Assembly: GCF_010015585.1 (NCBI RefSeq)
Contig: NW_022985073.1
Location: 1,110,923 to 1,174,922 of the forward strand
Reading direction: 5' to 3'
From: Eremomyces bilateralis CBS 781.70
Lineage: Eukaryota > Ascomycota > Dothideomycetes > Eremomycetales > Eremomycetaceae
Length of the DNA: 64,000 bases
The notes below the pieces were generated by a model. The model did not search any database and was not told the origin of the DNA. It worked only from the letters and a program-made list of their open reading frames with translations. Each line of letters opens with the position of its first letter. The stretch's first letter is position 1. A program made the position numbers and the translations under genes. Below are positions 1 through 64,000 of this stretch, one piece after another.

Positions 1-2
1 TC

Positions 3-939
3 GCAAGCTCTGAGAGTTCCCCCTTTGGCGCGCTGGGCGGCAACACATCCAAGTCCCCCAGCCCCTTCGGTAGCATGATCCCACCGTCCTCCAACACCGC
101 TACGACCACCAGTTTCGCAACGAGCCAAGGGGACAAGTCGCCGTTCGGCGCGCTCGGTGGAGCGGGGTCCTCCAAGCTTGGAGGTTTTGGGAACAGCGGG
201 TTCAGCAGTGGATTCGCGTCGTTGTCCAAAGGTCCGGGGTTAAGTAGTTTTGCTGGGAGCAGCAGCACGGGAGGAATTGTCGGGTTGAGCGCCAAGCCTG
301 CGAAGCCGTTCGGTACGGCTGTGGACGAGGATGAAGACGATGAGGATGAAGGCAGCGGGGAGGACGAGAAGGAGGAAGCCGCTCCCCCAAAGGATACGGA
401 TGAAGGGAAGAAAGATAAGCGGTTCTTTGAGCGCACGGGTGAGTCCTGATGTGGCATTCAATGGACGTCTTCCGCTAATGCAGTAGCAGTGGAAACTGGG
501 GAGGAGACTGAGACTACAGAATTCACGAGCAGGGCCAAGTTGTTCGCTTTCCACAAAGACGCAAATGGCGGAGGGGCTTGGAAAGAACGGGGAACGGGAA
601 ACCTCAAGCTCAATACTGCCGAGGGGGATGGCAAATCCGAGGGCAGAAAGGCACGCCTGCTTCTAAGGGTCGACGGAACCCATAACTTGGTGCTTAATAC
701 CCCGATCATCAAGGAGCTCAAGTTCCACGGCGTCAACAGCGACAAACCGAAGGACGGACGGGTCATTTTCTCAACCTTTGTGAAAGGCGAAAAGGGCGTT
801 GAACCCGTGCTGATGCAATTACGGGTACGGAGACTTCGTCGCTTCCTTCTCGGCACCCATTGCTAACATATCGCAGCTCAAGCCGCAAAATGCGGAGGAT
901 CTGTGGGAGCTGGTTCAGGACCTGAAGGCTCAGATGTAA
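3..939 (+). CDS. RanBP1-domain protein, Yrb2/Nup50-like (5' truncated by window edge)
   Basis: This is the C-terminal part of a nuclear pore or nuclear export cofactor that binds Ran-GTP. The frame is open from base 3, so the start lies outside the window. Three exons are read: 3-438, then about 490-824 (acceptor at 483 or 489, both in frame), then 877-936 plus stop. The N-terminal part is Ser/Gly/Phe-rich with SPFGALGG repeated twice, like FG nucleoporin linkers, followed by a Glu/Asp-rich stretch. The second and third exons carry a RanBP1 fold: a SRAKLF start, a WKERGTG core, RLLLRVDG, and a C-terminal helix ending in ELVQDLKAQM. S. cerevisiae Yrb2 and S. pombe Hba1 have this FG plus C-terminal RanBP1 layout. 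Nup2 is an alternative identity, since only the C-terminal half is visible. Confidence 0.85.
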
Positions 940-1371
940 GGGTGTACTCCCGGTATTCCGAATGCGAGGCACGAAACGTTAGTCAATCGAAGGAGCCGGG
1001 AGGGGCTTGGGACGTCACTTGATTATCAAATTCTCATACCGTGCGAAACGAGGATACGGCATGCCATGGGTGGATTCGTTGGGCTATTAGACGCGTTTGA
1101 GGCAAGCGCCAGGGAACGAGACCATCGTAGACTAGAGCACATGGAGGCACACTGCTGAAATTCACACATTGGATGAGGATATCGAATGAATTCATCTATG
1201 CCACTATCCCCCGAATGGTCATCTCCATCCGACCCGATGATGTAAAGGCTAATTTGACACACGGGACGCCGATTCTTTTTCCTATCCTCAGAGAGAATCT
1301 CAAAGAGAGAACCTCAGAGAGAAAGGGGCCATATTTGGACCATGCAGTGTAAAGCGTAAAAAACCCACCGC
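940..1371. other. Convergent 3' intergenic region
   Basis: The space between two convergent stops (Ran-binding gene and RPL25) presumably holds both 3' UTRs. A short imperfect repeat of AGAGAGAA(T/C)CTC type lies near 1290-1325. No ORF with coding character was seen. Confidence 0.6.
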
Positions 1372-2050
1372 TCAAACGATCGAAAGCTTCGTAGCCGCGA
1401 TGTCGAGGGCGTCGACATCAGGCGTCAACCGGGCGTAGGCCTTCTTGGTGCCGTCCGGACTATTCGTCGTTAGTATACCACCCATTGAGAAATCGCCGTA
1501 GCATACACCTACCGGATGAGGGTGTTGATCTTCAAGCAATCAATGTTATACAGCTTCTTCAGCGCATCCTTGATTTGCCTCTTGTTCGCCTTGATATCCA
1601 CGATGAACACCAGGGTATTGTTCTCCTCGATCTTCTTCATCGCGCTCTCGGTGTTGAGCGGGTGCACGATGACCTTGCCCTGGTCGAGGCGCGGCTCATG
1701 GTGGACGCTCTTGCGCTGGTATTTGGGCGCGCGCGCGAGCACGAGGGTCTTGGGGCGGTGGAAAGTGGTGCTGGTGCGGACCTTGCGGACTTTGTGCGAG
1801 TTGACCTATATTGTGGAAAATACAAGCCGTCAGCGATGCTGTGCTGACACGCCTCTCTAAGAGTCCGATGGGGTTCATGGCGGGTGGGAGCTTACACCGC
1901 GCAGAGTTGCCTTCGCGGCCGCGTTGGCCTTGGTGGAGGACTTGGAAGCTATTGGGTCGGTTAGCGGTGACATTCGATAGAAGGGGGAAAATGCTCGTAG
2001 TCGAGCGGATTGACGGTCGTACCCTTCTTCTTGTCACCGGACGGCGCCAT
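1372..2050 (-). CDS. RPL25: 60S ribosomal protein uL23 (L25/L23a)
   Basis: This is a structural protein of the large ribosomal subunit at the polypeptide exit tunnel and a docking site for SRP. Four exons on the minus strand are read: 2023-2050, 1896-1948, 1513-1805 and 1372-1459. Phases agree and give 153 aa, the usual size. The N-terminus is Ala/Lys-rich, as in eukaryotic uL23. The conserved core includes [13 protein letters not shown], an NTLVFIVD segment and the C-terminal [10 protein letters not shown] and RLTPD motifs. The last intron has a good CTAAC branch point. Many small introns near the start codon are typical of fungal ribosomal protein genes. It shares a 302-bp upstream region with BMT2 on the other strand. 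Confidence 0.96.
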
Positions 2051-2352
2051 TTTGTGTGATTGAGGATGACGAGGTGGATGAAAAGTCGTGATACTGGCGA
2101 TGGAGAAGTTGTTGAAAGTGAAGTTGTGTGTGGTTCGCTTCAGTGTGTGGACGCTAAATCTAATCGGGGATAGCGCTAATTCTGGAGCGCTGTCTCTCAT
2201 TGGCTAGGATGGTTTCTCAATTCAACGACTGCCATGTTTTTCATGGAGCCTCTCTGGAATCGGGATCCAAGTCAGCTCAAATCCAGAATCTTATTTCAAG
2301 AGAACTCTAAAATATAATATGAGGACCATAGTCTCCCTAAAGGCATGCAGCA
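2051..2352. promoter_or_regulatory. Divergent promoter between RPL25 and BMT2
   Basis: A 302-bp gap separates two divergently transcribed ribosome-related genes, so it must hold both promoters. An ATTGG (inverse CCAAT) box is at 2199-2203. No TATA box stands out. Co-regulation of a ribosomal protein and an rRNA-modifying enzyme is plausible but inferred only from the arrangement. Confidence 0.5.
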
Positions 2353-3291
2353 ATGGGAGCGAATCGTAAGCCCTCGAAACAGGGTTCGTTGCGGGCAAAG
2401 TCCCTCTCGGCCTCACGACCACGACCACCACGGGCAGCCCTATCTCAGAATCTCTCCTCCAAGGCTACAAGGACGGTGATCCGAAAACATCATGTCCTAC
2501 AGAAGCAGCTTTCCGCAGCTCGTGCGTCATCCGACCAAGAAACCATACAGCGAATCGAAACCGAAATCCGGGAGACTGGTGGCTTGACGGCCTACCAGAA
2601 CGCGAGCCTCGTGGGGCAAAGCAACCCTCGTGGAGGCGATAGCTCCAAACTGTTACTCGAGTGGCTAGAAGCCGACCTGTCACGAATCGGCAAATCTGGA
2701 AAACGGTTGCGGCTCCTTGAAGTTGGCGCGATCCATCCGCGAAATGCCATCACTGTCCAGTCGGCCATTGAAGCCACCAGGATTGACTTACGGAGCTCTC
2801 ACCCAGACATTGAGCAACAGGACTTCATGGACAGGCCAGTGCCCCGAAGCGAGGACCAGAAGTTCGATATCCTCAGTTTAAGCCTGGTCCTTAACTATAG
2901 TGGGACGCCCGCATCGCGAGGGTTGATGTTGGCCCGATGTGCGCAGTTTCTACGCGAAGATTCTAGCCAATTGAGCGGACAAAGTCTCAAGAATACCACG
3001 GTCTTAATCCCGGCCCTCTTCCTCGTCCTTCCGCTACCCTGTGTGACTAATAGCCGATATCTTACGCTCGATCACCTCCAGGATATCATGAAGGCTCTGG
3101 GCTTTGCGATGACGAAGTGCAAGCAAACGCAGAAGCTGTCATACACACTATGGCAATATCACCATCATGGAACACGAATAGAGAGCAATACCGATGAGGG
3201 AGGCCGTCTAGGCGTCAGATCTCGACGATTTTCGAAGCAGGAATTGAATCCAGGTGTCGGACGAAACAACTTCTGCGTCGTCTTGGAGTGA
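2353..3291 (+). CDS. BMT2: 25S rRNA adenine-N1 methyltransferase
   Basis: This is a nucleolar SAM-dependent enzyme that makes m1A on 25S rRNA (known for yeast Bmt2). The reading frame is a single exon of 312 aa, close to the yeast length. A basic N-terminus rich in Ser/Arg/Pro is followed by a helical segment (RKHHVLQKQL). A Rossmann methyltransferase comes next, with LRLLEVGAIHPRNAI as the SAM loop, IDLRS as the acidic strand-2 end, and FDILSLSLVLNY leading into the family hallmark SGTPASRG. The C-terminal block NSRYLTLDHLQDIM is also characteristic. The ATG at 2353 is the first in frame. It is divergent from RPL25 and convergent with the AVT transporter. Confidence 0.92.
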   Translation: MGANRKPSKQGSLRAKSLSASRPRPPRAALSQNLSSKATRTVIRKHHVLQKQLSAARASSDQETIQRIETEIRETGGLTAYQNASLVGQSNPRGGDSSKLLLEWLEADLSRIGKSGKRLRLLEVGAIHPRNAITVQSAIEATRIDLRSSHPDIEQQDFMDRPVPRSEDQKFDILSLSLVLNYSGTPASRGLMLARCAQFLREDSSQLSGQSLKNTTVLIPALFLVLPLPCVTNSRYLTLDHLQDIMKALGFAMTKCKQTQKLSYTLWQYHHHGTRIESNTDEGGRLGVRSRRFSKQELNPGVGRNNFCVVLE

Positions 3292-3486
3292 CACAGTCAT
3301 TCCAGGCAAGGTGTCAAGATCTAAACATTATATGGCCAAGGTATTATATACTAAAGCTACAATCTTGCCAACCCAGGGAGTCCGCAACGCTTCCGGCAAT
3401 GCTCTATTAAATGTCAATGATGCGCAAACATTCCAGCAGGTGGGTATCAGATTCCAGAAAGGGAGCAACACTCTTGCGTATCGATA

Positions 3487-5808
3487 TCAATATCCGACGA
3501 CATCTCTGGGCAGAATCGCTGCTATCGTGCTGGCAATAGCGAGCAACGTGCTTATGCTCATGCAGACCCAACCATAAAGACGCTCGCCTGGACCCATGTC
3601 CTTATAAAAGAGCTTCAAATGGAAAGCAAGGGGCAGGATGATGCAACCCGAAAAACAGCAGACCGAACCAAGCAGCGCCATTATGCGGTCGAATGCGGGA
3701 AAAACAATGGCGAGGAAGACGAAGATGACAATCAAGGCGATTGTCAACAAAATGCGAAAGAATTGCCGCGTGGCGAGAGGCAGCCGGGTGGTTGCGTGAG
3801 GGTTCTGAGGCCCTGGATCTTGCGAGATATGGAGACCTATGATGACTTCGAGGGTCGAGAGTACTGGACGAGCGCTTCCAGGTTGTCAGCTACGTCCGTT
3901 CGGATGCTTTGTGAGACAGGATAGTCCAACTTACTTGAGGGGGGCCTTGGTCAAGGGGATGATGGCGACACAAATGACGATGAAGATAGAGATCCATTGC
4001 GGGTATCCAGGGGTCATCAGGATATTAGAGGTGATCTCCTCTCGAACACCATCGCCGAACATCAGGAGGCCGACCACTGCCATCAGCAAATCGAGCAGAT
4101 ACTATCAACGACATCAGCTAGGCGACATTTCCGAAGTGCGTTCATCCCTTACCGTGAACACATAAGTGATGTTCACTGCTCTGTGGTACTTGTGTGGGTG
4201 TCTCATGTCTCTATAAATATTCGGGAAGACGCTGTGCCCTCCCCATGGGCTCATCAGCAACCCAAACCCAAGCAATAGCGTTCCCCAATGCTCGGGCCAT
4301 GCGTAGGTCGTGGCAGGGGAGAGTAAACTTCCCGGTTGTTCTTCTTTGATGAAGCCATCTGCAAGGACCGAGATGGTAATCCCAAAGCAGCAAATAATTC
4401 CGAGCACTGACGTGAAGGAGAGAAGTCGGAGTGGTAGGAATACCAGTGGGATGAGGATTATGCCACAGATGATCTTCCAAGTCACGAGGGAGAGTCCTGG
4501 GATGAGAGCGTCTAAAGAATCCGCAAACAGGATGACGAGAGCAACGCATGCGGCAATCAGCTCCACGGAGAAGAGCACAGAAACCGCAATACGCGCGCGA
4601 GAGCCAAAAGAAACATAAGCGAGGTCTGCGAAGGTGACCAGACTCGAATCCACATCCAAGCATTTCGCGAGAAGCTTGGCCGTGTGCTGCGTTACAAGAA
4701 CGGCAGCGAGGAAAAAGCTCATTCCGAGTACCCATCCGCAATACTTCAACGCCAATGGCAGGGACAATAGACCGACGCCGATCAGAACATTGACGGAATT
4801 GAAAATAGTCTGCGGCAACGTGCTCTGCCCCACTACCGCGGTGTATTTGACACCATCTTCCTCGACTTCCCGGATGATCAGCGACGCTCCCTCGTCGTCC
4901 CCAGGGATGAAGTCTTTATCCAACGTAACTCCTTCCCCAAGTGCAACCCGCTCCCCTTCTCGCTGGCGCTCTTCCCATAACCGCGCCGCATGTCTCATGG
5001 TACTGTTCCTCCTCGAACCCACGCTGCCGTACATGGTTCCATAGCTGCCGCCAAACTGCGAGCCAATTGACGGCTCGATGCTCAGCGGCCCGGAGTCAGA
5101 CCGGAACGACGCACGTCGGTGTTGCAATAGCCGGGCAGTTACCCCTTGATCCAAATCATGGTCCGGCGTCCCGCTTTCGTCGGTGCTCGTGGCGATGGCG
5201 GTGTCTCGAAACGGGTCCGAGGTATTCCGCGGGTCCATATCCGGCCTCATGAATCCTCCTCGCGAATTCGGCGAGCCTATCGCTGATTGGTCCCCATCGT
5301 ATCCGCTCGGGCTATCCAGACCAGCCTGCGAGTCATCCTCGTAGAACCCTTCGGGGAATTCGCCGGCCGTAGTCCCATCGGGATGCGTGTCGGATTGAAA
5401 GCGGAAGGATGGTCTTGCCGGAGTGATTTGATGGAAGGCGGCCGCACGGGTCCATGATCTGGCGAAGTTATCGATGCTGTTTACGCCGCCTGCGGAACGC
5501 AGGTTGGAGATTCGGAGAGACATGGACGACCTAAGATTTGTTAGAGAGGGTGGGACTTGTGTAATGTGTACCACGGGGTCGGAATGGAGTCGCCATGGAA
5601 TATAAAGATCGGATTGTACACCGGCATACCTTCGCCTTCGTAACTCCGAATCTCCATAGTGATCCGGCGGAAATAGTTGATGTCCTCCCTCCTCGTCTCT
5701 TGCATCCACTGCCCATTGAACATGACTGCCGGTTGATCCCACCGATCCTGAACGCGAGCCATGCTCATATTGCCCCCATGTCGTCGGCTGCTTTCCCGGA
5801 CTCGGCAT
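3487..5808 (-). CDS. AVT-family vacuolar amino acid transporter
   Basis: This is an amino acid/auxin permease (Aa_trans) family membrane protein, most like yeast Avt1-type vacuolar transporters that exchange amino acids against protons. Exons on the minus strand are 5630-5808, 4153-5530, 3935-4101 and 3487-3874, giving 703 aa. The first about 290 residues are cytosolic and Ser/Gly/Asp-rich, with the conserved block GGVNSIDNFARSW. About eleven membrane segments follow, starting at FNSVNVLIGVGLLSLPLAL, a family hallmark. Later landmarks are SPWGGHSVFPNIYRDM and the terminal-exon start ARPVLSTLEVI. The first intron (5531-5629) is 99 nt with no stop in frame, so retention would add 33 residues. 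Splicing was preferred because it joins RRRR to SSMSLR as I recall from relatives. Substrate is not inferable. Confidence 0.9.
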
Positions 5809-7648
5809 CGCCAGGTCAAAAGAAGATAACGCGGAAAGACAATTGGATGTGGGGAGGTGTGCGGGGCAGGCTCAGTCTCGAAGTGGGACGACCGCACGAG
5901 ACTGCGGACACGGCAATGGAATCACAAAACGCGACGAGGCCTAATCATGCATAATATTAATACTTCATCACAAGAAGGGAGCGATAGGGAAGGTTTATGG
6001 AAGATGTCGAGTCTCATGAACAATAAATGATTGTGGACCTATTTGGCTCGAGCGGGAAGGCTAGAAGCGGCCCACGAAAAACGATGGAGGCGACAACAGG
6101 GTTCAATTGTTGAGGGATAAGCTAGATCCATCCCATATCAATTATCAAGTGTCCGGTGATTGACAGCAGAAAATCGCTTTGTTCGCACGATCCCAATTCC
6201 CAACCAGTCCGCGCCATCGTCATGGAAACTGGCCATGTATAAACGCAGTCGGCTCCACTTGGTGGATATTTGAGAGACTTGAAGTTGTCGGCCATCACGA
6301 GCATCCGACCAGTGACGACATGGAAGTGGGAAAAGTGTGCTGATGGCAAAGCTATCCACAGCCATGGTCCAGTTTAGGTTCAGTGTGATAGCGATTCTTG
6401 AGTTCGGATTGGCTAATATTGTTGAGCCTCTCGGGATCCTGCATCCATCATGGCAGAATGAGTATACGGAGTAAGTAATATCATGACTAACTAACTTAGT
6501 CGTATTACAAACATAATGCCAGTTATTCATCGCTTGAAATACCGCATTCCAAAGAACATAGTTCCTCGAAAGTCGAAGTCATATATCCAGGCCAAAGTTA
6601 AGATAACAATACAGAATATTAGTATTGTTGGACAGAGTAGATAGAGCATAGAGGTAGCGGACTCAAATTTCCTTCCTATTCAACACAGCAGCAATATCAG
6701 AGTCCGCTTCACGAGATCCGGTGCCAAATAAATCCCTCTGCTAATTGCTCGGTCTGTAAGGATGAGTTTAATGTCACCGACTCCCTTCTAGGCATCCATA
6801 ATTCCCGCGATTCGGTTCATCACCCCCTGCCCAGCAGAAGATCGGATGGACTTGATGCCTTTGGCATACCGCCTAGCGATATTCTTGGTCCTTAAATCGA
6901 CCCAGGGACTGATTCCAACTCAGTGGCCGACAATATTTCGCAACGCGATTAGGACATGACATCTGGTTTCGCACGATCAACATTGTGAGAGTTGTTGCAT
7001 GCGTCTACTCGGCAGTGGGCTCGGATATCCAGCAGCTGGGCAAATACTGGGGTAGGGAGGGGATTTCGACCAACTAATATTGGGCGGCTGCAACCATTAG
7101 CGAGAAATATAAACCTTATGGTGAATTGTAGAACAGTGCTGTATTCGCTACTAAAGGATTGAATCCATATTGTGTATAGGTTGAGCTTGGATCGACTCGT
7201 GAAGTTTGATAACTTTACTGAGTGATCGGGCGGGGTTGAGTGTCTCCTGAGTCCTGAGTCCTGAACCATCCAGCTCAGCTATAATATTACAGAATAAATA
7301 ACACTCTGTGTCATTGGCCGTGATTGATTGAGCCAGAGTTGCTTACTCAGTAACGAATTTATCTATTAAAGTTTAGTTCCATAGCGGGGATGAGCCTGAC
7401 TGTGTCTCAAACCCGAATTAAATTTTGACCCAAACGTCGCCGCTTTCGCCAATCCTCAACTTTACCACATTCATTCTCACCACGTCATCTCCCCTTCGAA
7501 AAGTTCGCAGATATCCTTTCTGCAGAACACTTCTCTCATTTGCGCTCCCCTTGTCAATCGTATATTGACAAGCCTTTGCGCCACGGAGCCCGAAAAACCC
7601 TACGTCATTCTCATCCTCCATCCCGCTCCTCCAGCCCCCTAAGCCAAC
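5809..7648. other. 1.8-kb intergenic region upstream of eRF1
   Basis: This AT-richer spacer lies between the divergent AVT and eRF1 genes and contains their promoters. ORFs here are short and lack recognisable motifs. A direct repeat of GAGTCCT lies near 7240-7260. No RNA gene or transposon end was recognised. Confidence 0.5.
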
Positions 7649-9075
7649 ATGAGCGCCCCACAGGCCAACGAGGCGGAGAAGAATATCGAGATATGGAAGG
7701 TCAAGAAGCTCATCAAGAGGCTTGAGTCTGCTCGTGGTAACGGCACCTCCATGATCTCGCTCATTATCCGTAAGTTCTTGCATCCCTTGGCAGAGCGTGG
7801 GGATGCTGGTCGCTAACGGAGTTCTTATAGCTCCCAAGGATCAAGTCTCACGAGCGTCGAAGATGTTGGCTGAAGAATTTGTACGTGCAACTCCTGCCTG
7901 GTGCCCTGGAATATCGGATCGACTGACAGCTCGGTCAGGGTACCGCCTCCAACATCAAATCTCGTGTCAACCGTCTCTCGGTTCTCTCCGCCATCACAAG
8001 TACCCAGCAGCGCCTGAAGCTGTATTCCAAAGTCCCTCCGAATGGACTAGTCGTCTACTGTGGTGAAATCATCACCTCCGAAGGAAAAGAGCGCAAGATC
8101 AACATCGACTTCGAACCTTTCAAGCCGATCAATACGTCTTTGTACCTATGCGACAACAAGTTTCATACCGAGGCTCTTTCCGAGCTTCTTGAATCTGACC
8201 AGAAGTTCGGATTCATTATCATGGACGGTAACGGAGCTTTGTTCGGAACTCTCAGCGGCAATACGCGCGACATCGTCCACAAGTTCTCCGTCGATCTTCC
8301 GAAGAAGCATGGTCGTGGTGGTCAGTCCGCCCTGCGTTTCGCGCGTCTTCGAGAGGAGAAACGTCACAATTACGTCCGAAAAGTGGCAGAATTGGCCGTC
8401 CAAAACTTTATCACCAACGATAAGGTCAACGTCGCCGGCCTGATCCTGGCCGGTTCGGCCGACTTCAAAAACGACTTGAACCAATCGGACCTGTTCGATG
8501 GGCGTCTGCAAGCGAAAGTCATCAAGATCGTGGATGTTTCATATGGTGGCGAGAACGGTTTCAATCAAGCCATCGAGCTGTCCTCGGAGACTCTCTCCAA
8601 CGTCAAGTTCATTCAAGAGAAGAAGCTCATCAACAAGTACTTCGATGAGATTTCCCAAGACTCTGGGAAGGTTTGCTACGGTATCGATGATACCCTCAAG
8701 GCCCTCGAACTAGGCGCCGCTGACATCTTGATCGTCTTCGAAAACTTGGAAGTGACTCGTTGGACGCTCAAGAGCAGCCAGGGAAGCGAGATCATCCTCC
8801 ACACCACCAAGCAACAAGAGAAAGGCGACCGTTCCCAATTTATGGACAAGGACACCGGGCAAGAGATGGAAATCATCGAGCAAGGATCGTTCCTTGAATG
8901 GCTTGCGGAACACTACCGCGACTTCGGCGCCAACCTCGAGTTCGTCTCCGACCGAAGCTCCGAGGGCAACCAGTTCGTCAAAGGCTTCGGTGGCATCGGC
9001 GCCATCTTGCGCTACAACGTCAATTTCGAACAGCTAGCCGATTTCAGTGACGAAGATGAATTTTATGACGACTGA
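7649..9075 (+). CDS. SUP45: Eukaryotic peptide chain release factor eRF1
   Basis: This factor recognises all three stop codons in the ribosomal A site and triggers peptide release together with eRF3. Exons 7649-7769, 7831-7880 and 7939-9075 give 435 aa, the normal length. Domain 1 carries TASNIKS (about residues 59-65) and YLCDNKF (about 124-130), the stop-codon reading motifs. Domain 2 carries [11 protein letters not shown], the catalytic GGQ loop (about 181). Domain 3 follows to an acidic end, DEDEFYDD. All key residues are present. The stop is TGA followed by CGG, and the frame then stays open for 80 more codons (separate entry), which is unusual for a gene whose product sets termination efficiency. 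Confidence 0.98.
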
Positions 9076-9318
9076 CGGTTGGGCGACCTCGCCTACGAAA
9101 GCGAGGATGCTTTATTCGAGCCAGTGACGCCGGGCCATGCCGCGCCCGAGGTGGATCTGAGGGCATCTCGCGAATTGAACAAGCAGCTCGAGAACGCGGG
9201 TGGAGCTGGCGGGGTGCAGAAGCAGCTCAAGAATGCGGGTGGAGTGGGAGGAGTGCAGAAGCAGGTCGAGAAGGAGGGGAGGGGGCATTTGACGCCGGCA
9301 GCGAGGGCACGGTTGTGA
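9073..9318 (+). other. Candidate stop-codon readthrough extension of eRF1
   Basis: The eRF1 TGA at 9073-9075 is followed in the same frame by 80 sense codons (9076-9315) before TGA at 9316-9318. The stop context TGA-CGG matches a leaky context known from plant RNA viruses and alphavirus relatives, which usually have a stem-loop just downstream. Here CCTCGC (9087-9092) can pair with GCGAGG (9101-9106). The peptide is acidic then basic, holds an in-frame tandem duplication (AGGVQKQ twice), and ends RARL, a PTS1-like C-terminus. Readthrough is inferred; a fortuitously open 3' UTR in GC-rich DNA remains possible. Confidence 0.5.
9087..9106 (+). promoter_or_regulatory. Predicted hairpin after the eRF1 stop
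   Basis: A perfect 6-bp GC-rich stem (9087-9092 with 9101-9106) closes an 8-nt loop. It begins 12 nt after the TGA, close to the spacing seen for readthrough-stimulating stem-loops. The stem is short, so it could also be chance. Confidence 0.35.
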
Positions 9319-10488
9319 AGTGATTCGCATATATGCTACGGGGATCGTTTGAATGGTCAGTAGGAGTTTCTTCTAGCTAATCTACCCACGCGGCTAACAA
9401 TCGTAGGACGTTAAACGAGCGCCGAAAATATTGCGCAACATCAAATTTGCAGCCTGCAGCTCTATCGGTGCCCTCCGATAATCTGTCACATCATGTTTTT
9501 GGAGGGAGCAGCTTCGCCAGCATGATGCCGGATTGACAAGCCGCGGCATGCGTTGACGTCCCACGGGATTTCGCCATTTACCGCAGCTTCATGGCGGAGG
9601 TCCTCGGATCCGTGCTACCATGATCCGACAGGAGGGTTCCAAACTTGGCTGGAGTATCGATGCCGCGCAAGTCGAGGCAAGGGCACCTAAGGATTTCAAA
9701 GACGGAATCTCCAACTCACTCTTTTGGGTCTCCTTTGTACCAGTCATCCTTTCCATGGCTTATATCAAATTGCAAACCAGTTCATGTCTGCCGAACTTTC
9801 TCTATGTGAAACTCTAGCCGGTCATTTCATCTAGGTGTGGAAGTCAATTAACCAAGCCCTTTTATCGGACATGCCATTTTCAGCCCTTAGGTCTGTATAA
9901 CCTGGCATGGCTCTTTTCCTGACACCTCTTAGCGTCCCAAGGCAAAACGAGGTTTGGTATGGCTCCAATGACTGCTGCAACAACAGCGGTGTCTCTACGA
10001 TGAGATTTAGACATTATTCGAACACTTCCAAACACTTCCAACGGTTCGATCTGCTATATTACTCCTTATTTTTAATTCCTCTCACGGAGTGGCTCCCGCT
10101 ATCCCTGTTCCAGGTCGATGTCTATCTTAGCCGAACGTCGGCCAGCAAAGGTTTCACAACGTTAAACTCGACCACAACATGTCCGTTTCCTTCCCATTTA
10201 ATGTATCCGTACACTGCGCAGTAATCTATGCGGATTTTCTGCTAGTGTATGATATGAAAGAAGTTGGATTTCTGTTTTCACATTCACTGTAATGGATGCA
10301 GCGGCTCCAGCTGGTGTCTCGGGTTTGGACGTTCTTTCTTGTTTCTTGGGATGCCACTGCAACTGGCGACGAAGTCCAACACTACTCTACAACTTCTTAG
10401 ACTCCAGCTCCTAAACGACGTAATTGCTGCACGATATTGTCTACGTCCAGTTTAATTCATTTCATAGTTATCTAAGTCCTCAAGCAAA
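9319..10488. other. 1.2-kb intergenic region
   Basis: This region runs from the end of the eRF1 extension to a decayed amidohydrolase. No coding motif, RNA gene or repeat was recognised; short ORFs have no recognisable sequence. Confidence 0.5.
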
Positions 10489-12061
10489 ATGGTGCTCAAG
10501 CCGAATAGTTGTGTCTTATATCAGAACGGAGTCATCATAACTTGCAACAAGAGGCGAGAAATATTCCTCGATGGGACTATTCTTGTGGAGGACGATCGAA
10601 TCGTCGCCATTGGAAAGTGGGATTTAGTTAAAACCCCTTCAAGTATGCAAAATGATTGCGAAATGATTGCGAAGTTAAGCTCTCCTGCTTTATACGTCAA
10701 TTCATTGACTCAAACACAGTACCATTCATGGTGGTGGATCTTCAAGAAATGGTCGTCGTTCCAGGTCTAATCAATACGCATGCTCATGTGGCGCACTCCA
10801 CCCTACGTGGGCTATTTAACCATTCCGACACTCGACCCCGGCAATTGCCAGGACTTCTTGCCACTGGAGTCCAGTTTCGAGGGAGATGATGGCTACATTG
10901 CCGCCTCGCTCACGATAGCCAAGATGATGAAGAGCGGAACAACCTGTTTCTTGGAGCCCATGCTGATGTACCGGACGAGGTCTTGACAATGTCATCCGAG
11001 CCGTCGGGGAGTCGAGCATCAGGACATGTCTGGTGAGTAAAACCTAGTTGATAGCCTAGGAGTGGATCTGATTCAATTAGGGAAGACTGGTCAGGGTTCC
11101 AGTGAGGAACGCGGAGATGAGCCTCGCAGATCCAGGAGAACAGGATGCCCGTAGAGTTACAATCCGGACTGTTGTGTACGACCACGGACGACATAACAAG
11201 TCATTCAATGGATGCGTCCACATATGGATTAGTGCCAGTACCCCGTCAGAGCCCTCCCAAGTCCATTTACCGTATGCAAGTATAGGTTGGAGGTGCCAAG
11301 AGAATGGCATCGGGATGACAATGCATTGCACTGAAACTCCAAGTGACCTTCAAATATTCAAGGAACACTATAAGAAATCGCCCATGCAATTCTGCGAGTC
11401 GGAATACATCGCCGGACCGAGGACAGTTCTCGCGCACATGGCTCATCTTGACCTCGACGTGGATCTAGATATTCTCCGCGATACGGAGACAAGCGTCTCG
11501 CATAGTCTGGCCAGCGACCTCAAGTTCAGCAACGGCACTGCTCCAGTTGTTGAGATGTTGAACAAAGGAGTCAACGTTGCTCTTGGCACGGGCGCTCCCT
11601 ATAACGACACATATGACATGTTCCGAGGGATGCAAGTCACAGCCATGCTCCATGCTGGGCAGATTCGATCATGGGGGGTCCTTATGATGGTTACGGTCTT
11701 TGGCGCACGGGCTCTCAGACTCGAGAACGATATCGGGAGCCGCGAAGTTGGCAAGAAAGCGGACTTCGTCGCCATCTCCAACAAAGGGCTACATTGCGCT
11801 CCATTCGATGCTACACTGTGCTTCGAAGGGGGTCTTGATCCAGTCACAGTGGTCGTTCATAGCTGCACAGGGAGAGACATCCAGCGAGTGGTTGTGGACG
11901 GAAAGACTCTCGTCCAGAACGGCAAACTGGTTTATATGGATGAGGGGCGAATTTGCGAAGCCGCAAGGCAAGCGGGTCGGGGGGTGAAGAATAGGTCAGG
12001 GGTTCTCTCCTCTAAGCACAACTGCTGCTTTGCTTTAGAGCCCATCCCCTCGCGTTGCTGA
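10489..12061 (+). pseudogene. Decayed amidohydrolase (chlorohydrolase/deaminase-like)
   Basis: The source family is metal-dependent amidohydrolases acting on small N-heterocycles (TrzN/AtzA or MTA/SAH deaminase type). A first exon 10489-10642 (VEDDRIVAIGKWD) splices at 10643-10719 to the metal-binding strand VVVPGLINTHAH. The frame then shifts before ESSFEGDDGYIAASLTIAKM, again after EPMLMYR, and later the frame MTMHCTETPSDL / VLAHMAHLD / GVNVALGT follows. The conserved GTDGAP is here GTGAP, so the metal-binding Asp codon is missing, and the segment before FGARALRLENDIGS is shortened. At least two frame breaks plus the lost ligand argue for a dead gene. Family assignment is firm, substrate unknown. 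Confidence 0.75.
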
Positions 12062-12801
12062 GCGGCCAATGGCTCCTCTCCACAACCACATGCTTAAAGC
12101 ACTCCGCCCATAATACCGCCTCGCAGCTCATACTTCAGGATATTGACATGATCCATCTAGATTTTGTCCAAGCTTCAAACAGCCGCTCTTAAAGAACGTA
12201 CCTTTCCGCGAGAGTATGGATGATCCGGGCAAATACATGTGATTCTTACTGCCGCTGGATGAGCCAACCAAGGGCTCCGTAAGGGCATCTGGGGTGTTCG
12301 TTCTTCGCGACAGCCTATCATTAGGTTAGGAAACAATAGATATAACAACCTTTCTTCCCCGGAGAAAATTAATGCGGCATTGATATTAGGAGAAGCGTCG
12401 TTTTTGGCTTTTGATCTGGTGAGGCGCTGCCTGCGACACCAAACGAAGCCTCTACCATCACTCTCCAGGACATCATCATCGTGGGGATACAATCCAGGCC
12501 TTGATTAAGTAGGTGGGACGAGTCTCGTCAAGAAGCTACCATGTCCGCCATCGATCGAAAGATGATGATGATCAAACCTTCTATCCCTTGATCGATCCAT
12601 CACCTCGTACCTACACCCTCGTCCGCAGACAGTTAAATTCGACAATACCTAGTCTCTACAAACCATGCCCGAACCATATGCCCGACCTACTAGTAAATTG
12701 CGAACAACTAACTCGTTGTCTTATCTACTCTTACTTTTCAGGTGTGAGTGGAAAGGCTCAAACTCCTCTTTCTCCTTCGACCCCCGCGTTCTTCTTCTTC
12801 A
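12062..12801. other. Intergenic region, no gene seen
   Basis: About 740 bp between the amidohydrolase pseudogene and the HNH-like remnant. Short ORFs only, none with recognisable motifs. Confidence 0.5.
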
Positions 12802-13565
12802 TTAAGATCCTTTTCTGCTTCCATCCACTATCTCCTTTTGGACTCTACCGCCTACTCTTCGTTTGAAGAGGAAAGAGACTTGCCCCTGATCGCTCGTGAG
12901 CTCCCCGATATTACTCGACTGGTCCTCCATGTCCATAGTAACCAGTTTCCGTCGTCCAGCAAAACCAGTAAATGCGAGCGGAGTTAGGATCGCCCCAGTA
13001 AATAGTGCGAACAGATACTCAATAGACACCTCCTCGAGCGGCCGCTACGTCACGTTACGGTATAAGCTTAGAAACCGCCTCGACGGGCCCAGATCCAGTA
13101 CGCGGACTACCCAGGTTTTCGCCTTCGGGACCACGACCCAGCGTTTCGCGTCGAAGGTAGAGTGTAGATCGGAGCGCAGCAGTAGAGCATCGCGAGGATC
13201 GTCAGCCGAAGCAACCGACGGAAGAGGCAAGAAGCGTATTTCAACATTTCGTTCGATCCGAACTAACATTTCTCGGCTCGCGGGACGAGATGCGCGGCTT
13301 CAGGGCCTTCGTAGTGGGGGGTATTTCGACAGGATCCATCGCGCATCAGTGGTGTATCTGAGAGGCCAGTCCAACCGATCTCGTGGTTCGATCGAGGAAT
13401 TCGAAGTGCTTCGGACGTCCGACCGGGCGGAAGGTTGCGGTGCAGGAACTCGAAATGGTCGAAGGATGCGACGATAGGATACTTCTCGAGGTCTATATAA
13501 ACCCGGCCATCAGCAGCTAATAAATACATTTGCTGGCTCTTACTACGCACCTCGACCCTTATCAT
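12802..13565 (-). pseudogene. Decayed fungal HNH-nuclease-domain gene
   Basis: Conceptual translation of the minus strand shows blocks I associate with the fungal HNH-domain family of unknown role: YIDLEKYPIVASFDHFEF, then EAAHLVPRAE, then SNEMLKYAS, then DDPRDALLLRSDLHSTFDAKRW with VVPKAKTWVVRVLD, and a C-terminal part SIEYLFALFTGAIL. The blocks lie in order but in different frames, with a stop soon after AHLVPRAEKC, so the gene is broken. Apart from its His the catalytic core is not clearly preserved. The identification rests on recalled family patterns, not on a search. Confidence 0.6.
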
Positions 13566-14129
13566 CCATCACTCGAAAGTAATAATCACACTCCATCAAG
13601 AGGCTATATTTCTCCACCTCCACCCGTCGCTCATCTCGCGTCCCGGACAGGAAACCTCCCCATGCGCAGTTCGCAACAACGGCACAAGCGGTCCACACAA
13701 GGCCGTGGTGAATCCCTCCGTCAGGACCATCGTGCACGCATAAAACAAGCAAGATATTACCTCCGTCAGGTTATCCGAGGTGACGAAAGGTGACGTTTTG
13801 AACTTTGCTGCGATTGGGAACACTGCTGTCGCTGTCACAATGGGATGGTGATAGGTAGGTTGCTTGGAGTTGAGCAGTAGAACTGCTGGTAGATACCTGA
13901 GCCTGCATATAATTGGCAACGGACAATCAAGTTGACGGTATCGCTGGAGAAAGAGGCCGGTAGATGTAATATTAAGTCAGGCAGAGTAAGTTTGGGTGCA
14001 TCCGGGATCATGTTGTTTTTGTTTACTGGAGGGGATGCATTCATTGTTATCAAAGTGAGCAGACAAATGAACAGAATCTTCTGGCTGTTTCTTGCTTATT
14101 CAGTACATACCTTACTGCTCACTGTACTT

Positions 14130-14258
14130 CTTCACAGAATCCCTTCATTGCTAGCTAGACATTTCCGTACCAAAGACATCGGCCCGGCCAAGTACTTGCT
14201 TGGCCTCAAGGTCTATGTCTACCCAAGGGATCGTGTAGACATGGTCGAGAAGACGTAG
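14130..14258 (+). mobile_element. Fossil fragment of a Ty1/Copia LTR retrotransposon
   Basis: A short stretch resembles the Copia reverse transcriptase region just after the catalytic block (RTKDIGPAKYLLGLKV). It is an isolated, clearly broken fragment. No LTRs or other parts were recognised nearby, which suggests an old remnant. Confidence 0.45.
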
Positions 14259-14404
14259 ATGGAATTTGAGAGTGTGTACTTTTAAGCACTTGGCAGTTGA
14301 CAGTTACCAGTAACCAGACACCAGTATATTTCTTCAGTACTTAGATGTTTCCTCACGGTTCGGCCCGCTGCGCCTGGTAGTTGGTAGGCTCGTCCATCCT
14401 GCGA

Positions 14405-14450
14405 CTGAAGTCACTGATCACTGAACTGACTGATCACTGAAGTCACTGAA
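14405..14450. repeat. Short CACTGA-rich repeat
   Basis: Two near-copies of CTGAAGTCACTGA and two of CTGATCACTGA alternate within 46 bp. Function unknown; it lies between the Copia relic and the kinase pseudogene. Confidence 0.55.
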
Positions 14451-15299
14451 CGCCACCTACCCAGCGACCGAAAGGTGGAAAAAACCCGACGAGGAAACGA
14501 GGCTGTTTCCTCTGGGAAGTTCCGCTTTTAGATGGGTTCGTTCACTGATGGCGCCACGGAAGCCAAGTGTAGCCACTTTGATCGAATGAAAGGGGATCAC
14601 CTTCGAACATGCACCACGCACCATTTCATCACCGACCTTATAAGTTATGATACTATGTCTATGGATAATAGAGCACACTGCGTCATTGACATTATTGTTG
14701 ACTGCTTTATCGACATCGGTTGGGCCTTCGATCTTCTATGATACTTCGTCCTTCTGTGTCATGGGGTCTGGAATTTCGCTGTCGCCGAGCCCTATCGGGG
14801 TCGGGCGCCCGCTTCTTTGACTATGGGTTGACCTGATACTACTGTAGGTGTGTTGGGTCCAAGCCACAGAGCAACTCTCTCCTTTTCGATAGCATATGCG
14901 GCGATGTTAGTATTGACTTTTCCGAACATCACATACCCCCGATCTTCTATAAAATACCCTGTCCATGCCTCGTGTGTCTGCCATACGGTCTCGAATGTCG
15001 TGTTGATCGATAATACCAGCTCGTTCGCCAACTAAATAAATCTATAAGGAAAATATCCTGGATTTTCTCGGGTTTCTAGAGGGGATTTTGGTTATTTTCC
15101 CTAGGCGCTTCGCTTTCGTGCCAAACTCACCCCTGGCTTGGGTGTCTAGTCTATAAATAGTCGACTAACCAATCCTTTGCCAGTGGTATCCATCGCACTT
15201 CCTCGCTCCAGCGACTTCGTGTTGGGAGTTGCCCGGTCTGCACTCCACGTCCTTGTATAACCGTTTCAGACGGGAAAGATGAACGATAACAGGAACTCA

Positions 15300-16394
15300 T
15301 TAAGCATCGGCTAACTCGAGCTCATCCATATCATCCGAAACACCGTCCGGAGAAACACAGCATATTCCGCAGAAAGTTCCGTTTCCGCCCTCCTTCTCAC
15401 CTGCCGCAATAATAGATGCCACCAGCGCGGCCGCGGTTGGACGCTTCTTTCGCTGTGGTATGAGCATGTCCTGAGTTTACTCTACCACTGCGTTATCGTA
15501 TCGATTTCTAGTCTCTTTAAGCTCTGCAACAAGCTCATTAAAGCCATCAGGATTGGTACGGACGTAAGCATTCTCCGATCCATGACTCTTAAGAAAATCA
15601 TGTACATACTCAACTGCTCTGCCCTTAAGTACCGCGACCATCTCAAGGAAGACAACACCTAAGCTCCAGATATCAGACGATGTATTTCGAGATTCACGGT
15701 CAGCCACTTCTGGCGCACAGTACCGCGCCGTGCTCCAATTGACTGTGCCGAACGTAGTACTGCCTGCTGCATCCGTAAAGTCGCGCGATATCCCGAAGTC
15801 CGTAAACAAGACTTTTCCGCCATAAACCAAGATATTCGCTGGCTTGATGTCCTTGTGCCGAATCTTTTGCTCATGTAGAAACTCAAGGGCCGTCGGGAGA
15901 CAACCGAAGAAGGTACGCAGTTCGCCATATCTAGCTGTATCGGCGCAAGAAAGATAGGTAATTAGGTTCATTTCGGCAACTGGATATATAATCAAACCTA
16001 GGTATTTGGAATCGGTGTAACTCCCCACAAACTTTACCACGTGTCGGTGGTAAAGGCGTTTTAGGATTTCGATCTCCGCGATGAACTGCTTCATATGTTC
16101 CGTTTGCTCTTCTCTGAAGAAGGTGGCGCGAAGTACCCGTTTACGTGCGTAATTTCGGGGGGTGTTCAAGCTGCGAACGAAGTCAACCTGCGAGAAGCTT
16201 CCTGAGCCGAGAATACGTATCGCTTTGAATGGAAGACGCTCGCCCGGTTGAAAGTACTGACGTTGACCTTTTCCACCTCTTTCAGGATCTATCGATGGGG
16301 TGATAACCAGGGTTTGAGCGGTTGCAAACTCCGTCCGCTGGCTAGGAAGGAGGCAATTGACAGAGAATCCTGGATTCGAACCTTTAAAAGACAT
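15300..16394 (-). pseudogene. Protein kinase-like gene cut by an internal stop
   Basis: This is a Ser/Thr kinase-like frame starting at ATG 16394. It shows a glycine loop ILGSGSFSQV, an alpha-C region, IRHKDIKPANILV (HKD instead of HRD), FTDFGISRDF (DFG intact), an APE-like YCAPEVADRE and the helix-F motif SSDIWSLGVVFLEM. A TAA at 15477-15479 ends it at 305 aa, before the end of the kinase C-lobe. In the same frame the expected continuation follows directly (QDMLIPQRKKRPTAAALVASI, the C-lobe end) to a second stop at 15300-15302. No plausible intron spans the TAA. It is therefore a recent nonsense allele, a truncated functional form, or a sequence error. The type resembles kinase genes common in fungal accessory regions. 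Confidence 0.7.
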
Positions 16395-16826
16395 ATACCG
16401 CCATCCGAACGCGCAATCTAGTCAAGCGGATGGCAACTATCGCAAGTCGTACGACATCTACAGTCTAGGCGTCGTGATGACCGAAATTGCACTCTGGAAG
16501 CGCATCGAGGACATCATAGGACTGGAGAATCCCCAAAGTCTAAGCCGTCCGCGCTTCGAGGAATACAGCTCCGGCCCCTAGAGAAATCGTTGGCCTAGAA
16601 TGCAGGTCTGCTGTCGGTCACAGCGGACACTGAACCCTGTCTACAGCAAGTAGCCTCTGCATGTGGCGATTCGTTCTGCGATGTTATCGAGTGCTGCCTC
16701 AAAATGGATACTATAGAAAAGCCTGAGTATTTAGGGGAACAGGAAGCATCGATTGCTTTGAGGCTGCAAAGAGTCACTGAATTGAATGTTGTGAAGAAGT
16801 TGAAGCGTCTTGCTGGGGTAGTGTGA
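16388..16826 (+). pseudogene. C-terminal remnant of a HeLo/kinase-like gene
   Basis: On the plus strand, head to head with the previous kinase, lies the last part of another kinase-like gene: DIYRHPNAQ, then YRKSYDIYSLGVVMTEIALWKRIEDI, then in other frames ALRGIQLRPLEK and the tail VASACGDSFCDVIECCL followed by ASIALRLQRVTE, ending at TGA 16824-16826. As I recall, this tail occurs in fungal prion-inhibition (HeLo) domain proteins with degenerate kinase domains. The N-terminal part is absent and the frame changes at least once. It overlaps the start of the opposite kinase by a few bases. Confidence 0.6.
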
Positions 16827-16829
16827 AGG

Positions 16830-17212
16830 CTGAGGACTGAGGAATATGCGGGGACAGTGTCGCTCTCCTATAATATACTTTACATCGCATATTTTAACTC
16901 ACTGTTGTTTATAAGTTATGTTTTTGGTTGGTTAAAGGAAATTTGCTATTAATTCCGATATTGTGCTTTTCTGGATCGACGTCTTCCTGCTTTGGCCACT
17001 TGGGGCGGGGGGGTGCGGCATATATGTTCAGTACTTACTTTAAAAGTAGTCGGGATCTCAGCTCTATGGGCAAAGGCTTACTATTAATTCTTGCAATAAT
17101 TATATGACGTATTTCCGGAGTAGCGCGAAGGATATGAGTGGATATGTTAATATATCAGTTGTTTCAAGTCGGCATTTGGCAATACTTAATAAATGATACG
17201 CCAACTGCCAGT
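16830..17212. other. AT-rich intergenic region
   Basis: About 380 bp of AT-rich sequence with no ORF of note between the kinase-like remnant and the DUF1295 gene, holding the latter's 3' flank. Confidence 0.5.
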
Positions 17213-18055
17213 TCAGTAGACTCCAGGGAACAGTTTGTATGTCACTTTCGCCTTATACTGTCTCCACTGCTCTCCATATCGGAACGACATGTACTCATCC
17301 ATCGTCGCAACTCCCCTTGTCCCTAAATCACTCCCATGGACTGCCGCCGTTGCCAGAGCTCCAATCCAACCGGTTGCCGCGAGGACATAAGCCGATCTCC
17401 AGAGGACGTATCCCCCATAATTTATATGCCTAGCATACTTCCAGAACCCAACCGTGCAGACCTTGCCCTGATTCTCCGGCTTGTCCTTGAACACCTTCCT
17501 CTGATGGTCGGAGCCGGTCTCGAATAAGGTGCCGAGAAGAAATCCGGCGAAACCGATGACGATCGATGCGGGGAGGTCGATTCGGGGAATGCGCCAGGTA
17601 GAATTGATACTCGAGGTCGCAGCCGAAGTGATTAGAATGGAGCCGATAACGTTCATCAAGGAAGTGTACACGGTCATAGCTAGAGCAGACTTCACTGCGA
17701 ACTTCTCATTCGAGAGGAACCCGATCCAGTAATAATGCCGCATCGCGCCGCCTACGGTCATCAGGAGCATGATCAGTTGCGGGAGCGGCAAACCCAAGGA
17801 ATCGATTGCGGTGAAGCCGGTCCGGAAAGCAGGTTGCGCGGAAATCGGCGTCAGGCCCAGTTTCATGAGTAGTGATGCCCCCAGTCCTCTGCCGAGGAGG
17901 GCATACTGAAGAGGGATGTCGAGGGTGCGTAAGCCGATGAAGGTGAGGGTGCCTGCTGGTGAAGGTCCTCTGACGCCACGGCTAATCAGGTCGACATATT
18001 TTGGATTCTTTGATTTATACGGCTCACTAGAGCCTCGAGGTTTAGAATCGGCCAT
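17213..18055 (-). CDS. DUF1295-family membrane protein (methyltransferase/reductase-like)
   Basis: A single-exon 280-aa integral membrane protein. It has several hydrophobic segments (LPQLIMLLMTVGGAM, ASIVIGFAGFLLGTLFE) and a C-terminal half with the DUF1295/isoprenylcysteine methyltransferase-like pattern: GFWKYARHINYGGYVLWRSAYV followed by DEYMSFRYGEQWRQYKAKV and a hydrophobic end LFPGVY. Members resemble steroid 5-alpha-reductase C-terminal domains and ICMT, but the substrate of fungal members is unknown to me. The reading frame is whole, the only such host gene in an island otherwise filled with broken genes. A prenyl- or lipid-linked role is inference. Confidence 0.8.
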   Translation of the reverse strand: MADSKPRGSSEPYKSKNPKYVDLISRGVRGPSPAGTLTFIGLRTLDIPLQYALLGRGLGASLLMKLGLTPISAQPAFRTGFTAIDSLGLPLPQLIMLLMTVGGAMRHYYWIGFLSNEKFAVKSALAMTVYTSLMNVIGSILITSAATSSINSTWRIPRIDLPASIVIGFAGFLLGTLFETGSDHQRKVFKDKPENQGKVCTVGFWKYARHINYGGYVLWRSAYVLAATGWIGALATAAVHGSDLGTRGVATMDEYMSFRYGEQWRQYKAKVTYKLFPGVY

Positions 18056-19086
18056 GGTTGGTCCCGTGGCCTGAATCGATTGGTATAGGGTGAAGAGGGA
18101 GCGAACATGCGTCGAATATTATCGCAAGGTCCTCAATGGAAATTCCTGGGAGCTGGGTATTATTCCATTGCAGTCGTTGAATTTACTTATAAACACGGGC
18201 AGTTCTCAATTATTATCATTTAGAATGAAGCTCCGCTAGCCCCGTTAGACTACTCGGGGGATATGCCAGCATCATTCCGAGAATAGACAAAGTTTCGGCC
18301 GTAAAATTAGCGCTTATCTTCAAAGTTCAAAGCATTTCTTTCCATGACTAGGGAAAATCGGCATTTGGCAATGTTTAAGAGCCGACAGACCAATCAACGG
18401 AATATGGATTACGACCGCACGGGAGGCTAGAACCCGGGAGGAATCGAAGAACAGACTTGTTGGCTGTTGCGTGAAATGATGAAGCATAATGAAGGATGAT
18501 GATCTTTCATTCGGTACTATCGGTTTCTATGACTTACTTACCCTCGTCAACGTCAATGCGTGTACGCAGAATTTGACAATTAGCTAGTGAAAGGCGCATA
18601 CACGCGCTGATAAGGGGGTAGGCAAGGGAGTCATAGAAAACGGGGGGACCTAAGGCTTTCTAGCAACTCAGTGCAGTCAGTGGTCATAATACTTAAGGTT
18701 TGGGCTTTGGAGGTTTAAGCTTGGCAATTTTGACCCACTTGCCGTACATAGATACTCCTAATTCCGCCCCTTCTATCGCCCTTGTCCTCTTCTACCCGCT
18801 TTGTTCCATCCCATCCGTGCCACCCCGTCGCCGGAGGCAACTGGCCCTCTTATTACAGTCTACACTCTCCTGAGGTTCAGTGGAGTCTGCATAATGAAGA
18901 AGACAATTGGGATTTTGAACCCGTAATCAATGCACGAGGTCGGCGTTGCTAGTCTAATTCTGGGATGGTTTCCAGGAACCGTCAGCATTGCTTGAAGACA
19001 CGGCGCTTGTCTAGGATTCACGTCGCTTTCTAGGTATATATATAGAACCGGACCGGACGATAGATGCAGGAAATAACTTGTCTGTT
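18056..19086. other. Intergenic region left of the hAT element
   Basis: About 1 kb with no recognisable gene. It holds the upstream region of the DUF1295 gene and runs to the transposon's target-site duplication. Confidence 0.5.
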
Positions 19087-19094
19087 GTTGTGTG
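19087..19094 (+). repeat. 8-bp target site duplication, left copy
   Basis: GTTGTGTG directly left of the hAT element; an identical copy lies at 21472-21479. Eight bases is the standard hAT length. Confidence 0.9.
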
Positions 19095-19112
19095 CAGTGC
19101 GGCCAACGGTAA
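19095..19112 (+). repeat. hAT left terminal inverted repeat
   Basis: 18 bp, perfect inverse of 21454-21471; begins CAGTGCGG. Confidence 0.9.
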
Positions 19113-19221
19113 GCCCACAGTAAAACGGTAATTTTACCGTTACTGCGGTAATTCACAGTAAAAGCTTGGCATTCCGCACAACTTAGAATACAACTCGAAG
19201 ATAGACATTTAAACATGAATA

Positions 19222-21364
19222 ATGGCCTCAGAATTCGAGCAATCTATTCTAGATCAGAGTATTGACACTCTTGAGACGGAATCTCTAGGTTCTACTCTCC
19301 CAATCCGCCGAAAGAAATCCTCTCCAATTCATGAGCATACTCGTACAAAAGAGCCTCATGAGCCTGAGCGTGATCAAAATGGCAATATTATCTACTATTG
19401 TAGATATTGCCCAAGCAAATCATCTTCAACAAGTGGTCTTCGGTCCCACTTAAAGAGCAAACATGACATTGATTCTGCTTCATCCGTACAAGCTCGTACA
19501 AAGAATACGCAGGATTCAATTTCCACGCTATACTCGAGGCTCATGTCAGAGAATGCGGCTGAGAACCTAAATCAGGAGGTCCTCAAGCGAACAATCAACG
19601 AAAAGATGATCAATCAAACACTTTTAGACCTTATTATCGTACGAAAGCTTCCGTTCAGGATTGGAGAATGGCCTGAATTTCGGACCTTCTGCGCGGCATT
19701 GAATCCAGAGTCAATACCTTTCATTCCAAGTTCTCACACTACTATTTCAAAGAAGATCCAAGATTCTCTCCCCGAAGCAAAGGATATCGTACGAAAAGCT
19801 CTCCAATCTGCCAAAACAAGCATCCATCTTGCTGTAGATATCTGGACCTCTCCGAACAGATATCTTTTACTTGCAGTCTGCGGAACATTTGTTGATATAA
19901 ACGACCAGTTTTGGAATATCCTTCTTGCTCTTCGTCCGACCTATGGCCATAGTGGAGAAACTCAATGGAATACACTTCAACCTATTCTTGAAGAATACGG
20001 TATCCTAGAGAAAATTGGCACTGTTATCGGCGACAATTCTGGGACGAATGATACGCTATGTCGGTCGATCTCTCAATTCCTCGCGGAAGAGAAACGAATT
20101 GATTGGCATCCTACACAGCAAAGAATTCGCTGCCAAGGACATATCCTTAATCTTGTTGTTCAGGCTTTTTTCTTTCAAAGCGATGAGGAAGCTGTTCTGG
20201 AATCGTACGATCAACAAGATTCTGAGGATACAGAGCTGAGTGAAAGAGGTGAAAAGGATAGAGGCAACTTTATCCGCAATAAACTTGGTGTTTTGGGCAA
20301 GCTTCATAATATTGTTTCGCACATTCGTTCGTCCGCAATTCGAACACAGGAGTTTAAGAAGGCTGCTCAGAGGTTGATTCCAATGGACAATCGTACGAAA
20401 TGGAATAGCTGGTATACTATGTTGAAGGTTTCTCTAGAAGAGAAGATCAAGATTAGTGTTCAGCAATACATTGAAAAGCATCTTAAAGAGGGAACAATTG
20501 ATAAAAAGGATGTTCTTTCTATGGATGACTGGATTCAGCTTCGTATGATCGCCAGTTTTCTTGAACCCTTTGAGAATGCTACCCTTGAGATGCAAGGAAA
20601 GGAGCCAACGCTTGGTCGGATGCTGGAAAGTATGGATCTTTTACATGATCATTTTGATGAATATCTCGTAAGTCGTACGTCCTTTCGTTTAATCTATACT
20701 AAAGCTTTTATAGATAAATAAGAACTTTAAGCTCCACCATATCCGAGTTCAGCGTTCATATGCCAAGTTCTTGACTTACGTGGAGAAACTTCGCCTATCT
20801 CCGTATTACGCGGCAGCAAGAATTCTTCATCCAGAACGGCGTACGACCTGGCAAAAGGATGAAACAGGAGAGTGGCTCTCAACAGAGGACGAACAAATGA
20901 ATTGGAAGGTTAAACAGCTCTGGGAGAGGTTTCGGAAAAACCTACCACCTTCCTCCCTCCCATCGCACGAACAGACATCGAACGAGAATATATCTTCAGC
21001 CGAGCCAGTTGAGGAGCTCTCGAGTCTTCAAAAGCTTCGCCAAAAGCGCCGTGAAAGAGGTCGCCCACAAAGCCAGGATGAGTACGATTCCTATTGTGCT
21101 GAATCACCCTCGTATAACATTCAGCCACTTACACCACTTCAATGGTGGGCCCAGGAAGTGCAGCAACTACGATTTCCACAACTTTCACGGTTTGCCTTTG
21201 AGATCCTGTCAATTCCTGCGATGAGTGACAAGCCAGAGAGAGTGTTTTCAGGCGGCCGTCGTACGATTAGTTGGGATCGTGCTAGCATCAGTATGGAAGC
21301 AGTAGAGGCGGTCGAATGCTTGAAGGATTGGAAGGTTCAAGGCATCTTATTTAAGGAGTTTTAA
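19222..21364 (+). CDS. hAT transposase with BED zinc finger
   Basis: This is the DDE-type transposase of the surrounding element, with exons 19222-20667 and 20714-21364 (intron of 46 bp) giving 698 aa. Near residue 60-80 is a BED-type finger, CRYCPSK...LRSHLKSKHD. The RNase H-like catalytic core includes LAVDIWTSPN (first acidic residue) and IGDNSGTND (second). The large helical insertion contains CQGHILNLVVQAF, a family hallmark. The C-terminal dimerisation domain has FEILSIPAMSDKPERVFS and ISWDRASIS with AVECLKDW. No stop or frameshift interrupts it, so it could be functional. Codon use is more AT-rich than the host housekeeping genes nearby. Confidence 0.95.
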
Positions 21365-21453
21365 TATTAAAGAAGAGTATGTTGTACAGTGCCATTCTAA
21401 TCCGTAGAAGCATGAACGATGCCAAGTTTACCGTCAAGCTCGGACGGTAAAAT

Positions 21454-21471
21454 TTACCGTTGGCCGCACTG
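21454..21471 (-). repeat. hAT right terminal inverted repeat
   Basis: 18 bp, perfect inverse of 19095-19112. Confidence 0.9.
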
Positions 21472-21479
21472 GTTGTGTG
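21472..21479 (+). repeat. 8-bp target site duplication, right copy
   Basis: GTTGTGTG, identical to 19087-19094. Confidence 0.9.
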
Positions 21480-21635
21480 CTATTCGTAACAGCACGAGGT
21501 CAATCGCTAATTGAATCGGTTTAATCCACAAGCCTGCTGTGTGTAGGTGCGGTCTACCCCCCAGGTTAAATTAACCAACACGTAAATGCTACAACGAGCT
21601 GACCCACTGTCCTGAAACTTCAGCGTATGAACCTC

Positions 21636-21848
21636 ATCACTCATCGCTCAGGTCCACATCCATCATGCTAGATTTGCTGAAGAACCGTCGCGCTTCGGCC
21701 ACGCGGTTGATGGTGAGATAGTAGACGCCGATGGCCAGTCAAGAGGCGGTGCTCTTCCGGATGGTTGTCGGCGAAGTCATGACATGCTGCGAAGTTGTAG
21801 CGGTCTTTGGAGAGGACCGCTTCGGTTAGGATCAATGCGTTGCGGAAA
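21636..21848 (-). pseudogene. Gene fragment of APC/C subunit Cut9/CDC16
   Basis: Minus-strand translation gives RNALILTEAVLSKDRYNFAA then HDFADNHPEE. After a frame change it continues LAIGVYYLTINRVAEARRFF then SKSSMMD. This matches the TPR region of fission yeast Cut9 and relatives, where the segment ends in SKSS-x-MD followed by FGPAWIGFAH. Here it runs into VDLSDE and a stop instead, so both ends are missing and at least one small deletion is present. It is a partial copy of an essential cell-cycle gene whose full locus must be elsewhere. How it was copied here is not visible. Confidence 0.7.
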
Positions 21849-21859
21849 CGGCATTAGGT

Positions 21860-23779
21860 GAAGAGGAGATCGGGAGTCTGGACAACGGTCTGTCCAATAT
21901 GGATATATATATACTATTACACACGCACCATAGGCTCCCGGTCCCTCTACTTCCGCTCTGTCACATTTGCTTCCAACCGGATCGTCACCAAGGCCATATC
22001 AGTTGGACTGTCGCACTGTTTCAACACCCATTGCGTACCAAGGCAACTCCATCAACATCGTTCGGATCACCATCCTTCTTCACCAAAGGACTTGGACTTT
22101 TCTATCGTCACGCTCCTCGGCCAAGCACACCTTTGACTCAGGATGTTTTTTCCTTTGCGGTTACACCTGTACGCTTCTGCAGCACCATCGTCATTCATGT
22201 CTAATTTTAAGACATGTATTTTGTTTCTGAATTGTTTGATATCCATCTAGATACTATTAACATTTCACTTTTGTATCTTATCTAGCCTTCACTTTCTTTA
22301 ATAATGGCAATGTTCTCTAAAGCATAGTGAAAATGGCCGTCGAGGCGTAGGAGATTGTGTGCAGGCCTTGTTTCTCTCTGCAAGCTGTGGTTGAGCGTAC
22401 GGTACGGTAGTTAATAATAATGTCAAATCAGTCATGGTCTATTCGCCTGGCGGCTGCCACGTCCATCGATCTGTACGAAACATGGAAAGGGTAATTGGCA
22501 ACATTTCGAGGCAGAAACCGCCAGGACCGTCAAATTACAACGATAAAGATAGTTTTCGGTTATCCTACCTTAGAAGTTAGAAAACATAGGTAATTTGGGA
22601 GTATTTCATAGGTTATTTAACCAGGAGACTTAGCAAGAGACCTAAAGGGACCTAGTTCATAGACATGTCTCATCTCTCATCTATTAAATATCCAAACGCT
22701 GTGGCCAGTCTAGAAAATCCATAATCAAGTGTTGCTAGTTTGACTAGACCCACCGTTTGGTGAATCTCCCCAGATCCTGCGGTATCTGGCTTGACCCGAC
22801 TAGCACAGACCCAGGGATTCGCTTCAATTAGTCTGGTGGTCAAGGCATGGTATGGGGTCTTGCTGGCCGCGTTTTCGTTGGTATTACCTTGCGCCGGTCG
22901 TGTCGTTCTGAAGGGCAGCTCTACCGGTGATATATGACTTGCCGTCTTCCCTGCTGAAGACTACGGGTTTTGACGAAAGGAAGCCTTGAGTCTAGTGTTG
23001 ACCGCAAGGGGTCGTATTCCCGGGTTGCCCAGCACGACCCCTCAGTCGACGTTGGTGCCCTTGGTGTTGAACAGAACATCGCGTAATGGATCCAAAGATT
23101 AATTCCTACAGCACTAGCGATGCGCGCGGGCGCCAGAAGCGCTGGTTGTTTCGTCCGAGCAGCGCTGTAGCCCTGTAGTCAGGTGACGTAAACAAATTAG
23201 AGGTCCATGTGTCAACTCGAGCACAACGGTCCATTTCCGGGTCAACGCGGCCTTTGGTTCCGTGGAATTATGGTCAAATGTGTAACCTCATTTCACTACG
23301 ACTTGATTTCGGACGAAATGATGCAAGTGCAAGCATCTGGTGGTCGCTCCTACCTTCTGGCACTTGCTGGATTGCAATCGCTGGTCGAAATCCTGTGCGG
23401 GAGGTCCATTTCATTTTGCTAGTAGGAAATATCGAGTCCAAAATAGGAGTTATATTTTTAAAAGGTTGTTTTGCAGGCATCCGGACAGTTGGCGACGTTG
23501 TAAGGCGACACATATATGAGCCTACCAGGACTCTAGAGCTGTTTGCAAAGGATGGGCTTACTCCGTATTCAGTTCAGGGAGGAAATGCTGAGAGCATGTG
23601 TGGTACTGCTTGGTCGGGAATACAATGTTCGACAATAGTAGGGGAAGTAAGTATTCAAGGTAGCCATTGAAAGTGGAAAACATTTGGGTATATGTATGTA
23701 CATGTATCGTAGCCAACTCACGCCGAACCAAATCCGAATGCAACATCTAGAAAAATAAAATCACAAACTCAATCGCAAC
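21860..23779. other. 1.9-kb intergenic region, no gene seen
   Basis: Right part of the accessory island. Several ORFs of 60-150 codons exist (for example 23209-23670 plus), but none shows recognisable motifs. No transposon ends were found. Confidence 0.5.
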
Positions 23780-25683
23780 TCAATCGCACTGCTGCTCCAT
23801 GTGCGTCGGTAAATTGTAACCCGCGTAATCCAAATGCACAAACGCCCTATCCACTGTCGGCACGCTTTCCAACACATACTGCAAGCTCTCCCCTACATCA
23901 TGACTATCTCTCAGACTCGTATGCTCATCCAACACGATATCCACCTCGACGATCAACTTGTCGCCGGAGTGATACGCGCTCAGCCCCTGGATCTGCTTGA
24001 CGCTCTTCGCGAACCGCATCGTGAGATACAGGAGCACGTTGCGCTCGTCGGCGGTGGCGGCGGACCCGGCGAGGCGGCGGATGTGCCCGAGGGCGGAGTG
24101 GCTCCAGTTGATGATTACGTAGAGGGAGAGAAGGACGCCGCCGAGAGGGTCGAGCCACCAGATTTTGGCGAAGAAGCCGACTGGCGGGTAGGTTAGGGAG
24201 ACGTGAGATTTTGGGAAGGGAAGGGGGAACTTACTCAGGGGGAAGACGATGCTAAAGGTGTTGAAGACGACGTCCGTGAGGGCGTCTTGAGCTAGAGCTC
24301 GAACGGCGGTGTTCGCTAGAGGATATCAGTCAATATGCTAGAAAGCGGTGTGTGGGAAAGCGTTGGTACTTACGGATGACACGACACCATATGAAGGCGA
24401 GGCCTTTGATGACAACCGTCGAAGCCATGATGAGCACAGCAGGGAGTGACAGCTGAACGATCGTGTGGTCACTCGAGGTCAACCGCGCCATCCCCTCCAA
24501 TGCGACCTGGAAGAACGACACAATCATAATGACCGAGAACACCAACACCCCAATCGCCTCCAGCCTCCGCCGACCGACCGGATAGGCATATGGATCCTTC
24601 CGCTGGATCAACCAGGTCGTCAACGCGATGATCGCAGTGCAGAGGAAGTCGAGGATCGCGTCGACCAAGCTCGCCAACACCGATAGCGACGAAGTCAGCA
24701 CCGTTACCACGATCTTCAGCACCAGCAAGACAAAGTTTGCGACGATGTTGAGCCAGAGCGCCCATTTGACGATTGGGGCGTTGCTATCCGCTTCTTCTCC
24801 GGGCTCGTAGGCGGGGACTTTGTAGGTCTCGAAAGGTGCGTCGGAGTCATTGCTGCTCGAGAGGAGCGGTGTCGTCTCCTCAGGAAGTTTGTAGATATTT
24901 TTCGGCGTGCGTTTCACCCGGATTGTTGCGCCGTTGGAGTTTTCTGCATCGGCCGCGCCGTTCGGTGGGTGGAGAAAAGAGTCGTCCCGGCTGAGAGGAG
25001 GGGAGCTGGAACCGGCGGAGCCGGAGTCTTCGTTGATGGTAGAGGGGATGGTGAGGGACTGTTGGTATTCTTGGATGAGGTTGTGTGGGAGGGAGGAGTC
25101 GAGGAGGCGGTCGATGAAGATATATTGCTGGATGAGTTGATTGTTTTGTTCGTAGTATTTCCGTCTGGATGGCACATTTTTTTAGTAAAATGTCCGATGC
25201 CTCTGATCATGATGCCTTACATTGGTCTTTTCATCCCTTTCAATTGCTCTTCTGTTTTGTAATATTGTTCCCTTAAGGTAACCCAAGTCAGTCCCGACGC
25301 TGCTCTTCAAGCGAACCACTAGCAGACCAAACTCACCACCGATATCTCGGATTGCTGTTCCCAATCAACCTCTGGCTCCTCATCTGCGGCGTCATCAAAC
25401 TCGCCGGCATCTGCGCTAGCAAACTATTCCTCCGACTCTCCGACTCCCATCCGCCATGCTCATGCCCCAACGTCGACCTGGGTCGCCCATCTTCCGCATC
25501 CTCCAGCGCCCCCGCGAGCTGATACACCGACGTCCGGCGCAGCAGCGCGAGGTTCGAGGAGCTTCGGTTCTGGATCAGGCCCGGAAGCGACTGCCCGCGC
25601 GTAGATAGGGGGTTCACGTCTTCGGAGAGGGGGAGGTAGCCGCGCAAGGAGGGGTGGCGGGGGGAGTTGTCGTGGTCTGACAT
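23780..25683 (-). CDS. Cation diffusion facilitator, Mn-type
   Basis: This is a metal/proton antiporter of the CDF family, probably exporting Mn2+ or a similar ion from the cytosol into an organelle. Five exons on the minus strand (25337-25683, 25221-25271, 24374-25164, 24235-24315, 23780-24180) give 556 aa. A Ser-rich N-terminus with the dileucine-like motif EETTPLLSSS precedes six membrane spans. The metal site motif is DAILD in TM2 and DALTD in TM5, that is DxxxD twice, the signature of the Mn-CDF group. The C-terminal cytosolic domain includes VEVDIVLDEHTSLRDSHDVGE. The start at 25683 (MSDHDNSPRH) is the first ATG; upstream codons in frame lack one. The exon 3-4 junction gives IPNTAV, an assignment slightly less certain than the others. 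Confidence 0.92.
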
Positions 25684-26789
25684 GATGGGGACGGGTTTCG
25701 ACGGCGAGGGATCGGGGGGCTGAGGAGCGGGATGCGACGCGTTCGGAGGCGATGGATCTTGGGATATTATGATTCCTGTTTTCAATGCTCGGGGTAAAGA
25801 GGAAGGTAAGGGAGGTTGTCGCAGCAGGTGGCTGCGCGACGCGGGATTGGGATTGCTCCCAGAACTTAAAAACGAGACGCAATCAGGCGGGTGGCGGAAC
25901 TATCAAGCAAACATGCTATGATGTCTTTTCTCCCGATTTGAAGAATGATTGACTATGCCGCATGCTTCCATGCGCCTTGCCAGGGACCCTTGGAATGATC
26001 GACGTGGGCGTTCTCGGAAGGTTTCCGAAGGAGCACGAGTGCATGACAGAGCGGAAGCTACATTTGTGTTATTGTGTATCGCGGGGATGAGGAGATTCGG
26101 TACGCTAAATGGATTACTGGGAGCTAAGCAGAACGGAACCAAATAACTTAGACAATCAACTAGTAACAGTTGAGGAACATGAATGGGAAGGACCGCGGAA
26201 CCTCAATATGAACCTTGAGGACTGATATTAGATATGCCCAAACACCTGTCTTCGTATATCAAACCATGGGACATTCATCGTCCGTTATTATTATCTGCTC
26301 TTTTTTTATTGTTGGGGAACGCAGATATAAATTACACGATGCTTACCAGTAATGGACACCGCAAAGACGCCCGCCGGGACAGCGACGACAACAATATGGT
26401 CACCGATTCTTAGACCATTCGCCAGATGCTGTGGAGTCGATGGAATGATAGAACGATGCAGTGATTTCATAACTAGGGAATAAAAATGCAAATGATCGTC
26501 GACGACTTGCCCTGGGGTGTGCGAGAGAACCCCTTGAATATGTAATGACGCTTGATTCATCTTACACTGGTATGGAATTACAGCCGAAAGCGTAAAACCA
26601 TCCCTATCAACCATCCCTCCATCGCCGAAATCGACTTCATGAATCCATCCAGTCATGAAAGCGCCGACCCCGATTAGCACCGACCGCTCAAATAAACGTA
26701 TGGTCACTCGCTAATGGAACTTCTAACCATACTCCATCTCCGCAAGTCCCAAGAAAAATAACCAAACACCACAACGTAGCGACCAAACC
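25684..26789. other. Intergenic region between CDF and RAD16
   Basis: 1.1 kb holding the CDF promoter and the RAD16 3' end. A 133-codon open frame on the minus strand (26306-26707) lacks an ATG at its start and has no recognised motif, so it is not called. Confidence 0.5.
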
Positions 26790-29743
26790 TCACGTCCCCC
26801 GGAAGAGGAACTGCAGATCCTCCGGCGTCAGCTTCTCCATCGCGACCTTGTCGTTGTTGATCGTCCCGCTGATCATGCGCGCCTTCTTCTCCTGCAACAT
26901 CACCATGCGCGACTCCACCGAGTCCTCAATGCACAGCCGCGTGATGACGCACGGCCGGCGCTGGCCGATGCGGTGGCAGCGGTCGGCGCTCTGCCATTCG
27001 GCGGCGGGGTTCCACCAGCTGCGGGGGTTAGTGAGAGGACGGATACGGGAGATGGAGGGACTTACGGGTCGACGATGAAGACGCGGGAGGCTTCGGTGAG
27101 GTTGAGGGCGACGCCGCCGGCTTTGAGTGAGACGAGGAAGACCTCGACGTCGGGATTTTTCATGAAGTAGTCGATGGAGCGTTGGCGTTGGACGGGGCTC
27201 ATGCTGCCGTCGAGAATGACGGTGTTGAAGCCCGCCCGGCGGAGGCGCCACTCGACGAGCTGCAGCATGGAGGTGAACTGGGAGAAGACGATGGACTTGA
27301 GGGTCTGCTTCTTGCTGCGCAGCTTGTACAGCTCATAGATGAGCATCTCGATCTTGGTGGAGGAGGTCCAGTCGTCCATCTTAATGCGGTTGATGATGGA
27401 GTTCTTCTTGACGAGCTCCTCATCCTGCACTATCTCCGGCTGCTCCCAGTCGATGCTGAGCCCGATATGGCAGCGGGGACATTCCACCACCGTTTCCCCG
27501 GCGCCTTCGCTAGACTGGACATAGGTTTTGAGGCAGGTGCGGCAAAACTCGTGCTTACACGCCGATCGGACGGGGTCTTCGGCGGGTTCGTCGCAGATGT
27601 TGCACACGAGGACGTTTTGGCCGATCTCAGCATGTTTCTTGAGGAGGAGATCGGGATGGTTGGCGACCTGCCTCATCTGCATGATGAGACCGAAGATGTT
27701 GGCGTAGTTGTTGAGCATGACACCCCGCGACACATATCGATCGAATGTACGAGTGCTGTTCGTCATGATGCTCTTGGAGAAGTCACGCTCGATCTCGCCG
27801 AAGAACTCATTGTGGATGAGGACCTCTTTGGGAGGCAATTCCTGATATTGATCGTTAGCGGTTGATTGCCGGGTCGAAAATAGCGGAAGAATTACCATCG
27901 AAGCCGTGTAATCCTTCTTCATGCGCCTAAGCATCACTCGAGCCGTGATCATATGCAACTTCCCCAACGCCTCCTCCCTGTCCGTCGCGCTGTCACCGGT
28001 GATCGGGTTCAGCAACTCCTGATTGAAGACGGACACGTGCTCTGCTCCACTGTGCCCGCAGCTCGCACACATGTGATCCTCGGTCAACTGCCAATGCAGC
28101 TGCGCGCAGCTGCACTTCTCGCAGAAATAGTCGGCGAACGGACGGACCTCGAGGAAGCGAAGCAGAGAGAAGAATTCTCCGATCCGGTTCTGCACCGGCG
28201 TTCCCGACAGGCACCACTTGTAGGTTCCTTGGAGAGCGAAGCATGACTTGGCGACGCCGGTGGTCCGTTGCTTGATGCTGTGGGCCTCGTCGAGAATGAT
28301 GCGATGGAATTTGATGCAGTGCATGGGTGAATCTTCTTTAATAATCTCGTCCCCACGGGTCCATCCCTTGGTCTCCTTACGGTATAGAGACTCGAGACTA
28401 TTGTAGGAGATCATGATCACATCGAACTTCTTGATTTGACTCTTCGTGAGGTTCTTGGATTTGGCGTTGGAGCCATGATACACAAGAACGTTCAGTTGGC
28501 CGTTCGTATATTCACGGATCTCGTTAGCCCACTGCATCAACGCAACAGGCGGGACAACAACCAAGGTAGGATCTTGGGCAGGGTGGTCGGACATGATGAG
28601 AGAAACCGCTTGGATAGTTTTCCCCATGCCCATCTCATCACCAAGAAGTCCGCCCTTGTAATGGGTCTTCTCTTGTTTGACCATCCAGTCAAGACCTTCC
28701 AATTGGAATGGTTTCAGGGTGCGAGTAATGGAAGCCGGCTGCTGGGCTTTAACGGGCGTGATAATCGGGACGTTCTCAAGTTCCTTCCACATGGTCTTAA
28801 TCTCCGGATGAGATCCTTCAAGTTTCATTCGCCGCCTCTGCTTCCGGTCGAATGCTCGTTGCTCCATGCGATTCATTCTCGCCTCTCTAACTTGCTCACG
28901 ATATCTTCGCCAACCCCGTTGCGTGTTTAGGTTTAGTAGCGCATCAGCATCTATTGGGATATTAGGGTCTAATGCATCATCATCGTCAGAATCGACAAAA
29001 GAGGAGTCATTAAACTCAAAAACGGACGAAAGATCAGATGAAAGTGCAGCGTCGTCTTCAACGGCACCTGGGGCCGATTGCTGGTTCTTTGTGTTCCTAG
29101 TACCTTCACGAGCCTTCGTCGCCGGCTTTGGGATGGAAGAAAGGAACTTCCTTCGCTTGCCTTGTACGGCGAGAGGCTCAAAGTCCGACTCTTCGCTTTC
29201 AGATTCGGATGTGTGTGCATCCTCCACAAGACGACTGGCAAGACCCTGCTCATAGCGGCTTGGTCCAGCCTCGTTTCCAACTTGATTGTACTCATCTTCT
29301 TGCAATTGTTGTGCCAATTCCGCATCAGCTGACACGTCCGCTTGCGCCCCCTCACCAGAGATGGAGCTGTGGGAAGTTCTCTTCCGTTTGTTACTTTGGA
29401 TCGTGGTCGTCATGCCCGTCTTTGCGCTACCGCTGGAGGATTCGGCAGGTGTAGTAATCAGGCTCGTATCCGGGGTATCGAAATCGACCGATGTATCCCT
29501 CGTTCCACTTCCAGACGCAGTGCTTGCGGAGTCTTGGACGGATGCCACGGCAGGTGACTTCTTTGTGGACCGGTTGGGGCGGTGGACCGGGATAGCGACT
29601 TCTTGGAGCACGCGGCGTGAATAAGGGTTGGGAGGTTCGGGTTGAACCGCACCGGGAGTCGGAATCCCTGAGGGATTGAGGGGGTTCATCGACATAGATT
29701 GTGTGCTTCGGGGGAACCGAGCACGAGATGATGAGGGGGCCAT
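26790..29743 (-). CDS. RAD16: SNF2-family DNA repair ATPase Rad16
   Basis: Rad16 with Rad7 carries out global-genome nucleotide excision repair of silent DNA. Exons 27896-29743, 27066-27841 and 26790-27018 give 950 aa. The N-terminal third is Ser/Asp-rich. The SNF2 core begins with [14 protein letters not shown], Walker A DEMGMGKT (about residue 370) and the DEAH box [11 protein letters not shown] (about 484). A C3HC4 RING sits inside the ATPase ([10 protein letters not shown] ... [10 protein letters not shown] ... CPRC, about 695-745). Helicase-C motifs are [14 protein letters not shown] and [19 protein letters not shown]. This RING insertion between the lobes is diagnostic of the Rad16/Rad5 group, and TASMELPPKEV after splicing fits Rad16. 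The intron at 27842-27895 is 54 nt and in frame. Confidence 0.96.
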
Positions 29744-30631
29744 ATGGTCGCTAATGCATTGGATTTCATGTTAGCGACGAAAGCAATGGATGAAGAGGAC
29801 GTAAAATACACTGGTTGGAGATAAACTCACTGGGATTGACACTCATCAAAGGGCGAATCAGTGGTAGTGAGTCACTAAGGGTATTCACCACTGCGGGTTG
29901 CATGAACGAAAGGACGAAACCACGACAAATCTGCTAAATCCACGTCTCGCAAATGAGTTCAGCTCAGGATAAACAAGGAGGGGGAACGAGAGTGTGAAAG
30001 AAGGACTCGAAGGGGATGTATCGATGAAGAAGAGGAAGAAGAGGACTCTGCTTGCGAAGGGAGGTCTGCGGTGCAACACGAAATAGGGACCGATTGGCGA
30101 TGGCTGCCTTACGCTGCGACGAATGATTGGCCGCACGTCGCGGGGCAAAAGTTCGGCGCGACGCGTGATCACGTGACCGGAGCAATCCACTTTACCTTTG
30201 GTTTCTCCTGATGTGTCAGCGGAGTGAACATTTGGAGACTTAGAGATGCCATGATTGTTCAAGCCCCATGCAGATCTTGGTGCCGTGTTGCTTGAGAATT
30301 GCATGATGGGATATCATCATATCAATTGATAGTCCACAGGAGAGCTTGAGTAAGATCTTTGAAAGCAGGCGATTCGTGCAATGAGAATTAAGTCACTAGG
30401 CAATACGGTACTTCGGAATTGGGGATTATATTCAAGGTCACATCATAGACTTGTCTATCCCTGAACTTGAACATGTCTTGACTGGTTGATAATGAATCTT
30501 AATGGGTCTATCTCGACATCCAATCCTCTAGATAATCCAATGATCTACACTTCCTCCGAGATATGACAATCGCTGACCCAAACTCCCACCCACATGCAAT
30601 CACAGGTTTTGTACAGAGTATCTTACACACA
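29744..30631. other. Intergenic region upstream of RAD16
   Basis: About 890 bp with the RAD16 promoter and the 3' end of the mitoribosomal uL5m gene. A polypurine/polypyrimidine stretch lies near 30020-30060. No gene recognised. Confidence 0.5.
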
Positions 30632-31793
30632 CTAGGTGTACCGCTTCAGGGTACCTTCATAAGGCATCCCGATCGCTGAGAGGAGATTCCGGGCTTGCTT
30701 GTCCGTAGTCGCTGATGTGTGAATCGTAATATGACAACCCGGGATCATCTTGGCCGGATACCTATACACCGTTAGACTCAGCGCTCAGTACATCGGAAGC
30801 GTTCACTCACATGTCGTAATTCACTTCGATTTCCGGATAGAAGGCCACCGCCTCGGGTTTGAGCCCGAAGCTCACATTCCCACTGTGATCTCCACTGACC
30901 ACCGAGATACCTTTCCAATCCTTAATCTTGGGCAGCACCATATGCACCGTCTTACTGATGAAGTCATACATATCCTCACCAGTAATGTCCGCCGTGACCG
31001 CGACATATTTCCCCGCCCTCAATCCCCACTGCGACACCGACCGCTTCGACTGATGCGACTCCACCCGCACACCCGTGATCGCCTGGATCGCCATCCCTGC
31101 CACATGCAGAAACGCACTATCGTCCGCCGCCGCCGGCACGAATGAATGCACTGTCACCCGCTCGACCTTTGGGATCGTACGGAACGTCGTCGGCCGCTTC
31201 ACGAGCTTCAACCGGCGGCCACCGCGCGGCATCCGCGGCGAACGGTTCGCGAAGTATGGCGAGTCGCCCTCCCATCGACGGAGGCGCTGGGTGTGGTCCG
31301 GGGACGCCTGGCCGGGGGGGAAGTGGACGTATTCCATGGCGAGGATGTCATGGGCAATGGTGCTGTGGTAGGTTTGTTCAAGGCGGGGGTAGGTGAAGGG
31401 ACCGGGGATGAATTCGCGGGAGGCGGGGTCGGATTTAGGGGGGGGTTGATGGGGGTGGAGGGGCCCGCGGTAGTGTTTAGGGGAGCGGTATTGATAGCTG
31501 GTGAGGTGTTAGTCGTCGAATGTCGAATATCGTAGATTTCAACCCGCTGCTTACCCCGAGCGTGGAAGCTGTCCTTTTCGCGCCGCGCTGCGCGCGATGG
31601 GATTGTACCCCTTGATCACATCAGCTGAGGCGGGCGGTGTGTTGAACGATGAATTTGATTCCAGATCCTTGAAGTGGGATCTTGTCGTCGCCCATCTTCG
31701 CTGTCCGTTGGTGTTCGGAGCGAGTGATGTCGGACGAACGGCGGGTTTCGAGAAGACGGACAGCCATTGGCGGCCGCTTTCACGGAGAGCCAT
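30632..31793 (-). CDS. MRPL7: Mitochondrial ribosomal protein uL5m (Mrpl7)
   Basis: Large-subunit mitoribosomal protein that contacts the central protuberance and 5S-equivalent region. Exons 31555-31793, 30811-31497 and 30632-30761 give 351 aa. The N-terminus (MALRESGRQWLSVFSK ... RRWATT) is basic and hydroxylated like a mitochondrial presequence. The uL5 fold follows: KLVKRPTTFRTIPKVERVTVHSF, ITGVRVESHQSKRSV with RAGKYVAVTADITGEDMYDF, VSFGLKPEAVAFYPEIEVNYDM, and a C-terminus HITIHTSATTDKQARNLL then SAIGMPY. The long N-terminal extension is normal for fungal members. The promoter side faces the USP gene. Confidence 0.93.
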
Positions 31794-32752
31794 GGAGGAG
31801 GAAGATGAGGAGGAGGTGGGATGGTGGTGGGATCGGGTGTTGCGGATCTTGAACGGTGTGATGGAAACTTTTCAGCATCAACACACGATGTCTCGAGATC
31901 TCCAAGAACAGGGACGGACTTTGAAGCTTCGGTGAAAATACAGCCGCTGTTGTAAATTACAGCGCTATGACACTGGGCCGGCTAATGATTGGAGGTGAAG
32001 TGCAATTTACTGGATATGACAAGTTAGTGGTATTGAATATCGCAATACAGGGCAGCCTGGACTATAGTAAAATGGGGGTAAAATCGGGATATAACCGGGG
32101 CCTTAATGGGCATGGCCGCTGTGTTCCTGGCTCGAAATCCCAGCTGTTCACTGCTGTTGACATTGGCAATGGGCGGTTAGCGTGGGGGCCGGACCTGAGT
32201 CGAAGCCGCCCAAGTCAAAGGGCTCAAGGCAGAGTCAAACCAATTTAGCACCCTGGTCTCAGTTCATACAGATCTACTAATTACAGCGTTCCATCGCTGC
32301 CTGGTGGCAAGAACACAAACGTCTGAAGTCGGAACAGGAACAGCTCGATGCCTATCACAGGTGACAGGAGGAGTAGTTTCACGAGCATTTATGTTACCGC
32401 TTCATAAATCCATTCACGTTAACACCACTCTTATTCTTGCAGCGCGGACTTCACTTCACTCAATTCTCTTAGTCCCATGCTCCATTGATCCCTCCATTTG
32501 ACCCCTCCAGATCTAATCTCCCCACCAAAACGTTTCGATTCACCAGACCTCCGCTGTCACCTCAATTTGGTTCGAACACGTAACGAGCATCCTCCTCAAA
32601 TGACTGCTACCTGATGTGACAGGCAACCATATTTGGTTCGCTCGGTCAAAACATCCACGCAATCTCCCTTCCCTCAATTGCTCCGATCGACTTCACACTC
32701 TTCCCCGCAAGACATGGTTTCCTGAGGGTCGGACTCCGTGCTCGTTTGGATT
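31794..32752. other. Divergent intergenic region, uL5m and USP genes
   Basis: About 960 bp containing two promoters. No coding motif or RNA gene seen. Confidence 0.5.
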
Positions 32753-35446
32753 ATGAGCGCTGTCAGTAGGTTTCTCAGTCGGCGGGACAAGAAGTCAAAG
32801 CGGACGAGCAACGATGGCAGGGTACGTCGATTCTACTTCCTGCGAGCCGATGATATGGTGTGTTTGGGGCATTGGTGCGTGGTTGCTAACTGCCTGTAGC
32901 AGCAAGGCTCTCCGAAGGAGATTTACGATGTGTTTACCCTCCCCGGCGAAGAGAAGAAGAAAAAGCACCATGAGAAACATGAGAAACACGAGAAGCATGA
33001 GAAACACGAGAAGCATGAGAAACATGAACAAGAGAAGGTGTGTCCTCTTGCGGATATGCGACATTATTCATATCTGACATGTATGGGAATAGGTCAAAAC
33101 CATACTTCAACGTCTGACCACCGATGGGATCGTGGCTATCCGAGAGCCCCAAGCAGAATACGCTCTCCGTGCAGAGTCGGTCAAAGGGGACGTGGACAAG
33201 GCTGTCGAGCTCCTCATGATCTTGGAAGACTCCGTCAATGGGGGATTCCGCAGCTTCAACTGGAACCGGAACCTGGTTGGCGCCGTGAACCGCGACAACG
33301 TCACCTGCTACCTGGATTCCCTTCTGTTCTCCATGTTCTGTCAACTTGACAGTTTCGAACCGATGATCAGCGACCACTCCCAAGCCCCAGAACGACGCCG
33401 GCTCGCCGCTCTGATTCGATTATGGGTGAACATGTTAAGGGGGGGATACCTAATCTCCAAGGACATTGTACGCCGCTCGATGCTTGGCCTGGGATGACGG
33501 AGCTAACCATTGAGCAGACCGAACATATACAAAATGCCCTTGCCGCCTGCGGTTGGACGGACGCGTCAAAAACCATGCAACAGGACGTCTCCGAAGCGTT
33601 TGCATTCATCACGGAGCAGATGGGACTGCCGCTCCTCACCCTGAAAGTGGACCTCTACCACACCGGCAAGGAAGACGCGAAGGATGACCACAAGGTCGTG
33701 AACGAACGGATTCTGGAGGTCGCTGTGCCCGATCCACCCCACGATGGGAGCACGCTGACCCTCGAGGGGTGTCTTGAATCCTATTTCAACAGCCGGGTCG
33801 AAGTGCGCAGGCATCTCCACCGCCGAAACACCCTCCAGTCCGTCCGATCGTTCGACGACGAGAAGGGGAGGTCTTCGTACGTCGAGACCCGGGAGGTGGC
33901 CCAGTCGGAGACACCTACACCGATAGCAGCACCGCATGGGGGCATGCACCTCCCTTCTCCTGGATCCCCTCACACCCTCCCGCAACACGATAGCATCTTT
34001 GGATTTCGACGTGAACCGACTATACCAATAGACAAGAAGGAGCGAGCACGAGACGATTGGACAGTCTCCTACGCTCACCCAGTCGTCCAGAGGTTCAAGC
34101 GAGAAGTGCTAATGCAAGCGTGGCAATTCTTTAAACTGATCCCTTGGTCTACTGCGGATACTGTTCCACAGACGGATGAGCAAGTCGCCGCTCACTTTGC
34201 GTCGAATCGTCCGGTTCTCGGGATCTGTCTCAAACGATACTCCGTGGCGGCCAACGGTGAGCGGACGCGGAAAACCACCCGTATAGATATTCCTTTAAAA
34301 CTAGCGATACCCCATTTTATTTCGGAAGCGGATTATGAGCGCGAAGAACCGTACTTCAAAGACTTCCGGCTGATGCTCGAAGCGGTGATCTGCCATCGCG
34401 GCAAATCCGTGGATTCAGGCCATTACATATGTTTAGTGCGACCCACCGTCGCGGGACGAAAACTCTCGTCCACCGAACCTGGCGTCGAGTCGAAATGGAT
34501 GCTTTTCGATGACCTCGAGGTGAATCAGCGGGTTCGATGGGTGGACATCCACCAAGCCTTGGAAAACGAACTTCCCTACCTCCTATTCTACCGTATCCTT
34601 CCTGTGGAAGACACCGATTACGATAGCCCTCCATCGTACGCCGAGGCCAACGGCCATCTTCCCATCCCCAAAATCCCACAGATCATCCACTCTCAACTCA
34701 CCACCCCGATGACCATGACCGACCCCAGCGTCGACACCTTCGCGACCAGCCTCGCCGAATCCACCACTGACCCCGACCCCAACCCCGCCACAACCGACTC
34801 TCTCCAATCTTCCGGCCGCCCCTCTACCTCCAGCAATCACCCGCACAGCCTCACCTTCGACGAACCCCCCCACCTCGATGGCACCCTCCTCGCCGCCCTC
34901 GACGCGCGCGGCCGCACTGCACCCACCACCCCCGCCGACGAAACCCGGTCCACCTTCCTCGGCATGCCGCGCCTCGGCCGGAAAATCCGCAGCGCCGCAA
35001 CCGACACTGATACCCCGCCACCCCGCCGCGCCAACCCCAGCACGCAGAGCGAGGAACATCGGCTGAGCCTGTCACTCTCGCGGTTGCAGAAGATGAGCGC
35101 CGAGCGGCTGTCACTGATCGGGCAGTGGTCGACGAGCGAGAGCGAGGCGCCGGATGCGGGTGCTTCGGTTGCGCGGTCGTCGGACGACGGGGGGGGGATG
35201 AATGATGGGGGAAAAGGGAAGGCGGTGGAGCGGACGCCGCGGGGGTCGTCGGCCGAGGGGAGCGTGGAGCCGCGGGAGAGGGAGAAGGAGAAGGAGAAGG
35301 AGACGGGGTTGCGGCGGTTGAAGTCGACGCGGAATAGGAAGAGTAAGTTGCGGTTAAGGAGCATGACGCGAAAGGCGCCGACGGATCCGGATGATGCGGG
35401 GGAGGGGTCCTCGAAGTCGTCGGAGCGGGAGTGCAGCATTATGTGA
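32753..35446 (+). CDS. Ubiquitin-specific protease with C-terminal CaaX motif
   Basis: A USP-type cysteine deubiquitinase. Exons 32753-32821, 32900-33037, 33093-33467 and 33518-35446 give 836 aa. The Cys box is NRDNVTCYLDSLLFSMF, a divergent form of GNTCYMNS. A QQDVSEAF block follows, then LGICLKRYS, and the His box is SVDSGHYICLV. The region after about residue 500 is Pro/Ser/Thr-rich and disordered. Exon 2 encodes a His-Glu-Lys minisatellite (KHE repeats). The protein ends RECSIM, a CaaX prenylation motif with Met at the last position, predicted to favour farnesyl. A basic stretch (KSTRNRKSKLRLR) precedes it. Membrane anchoring by prenylation is inference. The closest named relative is not clear to me. 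Confidence 0.9.
32969..33026 (+). repeat. Coding minisatellite (Lys-His-Glu repeats)
   Basis: Repeats of CATGAGAAA/CACGAGAAG in 9-nt units encode HEK triplets within exon 2 of the USP gene. The unit is a multiple of three, so length changes keep the frame. Confidence 0.85.
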
Positions 35447-35855
35447 TGGCGGGTTTCTCTAGCATGGCGTGGCGTTTGGGTAGGTCGCAAACAGGGGAGG
35501 GTGGCATGACGACGTGCAGAGGCGCCAGGATACCACGCACGCGGCATGTACATTCATGATCATTACGGCATTGACGAGGGTTTGGCTATGCAGCATTCGA
35601 GGAGACGCAAGCGGTCTCGCTAGCGGGATTGGGGCGTTTATTGATTTTTGAAAATTTTTCGTGACGTACATCCATCCATACAATCTTGCCGTTCGTCCTA
35701 TCGTGTTCCAAATCATCCAGTACCATCATGTCCGCGCTCCAAGACACTCTTATCAATATTAGTACAGTCCCAACCAGCGGCCCATGGCCACCTTACAATT
35801 TTCCCTCCCGTCCCTTCCTAAACCCTCATAAAACCCGACCTAACCTTCATTAAAC
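35447..35855. other. Convergent 3' intergenic region
   Basis: About 410 bp between the USP stop and the methyltransferase stop; holds 3' UTRs. Nothing else recognised. Confidence 0.5.
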
Positions 35856-37319
35856 CTACCCCGATTTCCGCCCCCTCACAAACCTCACCGTCGACGCCCA
35901 CCCCACCCTCTCCCCATCTTCCCCTCCCCTCCCCACCTGTGCCATCACCTCCTCCTTCGCGGCCCCCACTAGCTCCATCACATGCTTCACCTCCCACCCG
36001 GTCCGCGTCAACAACCTTAGCCCCTCAGCCTCCAGCCCCTCGAGCACGCACACCATCCACATTTTCCCGAGAGACCGCTCGCGCTCGGTCGCGGGCCACA
36101 TGCCGATGGGGAGGGAGCGCGTGACGGTAGTGACGTCGACGAAGCCGGCGGCGAGTAGGGCGGCAGGGGCGAGGTGGGTGGTGGTAAGGGGGCGGGAGAG
36201 CTCGGCCGCAGATTTGTGGATGTGGTGGAGGAGTAGGGAGAGCATGGGAGGTGGGGAGGGGGGGTTGGTGATGGGGTTGGTCGTGGAGGAGGCGGCGGAG
36301 GCGGCGGGNNNNNNNNNNNNNNNNNNNNNNNNNNNNNNNNNGGGGGGGGAGGGGGCGGGGGGAAGGAGGGAGGAGATGTCGATGACTTCGAGGTGGCCGG
36401 AGGGGCGGAGAAGGTCGTGGAGGTGGCGGTAGAGTTGGGGGTAGGAGGAGGGGTGGAAGGCGCCTTTCATGTTGCGGAGGTGGATGAGGTCGTATTTTTC
36501 AGGGACGTCCCATTCTCCGTCGTCGTCGTCATCGTCATCGTCATCGTCCTCATCGTCTTCTTCTCCTTCTTCGTCCCCTTCTCCTCCTTCTTCTTCTTCT
36601 CCTTCTTCTTCTTCCTCTTCCTTTTCCTCTCCAGGCTCGCTGCAACCGCAATCGTCCTCGACCTTCACGTTGCGGTTAGCGACCGCTTTGCCTTCGTCAC
36701 TGCTCCCGCTCGCCGGGATGATACCCGTGTCAAACTCAAACTCATTCCCCGAACCCAGCCCCTCGTCCTCAGCCTCCTGCAGCGGCTCGACGTCGTCCAC
36801 GAACCACGTCAGATTCTCTGGTAAGTCTCCACCTCGGCCGTCGGGCGGATCGTCCAGCAGGTACCACGGGCTGAGGTCCACAGCGTACACCCGTGCGTCG
36901 GGATGCAGCTCCGCGATGGCGATGGCCCAGTCGCCGGGACCGGCGCCGAGGTCGAGGACGCGAGGAGGGCGGAGCGGACGGGGAGTGTAGGTGGCGGAGC
37001 GGCGGGAGTATGGAGGGAAGGGCACGGTGGTGAGGGCGCCATTGAGGAGGAGGGTGAATACTTGGTGAGCCAAGCTGAGGCGGGTAGCTTCTGAAAGATC
37101 GCAGGGCATATAATAGCTGTGGTTGGGGTAGTTCCGGGAGTTTTCGAGGATGGGAGGAAGGAGAATTCTATCCAAGGTAAGAGTCGATTTCTGGTGGGAG
37201 AAATATATCTTCCTAGAGAAACGGATGGGAATTGCACGCTGGGCTCTTGTCACTTACATTTCCGTTGCGGAGCCCGCACTCGAGGCGGGCTGCGAGAATT
37301 GTCCTTGCTCTTCACCCAT
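35856..37319 (-). CDS. SAM-dependent methyltransferase with assembly gap
   Basis: A class I SAM methyltransferase of a fungal (LaeA-like/TAM) group. Exon 1 is 37258-37319 and exon 2 is 35856-37212, joined by a very short 45-bp intron; the total is about 472 codons if the 33-N gap is taken at face value. Motif I is VLDLGAGPGDWAIAIAE, followed by VYAVDLSPW, the acidic strand end. A long acidic tract (Glu then ten or more Asp) interrupts the fold before EKYDLIHLRNMKGAF, and the Rossmann part ends with HLEVIDISS. The C-terminal part contains a GWEVKHVMEL segment. Gap 36309-36341 breaks a Pro/Ser/Ala-rich linker, so about 11 residues are unknown. Substrate unknown. Confidence 0.82.
36309..36341. 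other. Assembly gap (33 N)
   Basis: A run of N inside the methyltransferase gene, flanked by G-rich tracts on the plus strand. The length 33 keeps the frame but is likely an estimate. Confidence 0.98.
36519..36630. repeat. Acidic-tract microsatellite
   Basis: Imperfect TCG/TCA/TCT/TCC trinucleotides on the plus strand encode Asp/Glu runs in the methyltransferase on the minus strand. Repeat length may vary among strains. Confidence 0.8.
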
Positions 37320-39363
37320 GGTAGCGAGTCACTGTTTTTGGGAGTTGTTGAACATTTGCAACGTCAGGCGAGAATTCCCCTCGCATCGTGGTCCAATTGA
37401 TGCACCGCTCGACAAATTCAAATCGATTCCGTTCTCCACGTCGACGTGTCCATCGCATGCAAGGCAGTCTCGAAGCGGTGATGGTCGGACGGCCCGCATC
37501 AAACCGCGTGCGGAAACGGGAGAGGGCTCTTAGAATCCGACGCGGCACTGGACGAAAACGAAGCAATTGTCTCGGACGGGCATGATAACGATAGCAGGGA
37601 ATATAAGTCAGGCACGTCGATACTGAACGAGTGATACCAAGGACGAGGGGTATGAGGGAGTGACAGTATAAGGGTGATGTTAGGTTGCCAGCAGACCAGG
37701 CAAAGGAACGGGGGAGCGAGTCAGACACTGAGACAAGATCGATCTAAAAAGGCGATCCGGAGGGTCTCTGGACTGCTGGAGGCCGTTCTTATACTAGGAT
37801 TTTAGTCCATGTACATGGAGCTAGGTGTCCGAACTTAGACGAGCATCAAAGACCGGGCCAGCCCCCAGCGACAAGGAGCAACCGAGCATTCGAATTTCGA
37901 GGGACTGCAGGCAAAGAACCGTGGACAAGAGGCATCAAGAAACTGGGGACCTAGGTGTCGAAGCGGGCCAATATTCCGACGATTTGTAAATCTTGCATTA
38001 ATCAGCTCGGCGGGTCTTCCACATGGTCATATCTGGAAATGACAACGGCGGAGGAAACTCGAGAAACCTGGAGAAATGGTACATAAGGCGGATGCATATC
38101 AGAGCTGACCCAGCCCCCAGGGTCTTTGGCGAGTGCTGCCGTCTCCCCGCCTCATCCAGACCGTCAAGGTAGCTACGAACACGGAGATAATAATCAGCCC
38201 TGTAACCTGAAGCAGGCGGTTAGGCAATAGTCGAAACTAGATAAGAGTAAATAAATTCACCGGACTTGCGAGCGTCCTACACCGTCAACCGAGCAACCCT
38301 AAACCGAACCGATAATATAAATTCGGTATGATAACTCTGAAACCACACCCAATCCCGCCGACCGAACCATTGGGTATCCTCTCTCTCTTGGGAGTTGGGA
38401 ATGGGGAATAGGGACGACACGGCATGCTCTGGGAACCGACGGGGCGACGATACTGCAGGCGGGCATCCGATGGCGACTTTTCTCAACCTCCCCGCCGGCT
38501 CACACCTCGCACGGAATTCAACGGCCTGGTGCGACCTTCGACGGGGCCTTTCAGGGTCGACCCGGGACTTTGGGACGGGTTCGTCGGTGTTGTTTGGAGC
38601 CGTTGGCCGAATCATTTGGTCGGTATGGTAATTGGTATTCTCGTACGGAGTATTTGTTGGTGGTTTGAATGGGTGGCCGGAAGCTGGTCAGTCTTCTTAA
38701 AGTGTTTGGCTTAATGGCCGATGCACTCCAGCCTCTAGGCCCAAGTGCCTAATTGATAATTCCCATCTCTCCTCCCCGAGAGCTGCGGCCTGCGGGTGGT
38801 CTAGGTACTCAGCTTGGCCGACGGGAATAGGGGAGGGTTAGGATTGTGAATTGCAAAGATTTGTCACTTGTCACTTGTCAGGTTCTGCTCTCTGATTGAA
38901 CAGCTTACTGGTTATAGGATTGAGTGAATTGACCCAGCCGGACGGGGCCGTCCCGCCCGTGACCCTGTCCCGAGAAACATCAGATTCATTTCATCCCAGC
39001 ATCAACAAGTGACATTCCGATGCCGACGGCCGATACCGGTGGTATTTGATATTTGATATTTGATATTTGATTTGACATTGGTGCGAAGAAAGGACAGCGA
39101 TTCCAATAACCGAGCTGGAGCCAGTCCTCGCCGACCCGATCATCGCAACGTCGCACCGAACTTTTTGAGTGGGCGGTTAAAATACCGGTAAACGTACACA
39201 GAGATTTGATTTTTACTTTTCGGGGGCGGTGGTGTTCCACGCAATCGAGCAACAGAGGACAGATATGGTTTCTCAGTTTTGGTAGGGCAGGAAAGAGATC
39301 AACTTTCCTGCCCCCGGAGGTACGGTATCATCCACACCATCGGCACCAACACGAGCTACACCT
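37320..39363. other. 2-kb intergenic region
   Basis: Spacer between the methyltransferase start and the end of the glycyl-tRNA synthetase gene. It includes the methyltransferase promoter. ORFs are short without motifs. A TTGATAT-type microsatellite lies at 39043-39072. No RNA gene recognised. Confidence 0.5.
39043..39072. repeat. ATTTGAT tandem repeat
   Basis: Four near-perfect tandem copies of a 7-8 bp unit (ATTTGAT/TATTTGAT). No known function. Confidence 0.8.
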
Positions 39364-41592
39364 CTACTCTAGCTCCTGCTTCTCAAACGCCGGTAACCGC
39401 CCTGCCACCTCCTCCCATGCCTCCACTCCCTCACTCATCCTCTGCACGGCTTGACAAATTTCCTCCTCTCCCGCCCTCACCTGCTTCATCGAGTCGCGCT
39501 CCCGCAGCGTCAACGACCCATCCTTAACGGACTGGAAGTCGACGGTGATGCCGAACGGGGTGCCGAGCTCGTCGTTGCGGGCGTAGCGCTTGCCGATGGT
39601 GGCGGAGGAGTCGTCGACGCGGTTGGAGACGCCGAGGACGCGGAGGCGGTGGCTGATACGGCGGACGAGCGGGGCGAAGTCGGGGTGGGTGGATAGGGGG
39701 ACGAGGAGGACTTTAGTGGGGGCGATGGTGGGGGGGAAGGAGAGGACCTAGGGAGGGTTAGTGGGATTGGGAAGATAGAGGGGGGGAACTTACGCAGCGG
39801 GCGTCGGAGCCAGGGCGGGTCCAGTAGCTGTGTTCGATTAGGCTGTAGAGGATGCGGCCGATGCCGAAGGATGGTTCGATGACGTTGGGGGTATACTCGC
39901 GAGTATTCTCCACCCTCGTCCGCTTCTCGATGGCGATAAGATCTTTCTCAAGCTCGACCGTCCCGTTACCCACTCCGTTCACATCCACCGACACCTTCCC
40001 TTCCGACTTCAGGTCTAGCGACAGTTTCTCCAGCACATCCTGCGTGAGCCCCTCGATGGCCGCCTCGACCGTCTTCGCGTCCTTCTTGAACTTCGGCCCA
40101 AACTTCTTCTTCTCGATGTCCACCTGCCACTCCTCGATGCGCAGCGGCTCCTTGCGCGTCTCCCGCACGCACAGCGGCTGCCCGGTCGCCTTGGCGTGCA
40201 CGGTCAGGTCGTAGGCGCTACGGTCGGCGCAGCCCACGCACTCGATCCAGCCGTAGCTGGTGAGCAGCTCGGCGTCCCAGCAGTCGGCGGCGTAGTGCGC
40301 CATCTCGTTCTGCATGTGCTGGCGGAAGCGGACCTTCTTCGCGTCGACGCCGAGTTTCTGGAGGAAGAGATGGATCCGCGCGAGGAAGTACCCGAGGGTT
40401 TCGTTGTCGACGATCTTCTGCTCGACGGCCTTCCCAATCGATACACGCTCGACGTCTGTCTTCCCCGCCAACTGCACCTCGCGGTTCAGCAGCTCCAGCT
40501 CGATGTTGCGGACCTCGTCGAAGCGGGGGTGCTTCTTCCCGCCCTCGGGGTCGACGAAGTGCTCGATCTCCGCCATCAGGAACTCGCGGACGCGCAGGAG
40601 GCCGGAGCGCGGGGAGATCTCGTTGCGGAAGGATTTGCCGATGGAGGCGGAGGCGAAGGGCATGGCTTGGTTGTTGAACTCGAGGAGCTTAGAGAAGGTG
40701 AGGAATTGGCCCTGGGCGGTCTCCGGGCGGAGGTAGCCCGGGAGGGCGGCGCTGGGGCCGATGTTCGTGGAGAACATGAGGTTGAAGGGCTCGGGTGGGG
40801 GGAGGACATCGCCGGTGCGAGGGCTGCGGATGTCGTATTTGGTGATGAGTTGGCCGAGCTGCTCGCCGTTGTAGTTGTCGATCTGAGACGAATTAGCACC
40901 ATGACCAAAAGACCGCTTGGGACACCAACCTTCGCCAGAACTTCCTCAATCTCCGTCACCACGGCATCGTCTAGCTTGACAGCCTTGGTGTCCTTGACCT
41001 TCTTCTTTCGCTTTTGCTCTCCTTCCTCCGCCGTCGGCTTGACTCCTCGAGCCTCCTTGTCCCCCTTCAGTCGGTCCTCCAGCACCTCTTCCACCAAGTG
41101 ATCCGCACGGTAGAACTCCCCGCTCTTCGGATCCTTGATCATCCAGTCCGCGAACTTATCGACATGCCCACTAGTTTTCAACACATAATGCGGGGTCAAG
41201 ATGGCGCAGTCCACCTCCAGCATATTCTCCTCGAGCACGAAATGTTTCCGCCACAGATCCACGATGTTTGCCTGCAGCCCACATCCCGCGGGGCCGTAGT
41301 CGAACAAACCCTTGGGATTTCCGGGATAGATTTCGAACGAGGGGGTGTAGAAGAGGCGTCGTCGCATCAGGGACTCGAGGGAGACCCGGTCGAAGGCCTC
41401 CCCGTTCTTCGTGGTCATTCCGGCAGACATCGCGGCGTCCTCGATGCGGGAGCGCTTCTTTGGTTTGGAGTGGTGGAGGGCGCTGGTGGATGTGAAGGGA
41501 CGAAAATTGGACCGGCCGGAGAGGCAAATATATTGGTGGTTTAGTGGACGGATGAGTCGAGAGTGGAGGCGGAGAGGAAGAGAGCTGCGCAT
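39364..41592 (-). CDS. GRS1: Glycyl-tRNA synthetase, cytosolic and mitochondrial
   Basis: Charges tRNA-Gly. Exons 40930-41592, 39794-40882 and 39364-39747 give 711 aa. A class II core is clear: LMRRRLFYTPSFEIYPG, FDYGPAGCGLQANI, then motif 2 SFRNEISPRSGLLRVREF, and motif 3 PSFGIGRIL. The anticodon-binding domain follows with VLLVPLSTHPDFAPLVRRI. The first ATG at 41592 begins a basic, Leu/Ser/Arg-rich presequence (MRSSLPLRLHSRLIRPLN) fit for mitochondrial import. A second in-frame ATG at 41430 (MSAGMTTKNGEAFDR) would give the cytosolic form, as one gene often supplies both in fungi. Both starts lie in exon 1, so alternative start choice would suffice. Confidence 0.96.
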
Positions 41593-41970
41593 GTACAGCT
41601 GTGTCGAAGCGACAGCTCCAGTCAATCGGGTAAGTTGAACGTGGCGTTAAGCAATGGAATGTTATTCAGGAGGGATCTTCGTGAGTATAATCTTTCCTGA
41701 AACCAGCAATGTATTCAATTCGAAATAATACTAAGAATTGCCAGTGACACATCCCCCCAAATTGAGACTATCTCTCTGACTCCCTCCCAGTGGTTGGTTG
41801 GTCGGTGCTCTCTATTTGCCCTGAACAATTTTGAATTTTCCCCCACCAATCACATCTAGTCGCATTTCATCCTCTAGGAAATTTCTCCATGCCACCCTTT
41901 CTAATGCAAGCAATTGTCCCCAAAACTCAAATCTAGCTAAATTGTGGGAAGAAGCATAGAGGCCGCCAAA
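41593..41970. other. Divergent promoter region of GRS1 and RPF1
   Basis: About 380 bp between two divergent genes for translation and ribosome assembly. ATTGG (inverse CCAAT) and CCAAT boxes occur near 41790-41850. No ORF. Confidence 0.5.
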
Positions 41971-43272
41971 ATGGCTTTCAGTAAATCCAGCTCAGACCGG
42001 TCCACCGTTCCCTATCGCCCAGCGAACAAGGAACGTCGCCGGAACATCCACCTCCGCCAGCTACGGGAGAAGGAAGCGGAGAAGCGAAAGGAACGGTTTC
42101 GCCGCAAGAAAGAGGAGGATAAGAACCCGGCACTGCGGGAGGCGCGGAGAGCCAAAAATGTTCCCATCACGATCGATAAGAAGCGGGTGTGGGACGATGT
42201 CGGTTCGGATGAGGAGAATATCTTGGGGTTGAGCGTGGATGTGGAGAGGCTGAAGCGACGGAAGGTGGAGGAGGAGGAGGAGGCTCAGAACCTGGAAGGA
42301 TTGGAGGATAAGGACGGAAACGAATGGGAAGATGAGGAGGCTGCGGAGGAGGACGATGATCGAGACAGTATGCTCGACGAGGATTCGGAAGCAGAGGATC
42401 TCGAGGATTTAGAAGACGACGCAATACCCTCCAAGGCAAAAGCGAAGAAGGCAACAGAACCCACCGAAGAATCAGAGCGGACAAGACATACCAGTCCCTC
42501 CGGATCGACCACCAGCACCAAATTCGACCTCGTCCCCGAAGCGCTCTCCACCAAATTCCCAACCCTCTTTACTGCCCCCACCGAACCCAAAGTCCTCATC
42601 ACCACCTCCATCAATAGCACTCTCCACGACGAAGCCCGCCTCCTCACCACGCTCTTCCCCAACAGCACCTACATCCGCCGCACGGAGCACCGCTACGGCC
42701 ACAAATACTCCGTCCGAGAAATCGCCAAGTTCGCAGCCAACCGCGACTACACCACCGTCATGGTGATGATGGAGGATCAGAAAGTCCCGTGCGGCCTCAC
42801 GGTCGTGCACCTCCCCGAGGGCCCGACGTTCCACTTCAGCATCAGCAACTGGATGGAGGGCAAGAAGCTCCCCGGGCACGGCAACCCGACCAACCACCAC
42901 CCGGAGCTGATACTCAACAACTTCCGCACCCCGCTGGGCATGCTGACAGCGCAGCTGTTCCGCACGCTGTTCCCGGTGTCACCCGAGCTGCAGGGGCGGC
43001 AGGTGGTGACGCTGCACAATCAGCGGGACTACATCTTCGTGCGGCGGCATCGGTACGTGTTTCGGGACAAGCGGAAGACGGAGAAGAGCGTGATCGGGAC
43101 GGATGGGAAGCCGGTGCAGGGAGTGGAGGAGATACGGGCGGGGTTGCAGGAGTTGGGGCCGCGATTGACGTTGAAGTTGAGGAGGGTGGATAAGGGGATC
43201 CAGAGGGCGAGTGGGCAGGAGTGGGAGTGGAAGGCGCATTCGGAGAGGGTGAGGACGAGGTTTGGGATGTAG
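41971..43272 (+). CDS. RPF1: Ribosome production factor 1 (Brix domain)
   Basis: Nucleolar assembly factor for the 60S subunit. The single exon gives 433 aa from the ATG at 41971; the frame reaches further upstream only with non-ATG codons. N-terminal third: basic helix (NIHLRQLREKEAEKRKERFRR cut short) and long acidic runs. The Brix domain starts near residue 225: PKVLITTSINSTLHDEARLL, IRRTEHRYGHKYSVREIAKF, GLTVVHLPEGPTFHFSISN, NNFRTPLGMLTAQLF, and the sigma70-like RNA-binding segment with TLHNQRDYIFVRRHRYVFR. The C-terminal ELGPRLTLKLRRVDKGIQ is diagnostic of Rpf1 among Brix proteins. Confidence 0.96.
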   Translation: MAFSKSSSDRSTVPYRPANKERRRNIHLRQLREKEAEKRKERFRRKKEEDKNPALREARRAKNVPITIDKKRVWDDVGSDEENILGLSVDVERLKRRKVEEEEEAQNLEGLEDKDGNEWEDEEAAEEDDDRDSMLDEDSEAEDLEDLEDDAIPSKAKAKKATEPTEESERTRHTSPSGSTTSTKFDLVPEALSTKFPTLFTAPTEPKVLITTSINSTLHDEARLLTTLFPNSTYIRRTEHRYGHKYSVREIAKFAANRDYTTVMVMMEDQKVPCGLTVVHLPEGPTFHFSISNWMEGKKLPGHGNPTNHHPELILNNFRTPLGMLTAQLFRTLFPVSPELQGRQVVTLHNQRDYIFVRRHRYVFRDKRKTEKSVIGTDGKPVQGVEEIRAGLQELGPRLTLKLRRVDKGIQRASGQEWEWKAHSERVRTRFGM

Positions 43273-44484
43273 TTGTTTGTTTGGACATCATCATTGTTAT
43301 CAGGACACGGAGGGACTTGGGTTGAATCTAATGGATAGTCCGAAGAGCTTGATTGTCTTGATACCTGCCTCTGATGGTGACCGCCCCTGACAGGCATGCT
43401 GGGTACCGTACCGCACTGTCGTCCATATTCCATGCCCATAGGTGCTCAACCATGTTATGATGATGTTTAGTAGGATGCCACGACTTATCAAGAACAAACG
43501 ATAGGCTATAAAGGCGCGGTACACCCCAAGCAGCCCGACCATTCACCCACCTCCCCCTCGGCGAATTATTACCGTACTATATCACTCCAACCCTTCAATT
43601 TCCCAGTATTCGGGCGCCATGGCTGTGAATGGAGGGAGCCCGTCTCCCTGATAATAATGATCAGTTCCATCGGTTGGAAACCCAGTGTTCGACTCCGGTC
43701 GATGTCGACAGACTTAAATCATGCTTCGGCCGCCTCTGATAATGATGGTCTGGCGCGTAAAAACCTCTATTACACTACCGGGAGGTTCTCGTAGGGTTTC
43801 CGTGTATGCAGGGACTGAGCTTTTTTGCTTTTTTTTTGGATAAAAGGTTCCATATAGACGGAAATAATAGAAGGGAAGGCGTTGTTATGGAGTGAGTGGA
43901 CAGACGTTGATGGTCTGTTTACTCACTCCGTTGATATCGAGTTCACGATAGAGGCAGGGAACGCTAGTAAAGCCACTGGTCGACGCCCATGACAGAACTG
44001 AGAGAGTCTAAATTTCAAACCACCACTGACAATTCGAATTAGCGGTTTAATTCCTTGAAATCCCTGAAATCCCTGCATCTCCACGCCCATTTGCCAGAAA
44101 TTCGCCAGTAATTCCACCTAGTTGATCGGAATCGACTAGGACCGCCGGGGATGACGCTGGCGGGTGGCCTGCCGGTTGCCCCTCTCCTCCCTTTGTTTGG
44201 ACCCATCAACTCTCGACACATCACTATTACGCCGATGTGATGCACTGCGAGGTACAACTCTCCAAGTACTGGATACACCCTTTTGCATTGCATATTATTC
44301 ATAAGTTCATACGATACATTATCTTGATATCTCCTCTAAGTATACAGTACAGCTGGTTCGACTTTCTCCCTATCGACAAGCCATACCCGACCCGTTCTCG
44401 AGGACATCCGGGGCATAACATTGCAGTCGATTGGTAATTCGTACTTCAGTCGCATGCAGGCAACTCTCCATTGCCGGTGCAGAT
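43273..44484. other. Intergenic region upstream of alpha-actinin
   Basis: About 1.2 kb. Holds the RPF1 3' end and the alpha-actinin promoter. A poly-T stretch lies near 43820-43850. No gene seen. Confidence 0.5.
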
Positions 44485-46690
44485 ATGGCTCTGCTTGAAA
44501 CCCAGTGGATCAATGTGCAGCAGAAGACCTTCACGAAATGGTACGGAGCCGTTCGTTGCCGGAGAAGATAGCACGCCGGGTTGTTGACGTTTCCATAGGT
44601 TAAATAGTAAGGTGCATGCTCGACAAGTCGAGGTACAAGACCTGGTCAAAGACCTTAGCGATGGAGTACGTATACCCTCTGCGATGCCCTGAAACCTCTC
44701 GACCGGAGCAACGATTGACTTCGATTTATAACAGGTCATCCTCGTCCACCTCCTCGAAATCCTCGGCAACGAATCCCTAGGTCGCTACGCCGCGAAACCG
44801 AAGCTCCGCGTCCAGAAGTTCGAAAACGTCAACAAGGCCCTCGACTACATCCGCAACCGCAGCATCCAGCTGACCAACATCGGCGCCGAAGATGTCGTCG
44901 ATGGGAACCGCAAGATCATCCTGGGGTTGATCTGGATGCTCATCCTGCGGTTTACCATCAGCGATATCAACGAGGCGGGACTGAGCGCGAAAGAGGGGTT
45001 GCTGCTCTGGTGTCAGCGGAAGACGGCATGTTATGATGAGGTGGACGTGCGCGATTTCTCGTCAAGTTGGAACGATGGGCTAGCATTGTGAGTATCTACA
45101 TGTTGCGACGCAATATCGCTGGAAGTTCGTCGACTAACGAGGGACGAAAAGCTGTGCCCTCCTCGACATCCACCGCCCCGACCTCATCGACTACGACAAA
45201 CTCGACAAATCCGACCACCGCGGCAACATGCAGCTCGCCTTCAAGCTCGCCTCCGAAGAAATCGGCATCCCGGATCTCCTCGACGTCGAGGACATCTGCG
45301 ACGTCCCCAAACCCGACGAACGCTCGCTGATGACCTACATCGCATACTGGTTCCACGCCTTCTCACAGATGGAGCACGTCGAGAACTGCGGGCGCCGCGT
45401 CGAGAAGTTCGTGTCGAACACGCAGGGCGCGTGGGAGATGCAGAACTCGTTCGAGCAGCGGATGCGGGCGCTGCTGGAGCAGATTCGACGGCAGATGCAG
45501 GTGTGGGCGGAGGGGCGGTTCGAGGGGACGTATGCGGATGCGAAGCGGCAGTTGGGGCATTTTAATCAGTATAAGCGGGAGCAAAAGCGGAAATGGGTGG
45601 CGGAGAAGTCGGATTTGAACGGGTTGTTGGGGAACATCAAGACGAAGTTGGCGACGTATCGGCTGCAGCCGTATGATCCTCCGCAAGAGTTGAGTTTGGA
45701 TGCGTTGGATGCGGCGTGGGTACGGCTTGCGAGGGCCGAGCAGGAGCGCAGTCAAATCATCAACGAAACGATCCGAAAGTAAGTATTGCATCCTCTGAAG
45801 AGCAGGCGTGGCTAATCCGAAATAGAATCAAAGACTCCCTCCGCAAATCATTCGCCCACAATGCCAACGAGCTGGCCCTCACCCTTTCCACCATCTCCAT
45901 GTCGATATCGGCCTTGGACGGCGACGTCGACGACCAACTCCGCCACGCCAAAGCCATGAGCGAGAACATGGCCCCCCTCGACAGCTTCCTCACCTCCCTC
46001 GCGAACCTCGACCGACAGTGCGTCGAAGCCAACATCGAAGAAAACGACGACACCATCTACACGTACGATGATCTCGAGTACGAGCTCGAGCTCGTCAAAT
46101 CCAGCGTCTCCAAAAAGATCGCCTTCCTCGAGAACCAGCTCGTCGCGCGCAATATGACCAACCTGACCCCGATCCAGCTCGAGGAGTTCGAGTCGGTGTT
46201 CCGGCACTTCGACCGGGACCTCAACAACACGTTGACGGAGCTGGAGTTCAGCGCGGCGTTGGCAAGCTTGGGGATCGCGTACGACACGGATGAGATGCAC
46301 GCGAAGTTCCTGCAGACGAGCGGGGGGAAGAGCAAGGTGACGTTTGAGCAGTTCATTCGGTTCATGGTGGACGTCACGGAGGATCAGCATACGGCGGAGC
46401 AGGTGTTTGAGAGTTTTAAGGTGCTGGCGGACGGCAAGGTAAGTTCCCTTCTATTACGAAGCGAGATTTTGGGGGTGGTGTTGACTTGATCGTAGCCATA
46501 TGTCACGGAACTCGACCTGCGGCTCGCGCTCATCGCGGACGACGTCATCGACGAGCTGGTCAAGGCGATGCCGGCGCATCGGGGGCCGGACCTCGAGGAG
46601 GATCGCAGCCGGGAGAAGTTCGATTACATTACGTTCATGCAAGGGATGATGGGGCCGGACGGCAATGGGGCGCGAAGCAATGGACACTGA
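44485..46690 (+). CDS. ain1: Alpha-actinin
   Basis: Actin-bundling protein of the cytokinetic ring and cortical patches. Six exons (44485-44540, 44599-44665, 44735-45087, 45152-45778, 45826-46438, 46496-46690) give 636 aa, as in other fungal members, which are shorter than animal ones. Two calponin-homology domains: QQKTFTKWLN with DLSDGVILVHLLEIL, and LLLWCQRKT with [26 protein letters not shown]. A central rod of two spectrin-like helical repeats follows (GRFEGTYADAKRQLGHFNQYK). The C-terminal part carries EF hands, with FDRDLNNTLTELEF as the best loop and FDYITFMQGMMG near the end. A tiny upstream coding exon cannot be ruled out, because the sequence ending in CAG just before the ATG could be an acceptor. 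Confidence 0.94.
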
Positions 46691-48670
46691 GGGGCGACGT
46701 CTTTAGGTTTCTCAAGTCGCGAGGGAGAACAACTCCTTCTGAGCGGCGCAGGAGAGTATGAGATTATCGGTAGGTTGGCTACGGCGAAGGAGATTAGTGA
46801 TACCACACGCCAGTACGAGCCGGCACATCGACGGACTGGATCTTTCGATTCATACTTAGGAACAGAGGCATCATCACCGGTCGGGTTTCTCCCGTCCATC
46901 GGCCTGCTGTATGATACCAACTGAACTCACCTCGGCAACGGGATGTACTTGAATCTTTCAAATCGAAACATAGTTTCCCAATCCCCACTGGCATTCCTGG
47001 GTCTAATCCTCGCCGCTTCTGTCGTTCGCCAGGTGGTTTCATCGTCGCGTTCCAAAGAACTGATTGGTTCGTGAGCGGGAAACCCTATCGCACACGAAAC
47101 GGGGATGGTTGCATGGCCATGGCGGAATGGATGACCTGAGACATTTTGAATTGGGGTTTTCGGTTTTGGCACATTGTATGCATTGACGGTGAGATTTCTA
47201 TTAGGGCCGAGGATCGTCGGGAGGGTTGGCGGACGGGTGGTGGCACGCAGGGAGTCCGATCCGATCGTTTCGGAGTCCCAGAAATTCGGAATCGAGCGAG
47301 CGTCATTGGGAGATGGGAGGGAGGAGTGCGGTACAGATCTCGGGAGGGGTGGAGGCTAGGAGTGAAAGATGGACCCTTTAAACCCCTTTGGAGTTTGGGA
47401 TGGTTGGTACGGCATACCATGGTCGATGATGTTGACGACGATGGGGGGTGTTGAAGGTCTTGGAGATTGGAGAGTCGTGATGAAGAGTCCTATATTCTAT
47501 ACAAGCACATCATTGGAGTGATCTTCCATCACAACCAACCAAACACCTGGAGTCTTCGAGGAACGATGCAGCTTCACCTCCCCTATCTATCATCCATATC
47601 CGCAAGTTATGGCGGGGAAACGAGTGGTTGGTGCTTAGTTGGGGGGAACAATTCTCTTCCTCCCCGCAGCGACTCAAATTTCACCCAGGACTCCAAAAGT
47701 CAGCGAATGCCAACCATCCCCCATTCCGCCCCTTGTCCGTCCTGACTCCTGAGCAGTCAGCACAGCGTCCTTGTCAAGCCTGGTCGGGCGGCTCTTCGAT
47801 TCCTGCAGCGTACAGTTGTGTTTGGGTTTCTTAGCGGTTGCGAGAGTTCGCTTGTTAGCGGTACGACTCCCTTACCGATTATAGTTCACCTCACCACTTC
47901 ACTCCCACTGCACTACTACCGCTCCCTACTCCTCCCTACTACTCCCTACTCCTTACATTCTACACTTCACTATTCACTACGCCTCCCACATATCGAGTCC
48001 CCAGCTCCCACTACCCAATATTCCCCTCGTAAAATCCCCATGCCGCACATCCCCACCACCCAACCCCCTAGGCCCGCGCCGTGACCGCCTTTCCCGTCCC
48101 CAAGCGCGCTTGTCGCCTCCAGCGGCTCGACACCATCCGATCCATCGTTCGGTGCGCCCGCCCGCCCTCGTTTCGAGATTCACCAGCACCCGTCCCGTCA
48201 TTTGGAAAATTCAGTCGACATCGCTCCACGCTACTGTCAAGAGTACCGGACGGAAACAATATTGCTCGAGTGTGGTCATCGTTGCTGGTCATTGACACGC
48301 TGGGCTTTGCATCCGTCATATCATCCGACTTTCCAGGTGAATACCCCCAGGGTACGGAGGTCGAAACGCTAGAATCTCCGAATCGTTTCGTTCTGCATCC
48401 TGCGCATTGAGCGTCCCGCCGATACTGGACAGTCAAGACTTCCCCAGATAGGTCACTTGCTTGGGTCACTCGATCCCGTCACCTATCGTTCGCGTTATCG
48501 ATTCCTCTCGACCGCACGAGGCATCGTCTGTGCCGCGGTCCACCATCGAGGCGCTGAGACACGAACATCTGCGGTGTCACAGTTGCGCCTCTGGATTCCA
48601 GCGGCAATTCGTGTAGAAGAAGCGTCACTTTCGTTTGATTCAGCATTGACAGTCATAACGAACCGCCACC
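46691..48670. other. 2-kb intergenic region with CLA4 leader
   Basis: Long, pyrimidine-rich upstream region of CLA4, with CTACTCC/ACTCCCT repeats near 47890-47960. ORFs here are short and lack motifs. It probably holds a long 5' UTR and promoter for the kinase. Confidence 0.5.
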
Positions 48671-51508
<2,838 letters not shown>

Positions 51509-52854
51509 AAGCGATTTGCGAGCGAGCGACATTCGGGGGTGAGCGATGGATGATGGGTTGGGGGCTGGGTTTGAGGATTTCTTGATGTGACCATGAAACG
51601 AACGGGAGGGAGCGCGTGCCGGGGGGTGGTTTAGTGTCGTCAACGAGATGCGAGAAGCAAATGACGATGGGGTGCCTGACGGTTATACCGTTCTTCCTCT
51701 GCCACCACCTATCTCCAGGTACCTGGCCTTGGGTGAAGAGGACACGCAAACTTGCTGTCTCCTGCGGCAATACGCGTCGGTAACATAGAGTGATTGAAGA
51801 CAATTCGTGGCGACATCACGCACGGGAGGGAAGCGAACATGACAGGGATTGGATATATCAACGGAAGAGGACGTGCATTGGATATCACCGCTGCGGAGGA
51901 TGGGAATGGGTCTGACTCAGCTGGCTCGGGTCGGCTGGTGGTGCCGAAGGACGGGAACTATATGTGAATACGACGGATGGCTAATTAATAGTGCAATTGA
52001 AAACGGATTAAGTTAAGAAGACTGGCTGTTCCTTTGCTTTCTGTGTGAATGAGGGACAATTATCTCCGGTACCTAACTGCAGCCAGCGGACTCTTCCCGG
52101 CCGTCTTGGTGCTATAGGACAACTCCCTTTTGCAACTTGAATGTTAAGTTTCTGCTCTATATTTCTACGTGTACATTACAAGTAAGATTCTAACAAATCG
52201 CGACAGCGGTATAATGAATTCATATATGGAAAGCACGACACAGATATCACCATTTGTTCTCGTACATAGTATGAGGAGGGACCTATGGACAGGGGCCGGT
52301 TCAAATTAAAAGCATCCTATTGGCTAAAATATTGCAGGGATTCGCGTCACGACCCGAGCCTTGAGGGAAGGCGCAGCGGAGACCCCAGCCACCATCCGAC
52401 CCGGAACTTTGACAGCGAACACAATTCCTGTTCTTTCTTGCTCTTCACTGCCAGCCCTCAATGGTTGGAGGTACAGAATACAATTGACAGTTGGCTCGGA
52501 GCAGATGTAACTCCCAGCCACCCGGACATTACATTACAACTGGGCTGTGATAGCAAGAAAATGCATGCTAGTCAACCACAGCCGAATGTTCAACTCTCGT
52601 AGCCTGATGACTCGGTCTCCTTTGCCATGCACAAGAGCGTTGAACTTCTTCGATTCTTCAGAGCCATATTGGTAGTAGTTCCTTGCTTCGCCAATGATTC
52701 CCTTTGCTTTACGTTCACTCTTCCTCTATGACTGTCGCTTCATCATGATCGTCTAATGAGTCTTTTCCTTCTCTACCGTCTATATTTCTTATTGAGAGCC
52801 AACCCAACCGAGCTGTATCATTTTATCCTGTTCATCCCCGGTCCTACATGTATC
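51509..52854. other. 1.3-kb intergenic region
   Basis: Between CLA4 and the DUF1766 gene. Open frames have no recognisable motifs. An ATG at 52756 is in frame with the next gene but gives a short hydrophobic stretch ahead of the likely start. Confidence 0.5.
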
Positions 52855-54594
52855 ATGCCTCCCGCCTTGACCGCCCCCGAACTCCATCAAATCGGCCCCA
52901 ACCGCACCGACTCCCGCAACGCATCTCGTACCTGCCATGGAATCACTCAGAAAGGCCGGCCCTGCCGCCGTGCCCTCGCCGCGCCCAAATCACCCCTTGC
53001 GGTAACGGTCAGCGGGAGCGACGAGGGTTCGGTCGACCTACAAGTGGACGCCGAGGCGTTGTATTGTGTGCATCATAAAACCCAGGCGGTCAGAGATAAG
53101 CATGTCGTGACGGTACGCCGCGTCGGATCGAAGGGGAGCTTGGAAGAACTGTTCTCAGGACTGGGGATTGCGGAGTCGGAGATCGGGACGGCATCGGGAA
53201 GGGTGGCGGCGAGTCCTTCGTCTCGGGGGAGAAACGAGCATGTCGCGGGACAGAGCTCGACTGCAAATTCCAACCAAAGGAAACCACGACGAGCACGGCG
53301 TCGGGAAGAGGGCGGCGACCCGGAGTGGGTACCAGAGAGTGGTGAAGAGCTGCATCTAAAACCACAAGGGATGTCATCGAGCTATGCGAAGGCGCAGCCG
53401 CCGCGGACGAGAGCAAGGGCGCCGCGACGACAGCCGCGAAAGAAGGCTTCTTTTCTTTCCTCGTTGATGTCATGCATGACCCTGGACGAACCCCTTGATG
53501 ATTCACCAAGGGCGCAGAGGAGACCCAGAAGGAAGAACAGCCGGGAGAGTCCACTGGCAGCGATTTCAGAAGAGCAGGAACCGGCTGTTAGAGCTTCTCG
53601 AACGCACGTTGAAAGGTTGCATGATGAGGGCCCTTTGCAACAGGGCACGACAGGGGAACTATATCCCCGACTGCCAGAGAGATTATCGACTGATACCTTG
53701 GTGGCGTCCATGAGGCTCAGCGCCGCTGAGAATGAAAGCAGGCGAGCTTCAACTCCACGGCATGGACAGCAGCCGAAAGCGGAGAGCCCATCTAAGCTTC
53801 GAACTCCCAGCACGGGCAACGGTCCAACGACGCCAAAACGACGACCGGTACAGGGCATTACAGCAAGAAAAGACAGCGCCGTGGATGCATCGGATCGAAG
53901 CGACAGCCCTATGCAAGCAAATAGTCGATCTCCCCAACGGACGACAGCAGAACTCATGCAGACCATTTCCCATCTCCCTCCAGCGCTCGCTGCCTCCCTC
54001 CTCGCCAAGCTCGCCACGTTCAAACCCACCGGCACTGACGGCTACATCTACATCTACTGGCTCACCGACGCTCACGACCTGCCCCTCCCACAACCGTACC
54101 ACCAAAACGCCATGTCCCAGAACCACCCCAGCACGCTCATCCCGTCCCTCCAGCGCGTCGACAAGCCCACCATCTTCCTCAAAATTGGCCTCGCCACCAA
54201 TGTCTACCGCCGCATGAAGCAATGGGATGATTGCGGCTACCCGAAATACAACTGGTTCTACCCCCGCGCGTCGTCAGGCTCCACGCCCGTCACCACCCCC
54301 GACGGCCATCATCGGCGACACGGCTCGACAGCGGCCGCCGCATCGCACGGACACGATCTGAACGAACTGCTCGAAAGCGAGCCGGATCGCAACCGCGTCA
54401 TCCGCAGCGTCGACTGGGTGGAGAAGATGATACATTTGGAACTGCAGGAGCAGCGGGTGAAGTGGGAATGCACGAGGCATGAGCGGTGGCATACCGAGTG
54501 GTTTGAGGTGGAGCGGTCGCGGAGGGGGATCACACGGGTGTTCGAGGTGGTCAAGAAGTGGGCGGAACAGAGTGAGAAGATGATGGATGGGTGA
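52855..54594 (+). CDS. DUF1766 / T5orf172 GIY-YIG-fold protein
   Basis: A fungal protein of unknown role with a GIY-YIG nuclease-like domain of the T5orf172 type. The start at 52855 (MPPALTAPELHQ) is preferred over 52756. N-terminal part: a conserved cysteine segment CHGITQKGRPCRR and later ALYCVHHKTQA, probably a small Zn-binding unit. The middle is Arg/Ser/Pro-rich and likely disordered. The C-terminal domain (from about residue 395) has GYIYIYWLTD, then IFLKIGLATNVYRRMKQWDDCGYP, and later HLELQEQRVKWECTRHERWHTEWFEV, where the IG-x-A-x-N-x-x-R core matches GIY-YIG folds. The gene seems intact. Whether it cuts DNA is unknown. Confidence 0.83.
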   Translation: MPPALTAPELHQIGPNRTDSRNASRTCHGITQKGRPCRRALAAPKSPLAVTVSGSDEGSVDLQVDAEALYCVHHKTQAVRDKHVVTVRRVGSKGSLEELFSGLGIAESEIGTASGRVAASPSSRGRNEHVAGQSSTANSNQRKPRRARRREEGGDPEWVPESGEELHLKPQGMSSSYAKAQPPRTRARAPRRQPRKKASFLSSLMSCMTLDEPLDDSPRAQRRPRRKNSRESPLAAISEEQEPAVRASRTHVERLHDEGPLQQGTTGELYPRLPERLSTDTLVASMRLSAAENESRRASTPRHGQQPKAESPSKLRTPSTGNGPTTPKRRPVQGITARKDSAVDASDRSDSPMQANSRSPQRTTAELMQTISHLPPALAASLLAKLATFKPTGTDGYIYIYWLTDAHDLPLPQPYHQNAMSQNHPSTLIPSLQRVDKPTIFLKIGLATNVYRRMKQWDDCGYPKYNWFYPRASSGSTPVTTPDGHHRRHGSTAAAASHGHDLNELLESEPDRNRVIRSVDWVEKMIHLELQEQRVKWECTRHERWHTEWFEVERSRRGITRVFEVVKKWAEQSEKMMDG

Positions 54595-55120
54595 GGAATG
54601 TGATATGATCCGATGATGATGATCTGCTTAGAACAGTGGTGGAACAGGTTTCAGGGGCTGGTTTAGGAAATGTCGAAGCTTAGTAAGACATACCTCGACC
54701 CTATCCCCGTGCGGGTACAGTTCCCTTCTTTCCTAATTGAGAAGAGCAGTCAGAGGGTGAAAGGAGGAAATCTATTAACACAAGTACGTCAGGGTTGGTA
54801 GAGAAACAAGTCTCAGGGGTACAGTCACGTGGTCCAGCAATTCTGATACCAGGGTGTTCCTTAGCGAAACATCTGAGTCACATGATAATTTCTTATACAA
54901 GGGAGTTCCCGAGTTGAATTTCAGAGCTCCGCAAACTGGCCTCTTTGTGACTTTGTCGACATTTATTCAACTGAACTACTCAATCCCTACAGCATCCAAA
55001 CTACTCCTCAAATAAATGCCACCACGCAGCAGTGCTGAAAACTGTATGCCTTTGCTCTAACACAAACGTCGAACACCCTCAACGCCACACCCTCATCGCC
55101 CATCGAACCATTCCCTAACC
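54595..55120. other. Intergenic region upstream of SEC72
   Basis: About 530 bp with the DUF1766 3' end and the SEC72 promoter. No other feature seen. Confidence 0.5.
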
Positions 55121-55741
55121 ATGGACTCATCCGACACCTTCACTCTCCTCCCCCTCCACCTCGACCCCGCCACCAAAGCCATCTCATACCAAGGCACCCC
55201 CACCACCGCCCTCACCACCGAACTCACCGCCCTCAACGACCTCCACCGCTCCCTCCTCACCCTCGACACCCCCAACGGCATCCCCCCACCCCCGGTCCCC
55301 GTCAACCCCAAACGCACCGCCCAAATCAACAAGCTCCGCGAATCCGGCAACGACGCCCTCCGCAAAGGCAAGCCGGCCGATGCGCTCGGACTGTATACGC
55401 TCGCGCTGAAGATGGCAGCGCAGCGGCCGCCGTGGGAGCCGGCGGGGCTGGTACGCGAGGAGCTGGCGCAGCTGTATGGGAACCGGGCACAGGCATATAT
55501 GGCGGGCCAGGGGTGGGCAGAGGGGGCGGTAGATGCGAAGTGCAGTGTGGAGTTGAAGAAGGTAGGGAACGCGAAAGCGTGGTGGAGGCGGGGGAGGTGT
55601 TTGGTGGAGATGGGGAGGTTGGAGGAAGCGAGGGAATGGGTGGGAGAGGGGTTGGAGTTTGAGGCGGGGGAGCAGGATTTGGTGGGGTTGCTGAAGGAGG
55701 TGGAGGTGTTGATTGAGAAGCGGAAGACGTGGAGTGGGTGA
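55121..55741 (+). CDS. SEC72: Translocation complex subunit Sec72
   Basis: Cytosolic TPR subunit of the Sec62/63 complex in post-translational import into the ER; it receives Hsp70 chaperones. Single exon, 206 aa. N-terminal part: DTFTLLPLHLDPATKAISYQ, a Sec72 start. A loop IPPPPVPVNPKRTAQINKL leads into TPRs: ESGNDALRKGKPADALGLYT, then LYGNRAQAYMAGQGWAEGAV, and KAWWRRGRCLVEMGRLEEA. The dicarboxylate-clamp pattern (K, N, N) is consistent. The frame is very GC-rich. Length is like yeast Sec72 (193 aa). Confidence 0.93.
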   Translation: MDSSDTFTLLPLHLDPATKAISYQGTPTTALTTELTALNDLHRSLLTLDTPNGIPPPPVPVNPKRTAQINKLRESGNDALRKGKPADALGLYTLALKMAAQRPPWEPAGLVREELAQLYGNRAQAYMAGQGWAEGAVDAKCSVELKKVGNAKAWWRRGRCLVEMGRLEEAREWVGEGLEFEAGEQDLVGLLKEVEVLIEKRKTWSG

Positions 55742-56818
55742 TAGGGGGTTAGTTGGCATGGTTTGGCGTTGGAGGTGTCTTGATGGGACATCAATATTTG
55801 GAACTTCAACTGTGGTGTTTACGGTTGTTATTGTCGATGCGGTCTGTACTGGCAGCATGATAGAGACATGCAATACTTTCAATTGGCATGTTCTTCAAGA
55901 TTGGCGACATCTAGGCATGACAGCCAATGTTGCGGTTGGAAGAAAGGGGAAGAAAGGGGATCGATGACCAGGTCCCCGGAATACATTTATTCCAAATCCA
56001 GCCAAGTCATCATACACGAAAATATACAACCCCTTATTTGGATTTGCGCGGTATCGCACCACTGACATAATCACAATAATGGAGCCGTTGGCAGGCCGTA
56101 AGCCATAATGCTTACGGCCGGATATTGGAAGCGCTGTCTGGGTGGATACTGGATTCTGCCTCCTTTGTAGACCAGCCTTTTCAAGTCCTTTTTGTCCAAA
56201 TACCACAGTACCGGTCCCTCCACTGAGTCGAGTCTGCTTTGAAAGTTCTCATGATATTTAGTGACCGGCGTCCAATTGTCTTGACAACATTCTCTCCTGG
56301 CTGTGGCGCATGCAGTGGGAAATCTATTCTTAGTCATATTAGCATAACGTTTGATGGATACCAGTAACGACCCTTGCTTCATTGCGGGACCGGGTGTTCC
56401 ATAGTCTCCTCCGCCCCCAACCAGCTTCGCCAAACGCCAGTGATCAGCAGGAGAGACAACCGAATGCTCCGTGGCGCTGTCGTCTCCATCATGGCGCAGA
56501 CCCAAACAGTGAAAAGCCGCCTTGAATTCCTGCACACTTGGGCAGAACCGCCTCTGATCCAGCTGAGCCTCGTGTCTGACCGACGGTGAACTCCTCACAT
56601 CTTGGTCATGAATCTTTCTTTTTTAGTGCCGCTTGACTCTTGATTGCTTCGTTTCGCTGTTCGCTGTTCGCTGTTTGCGTTATATACCCTCATTTGGTCC
56701 GTGTACGACCCGCGAAGATTGCGTTGTGTTGGTGTTACCGCTTCACGAATCTCGATCGATATTCCCTTCCCATTGACATCTACAGACGCATCGAGCACGA
56801 TATATACCAGGTGACAGG
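55742..56818. other. 1.1-kb intergenic region
   Basis: Between SEC72 and the MARVEL gene. A 175-codon open frame on the minus strand (56071-56598) begins with GTG and shows no known motif; it might be part of an unrecognised gene but is not called. Confidence 0.5.
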
Positions 56819-57934
56819 ATGAAGTTACAGCAGTCGAAGATTCAGAAGGGGAAGGTTGCGGTGCACATAGCGCAGGGGATCTTCATCTTCGTCGCGGCGA
56901 TTTTGACTATTGCCGTCCTTACCAAGGCCGACACTGATGGACGGACTGCATATTACTTCGCGATGGTAAGAGGGATCCTCTTTAACGATTCCCGGGGCCA
57001 CAGTCTAACAGATTGCAGTGTTTCGTGACCATTCCTGCTTTAATCTACCTTGCGATGACGCCGATGTGGACACGAGCTATAAAATTCGCGAACCCATATG
57101 CTTTCGTGGTTCTAGATGCTTTGTTAATGGTACCACGCCTGATGTGGAGCGAGTATCGCCCGAGAACCGTTAGCTGACACCGTATTAGGTCCTCTGGTTT
57201 GCAGCCGCGATTGCCGTGGGAACATGGAACACCGCAGGCATCAAGAAAGGCGTAGATGATAATAAGGAGAAGGACGATAAGGACAAGAAGGACTCGAAGA
57301 TGGGCTGTGCCGCCTTCGCGTTTGGGGAACCTGTCGCCTGTAACGTAAGCAAGGCTGCTGTTGGCTTCGGTGTCGTGATATTGTAAGTTGCCTTCTATCG
57401 GACGGGTCCGTTGAGCGAAGCTAATGTTTGGCCCTCAGCCTTATGTTCATCCTCACCACCGCCATTTCCGTCCAGATCATAATCAAGTACCGCCAAACTG
57501 GCGACCTCCAAACCGCTATGGGAACCCAACCCGGCAACCCAGCCTCCCAATCCATCGAAGCGCAGACCACCGACGCCTGGTCCTCCGATACTCACGATCT
57601 ACGCGGCGACACTCCCGGGTACCACCGCGACGGCTCATTCTCCGACGACGGAACGCGGACGGAGCGCGGCGGAGGCCAGGAGGAGGACGAATATCAGCTG
57701 TTGCATGCCACGGAGACGGACGACGGCCCGCATCCGGGGCAGTATCGGAATTGGGGGAATCCGCAGGACAAGACGGGAGCGTCTGCGCAGCCTGCGCCGC
57801 CGTATGATGATACGGAGTATAGCAACCCGAGCGCGCTGAGTCCTGGGGGTTATGAAGGGACGTATGGAGGGGGAGGGAGCTATGATGAATATAGGGGACA
57901 GGCGAGGAATTACAATTTCTCGGGTGAAAGATGA
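56819..57934 (+). CDS. MARVEL-domain membrane protein
   Basis: A four-span membrane protein, probably of the plasma membrane or endosomes. Exons 56819-56965, 57019-57129, 57189-57382 and 57439-57934 give 315 aa. Spans: VAVHIAQGIFIFVAAILTIAVL (cut), CFVTIPALIYLAMTPMW, FVVLDALLMVLWFAAAIAV, and VGFGVVIFLMFILTTAISV. Loop 3 carries a Lys/Asp run and two conserved Cys (MGCAAFAFGEPVACNVSKA), as in fungal MARVEL proteins. The cytosolic tail (about 120 aa) is acidic and rich in Gly, Tyr and Pro (GGGSYDEY). Partner and exact function unknown. Confidence 0.9.
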
Positions 57935-58171
57935 AGCGGGACGGTCATCTTTGTAGTTTCCATGGCTTAGAGGGAATATATTGGGATATGGTACGGCGTT
58001 TTGGATTTGAATCACATTAGTGGCTTGTGTCTAAGAATATGTCTAATACCCAGTGTGCTCAATACATTGATTGAGTACTCTTTGTAGTCGCATTTAACCT
58101 TGCGTTCAAATCTATAAACATGTTCACGCCTCCTGGGGTATCTCGCATTACAATTGTATTTCTGCACCAGT

Positions 58172-59481
58172 CTAGAAATTCGCCGCGTAGAACTGGGGAA
58201 GGTAGAACTTTGTGTTCTCATACACCAGGAAAGTCACACACGTCGAAGGAAGAACGCGGATGATGTTGGGTGCTAACCTGTGACAAGTCGTTAGTTCAGA
58301 CTCATGGCCCGCTGAGAGAAGTCTTACCCTTTGTAGAACCCCCTCACCCCCTCCTTTCTCCAAATCTGAAAAACAAGATCCGATGCAGACCGATAGTGTT
58401 GCGTCGCCTCATACGTCTGCAGCCTCGAGCGCACCACCTGATACGGATACGTGACGCTCCCCGCTAGCATCTTCGACAAGGCGCTCAGCGTCAAGAAGTC
58501 CCAGTTACTGAGATGCGCGCCAGGCTTCTGTGCACGGCGATGGTTCTTCAGCTGCTCGTACGCGACGAATTGGATGGCACCGTGGGACACGCCGAAGAGA
58601 GAGGGGATCAGGCCGCGGTAGAAGCCGAGGATGCCTTCGTTGCGCATGATCTGGACGGTGCCGTGGAGGACGCCGCGGTAGGCACCAGGGGCGTCGCGGC
58701 CCGAGGAGAGCATGCGGGTTTTGATCACCCAGATAGGGTTGGTGCAGATGGCGGTTAGGACACCTGAGGAAGTCAATACAGTCGCAGAGGCGGATGCGAG
58801 GGGTAAATCAAACCTGATGTACCGGACGCAGCAAAATACTCCGCCGAGGAGAGTTTGCGATCGCCGCCTCTGTATTTTCGGAAGGCATCTTTGAGGTCGC
58901 TGTACCTGTTCAATATGTTAGATGGAATCCTAGCGCTGACGATGTCGAGACGTACCAGAAGAAATATAATCCCCAGCTGGTGGAATTACCGATCATATTC
59001 GGCATCAGGCCGCGATACAGTCCCCGGTAATTCCCTTCATTTTGAACAATACTCCGCAATATCCGCCATGAGCTGCCAAACTCCAGCCGCGTGGCTTGGT
59101 TAACTGGGGTGGAGTCAGTTATTTATTCATTCACCATGATCCCCGTCACCAATACTCACGCTGCAGTCGCGTCTTCAGCACATCAAATGGATGCACCGCC
59201 AAAGTAGCGACGACGCCCGCCGTAAACCCCGCGATGCTCTCGACCAAGGAAGGGGAAATATCGACGTCCGATGCCCGGCCCTCAATCGGAGGCACGACTC
59301 GGGGCATGGTGCGGGGCGTTATCTGTCCCGGAATTTCATCCTGCTGCAGACCGGATCCCATATAAGGCCGAGAACCGCTGGGGAAATCAACTGTCTCCGT
59401 GGCCTTTGTGTGTCCCGGGTTGGTGGTTGGCTGGCGGGGGGAGGTTAAAGGTGGTGTCACGATGTCTCGGAGGTCTTTCAT
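58172..59481 (-). CDS. FLX1: Mitochondrial FAD/folate carrier Flx1
   Basis: Mitochondrial carrier family protein of the inner membrane; the Flx1 group moves FAD. Five exons on the minus strand (59160-59481, 58956-59094, 58814-58905, 58328-58763, 58172-58277) give 364 aa. The three repeat signatures are HPFDVLKTRLQ, NPIWVIKTRML and YPYQVVRSRLQ. The Trp in place of the acidic residue in repeat two is a marker of the folate/FAD subgroup. GLMPNMIGNSTSWGLYF and FGVSHGAIQFVAYE also fit Flx1. The N-terminus before SLVESIAGFTAG is unusually long and Pro/Thr-rich. Start at 59481 (MKDLRD) is a choice; an in-frame ATG also exists at 59547. Confidence 0.92.
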
Positions 59482-60067
59482 CTGCACGGGATATCTGGGA
59501 CAAAGATATTGGTCCAGAGGTACTGCTTCGAAAAGCCACCAACACATTATCCACGTGATTTATCCATCTTGTCCATCTGCTCGTTCGTACGGTACATGTA
59601 TAAGTATGCTTTATACTGGGTGTTTATAAGAGAATTCGTTGTAACCGACTTTGTATTTCCCTCAGCTTGAATTCCCACATTTCCGCCACTATCAGACGGC
59701 CAGGCTAGCTCTGGACTCTGGTGTTGAATCATGACTGATGAGTGTCACCACAAGCTACCTGCTAACCTACACTATTGTTAGTGCTCATGCTAGAATATGA
59801 TCAATAATAATCTATAAAAGGGCACTGTCCGAACTTCAATGGCTCAGTCTTCTATTGCGATCCTTGATGCTGGTTGAGAGCCTTGGGGTCACAAGTCATG
59901 AGCAGTGAATTTTATATCAAGAGATGGTAGCTTTTCTGCGGTTCATATATACAATGCTGCTTATTCTGCTATAAAACACATCGATCCAATCCAGAAAATG
60001 ACCGTCTGGATTGCTGAACGCCAACCAACGCCGTTCCCACATGAATGCATTGCTCGGATCCATGCTT
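59482..60067. other. Intergenic region between FLX1 and NDUFB3
   Basis: About 590 bp, AT-rich, holding the FLX1 promoter and the NDUFB3 3' end. No gene seen. Confidence 0.5.
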
Positions 60068-60380
60068 CTAATGCTCGCTTCTATGACTCCCATGGCCATG
60101 ACCATCCTTCTTAAGGAACAGTTGTTCATAGGCTAGGTAGATGAGGAATGCACCAGTGCCGACGTAGAGGCCTGGAAATGAGCCCTTCAGGCGGTTTGCT
60201 CGGGTAAAGGGACCGGTATAACGCCATGCCTCTCTGCACACATGTGAGCGACCGAGCGCAATTGTTGGATTAGACATTCGCTGTGGCTTACACTCTTCTC
60301 CATGGATCATATGGAGGCCGGCCGGTTGCAGCCTGGAGTTTCCGGATGTCGAAGCCGGAGATGTTTGGTTTTTGGGTCAT
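60068..60380 (-). CDS. Complex I subunit B12 (NDUFB3-like)
   Basis: Accessory single-span subunit of NADH:ubiquinone oxidoreductase in the inner mitochondrial membrane. Exons 60292-60380 and 60068-60233 give 84 aa. The first exon MTQKPNISGFDIRKLQ then GRPPYDPWRR joins VEAWRYTGPFTRANRLKGSFPG cut by the splice. One membrane span (LYVGTGAFLIYLAYEQLF) is followed by a His/Gly/Lys tail. The motif RYTGPFT with the NRLKGSFPG block is diagnostic in fungi. Small size is normal. Confidence 0.93.
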
Positions 60381-60988
60381 GGTGAAGCGGACGGTCCTGG
60401 CAAGAATCGTGTTAGAACCGGTGCGGTTACATGAAGATGCAACAGGAGATGGACATACGGTTCAATACGGCTAGACTTTAGCTATTTGACCTGCATGCGC
60501 CGACGCAATGCGAGAATTGAAGGGAATCGGAAGCGGGGATCAATCGTGAATGGGAATGAATGGTGTGAAGTTGGACCTCGAAGCTCACATCACCTCAAGA
60601 CAAGTCAATCGCTCACAGCTGCAGAACGAGAAAGGCACCAAGGCACCAAGGCACCAATCTAGACTGGTCTTGGCACTCCCTGTCGCTGGACCTGAGGTGA
60701 AATCCGACATCGTTCTGATACATGCTGTTGTATGTAGTAAACCAACATCCATAAGACGAACGATACTGTCCGGTATCTTTGAATTGTGGTCCCTAAATAC
60801 CTTGGAACGGAACCCTTGGACTTGACACTTTGCGCTATCGCTGCCGCCGAATCCTCATTCACCTCGAGTTCCGACAACAGCAACACAACCATCCGGTTCC
60901 ACGATCCAACTGCCGCAACCAAGAACAGCCAGCAAACTTGTACGCATGAAACCGTTGCTGTTAATCGAACCAGACATAGCCTTTCACG
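60381..60988. other. Divergent promoter region of NDUFB3 and CAF1
   Basis: About 610 bp between two divergent genes. Tandem GGCACCAA copies lie near 60634-60656. No other ORF with support. Confidence 0.5.
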
Positions 60989-62537
60989 ATGCCTCCTAAC
61001 GGTGGGAGGTTTGCTCCCCAGACCCTCTCGAACCCATTCGCCCACATCAACCAGCATCCCCTCCACCAGCAGTCCCATCTCCAACACCCCAATGCAAATC
61101 TGCCCGGGCAAGGCCTTGGGAACCAGTTTCCTACCGGACAATTCGGATCGAATAATCCTGGAGCATTCGGTCCTTCAAATCCGGCCGCATCAATACATGG
61201 CGCGTTCGGTGCTGGTCCCGCTTTAGGGGGAGGGTTGGCCGGCCACGCTGGGCAGAGAGCATTCGCGAACAAAGCGGCACTTCATCCACAACAGCAGGTC
61301 CACGATCCGTCAGTACCAGTGGTTTCGGCATCGAAAGGGCCGAACGGGAGGATACGAGAAGTGTGGAGGAGCAATCTGGCGCAAGAGATGACATTAATAC
61401 GGTCCATCGCAGACAAGTATCCTTATATCAGCATGGTTAGTCTTCAGGTCGAAGAGACTTGCCATGGCCATTCATTGACGCTGGATCTAGAGCACGGAAT
61501 TCCCTGGTATTGTTGCTCGCCCGATGGGGAATTTCGCACACAAAGCCGAGTTCCATTACCAGACACTACGGTGTAATGTCGATCTCTTGAAAATGGTCCA
61601 GCTCGGAATTACCCTATTCAATGCCGACGGCGAAGTCCCTCCCGCCCACCCGGAAGCCACAACATTGCAACCCCCCGCCTATCTCAACAACCTCATGGTC
61701 ACGCCCTGTACGTGGGTGTTCAACTTCCAGTTCTCGCTCGAGGAGGACATGTACGGCGAGAACTCGATCGCGCTTCTGAAAGCCGCAGGGGCCGACTTCG
61801 AAAAACATGCGGACATCGGTATTGACCCGCTAGAATTCGGTTCCCTCCTGATCACATCCGGACTGGTCCTTTCCGACGATGTGCATTGGATATCCTTCCA
61901 CGGTGGCTACGACTTCGCGTACCTGATGAAGTTCATGTGGTGTCAAGCATTACCCAACGACGAGGAAAGTTTCCAGACGCTGGTGCAGAAGTATTTCCCG
62001 CAGTTGGTCGACGTCAAGTTCATCTACATGGACCTCAAAAAGCGGCACCAGGCTAATGTCCCCATGAACCCCGAAGCGGCCAGCATGATGAGCCGACTGA
62101 ACGGCAAAGGTACCCTCCAAGACCTCGCCGACGAGCTCGGCTGCCAACGCTTCGGCTCGCCCCAAACCTGCGGGACGAACGCCTGGATGACCGGCAACAT
62201 CTACTTCGCGCTGCGTAGCAAGATCTACGAAGGGCAGATCCCCGAGGAGTTTTACGGCCAGATGTGGGGCATTACCAGCGTGGGGAACCCGGCGTCTGCG
62301 ACGATGCAGCAGGCCATCCTGGCGCTCCAGAGCGGGGGGGGGATGAACGGCACCAACGTCGGCGGCATGAACTTCCACTCCGGCACGCCGTCGCGCGACG
62401 GGGCGCCGAGTACGCCAACAACGAATCCGGCGGGGTTGGCGACGTCGACGCCCGGGCCGCAGGGCAGCCATCCGGGGATGGGGACGTTCACACCGGGAGC
62501 CGGAGGGATATTTGGGAACTTCCAGTACGGGAAGTAA
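60989..62537 (+). CDS. POP2: CCR4-NOT deadenylase subunit Caf1/Pop2, atypical active site
   Basis: mRNA poly(A) shortening nuclease subunit of CCR4-NOT. Exons 60989-61435 and 61491-62537 give 497 aa. A Gln/Asn/Pro/Gly-rich N-terminus (about 110 aa) precedes the RNase D-like domain: RIREVWRSNLAQEM, then S-T-E-FPGIVARPMGNF, LLKMVQLGITLFN, WVFNFQFSLEEDMY, IDPLEFGSLLITSGLVL, and WISFHGGYDFAYLMK. A Gly/Thr/Pro tail follows. The family's catalytic residues are Asp-Glu-Asp-Asp plus His. Here they read Ser150, Glu152, Asp290, Asn379, and Gln374 at the His place. The Ser codon (AGC) is the first of exon 2 after a good TAG acceptor, and I found no alternative splice giving Asp. Yeast Pop2 has a comparable Ser-Glu-Asp-Gln set. 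Activity is therefore doubtful. Confidence 0.95.
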
Positions 62538-63512
62538 ATGGGCATGGACGGATCGGGAGCAAAGCCGGGTCATAGATCTTTCGTTTACGGTCGGGATGGA
62601 TATGCTGGTTTCTTGATACCTTATTTGCGGCAGCTTGAGACGGTCTTCAAATGGGTCTTGGAAGCATGTCTCTCGGGATCTTGCTGAGGCGTTTGCTTTG
62701 AACTGCACCTGTAAGATATCATCATGCACTGGCGACCTGGTGGTACTCACGGCGTCTTACGGGACAGGACGTTTTCAATTTGATTGACCCTTCCATCTTC
62801 AAATGATACCCTAAGCGTTCGTTCCGTGTCTGATATACCCCAAAAAAGGGCCGATATTCCCTATTCCAGACAGTATAATATCAGATTTCTGAGGTAAGTA
62901 CACTATATGTGTGCTCTATGGACTGCATCCCGAAAGTCCGAAACACTTGCAAGCCCCACAGCCCAAACCCCTGTCCATTCCGACGCTCCACCCAGCGAAC
63001 TCGCACGACAACACCACCACAAGCTCCCTGATAACACACTCTCCCCTTACCCTTATCGGGACAAAATCTCCCCTTATCAACGCCAATGATGATCAATTGC
63101 ATCGCGTGGAGGCGCCATTTGTCGAGCTTTCCTCGTGTTTTACTTAATCTCACGTTTCTCAACCCCCTCCATTTGGGTCCATGTGGAGGTCTAGCTCGAT
63201 TTAGGTAGGTTGAGCCGGAGAGATGCGATCTGGCGAGGGTAAAATATGGCCATGGACCTCCGTCGCCGATCTGGATGCGTTGGAGTGAGCTTTATATCGG
63301 TCGAGAGTCGAGACCGCTTGGTATTGTGTCCGAGTATCGTGCGAGCGTTGTCGGCTCTCAGCATTCAGATCCGGAACTAGGTAAGGTTGTTGCCCTGGAG
63401 GATCTCAATATCCATATATACGTGTTGTCCCGTGTCTGTTTGGGTTCTTCAATTGTTCTTCTCGCTTTTCCACTTCATAGTCAATCCGTACATAGCCGCT
63501 TTGCACTCCATC
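62538..63512. other. Intergenic region upstream of amine oxidase
   Basis: About 975 bp with the CAF1 3' end and the promoter of the amine oxidase. No gene seen. Confidence 0.5.
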
Positions 63513-64000
63513 ATGGTTGTCGACCGCCTCAAGCAGGTGGCTTCCCACGTGTCGGGCCAGACCGGCCCTCCCCACCCTCTGGACCCGCTCTCCGAAGCGG
63601 AAATTGCCCAAGCCGTCGCGATCGTGAGAAAGGAACATTCGGGGCTCTTCTTCAATGCCGTCACATTGTGGGAGCCCCGGAAGGCCCAGATGTTGGCATG
63701 GTTGGCGGATCCGAAAACGGCACCACGGCCGGTTCGCACGGCGGATATCGTGGCCCTGGGGCTGGGAAGTAAGGTGTACGATGGGACTGTGGACTTGGAG
63801 GCGGAGAAGATTGTGAGCTGGAAGTTGACGGAGAATGTTCAGCCGTTGGTAAGTGGGCTCGTCTGGTTGAATCGGATTTGGCTCATGGATGATAGATTAC
63901 GATGGAAGACCTCCAGGTGGTGGAAGCAATCGTGAGGAAAGACCCTCGAGTGATCGAACAATGCGGCATCATCGGTATTCCACCGGAGGATATGCATAAG
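63513..64000 (+). CDS. Copper amine oxidase, 5' part (runs off the window)
   Basis: Primary-amine oxidase that converts amines to aldehydes with release of ammonia and H2O2 (copper and topaquinone cofactor). Exons 63513-63848 and 63896 to the window end give 147 codons. Visible is the N-terminal N2 domain: HPLDPLSEAEIAQAVAIVR, FNAVTLWEPRKAQMLAWL, and VYDGTVDLEAEKIVSWKL; after the 47-bp intron ITMEDLQVVEAIVRKDPRVI and CGIIGIPPEDMHK. The catalytic region with the modified Tyr lies beyond the window. There is no signal peptide at the start (MVVDRLKQVASHVSG), so an intracellular, possibly peroxisomal, enzyme is likely; its C-terminus cannot be checked. Confidence 0.92.

What the first reader, a model, noticed from the sequence alone, without database searches (positions are those of the whole stretch)
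9073..9318. eRF1 stop codon may be programmed for readthrough
The termination factor gene ends TGA-CGG, a leaky context that in several plant and animal RNA viruses works with a nearby stem-loop. In the same frame 80 codons follow without a stop, and a 6-bp GC stem (9087-9092 with 9101-9106) starts 12 nt downstream. If real, low eRF1 would raise readthrough of its own message, a self-sensing circuit. A readthrough/NMD loop for eRF1 is known in plants, but I know of none in fungi. GC-rich DNA makes an 80-codon open tail by chance not negligible.
Basis: partly seen in the sequence, partly recalled or inferred. Interest (0 to 1): 0.85.

Follow-up and report, generated by a model that had tools for sequence, protein, structure and literature searches.

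The report
Leaky stop codon of fungal eRF1
The gene for the protein that ends protein synthesis in this fungus seems to carry a leaky stop signal and a hidden coding tail, probably the self-sensing control loop already described for the same gene in a bread mould and in plants.

Summary
In detail: eRF1 (7649-9075) ends TGA-CGG, 80 in-frame codons follow to TGA 9316-9318, and the 6-bp stem exists. Openness alone is ordinary (6 of 86 reading frames; 700 of 5000 shuffles), but codon usage in the tail is coding-like (3 of 5000 shuffles reach it). Of 120 listed eRF1s, 13 carry an extension. Those tails resemble one another; the window tail resembles them in an anchored test (6 of 4212 decoys, itself included), not in a blind profile test (rank 99). 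Shifted-frame readings of relatives keep a C after the stop and traces of the hairpin. A candidate 3'UTR intron (9356-9406), weakly supported, lies 280 nt after the first stop and 37 after the second, the geometry by which readthrough would spare the mRNA from decay. Most likely a new member of that circuit. Possibly new: a tail peptide kept across ascomycete classes. No DNA of relatives, RNA or ribosome data were available.

The parts
7649..9075 (+). eRF1 gene: exons 7649-7769, 7831-7880, 7939-9075; introns 7770-7830 and 7881-7938; 435 codons plus TGA
   Evidence: Sequence; start and exon joins set by eye to match relatives' proteins; Pfam eRF1 domains 2 and 3 in the last exon
9073..9078 (+). 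UGA-CGG, type II leaky stop context
   Evidence: type II motif as described in PMC3542737, passages seen
9087..9106 (+). hairpin CCUCGC / GCGAGG with 8-nt loop, first base 12 nt after the stop
   Evidence: shifted-frame relatives keep PR..RG at the matching place in 4 of 4 +1 readings long enough to show it
9076..9315 (+). in-frame tail of 80 codons, coding-like, with resemblance to extensions of other ascomycete eRF1s
   Evidence: negative blind test
9316..9318 (+). second in-frame stop (TGA)
9356..9406 (+). candidate 3'UTR intron: GTCAGT, branch CTAAC at 9394, TAG; 51 nt; 37 nt after the second stop and 280 nt after the first
   Evidence: donor statistics; whole-genome pattern counts give no support

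Best explanation
The eRF1 stop is a conserved leaky stop that works as a gauge of eRF1 level. With enough eRF1, ribosomes stop at UGA 9073-9075; the exon junction left by the 3'UTR intron 9356-9406 lies 280 nt downstream, so the mRNA is a target of nonsense-mediated decay. With little eRF1, more ribosomes read UGA-CGG (perhaps helped by the hairpin), translate the 80-codon tail and stop at 9316-9318, 37 nt before the junction, inside the roughly 50-nt limit (recalled), so the mRNA escapes decay and eRF1 recovers. Shown by sequence: leaky context, coding-like tail, NMD and EJC genes. Supported but not proven: tail homology, hairpin conservation, the 3'UTR intron. Inferred: readthrough itself, its dependence on dose, and decay.
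For: UGA-CGG is a type II readthrough context, often with a stem-loop from about 8 nt downstream (PMC3542737, passages). The tail is coding-like in its own frame (3 of 5000 shuffles as high; other five frames -0.20 to 0.03). Tails of relatives resemble those of other groups (leave-one-group-out: 0 to 4 of 702 decoys reach the score, 8 tails tested), and the window tail's summed score is reached by 6 of 4212 post-stop decoys, itself being one, and by 1 of 329 acidic decoys. The strongest match is Lasiodiplodia P0002, ESEVASPEIATPG against ESEDALFEPVTPG (6 of 4212); P0002 is also, tied with unnamed P0012, the nearest eRF1 of those listed (91.3%). In 15 of 15 +1 readings the base after TRA is C; 5 of 5 +2 readings give TGA then C or T (the +1 set was found by the string RLT, which requires C, but none of the 31 unclear proteins contains RL). 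PR..RG, the trace of both hairpin arms, is in 4 of 4 +1 readings long enough and in the window; it follows 3 of 5870 open TGA sites of the genome sample, the window's own site fitting the pattern. The one GTNNGT...CTRAY...YAG candidate in 9076-10480 is 9356-9406; GTNNGT donors precede acceptor-like sites 60 times against 15 on the control side. Mago, UPF1 and UPF3 families are over cut-off in this genome. The same circuit is reported for Neurospora (title only) and Arabidopsis (PMC11062462, passage).
Against: A blind profile of relatives' tails ranks the window tail 99th of 2021 sequences, and two sub-profiles rank it 139th and 140th, one of them below a shuffled copy. In one search, 7 of 12 relatives showed no pairwise similarity to it (178 to 798 of 1012 decoys as good); the groups P0046, P0049 and P0078 add little (2273, 1365 and 403 of 4212), and 85 of 5000 shuffles of its own first 36 residues reach the summed score. 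No protein matched the tail region at E<=1 or the tail alone at E<=10. Near the stop, peptide and hairpin conservation cannot be told apart. GTCAGT is a minor donor: 4 against 1 in 264 kb, this candidate being one of the 4; genome-wide GTCAGT..CTAAC..TAG occurs 52 times, against 133 for the tool's own backward-read control and 69 for a CATAC variant. No RNA or ribosome data.
Confidence: 0.65

Rival explanations
1. Chance: an ordinary UGA-C stop followed by a GC-rich stretch that happens to be open; termination is normal.
For: 80 open codons are not rare here (6 of 86; 700 of 5000 shuffles); 9 of 86 comparable stretches end TGA-C and 2 of 86 TGA-CGG, this one included; blind profile negative.
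Against: Coding-like codon usage (3 of 5000), anchored similarity (6 of 4212, itself included), extensions in 13 of 120 listed relatives (a list ranked by a score that includes the tail), published Neurospora precedent (title).
Confidence: 0.19
2. The tail is an alternative C-terminus reached mainly by splicing round the stop, as the gene models of some relatives imply; in this species the tail is a remnant after loss of the intron before the stop.
For: About 67 of 120 listed relatives read D-G or S-G into what looks like a phase-1 intron just before the stop. Models of Lasiodiplodia, Diplodia, Geoglossaceae and Emergomyces seem to join the tail without the stop.
Against: Those are gene predictions, possibly artefacts, and their DNA was not seen. 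In the window no such intron is present; the available donor GTGACG at 9047 and acceptor at 9124 leave the CTGAC branch-like site at 9072 about 50 nt from the acceptor. The tail still scores as coding.
Confidence: 0.12
3. Readthrough makes an eRF1 form sent to peroxisomes, as recalled for UGA-CUA readthrough of metabolic enzymes in fungi.
For: The window tail ends ARL and two related models (P0002, P0010) end SRL, fitting the recalled PTS1 consensus. PMC4207609 (title and two passages) reports readthrough at UGA-CUA and dual localization of metabolic enzymes.
Against: Only 2 of 13 extensions in relatives end PTS1-like; the context is CGG, not CUA; no peroxisomal role of eRF1 is known to me.
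Confidence: 0.03

Closest known systems
eRF1 autoregulation by readthrough and 3'UTR-intron NMD in Neurospora crassa (Kurilla et al. 2020, FEBS Lett., 10.1002/1873-3468.13918; title seen, content recalled)
   Same: Same gene, filamentous ascomycete, readthrough at its stop and a 3'UTR intron
   Different: Whether the Neurospora tail peptide, hairpin or stop-adjacent intron is described there could not be read; here the intron and the readthrough are predictions
Plant eRF1 readthrough/NMD circuit (Nyiko et al. 2017, not held; described in PMC11062462, passage)
   Same: Readthrough protects the mRNA from NMD set off by its 3'UTR, which holds an intron far downstream of the stop
   Different: Distant lineage; tail homology with plants not tested
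Type II (UGA-CGG / UGA-CUA plus stem-loop) readthrough signals of RNA viruses (PMC3542737, passages)
   Same: UGA-CGG and a downstream stem-loop
   Different: Cellular gene; compact 6-bp stem starting 12 nt after the stop, not an extended stem from about 8 nt
Fungal UGA-CUA readthrough and dual localization of metabolic enzymes (PMC4207609, title and passages)
   Same: UGA-C readthrough in fungi giving a C-terminal extension
   Different: Other context, other genes, no conserved PTS1 here

Membership tests
eRF1 readthrough/NMD autoregulatory circuit | leaky context at the eRF1 stop | tested here: met
   UGA-CGG; C after the stop in 15 of 15 +1 readings of relatives
eRF1 readthrough/NMD autoregulatory circuit | in-frame open tail to a second stop | tested here: met
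   80 codons with coding-like usage
eRF1 readthrough/NMD autoregulatory circuit | 3'UTR intron more than about 50 nt after the first stop, cleared by readthrough | tested here: inconclusive
   Candidate 9356-9406, 280 and 37 nt from the stops; minor donor, no genome-wide excess
eRF1 readthrough/NMD autoregulatory circuit | NMD and EJC factors in the genome | tested here: met
   Mago, UPF1 and UPF3 families over cut-off (one Mago and one UPF3 piece contain a stop, perhaps at exon ends); UPF2, Y14 and eIF4A3 not searched
eRF1 readthrough/NMD autoregulatory circuit | readthrough and mRNA stability depend on eRF1 dose | not testable with these tools
   No expression data or bench work
Type II readthrough signal | UGA followed by CGG or CUA | tested here: met
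Type II readthrough signal | 3' stem-loop | tested here: inconclusive
   6-bp stem at +12; z -1.52; 57 of 1496 TGAC sites as stable; PR..RG trace in 4 of 4 long +1 readings; no covariation test possible
PTS1 readthrough isoform | conserved PTS1 at the end of the extension | tested here: not met
   2 of 13 extensions in relatives end SRL, the window ends ARL, the other 11 do not

The most novel reading that the evidence does not exclude
The extended eRF1 itself matters: filamentous ascomycetes keep a hidden C-terminal peptide (pattern LA..(S/R)ED ... E(I/P) ... LTA.R) reachable in different lineages either by readthrough of UGA-CGG or by splicing round the stop, so that the rare isoform, and not just the act of readthrough, has been selected.
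Probability: 0.3. Interest if true: 0.7.

Novelty: new member of a known kind. Interest (0 to 1): 0.42.

Why it matters
It would extend the eRF1 self-sensing loop to a further fungal lineage and give a sequence signature to look for across ascomycetes. If the tail peptide is under selection, it also opens the question of what a long-tailed termination factor does.

Tried and rejected
Protein search with the tail region of eRF1+tail (192 candidates, none at E<=1) and with the tail alone (13 candidates, none at E<=10). Search for DNA of relatives with alignment A1: one archaeal locus in genome contigs and none in viral contigs (one scan each, one of eight viral scans used), so dN/dS and covariation could not be done. 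Search of the window's frames for the C-terminal NK.PA.Q.L.L.HGK motif shared by P0005 and P0046: no match on the + strand, two unrelated string matches on the - strand. Peroxisomal targeting rejected as main function (3 of 14 ends PTS1-like, window included). Rfam: one match, 23.3 bits against a gathering score of 50. Pfam: no domain in the 80-codon tail. Whether W at the stop place in P0046 and P0005 is TGG or TGA read as W could not be settled. My CATAC control is poor, being the reverse complement of a donor (GTATG).

Rows dropped: the relatives are the best 120 of 7996 by a score that includes the tail, so 13 of 120 is no estimate of frequency. Classes are mine; the extension class was named by hand, and unclear P0081 and P0118 may be further +2 readings. 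One search used 12 of the 13 relatives with extensions (P0093, with a short unlike end, left out). One search used 10 of 13 (P0005, P0063, P0093 out). One search used 8 of 13 (also P0007 and P0010, near-copies, out). In some searches the tails were cut by hand to their first 20 to 40 residues. The decoy sets were drawn from the same genome and hold the window tail itself. The tests were made one after another, and 6 of 4212 is not corrected for that.

Full report
What is there. The window is fungal; it lies in an assembly of 26.6 Mb in 62 contigs. eRF1 runs 7649-9075 on the + strand with introns 7770-7830 and 7881-7938 (sequence; start and joins set by eye to match relatives' proteins). It ends GAC-GAC-TGA-CGG. 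The same frame then stays open for 80 codons to TGA 9316-9318. Of the relatives listed, the nearest eRF1 by identity over the aligned body is that of Lasiodiplodia theobromae (P0002), 91.3%, tied with unnamed P0012; this hints at a dothideomycete (class recalled) but does not prove it.

Is it more than chance. The open length is not: of 86 open stretches of at least 250 codons in 264 kb of this genome, 6 have a tail of 80 codons or more, this one included, and 700 of 5000 dinucleotide shuffles of the tail stay open. Codon usage is: the tail scores 0.079 bits per codon (eRF1 exon 0.102; the other five frames -0.20, -0.18, 0.03, -0.10 and -0.19), and 3 of 5000 shuffles reach that. Among 40 tails of at least 20 codons it ranks third; the two above it have 44 and 28 codons. 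A 39-nt repeat, a multiple of three, fills part of the tail (9181-9272).

Relatives. The search with eRF1 plus tail listed the best 120 of 7996 proteins, by a score that includes the tail. I classed them: 37 end at the normal place, 13 carry an extension, 15 run past the stop in the +1 frame, 5 in the +2 frame, 18 run through an in-frame intron to the normal stop, 31 stop in an intron or are unclear, and 1 (P0004) had no recognisable core. About 67 read D-G or S-G into what looks like a phase-1 intron (G|GT...AG|AC TGA) just before the stop; the window lacks this intron. Extensions in Lasiodiplodia, Diplodia, five Geoglossaceae proteins, Emergomyces, Agyrium and the unnamed P0046 share a loose pattern, (S/R)ED...E(I/P)...LTA.R. 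Each of the eight tested resembles the other groups more than nearly all decoys (0 to 4 of 702). The window tail does so too in the anchored test (6 of 4212, itself being one; 1 of 329 acidic decoys), carried by P0002 (6 of 4212) and the Geoglossaceae (33 of 4212), hardly by P0046, P0078 and P0049. It is less clear against shuffles of itself (85 of 5000). A blind profile does not pick it out (rank 99 of 2021; 139 and 140 for two sub-profiles), and pairwise it matches 5 of 12 relatives better than about 97% of decoys and the other 7 not at all. I read this as probable, not certain, homology.

Stop context and hairpin in relatives. From proteins that read the region in shifted frames one can infer bases. 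In 15 of 15 +1 readings the stop is TRA followed by C (10 CNG, 4 CNT, 1 CNA); in 5 of 5 +2 readings it is TGA, if a stop, followed by C or T. Since the +1 set was found by the string RLT, C is partly built in; none of the 31 unclear proteins contains RL. In the 4 +1 readings long enough (P0068, P0070, P0075, P0117) PR..RG stands where the window has PR...RG, the footprint of both stem arms; 3 of 5870 open TGA sites in the genome sample have such a pattern, the window's own site fitting it. The arms coincide with the peptide motif LA...(S/R)ED, so hairpin and peptide cannot be separated there.

The 3'UTR. Between the first stop and 10480 one GTNNGT-CTRAY-YAG candidate intron exists: 9356-9406, 51 nt, branch CTAAC; looser donors at 9347 and 9360 share its acceptor and another loose candidate starts at 9843. 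In 264 kb, GTNNGT donors occur 60 times before acceptor-like sites and 15 times on the control side; GTCAGT itself 4 against 1, this site being one of the 4. Genome-wide, GTCAGT..CTAAC..TAG occurs 52 times, the tool's backward-read control 133 times and a CATAC variant 69 times; CATAC is the reverse complement of a donor, so that control is poor, but these counts give no support. If the intron is real, the first stop lies 280 nt and the second 37 nt before the junction. Under the recalled 50-nt rule normal termination would leave the mRNA open to decay and readthrough would rescue it. Mago, UPF1 and UPF3 are encoded.

What it is. The anatomy fits the eRF1 autoregulatory circuit. PMC11062462 describes it for Arabidopsis (passage). 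The reference list of PMC10578600 names Kurilla et al. [quoted passage not shown] That paper is not held; from memory, its abstract proposes similar circuits in many fungi. UGA-CGG as a type II context, with a stem-loop from about 8 nt, is in PMC3542737 (passages).

What may be new. A tail peptide kept across ascomycete classes, and gene models that seem to reach it by splicing round the stop, are not in any passage I saw. My nine paper searches cover only open-licence papers, so this is no claim that they are unpublished.

Odds. On checking the calls I lowered the main confidence from 0.7 to 0.65, and raised the chance and splicing rivals a little, because the decoy counts include the window tail itself and the tool's own control for the intron pattern exceeds the pattern.

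Noticed in passing
window 9181-9272: A 39-nt tandem repeat (2.4 copies, 84% matches) lies inside the tail and keeps its frame (KQLENAGGAGGVQ / KQLKNAGGVGGVQ).
   Followed up: partly
window 9307-9315; P0002, P0010: The tail ends ARL and two eRF1 models (Lasiodiplodia, Diplodia) end SRL, PTS1-like by the recalled consensus; the other 11 extensions do not.
   Followed up: partly
P0005, P0046: Two metagenomic eRF1s have W at the stop place and tails of about 139 and 112 residues that share a C-terminal NK.PA.Q.L.L.HGK motif not found on the window's + strand; TGG or TGA read as W is unsettled.
   Followed up: partly
eRF1 of many relatives, e.g. P0003, P0008, P0025: A phase-1 intron seems to sit one base into the last sense codon, directly before the stop, in about 67 of 120 listed relatives; it is absent in the window.
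   Followed up: partly
window 10489-12061: ORFs 10489-10770 and 11102-12061, in part resembling an amidohydrolase by eye, lie downstream on the same strand; whether they form one gene was not examined.
   Followed up: no
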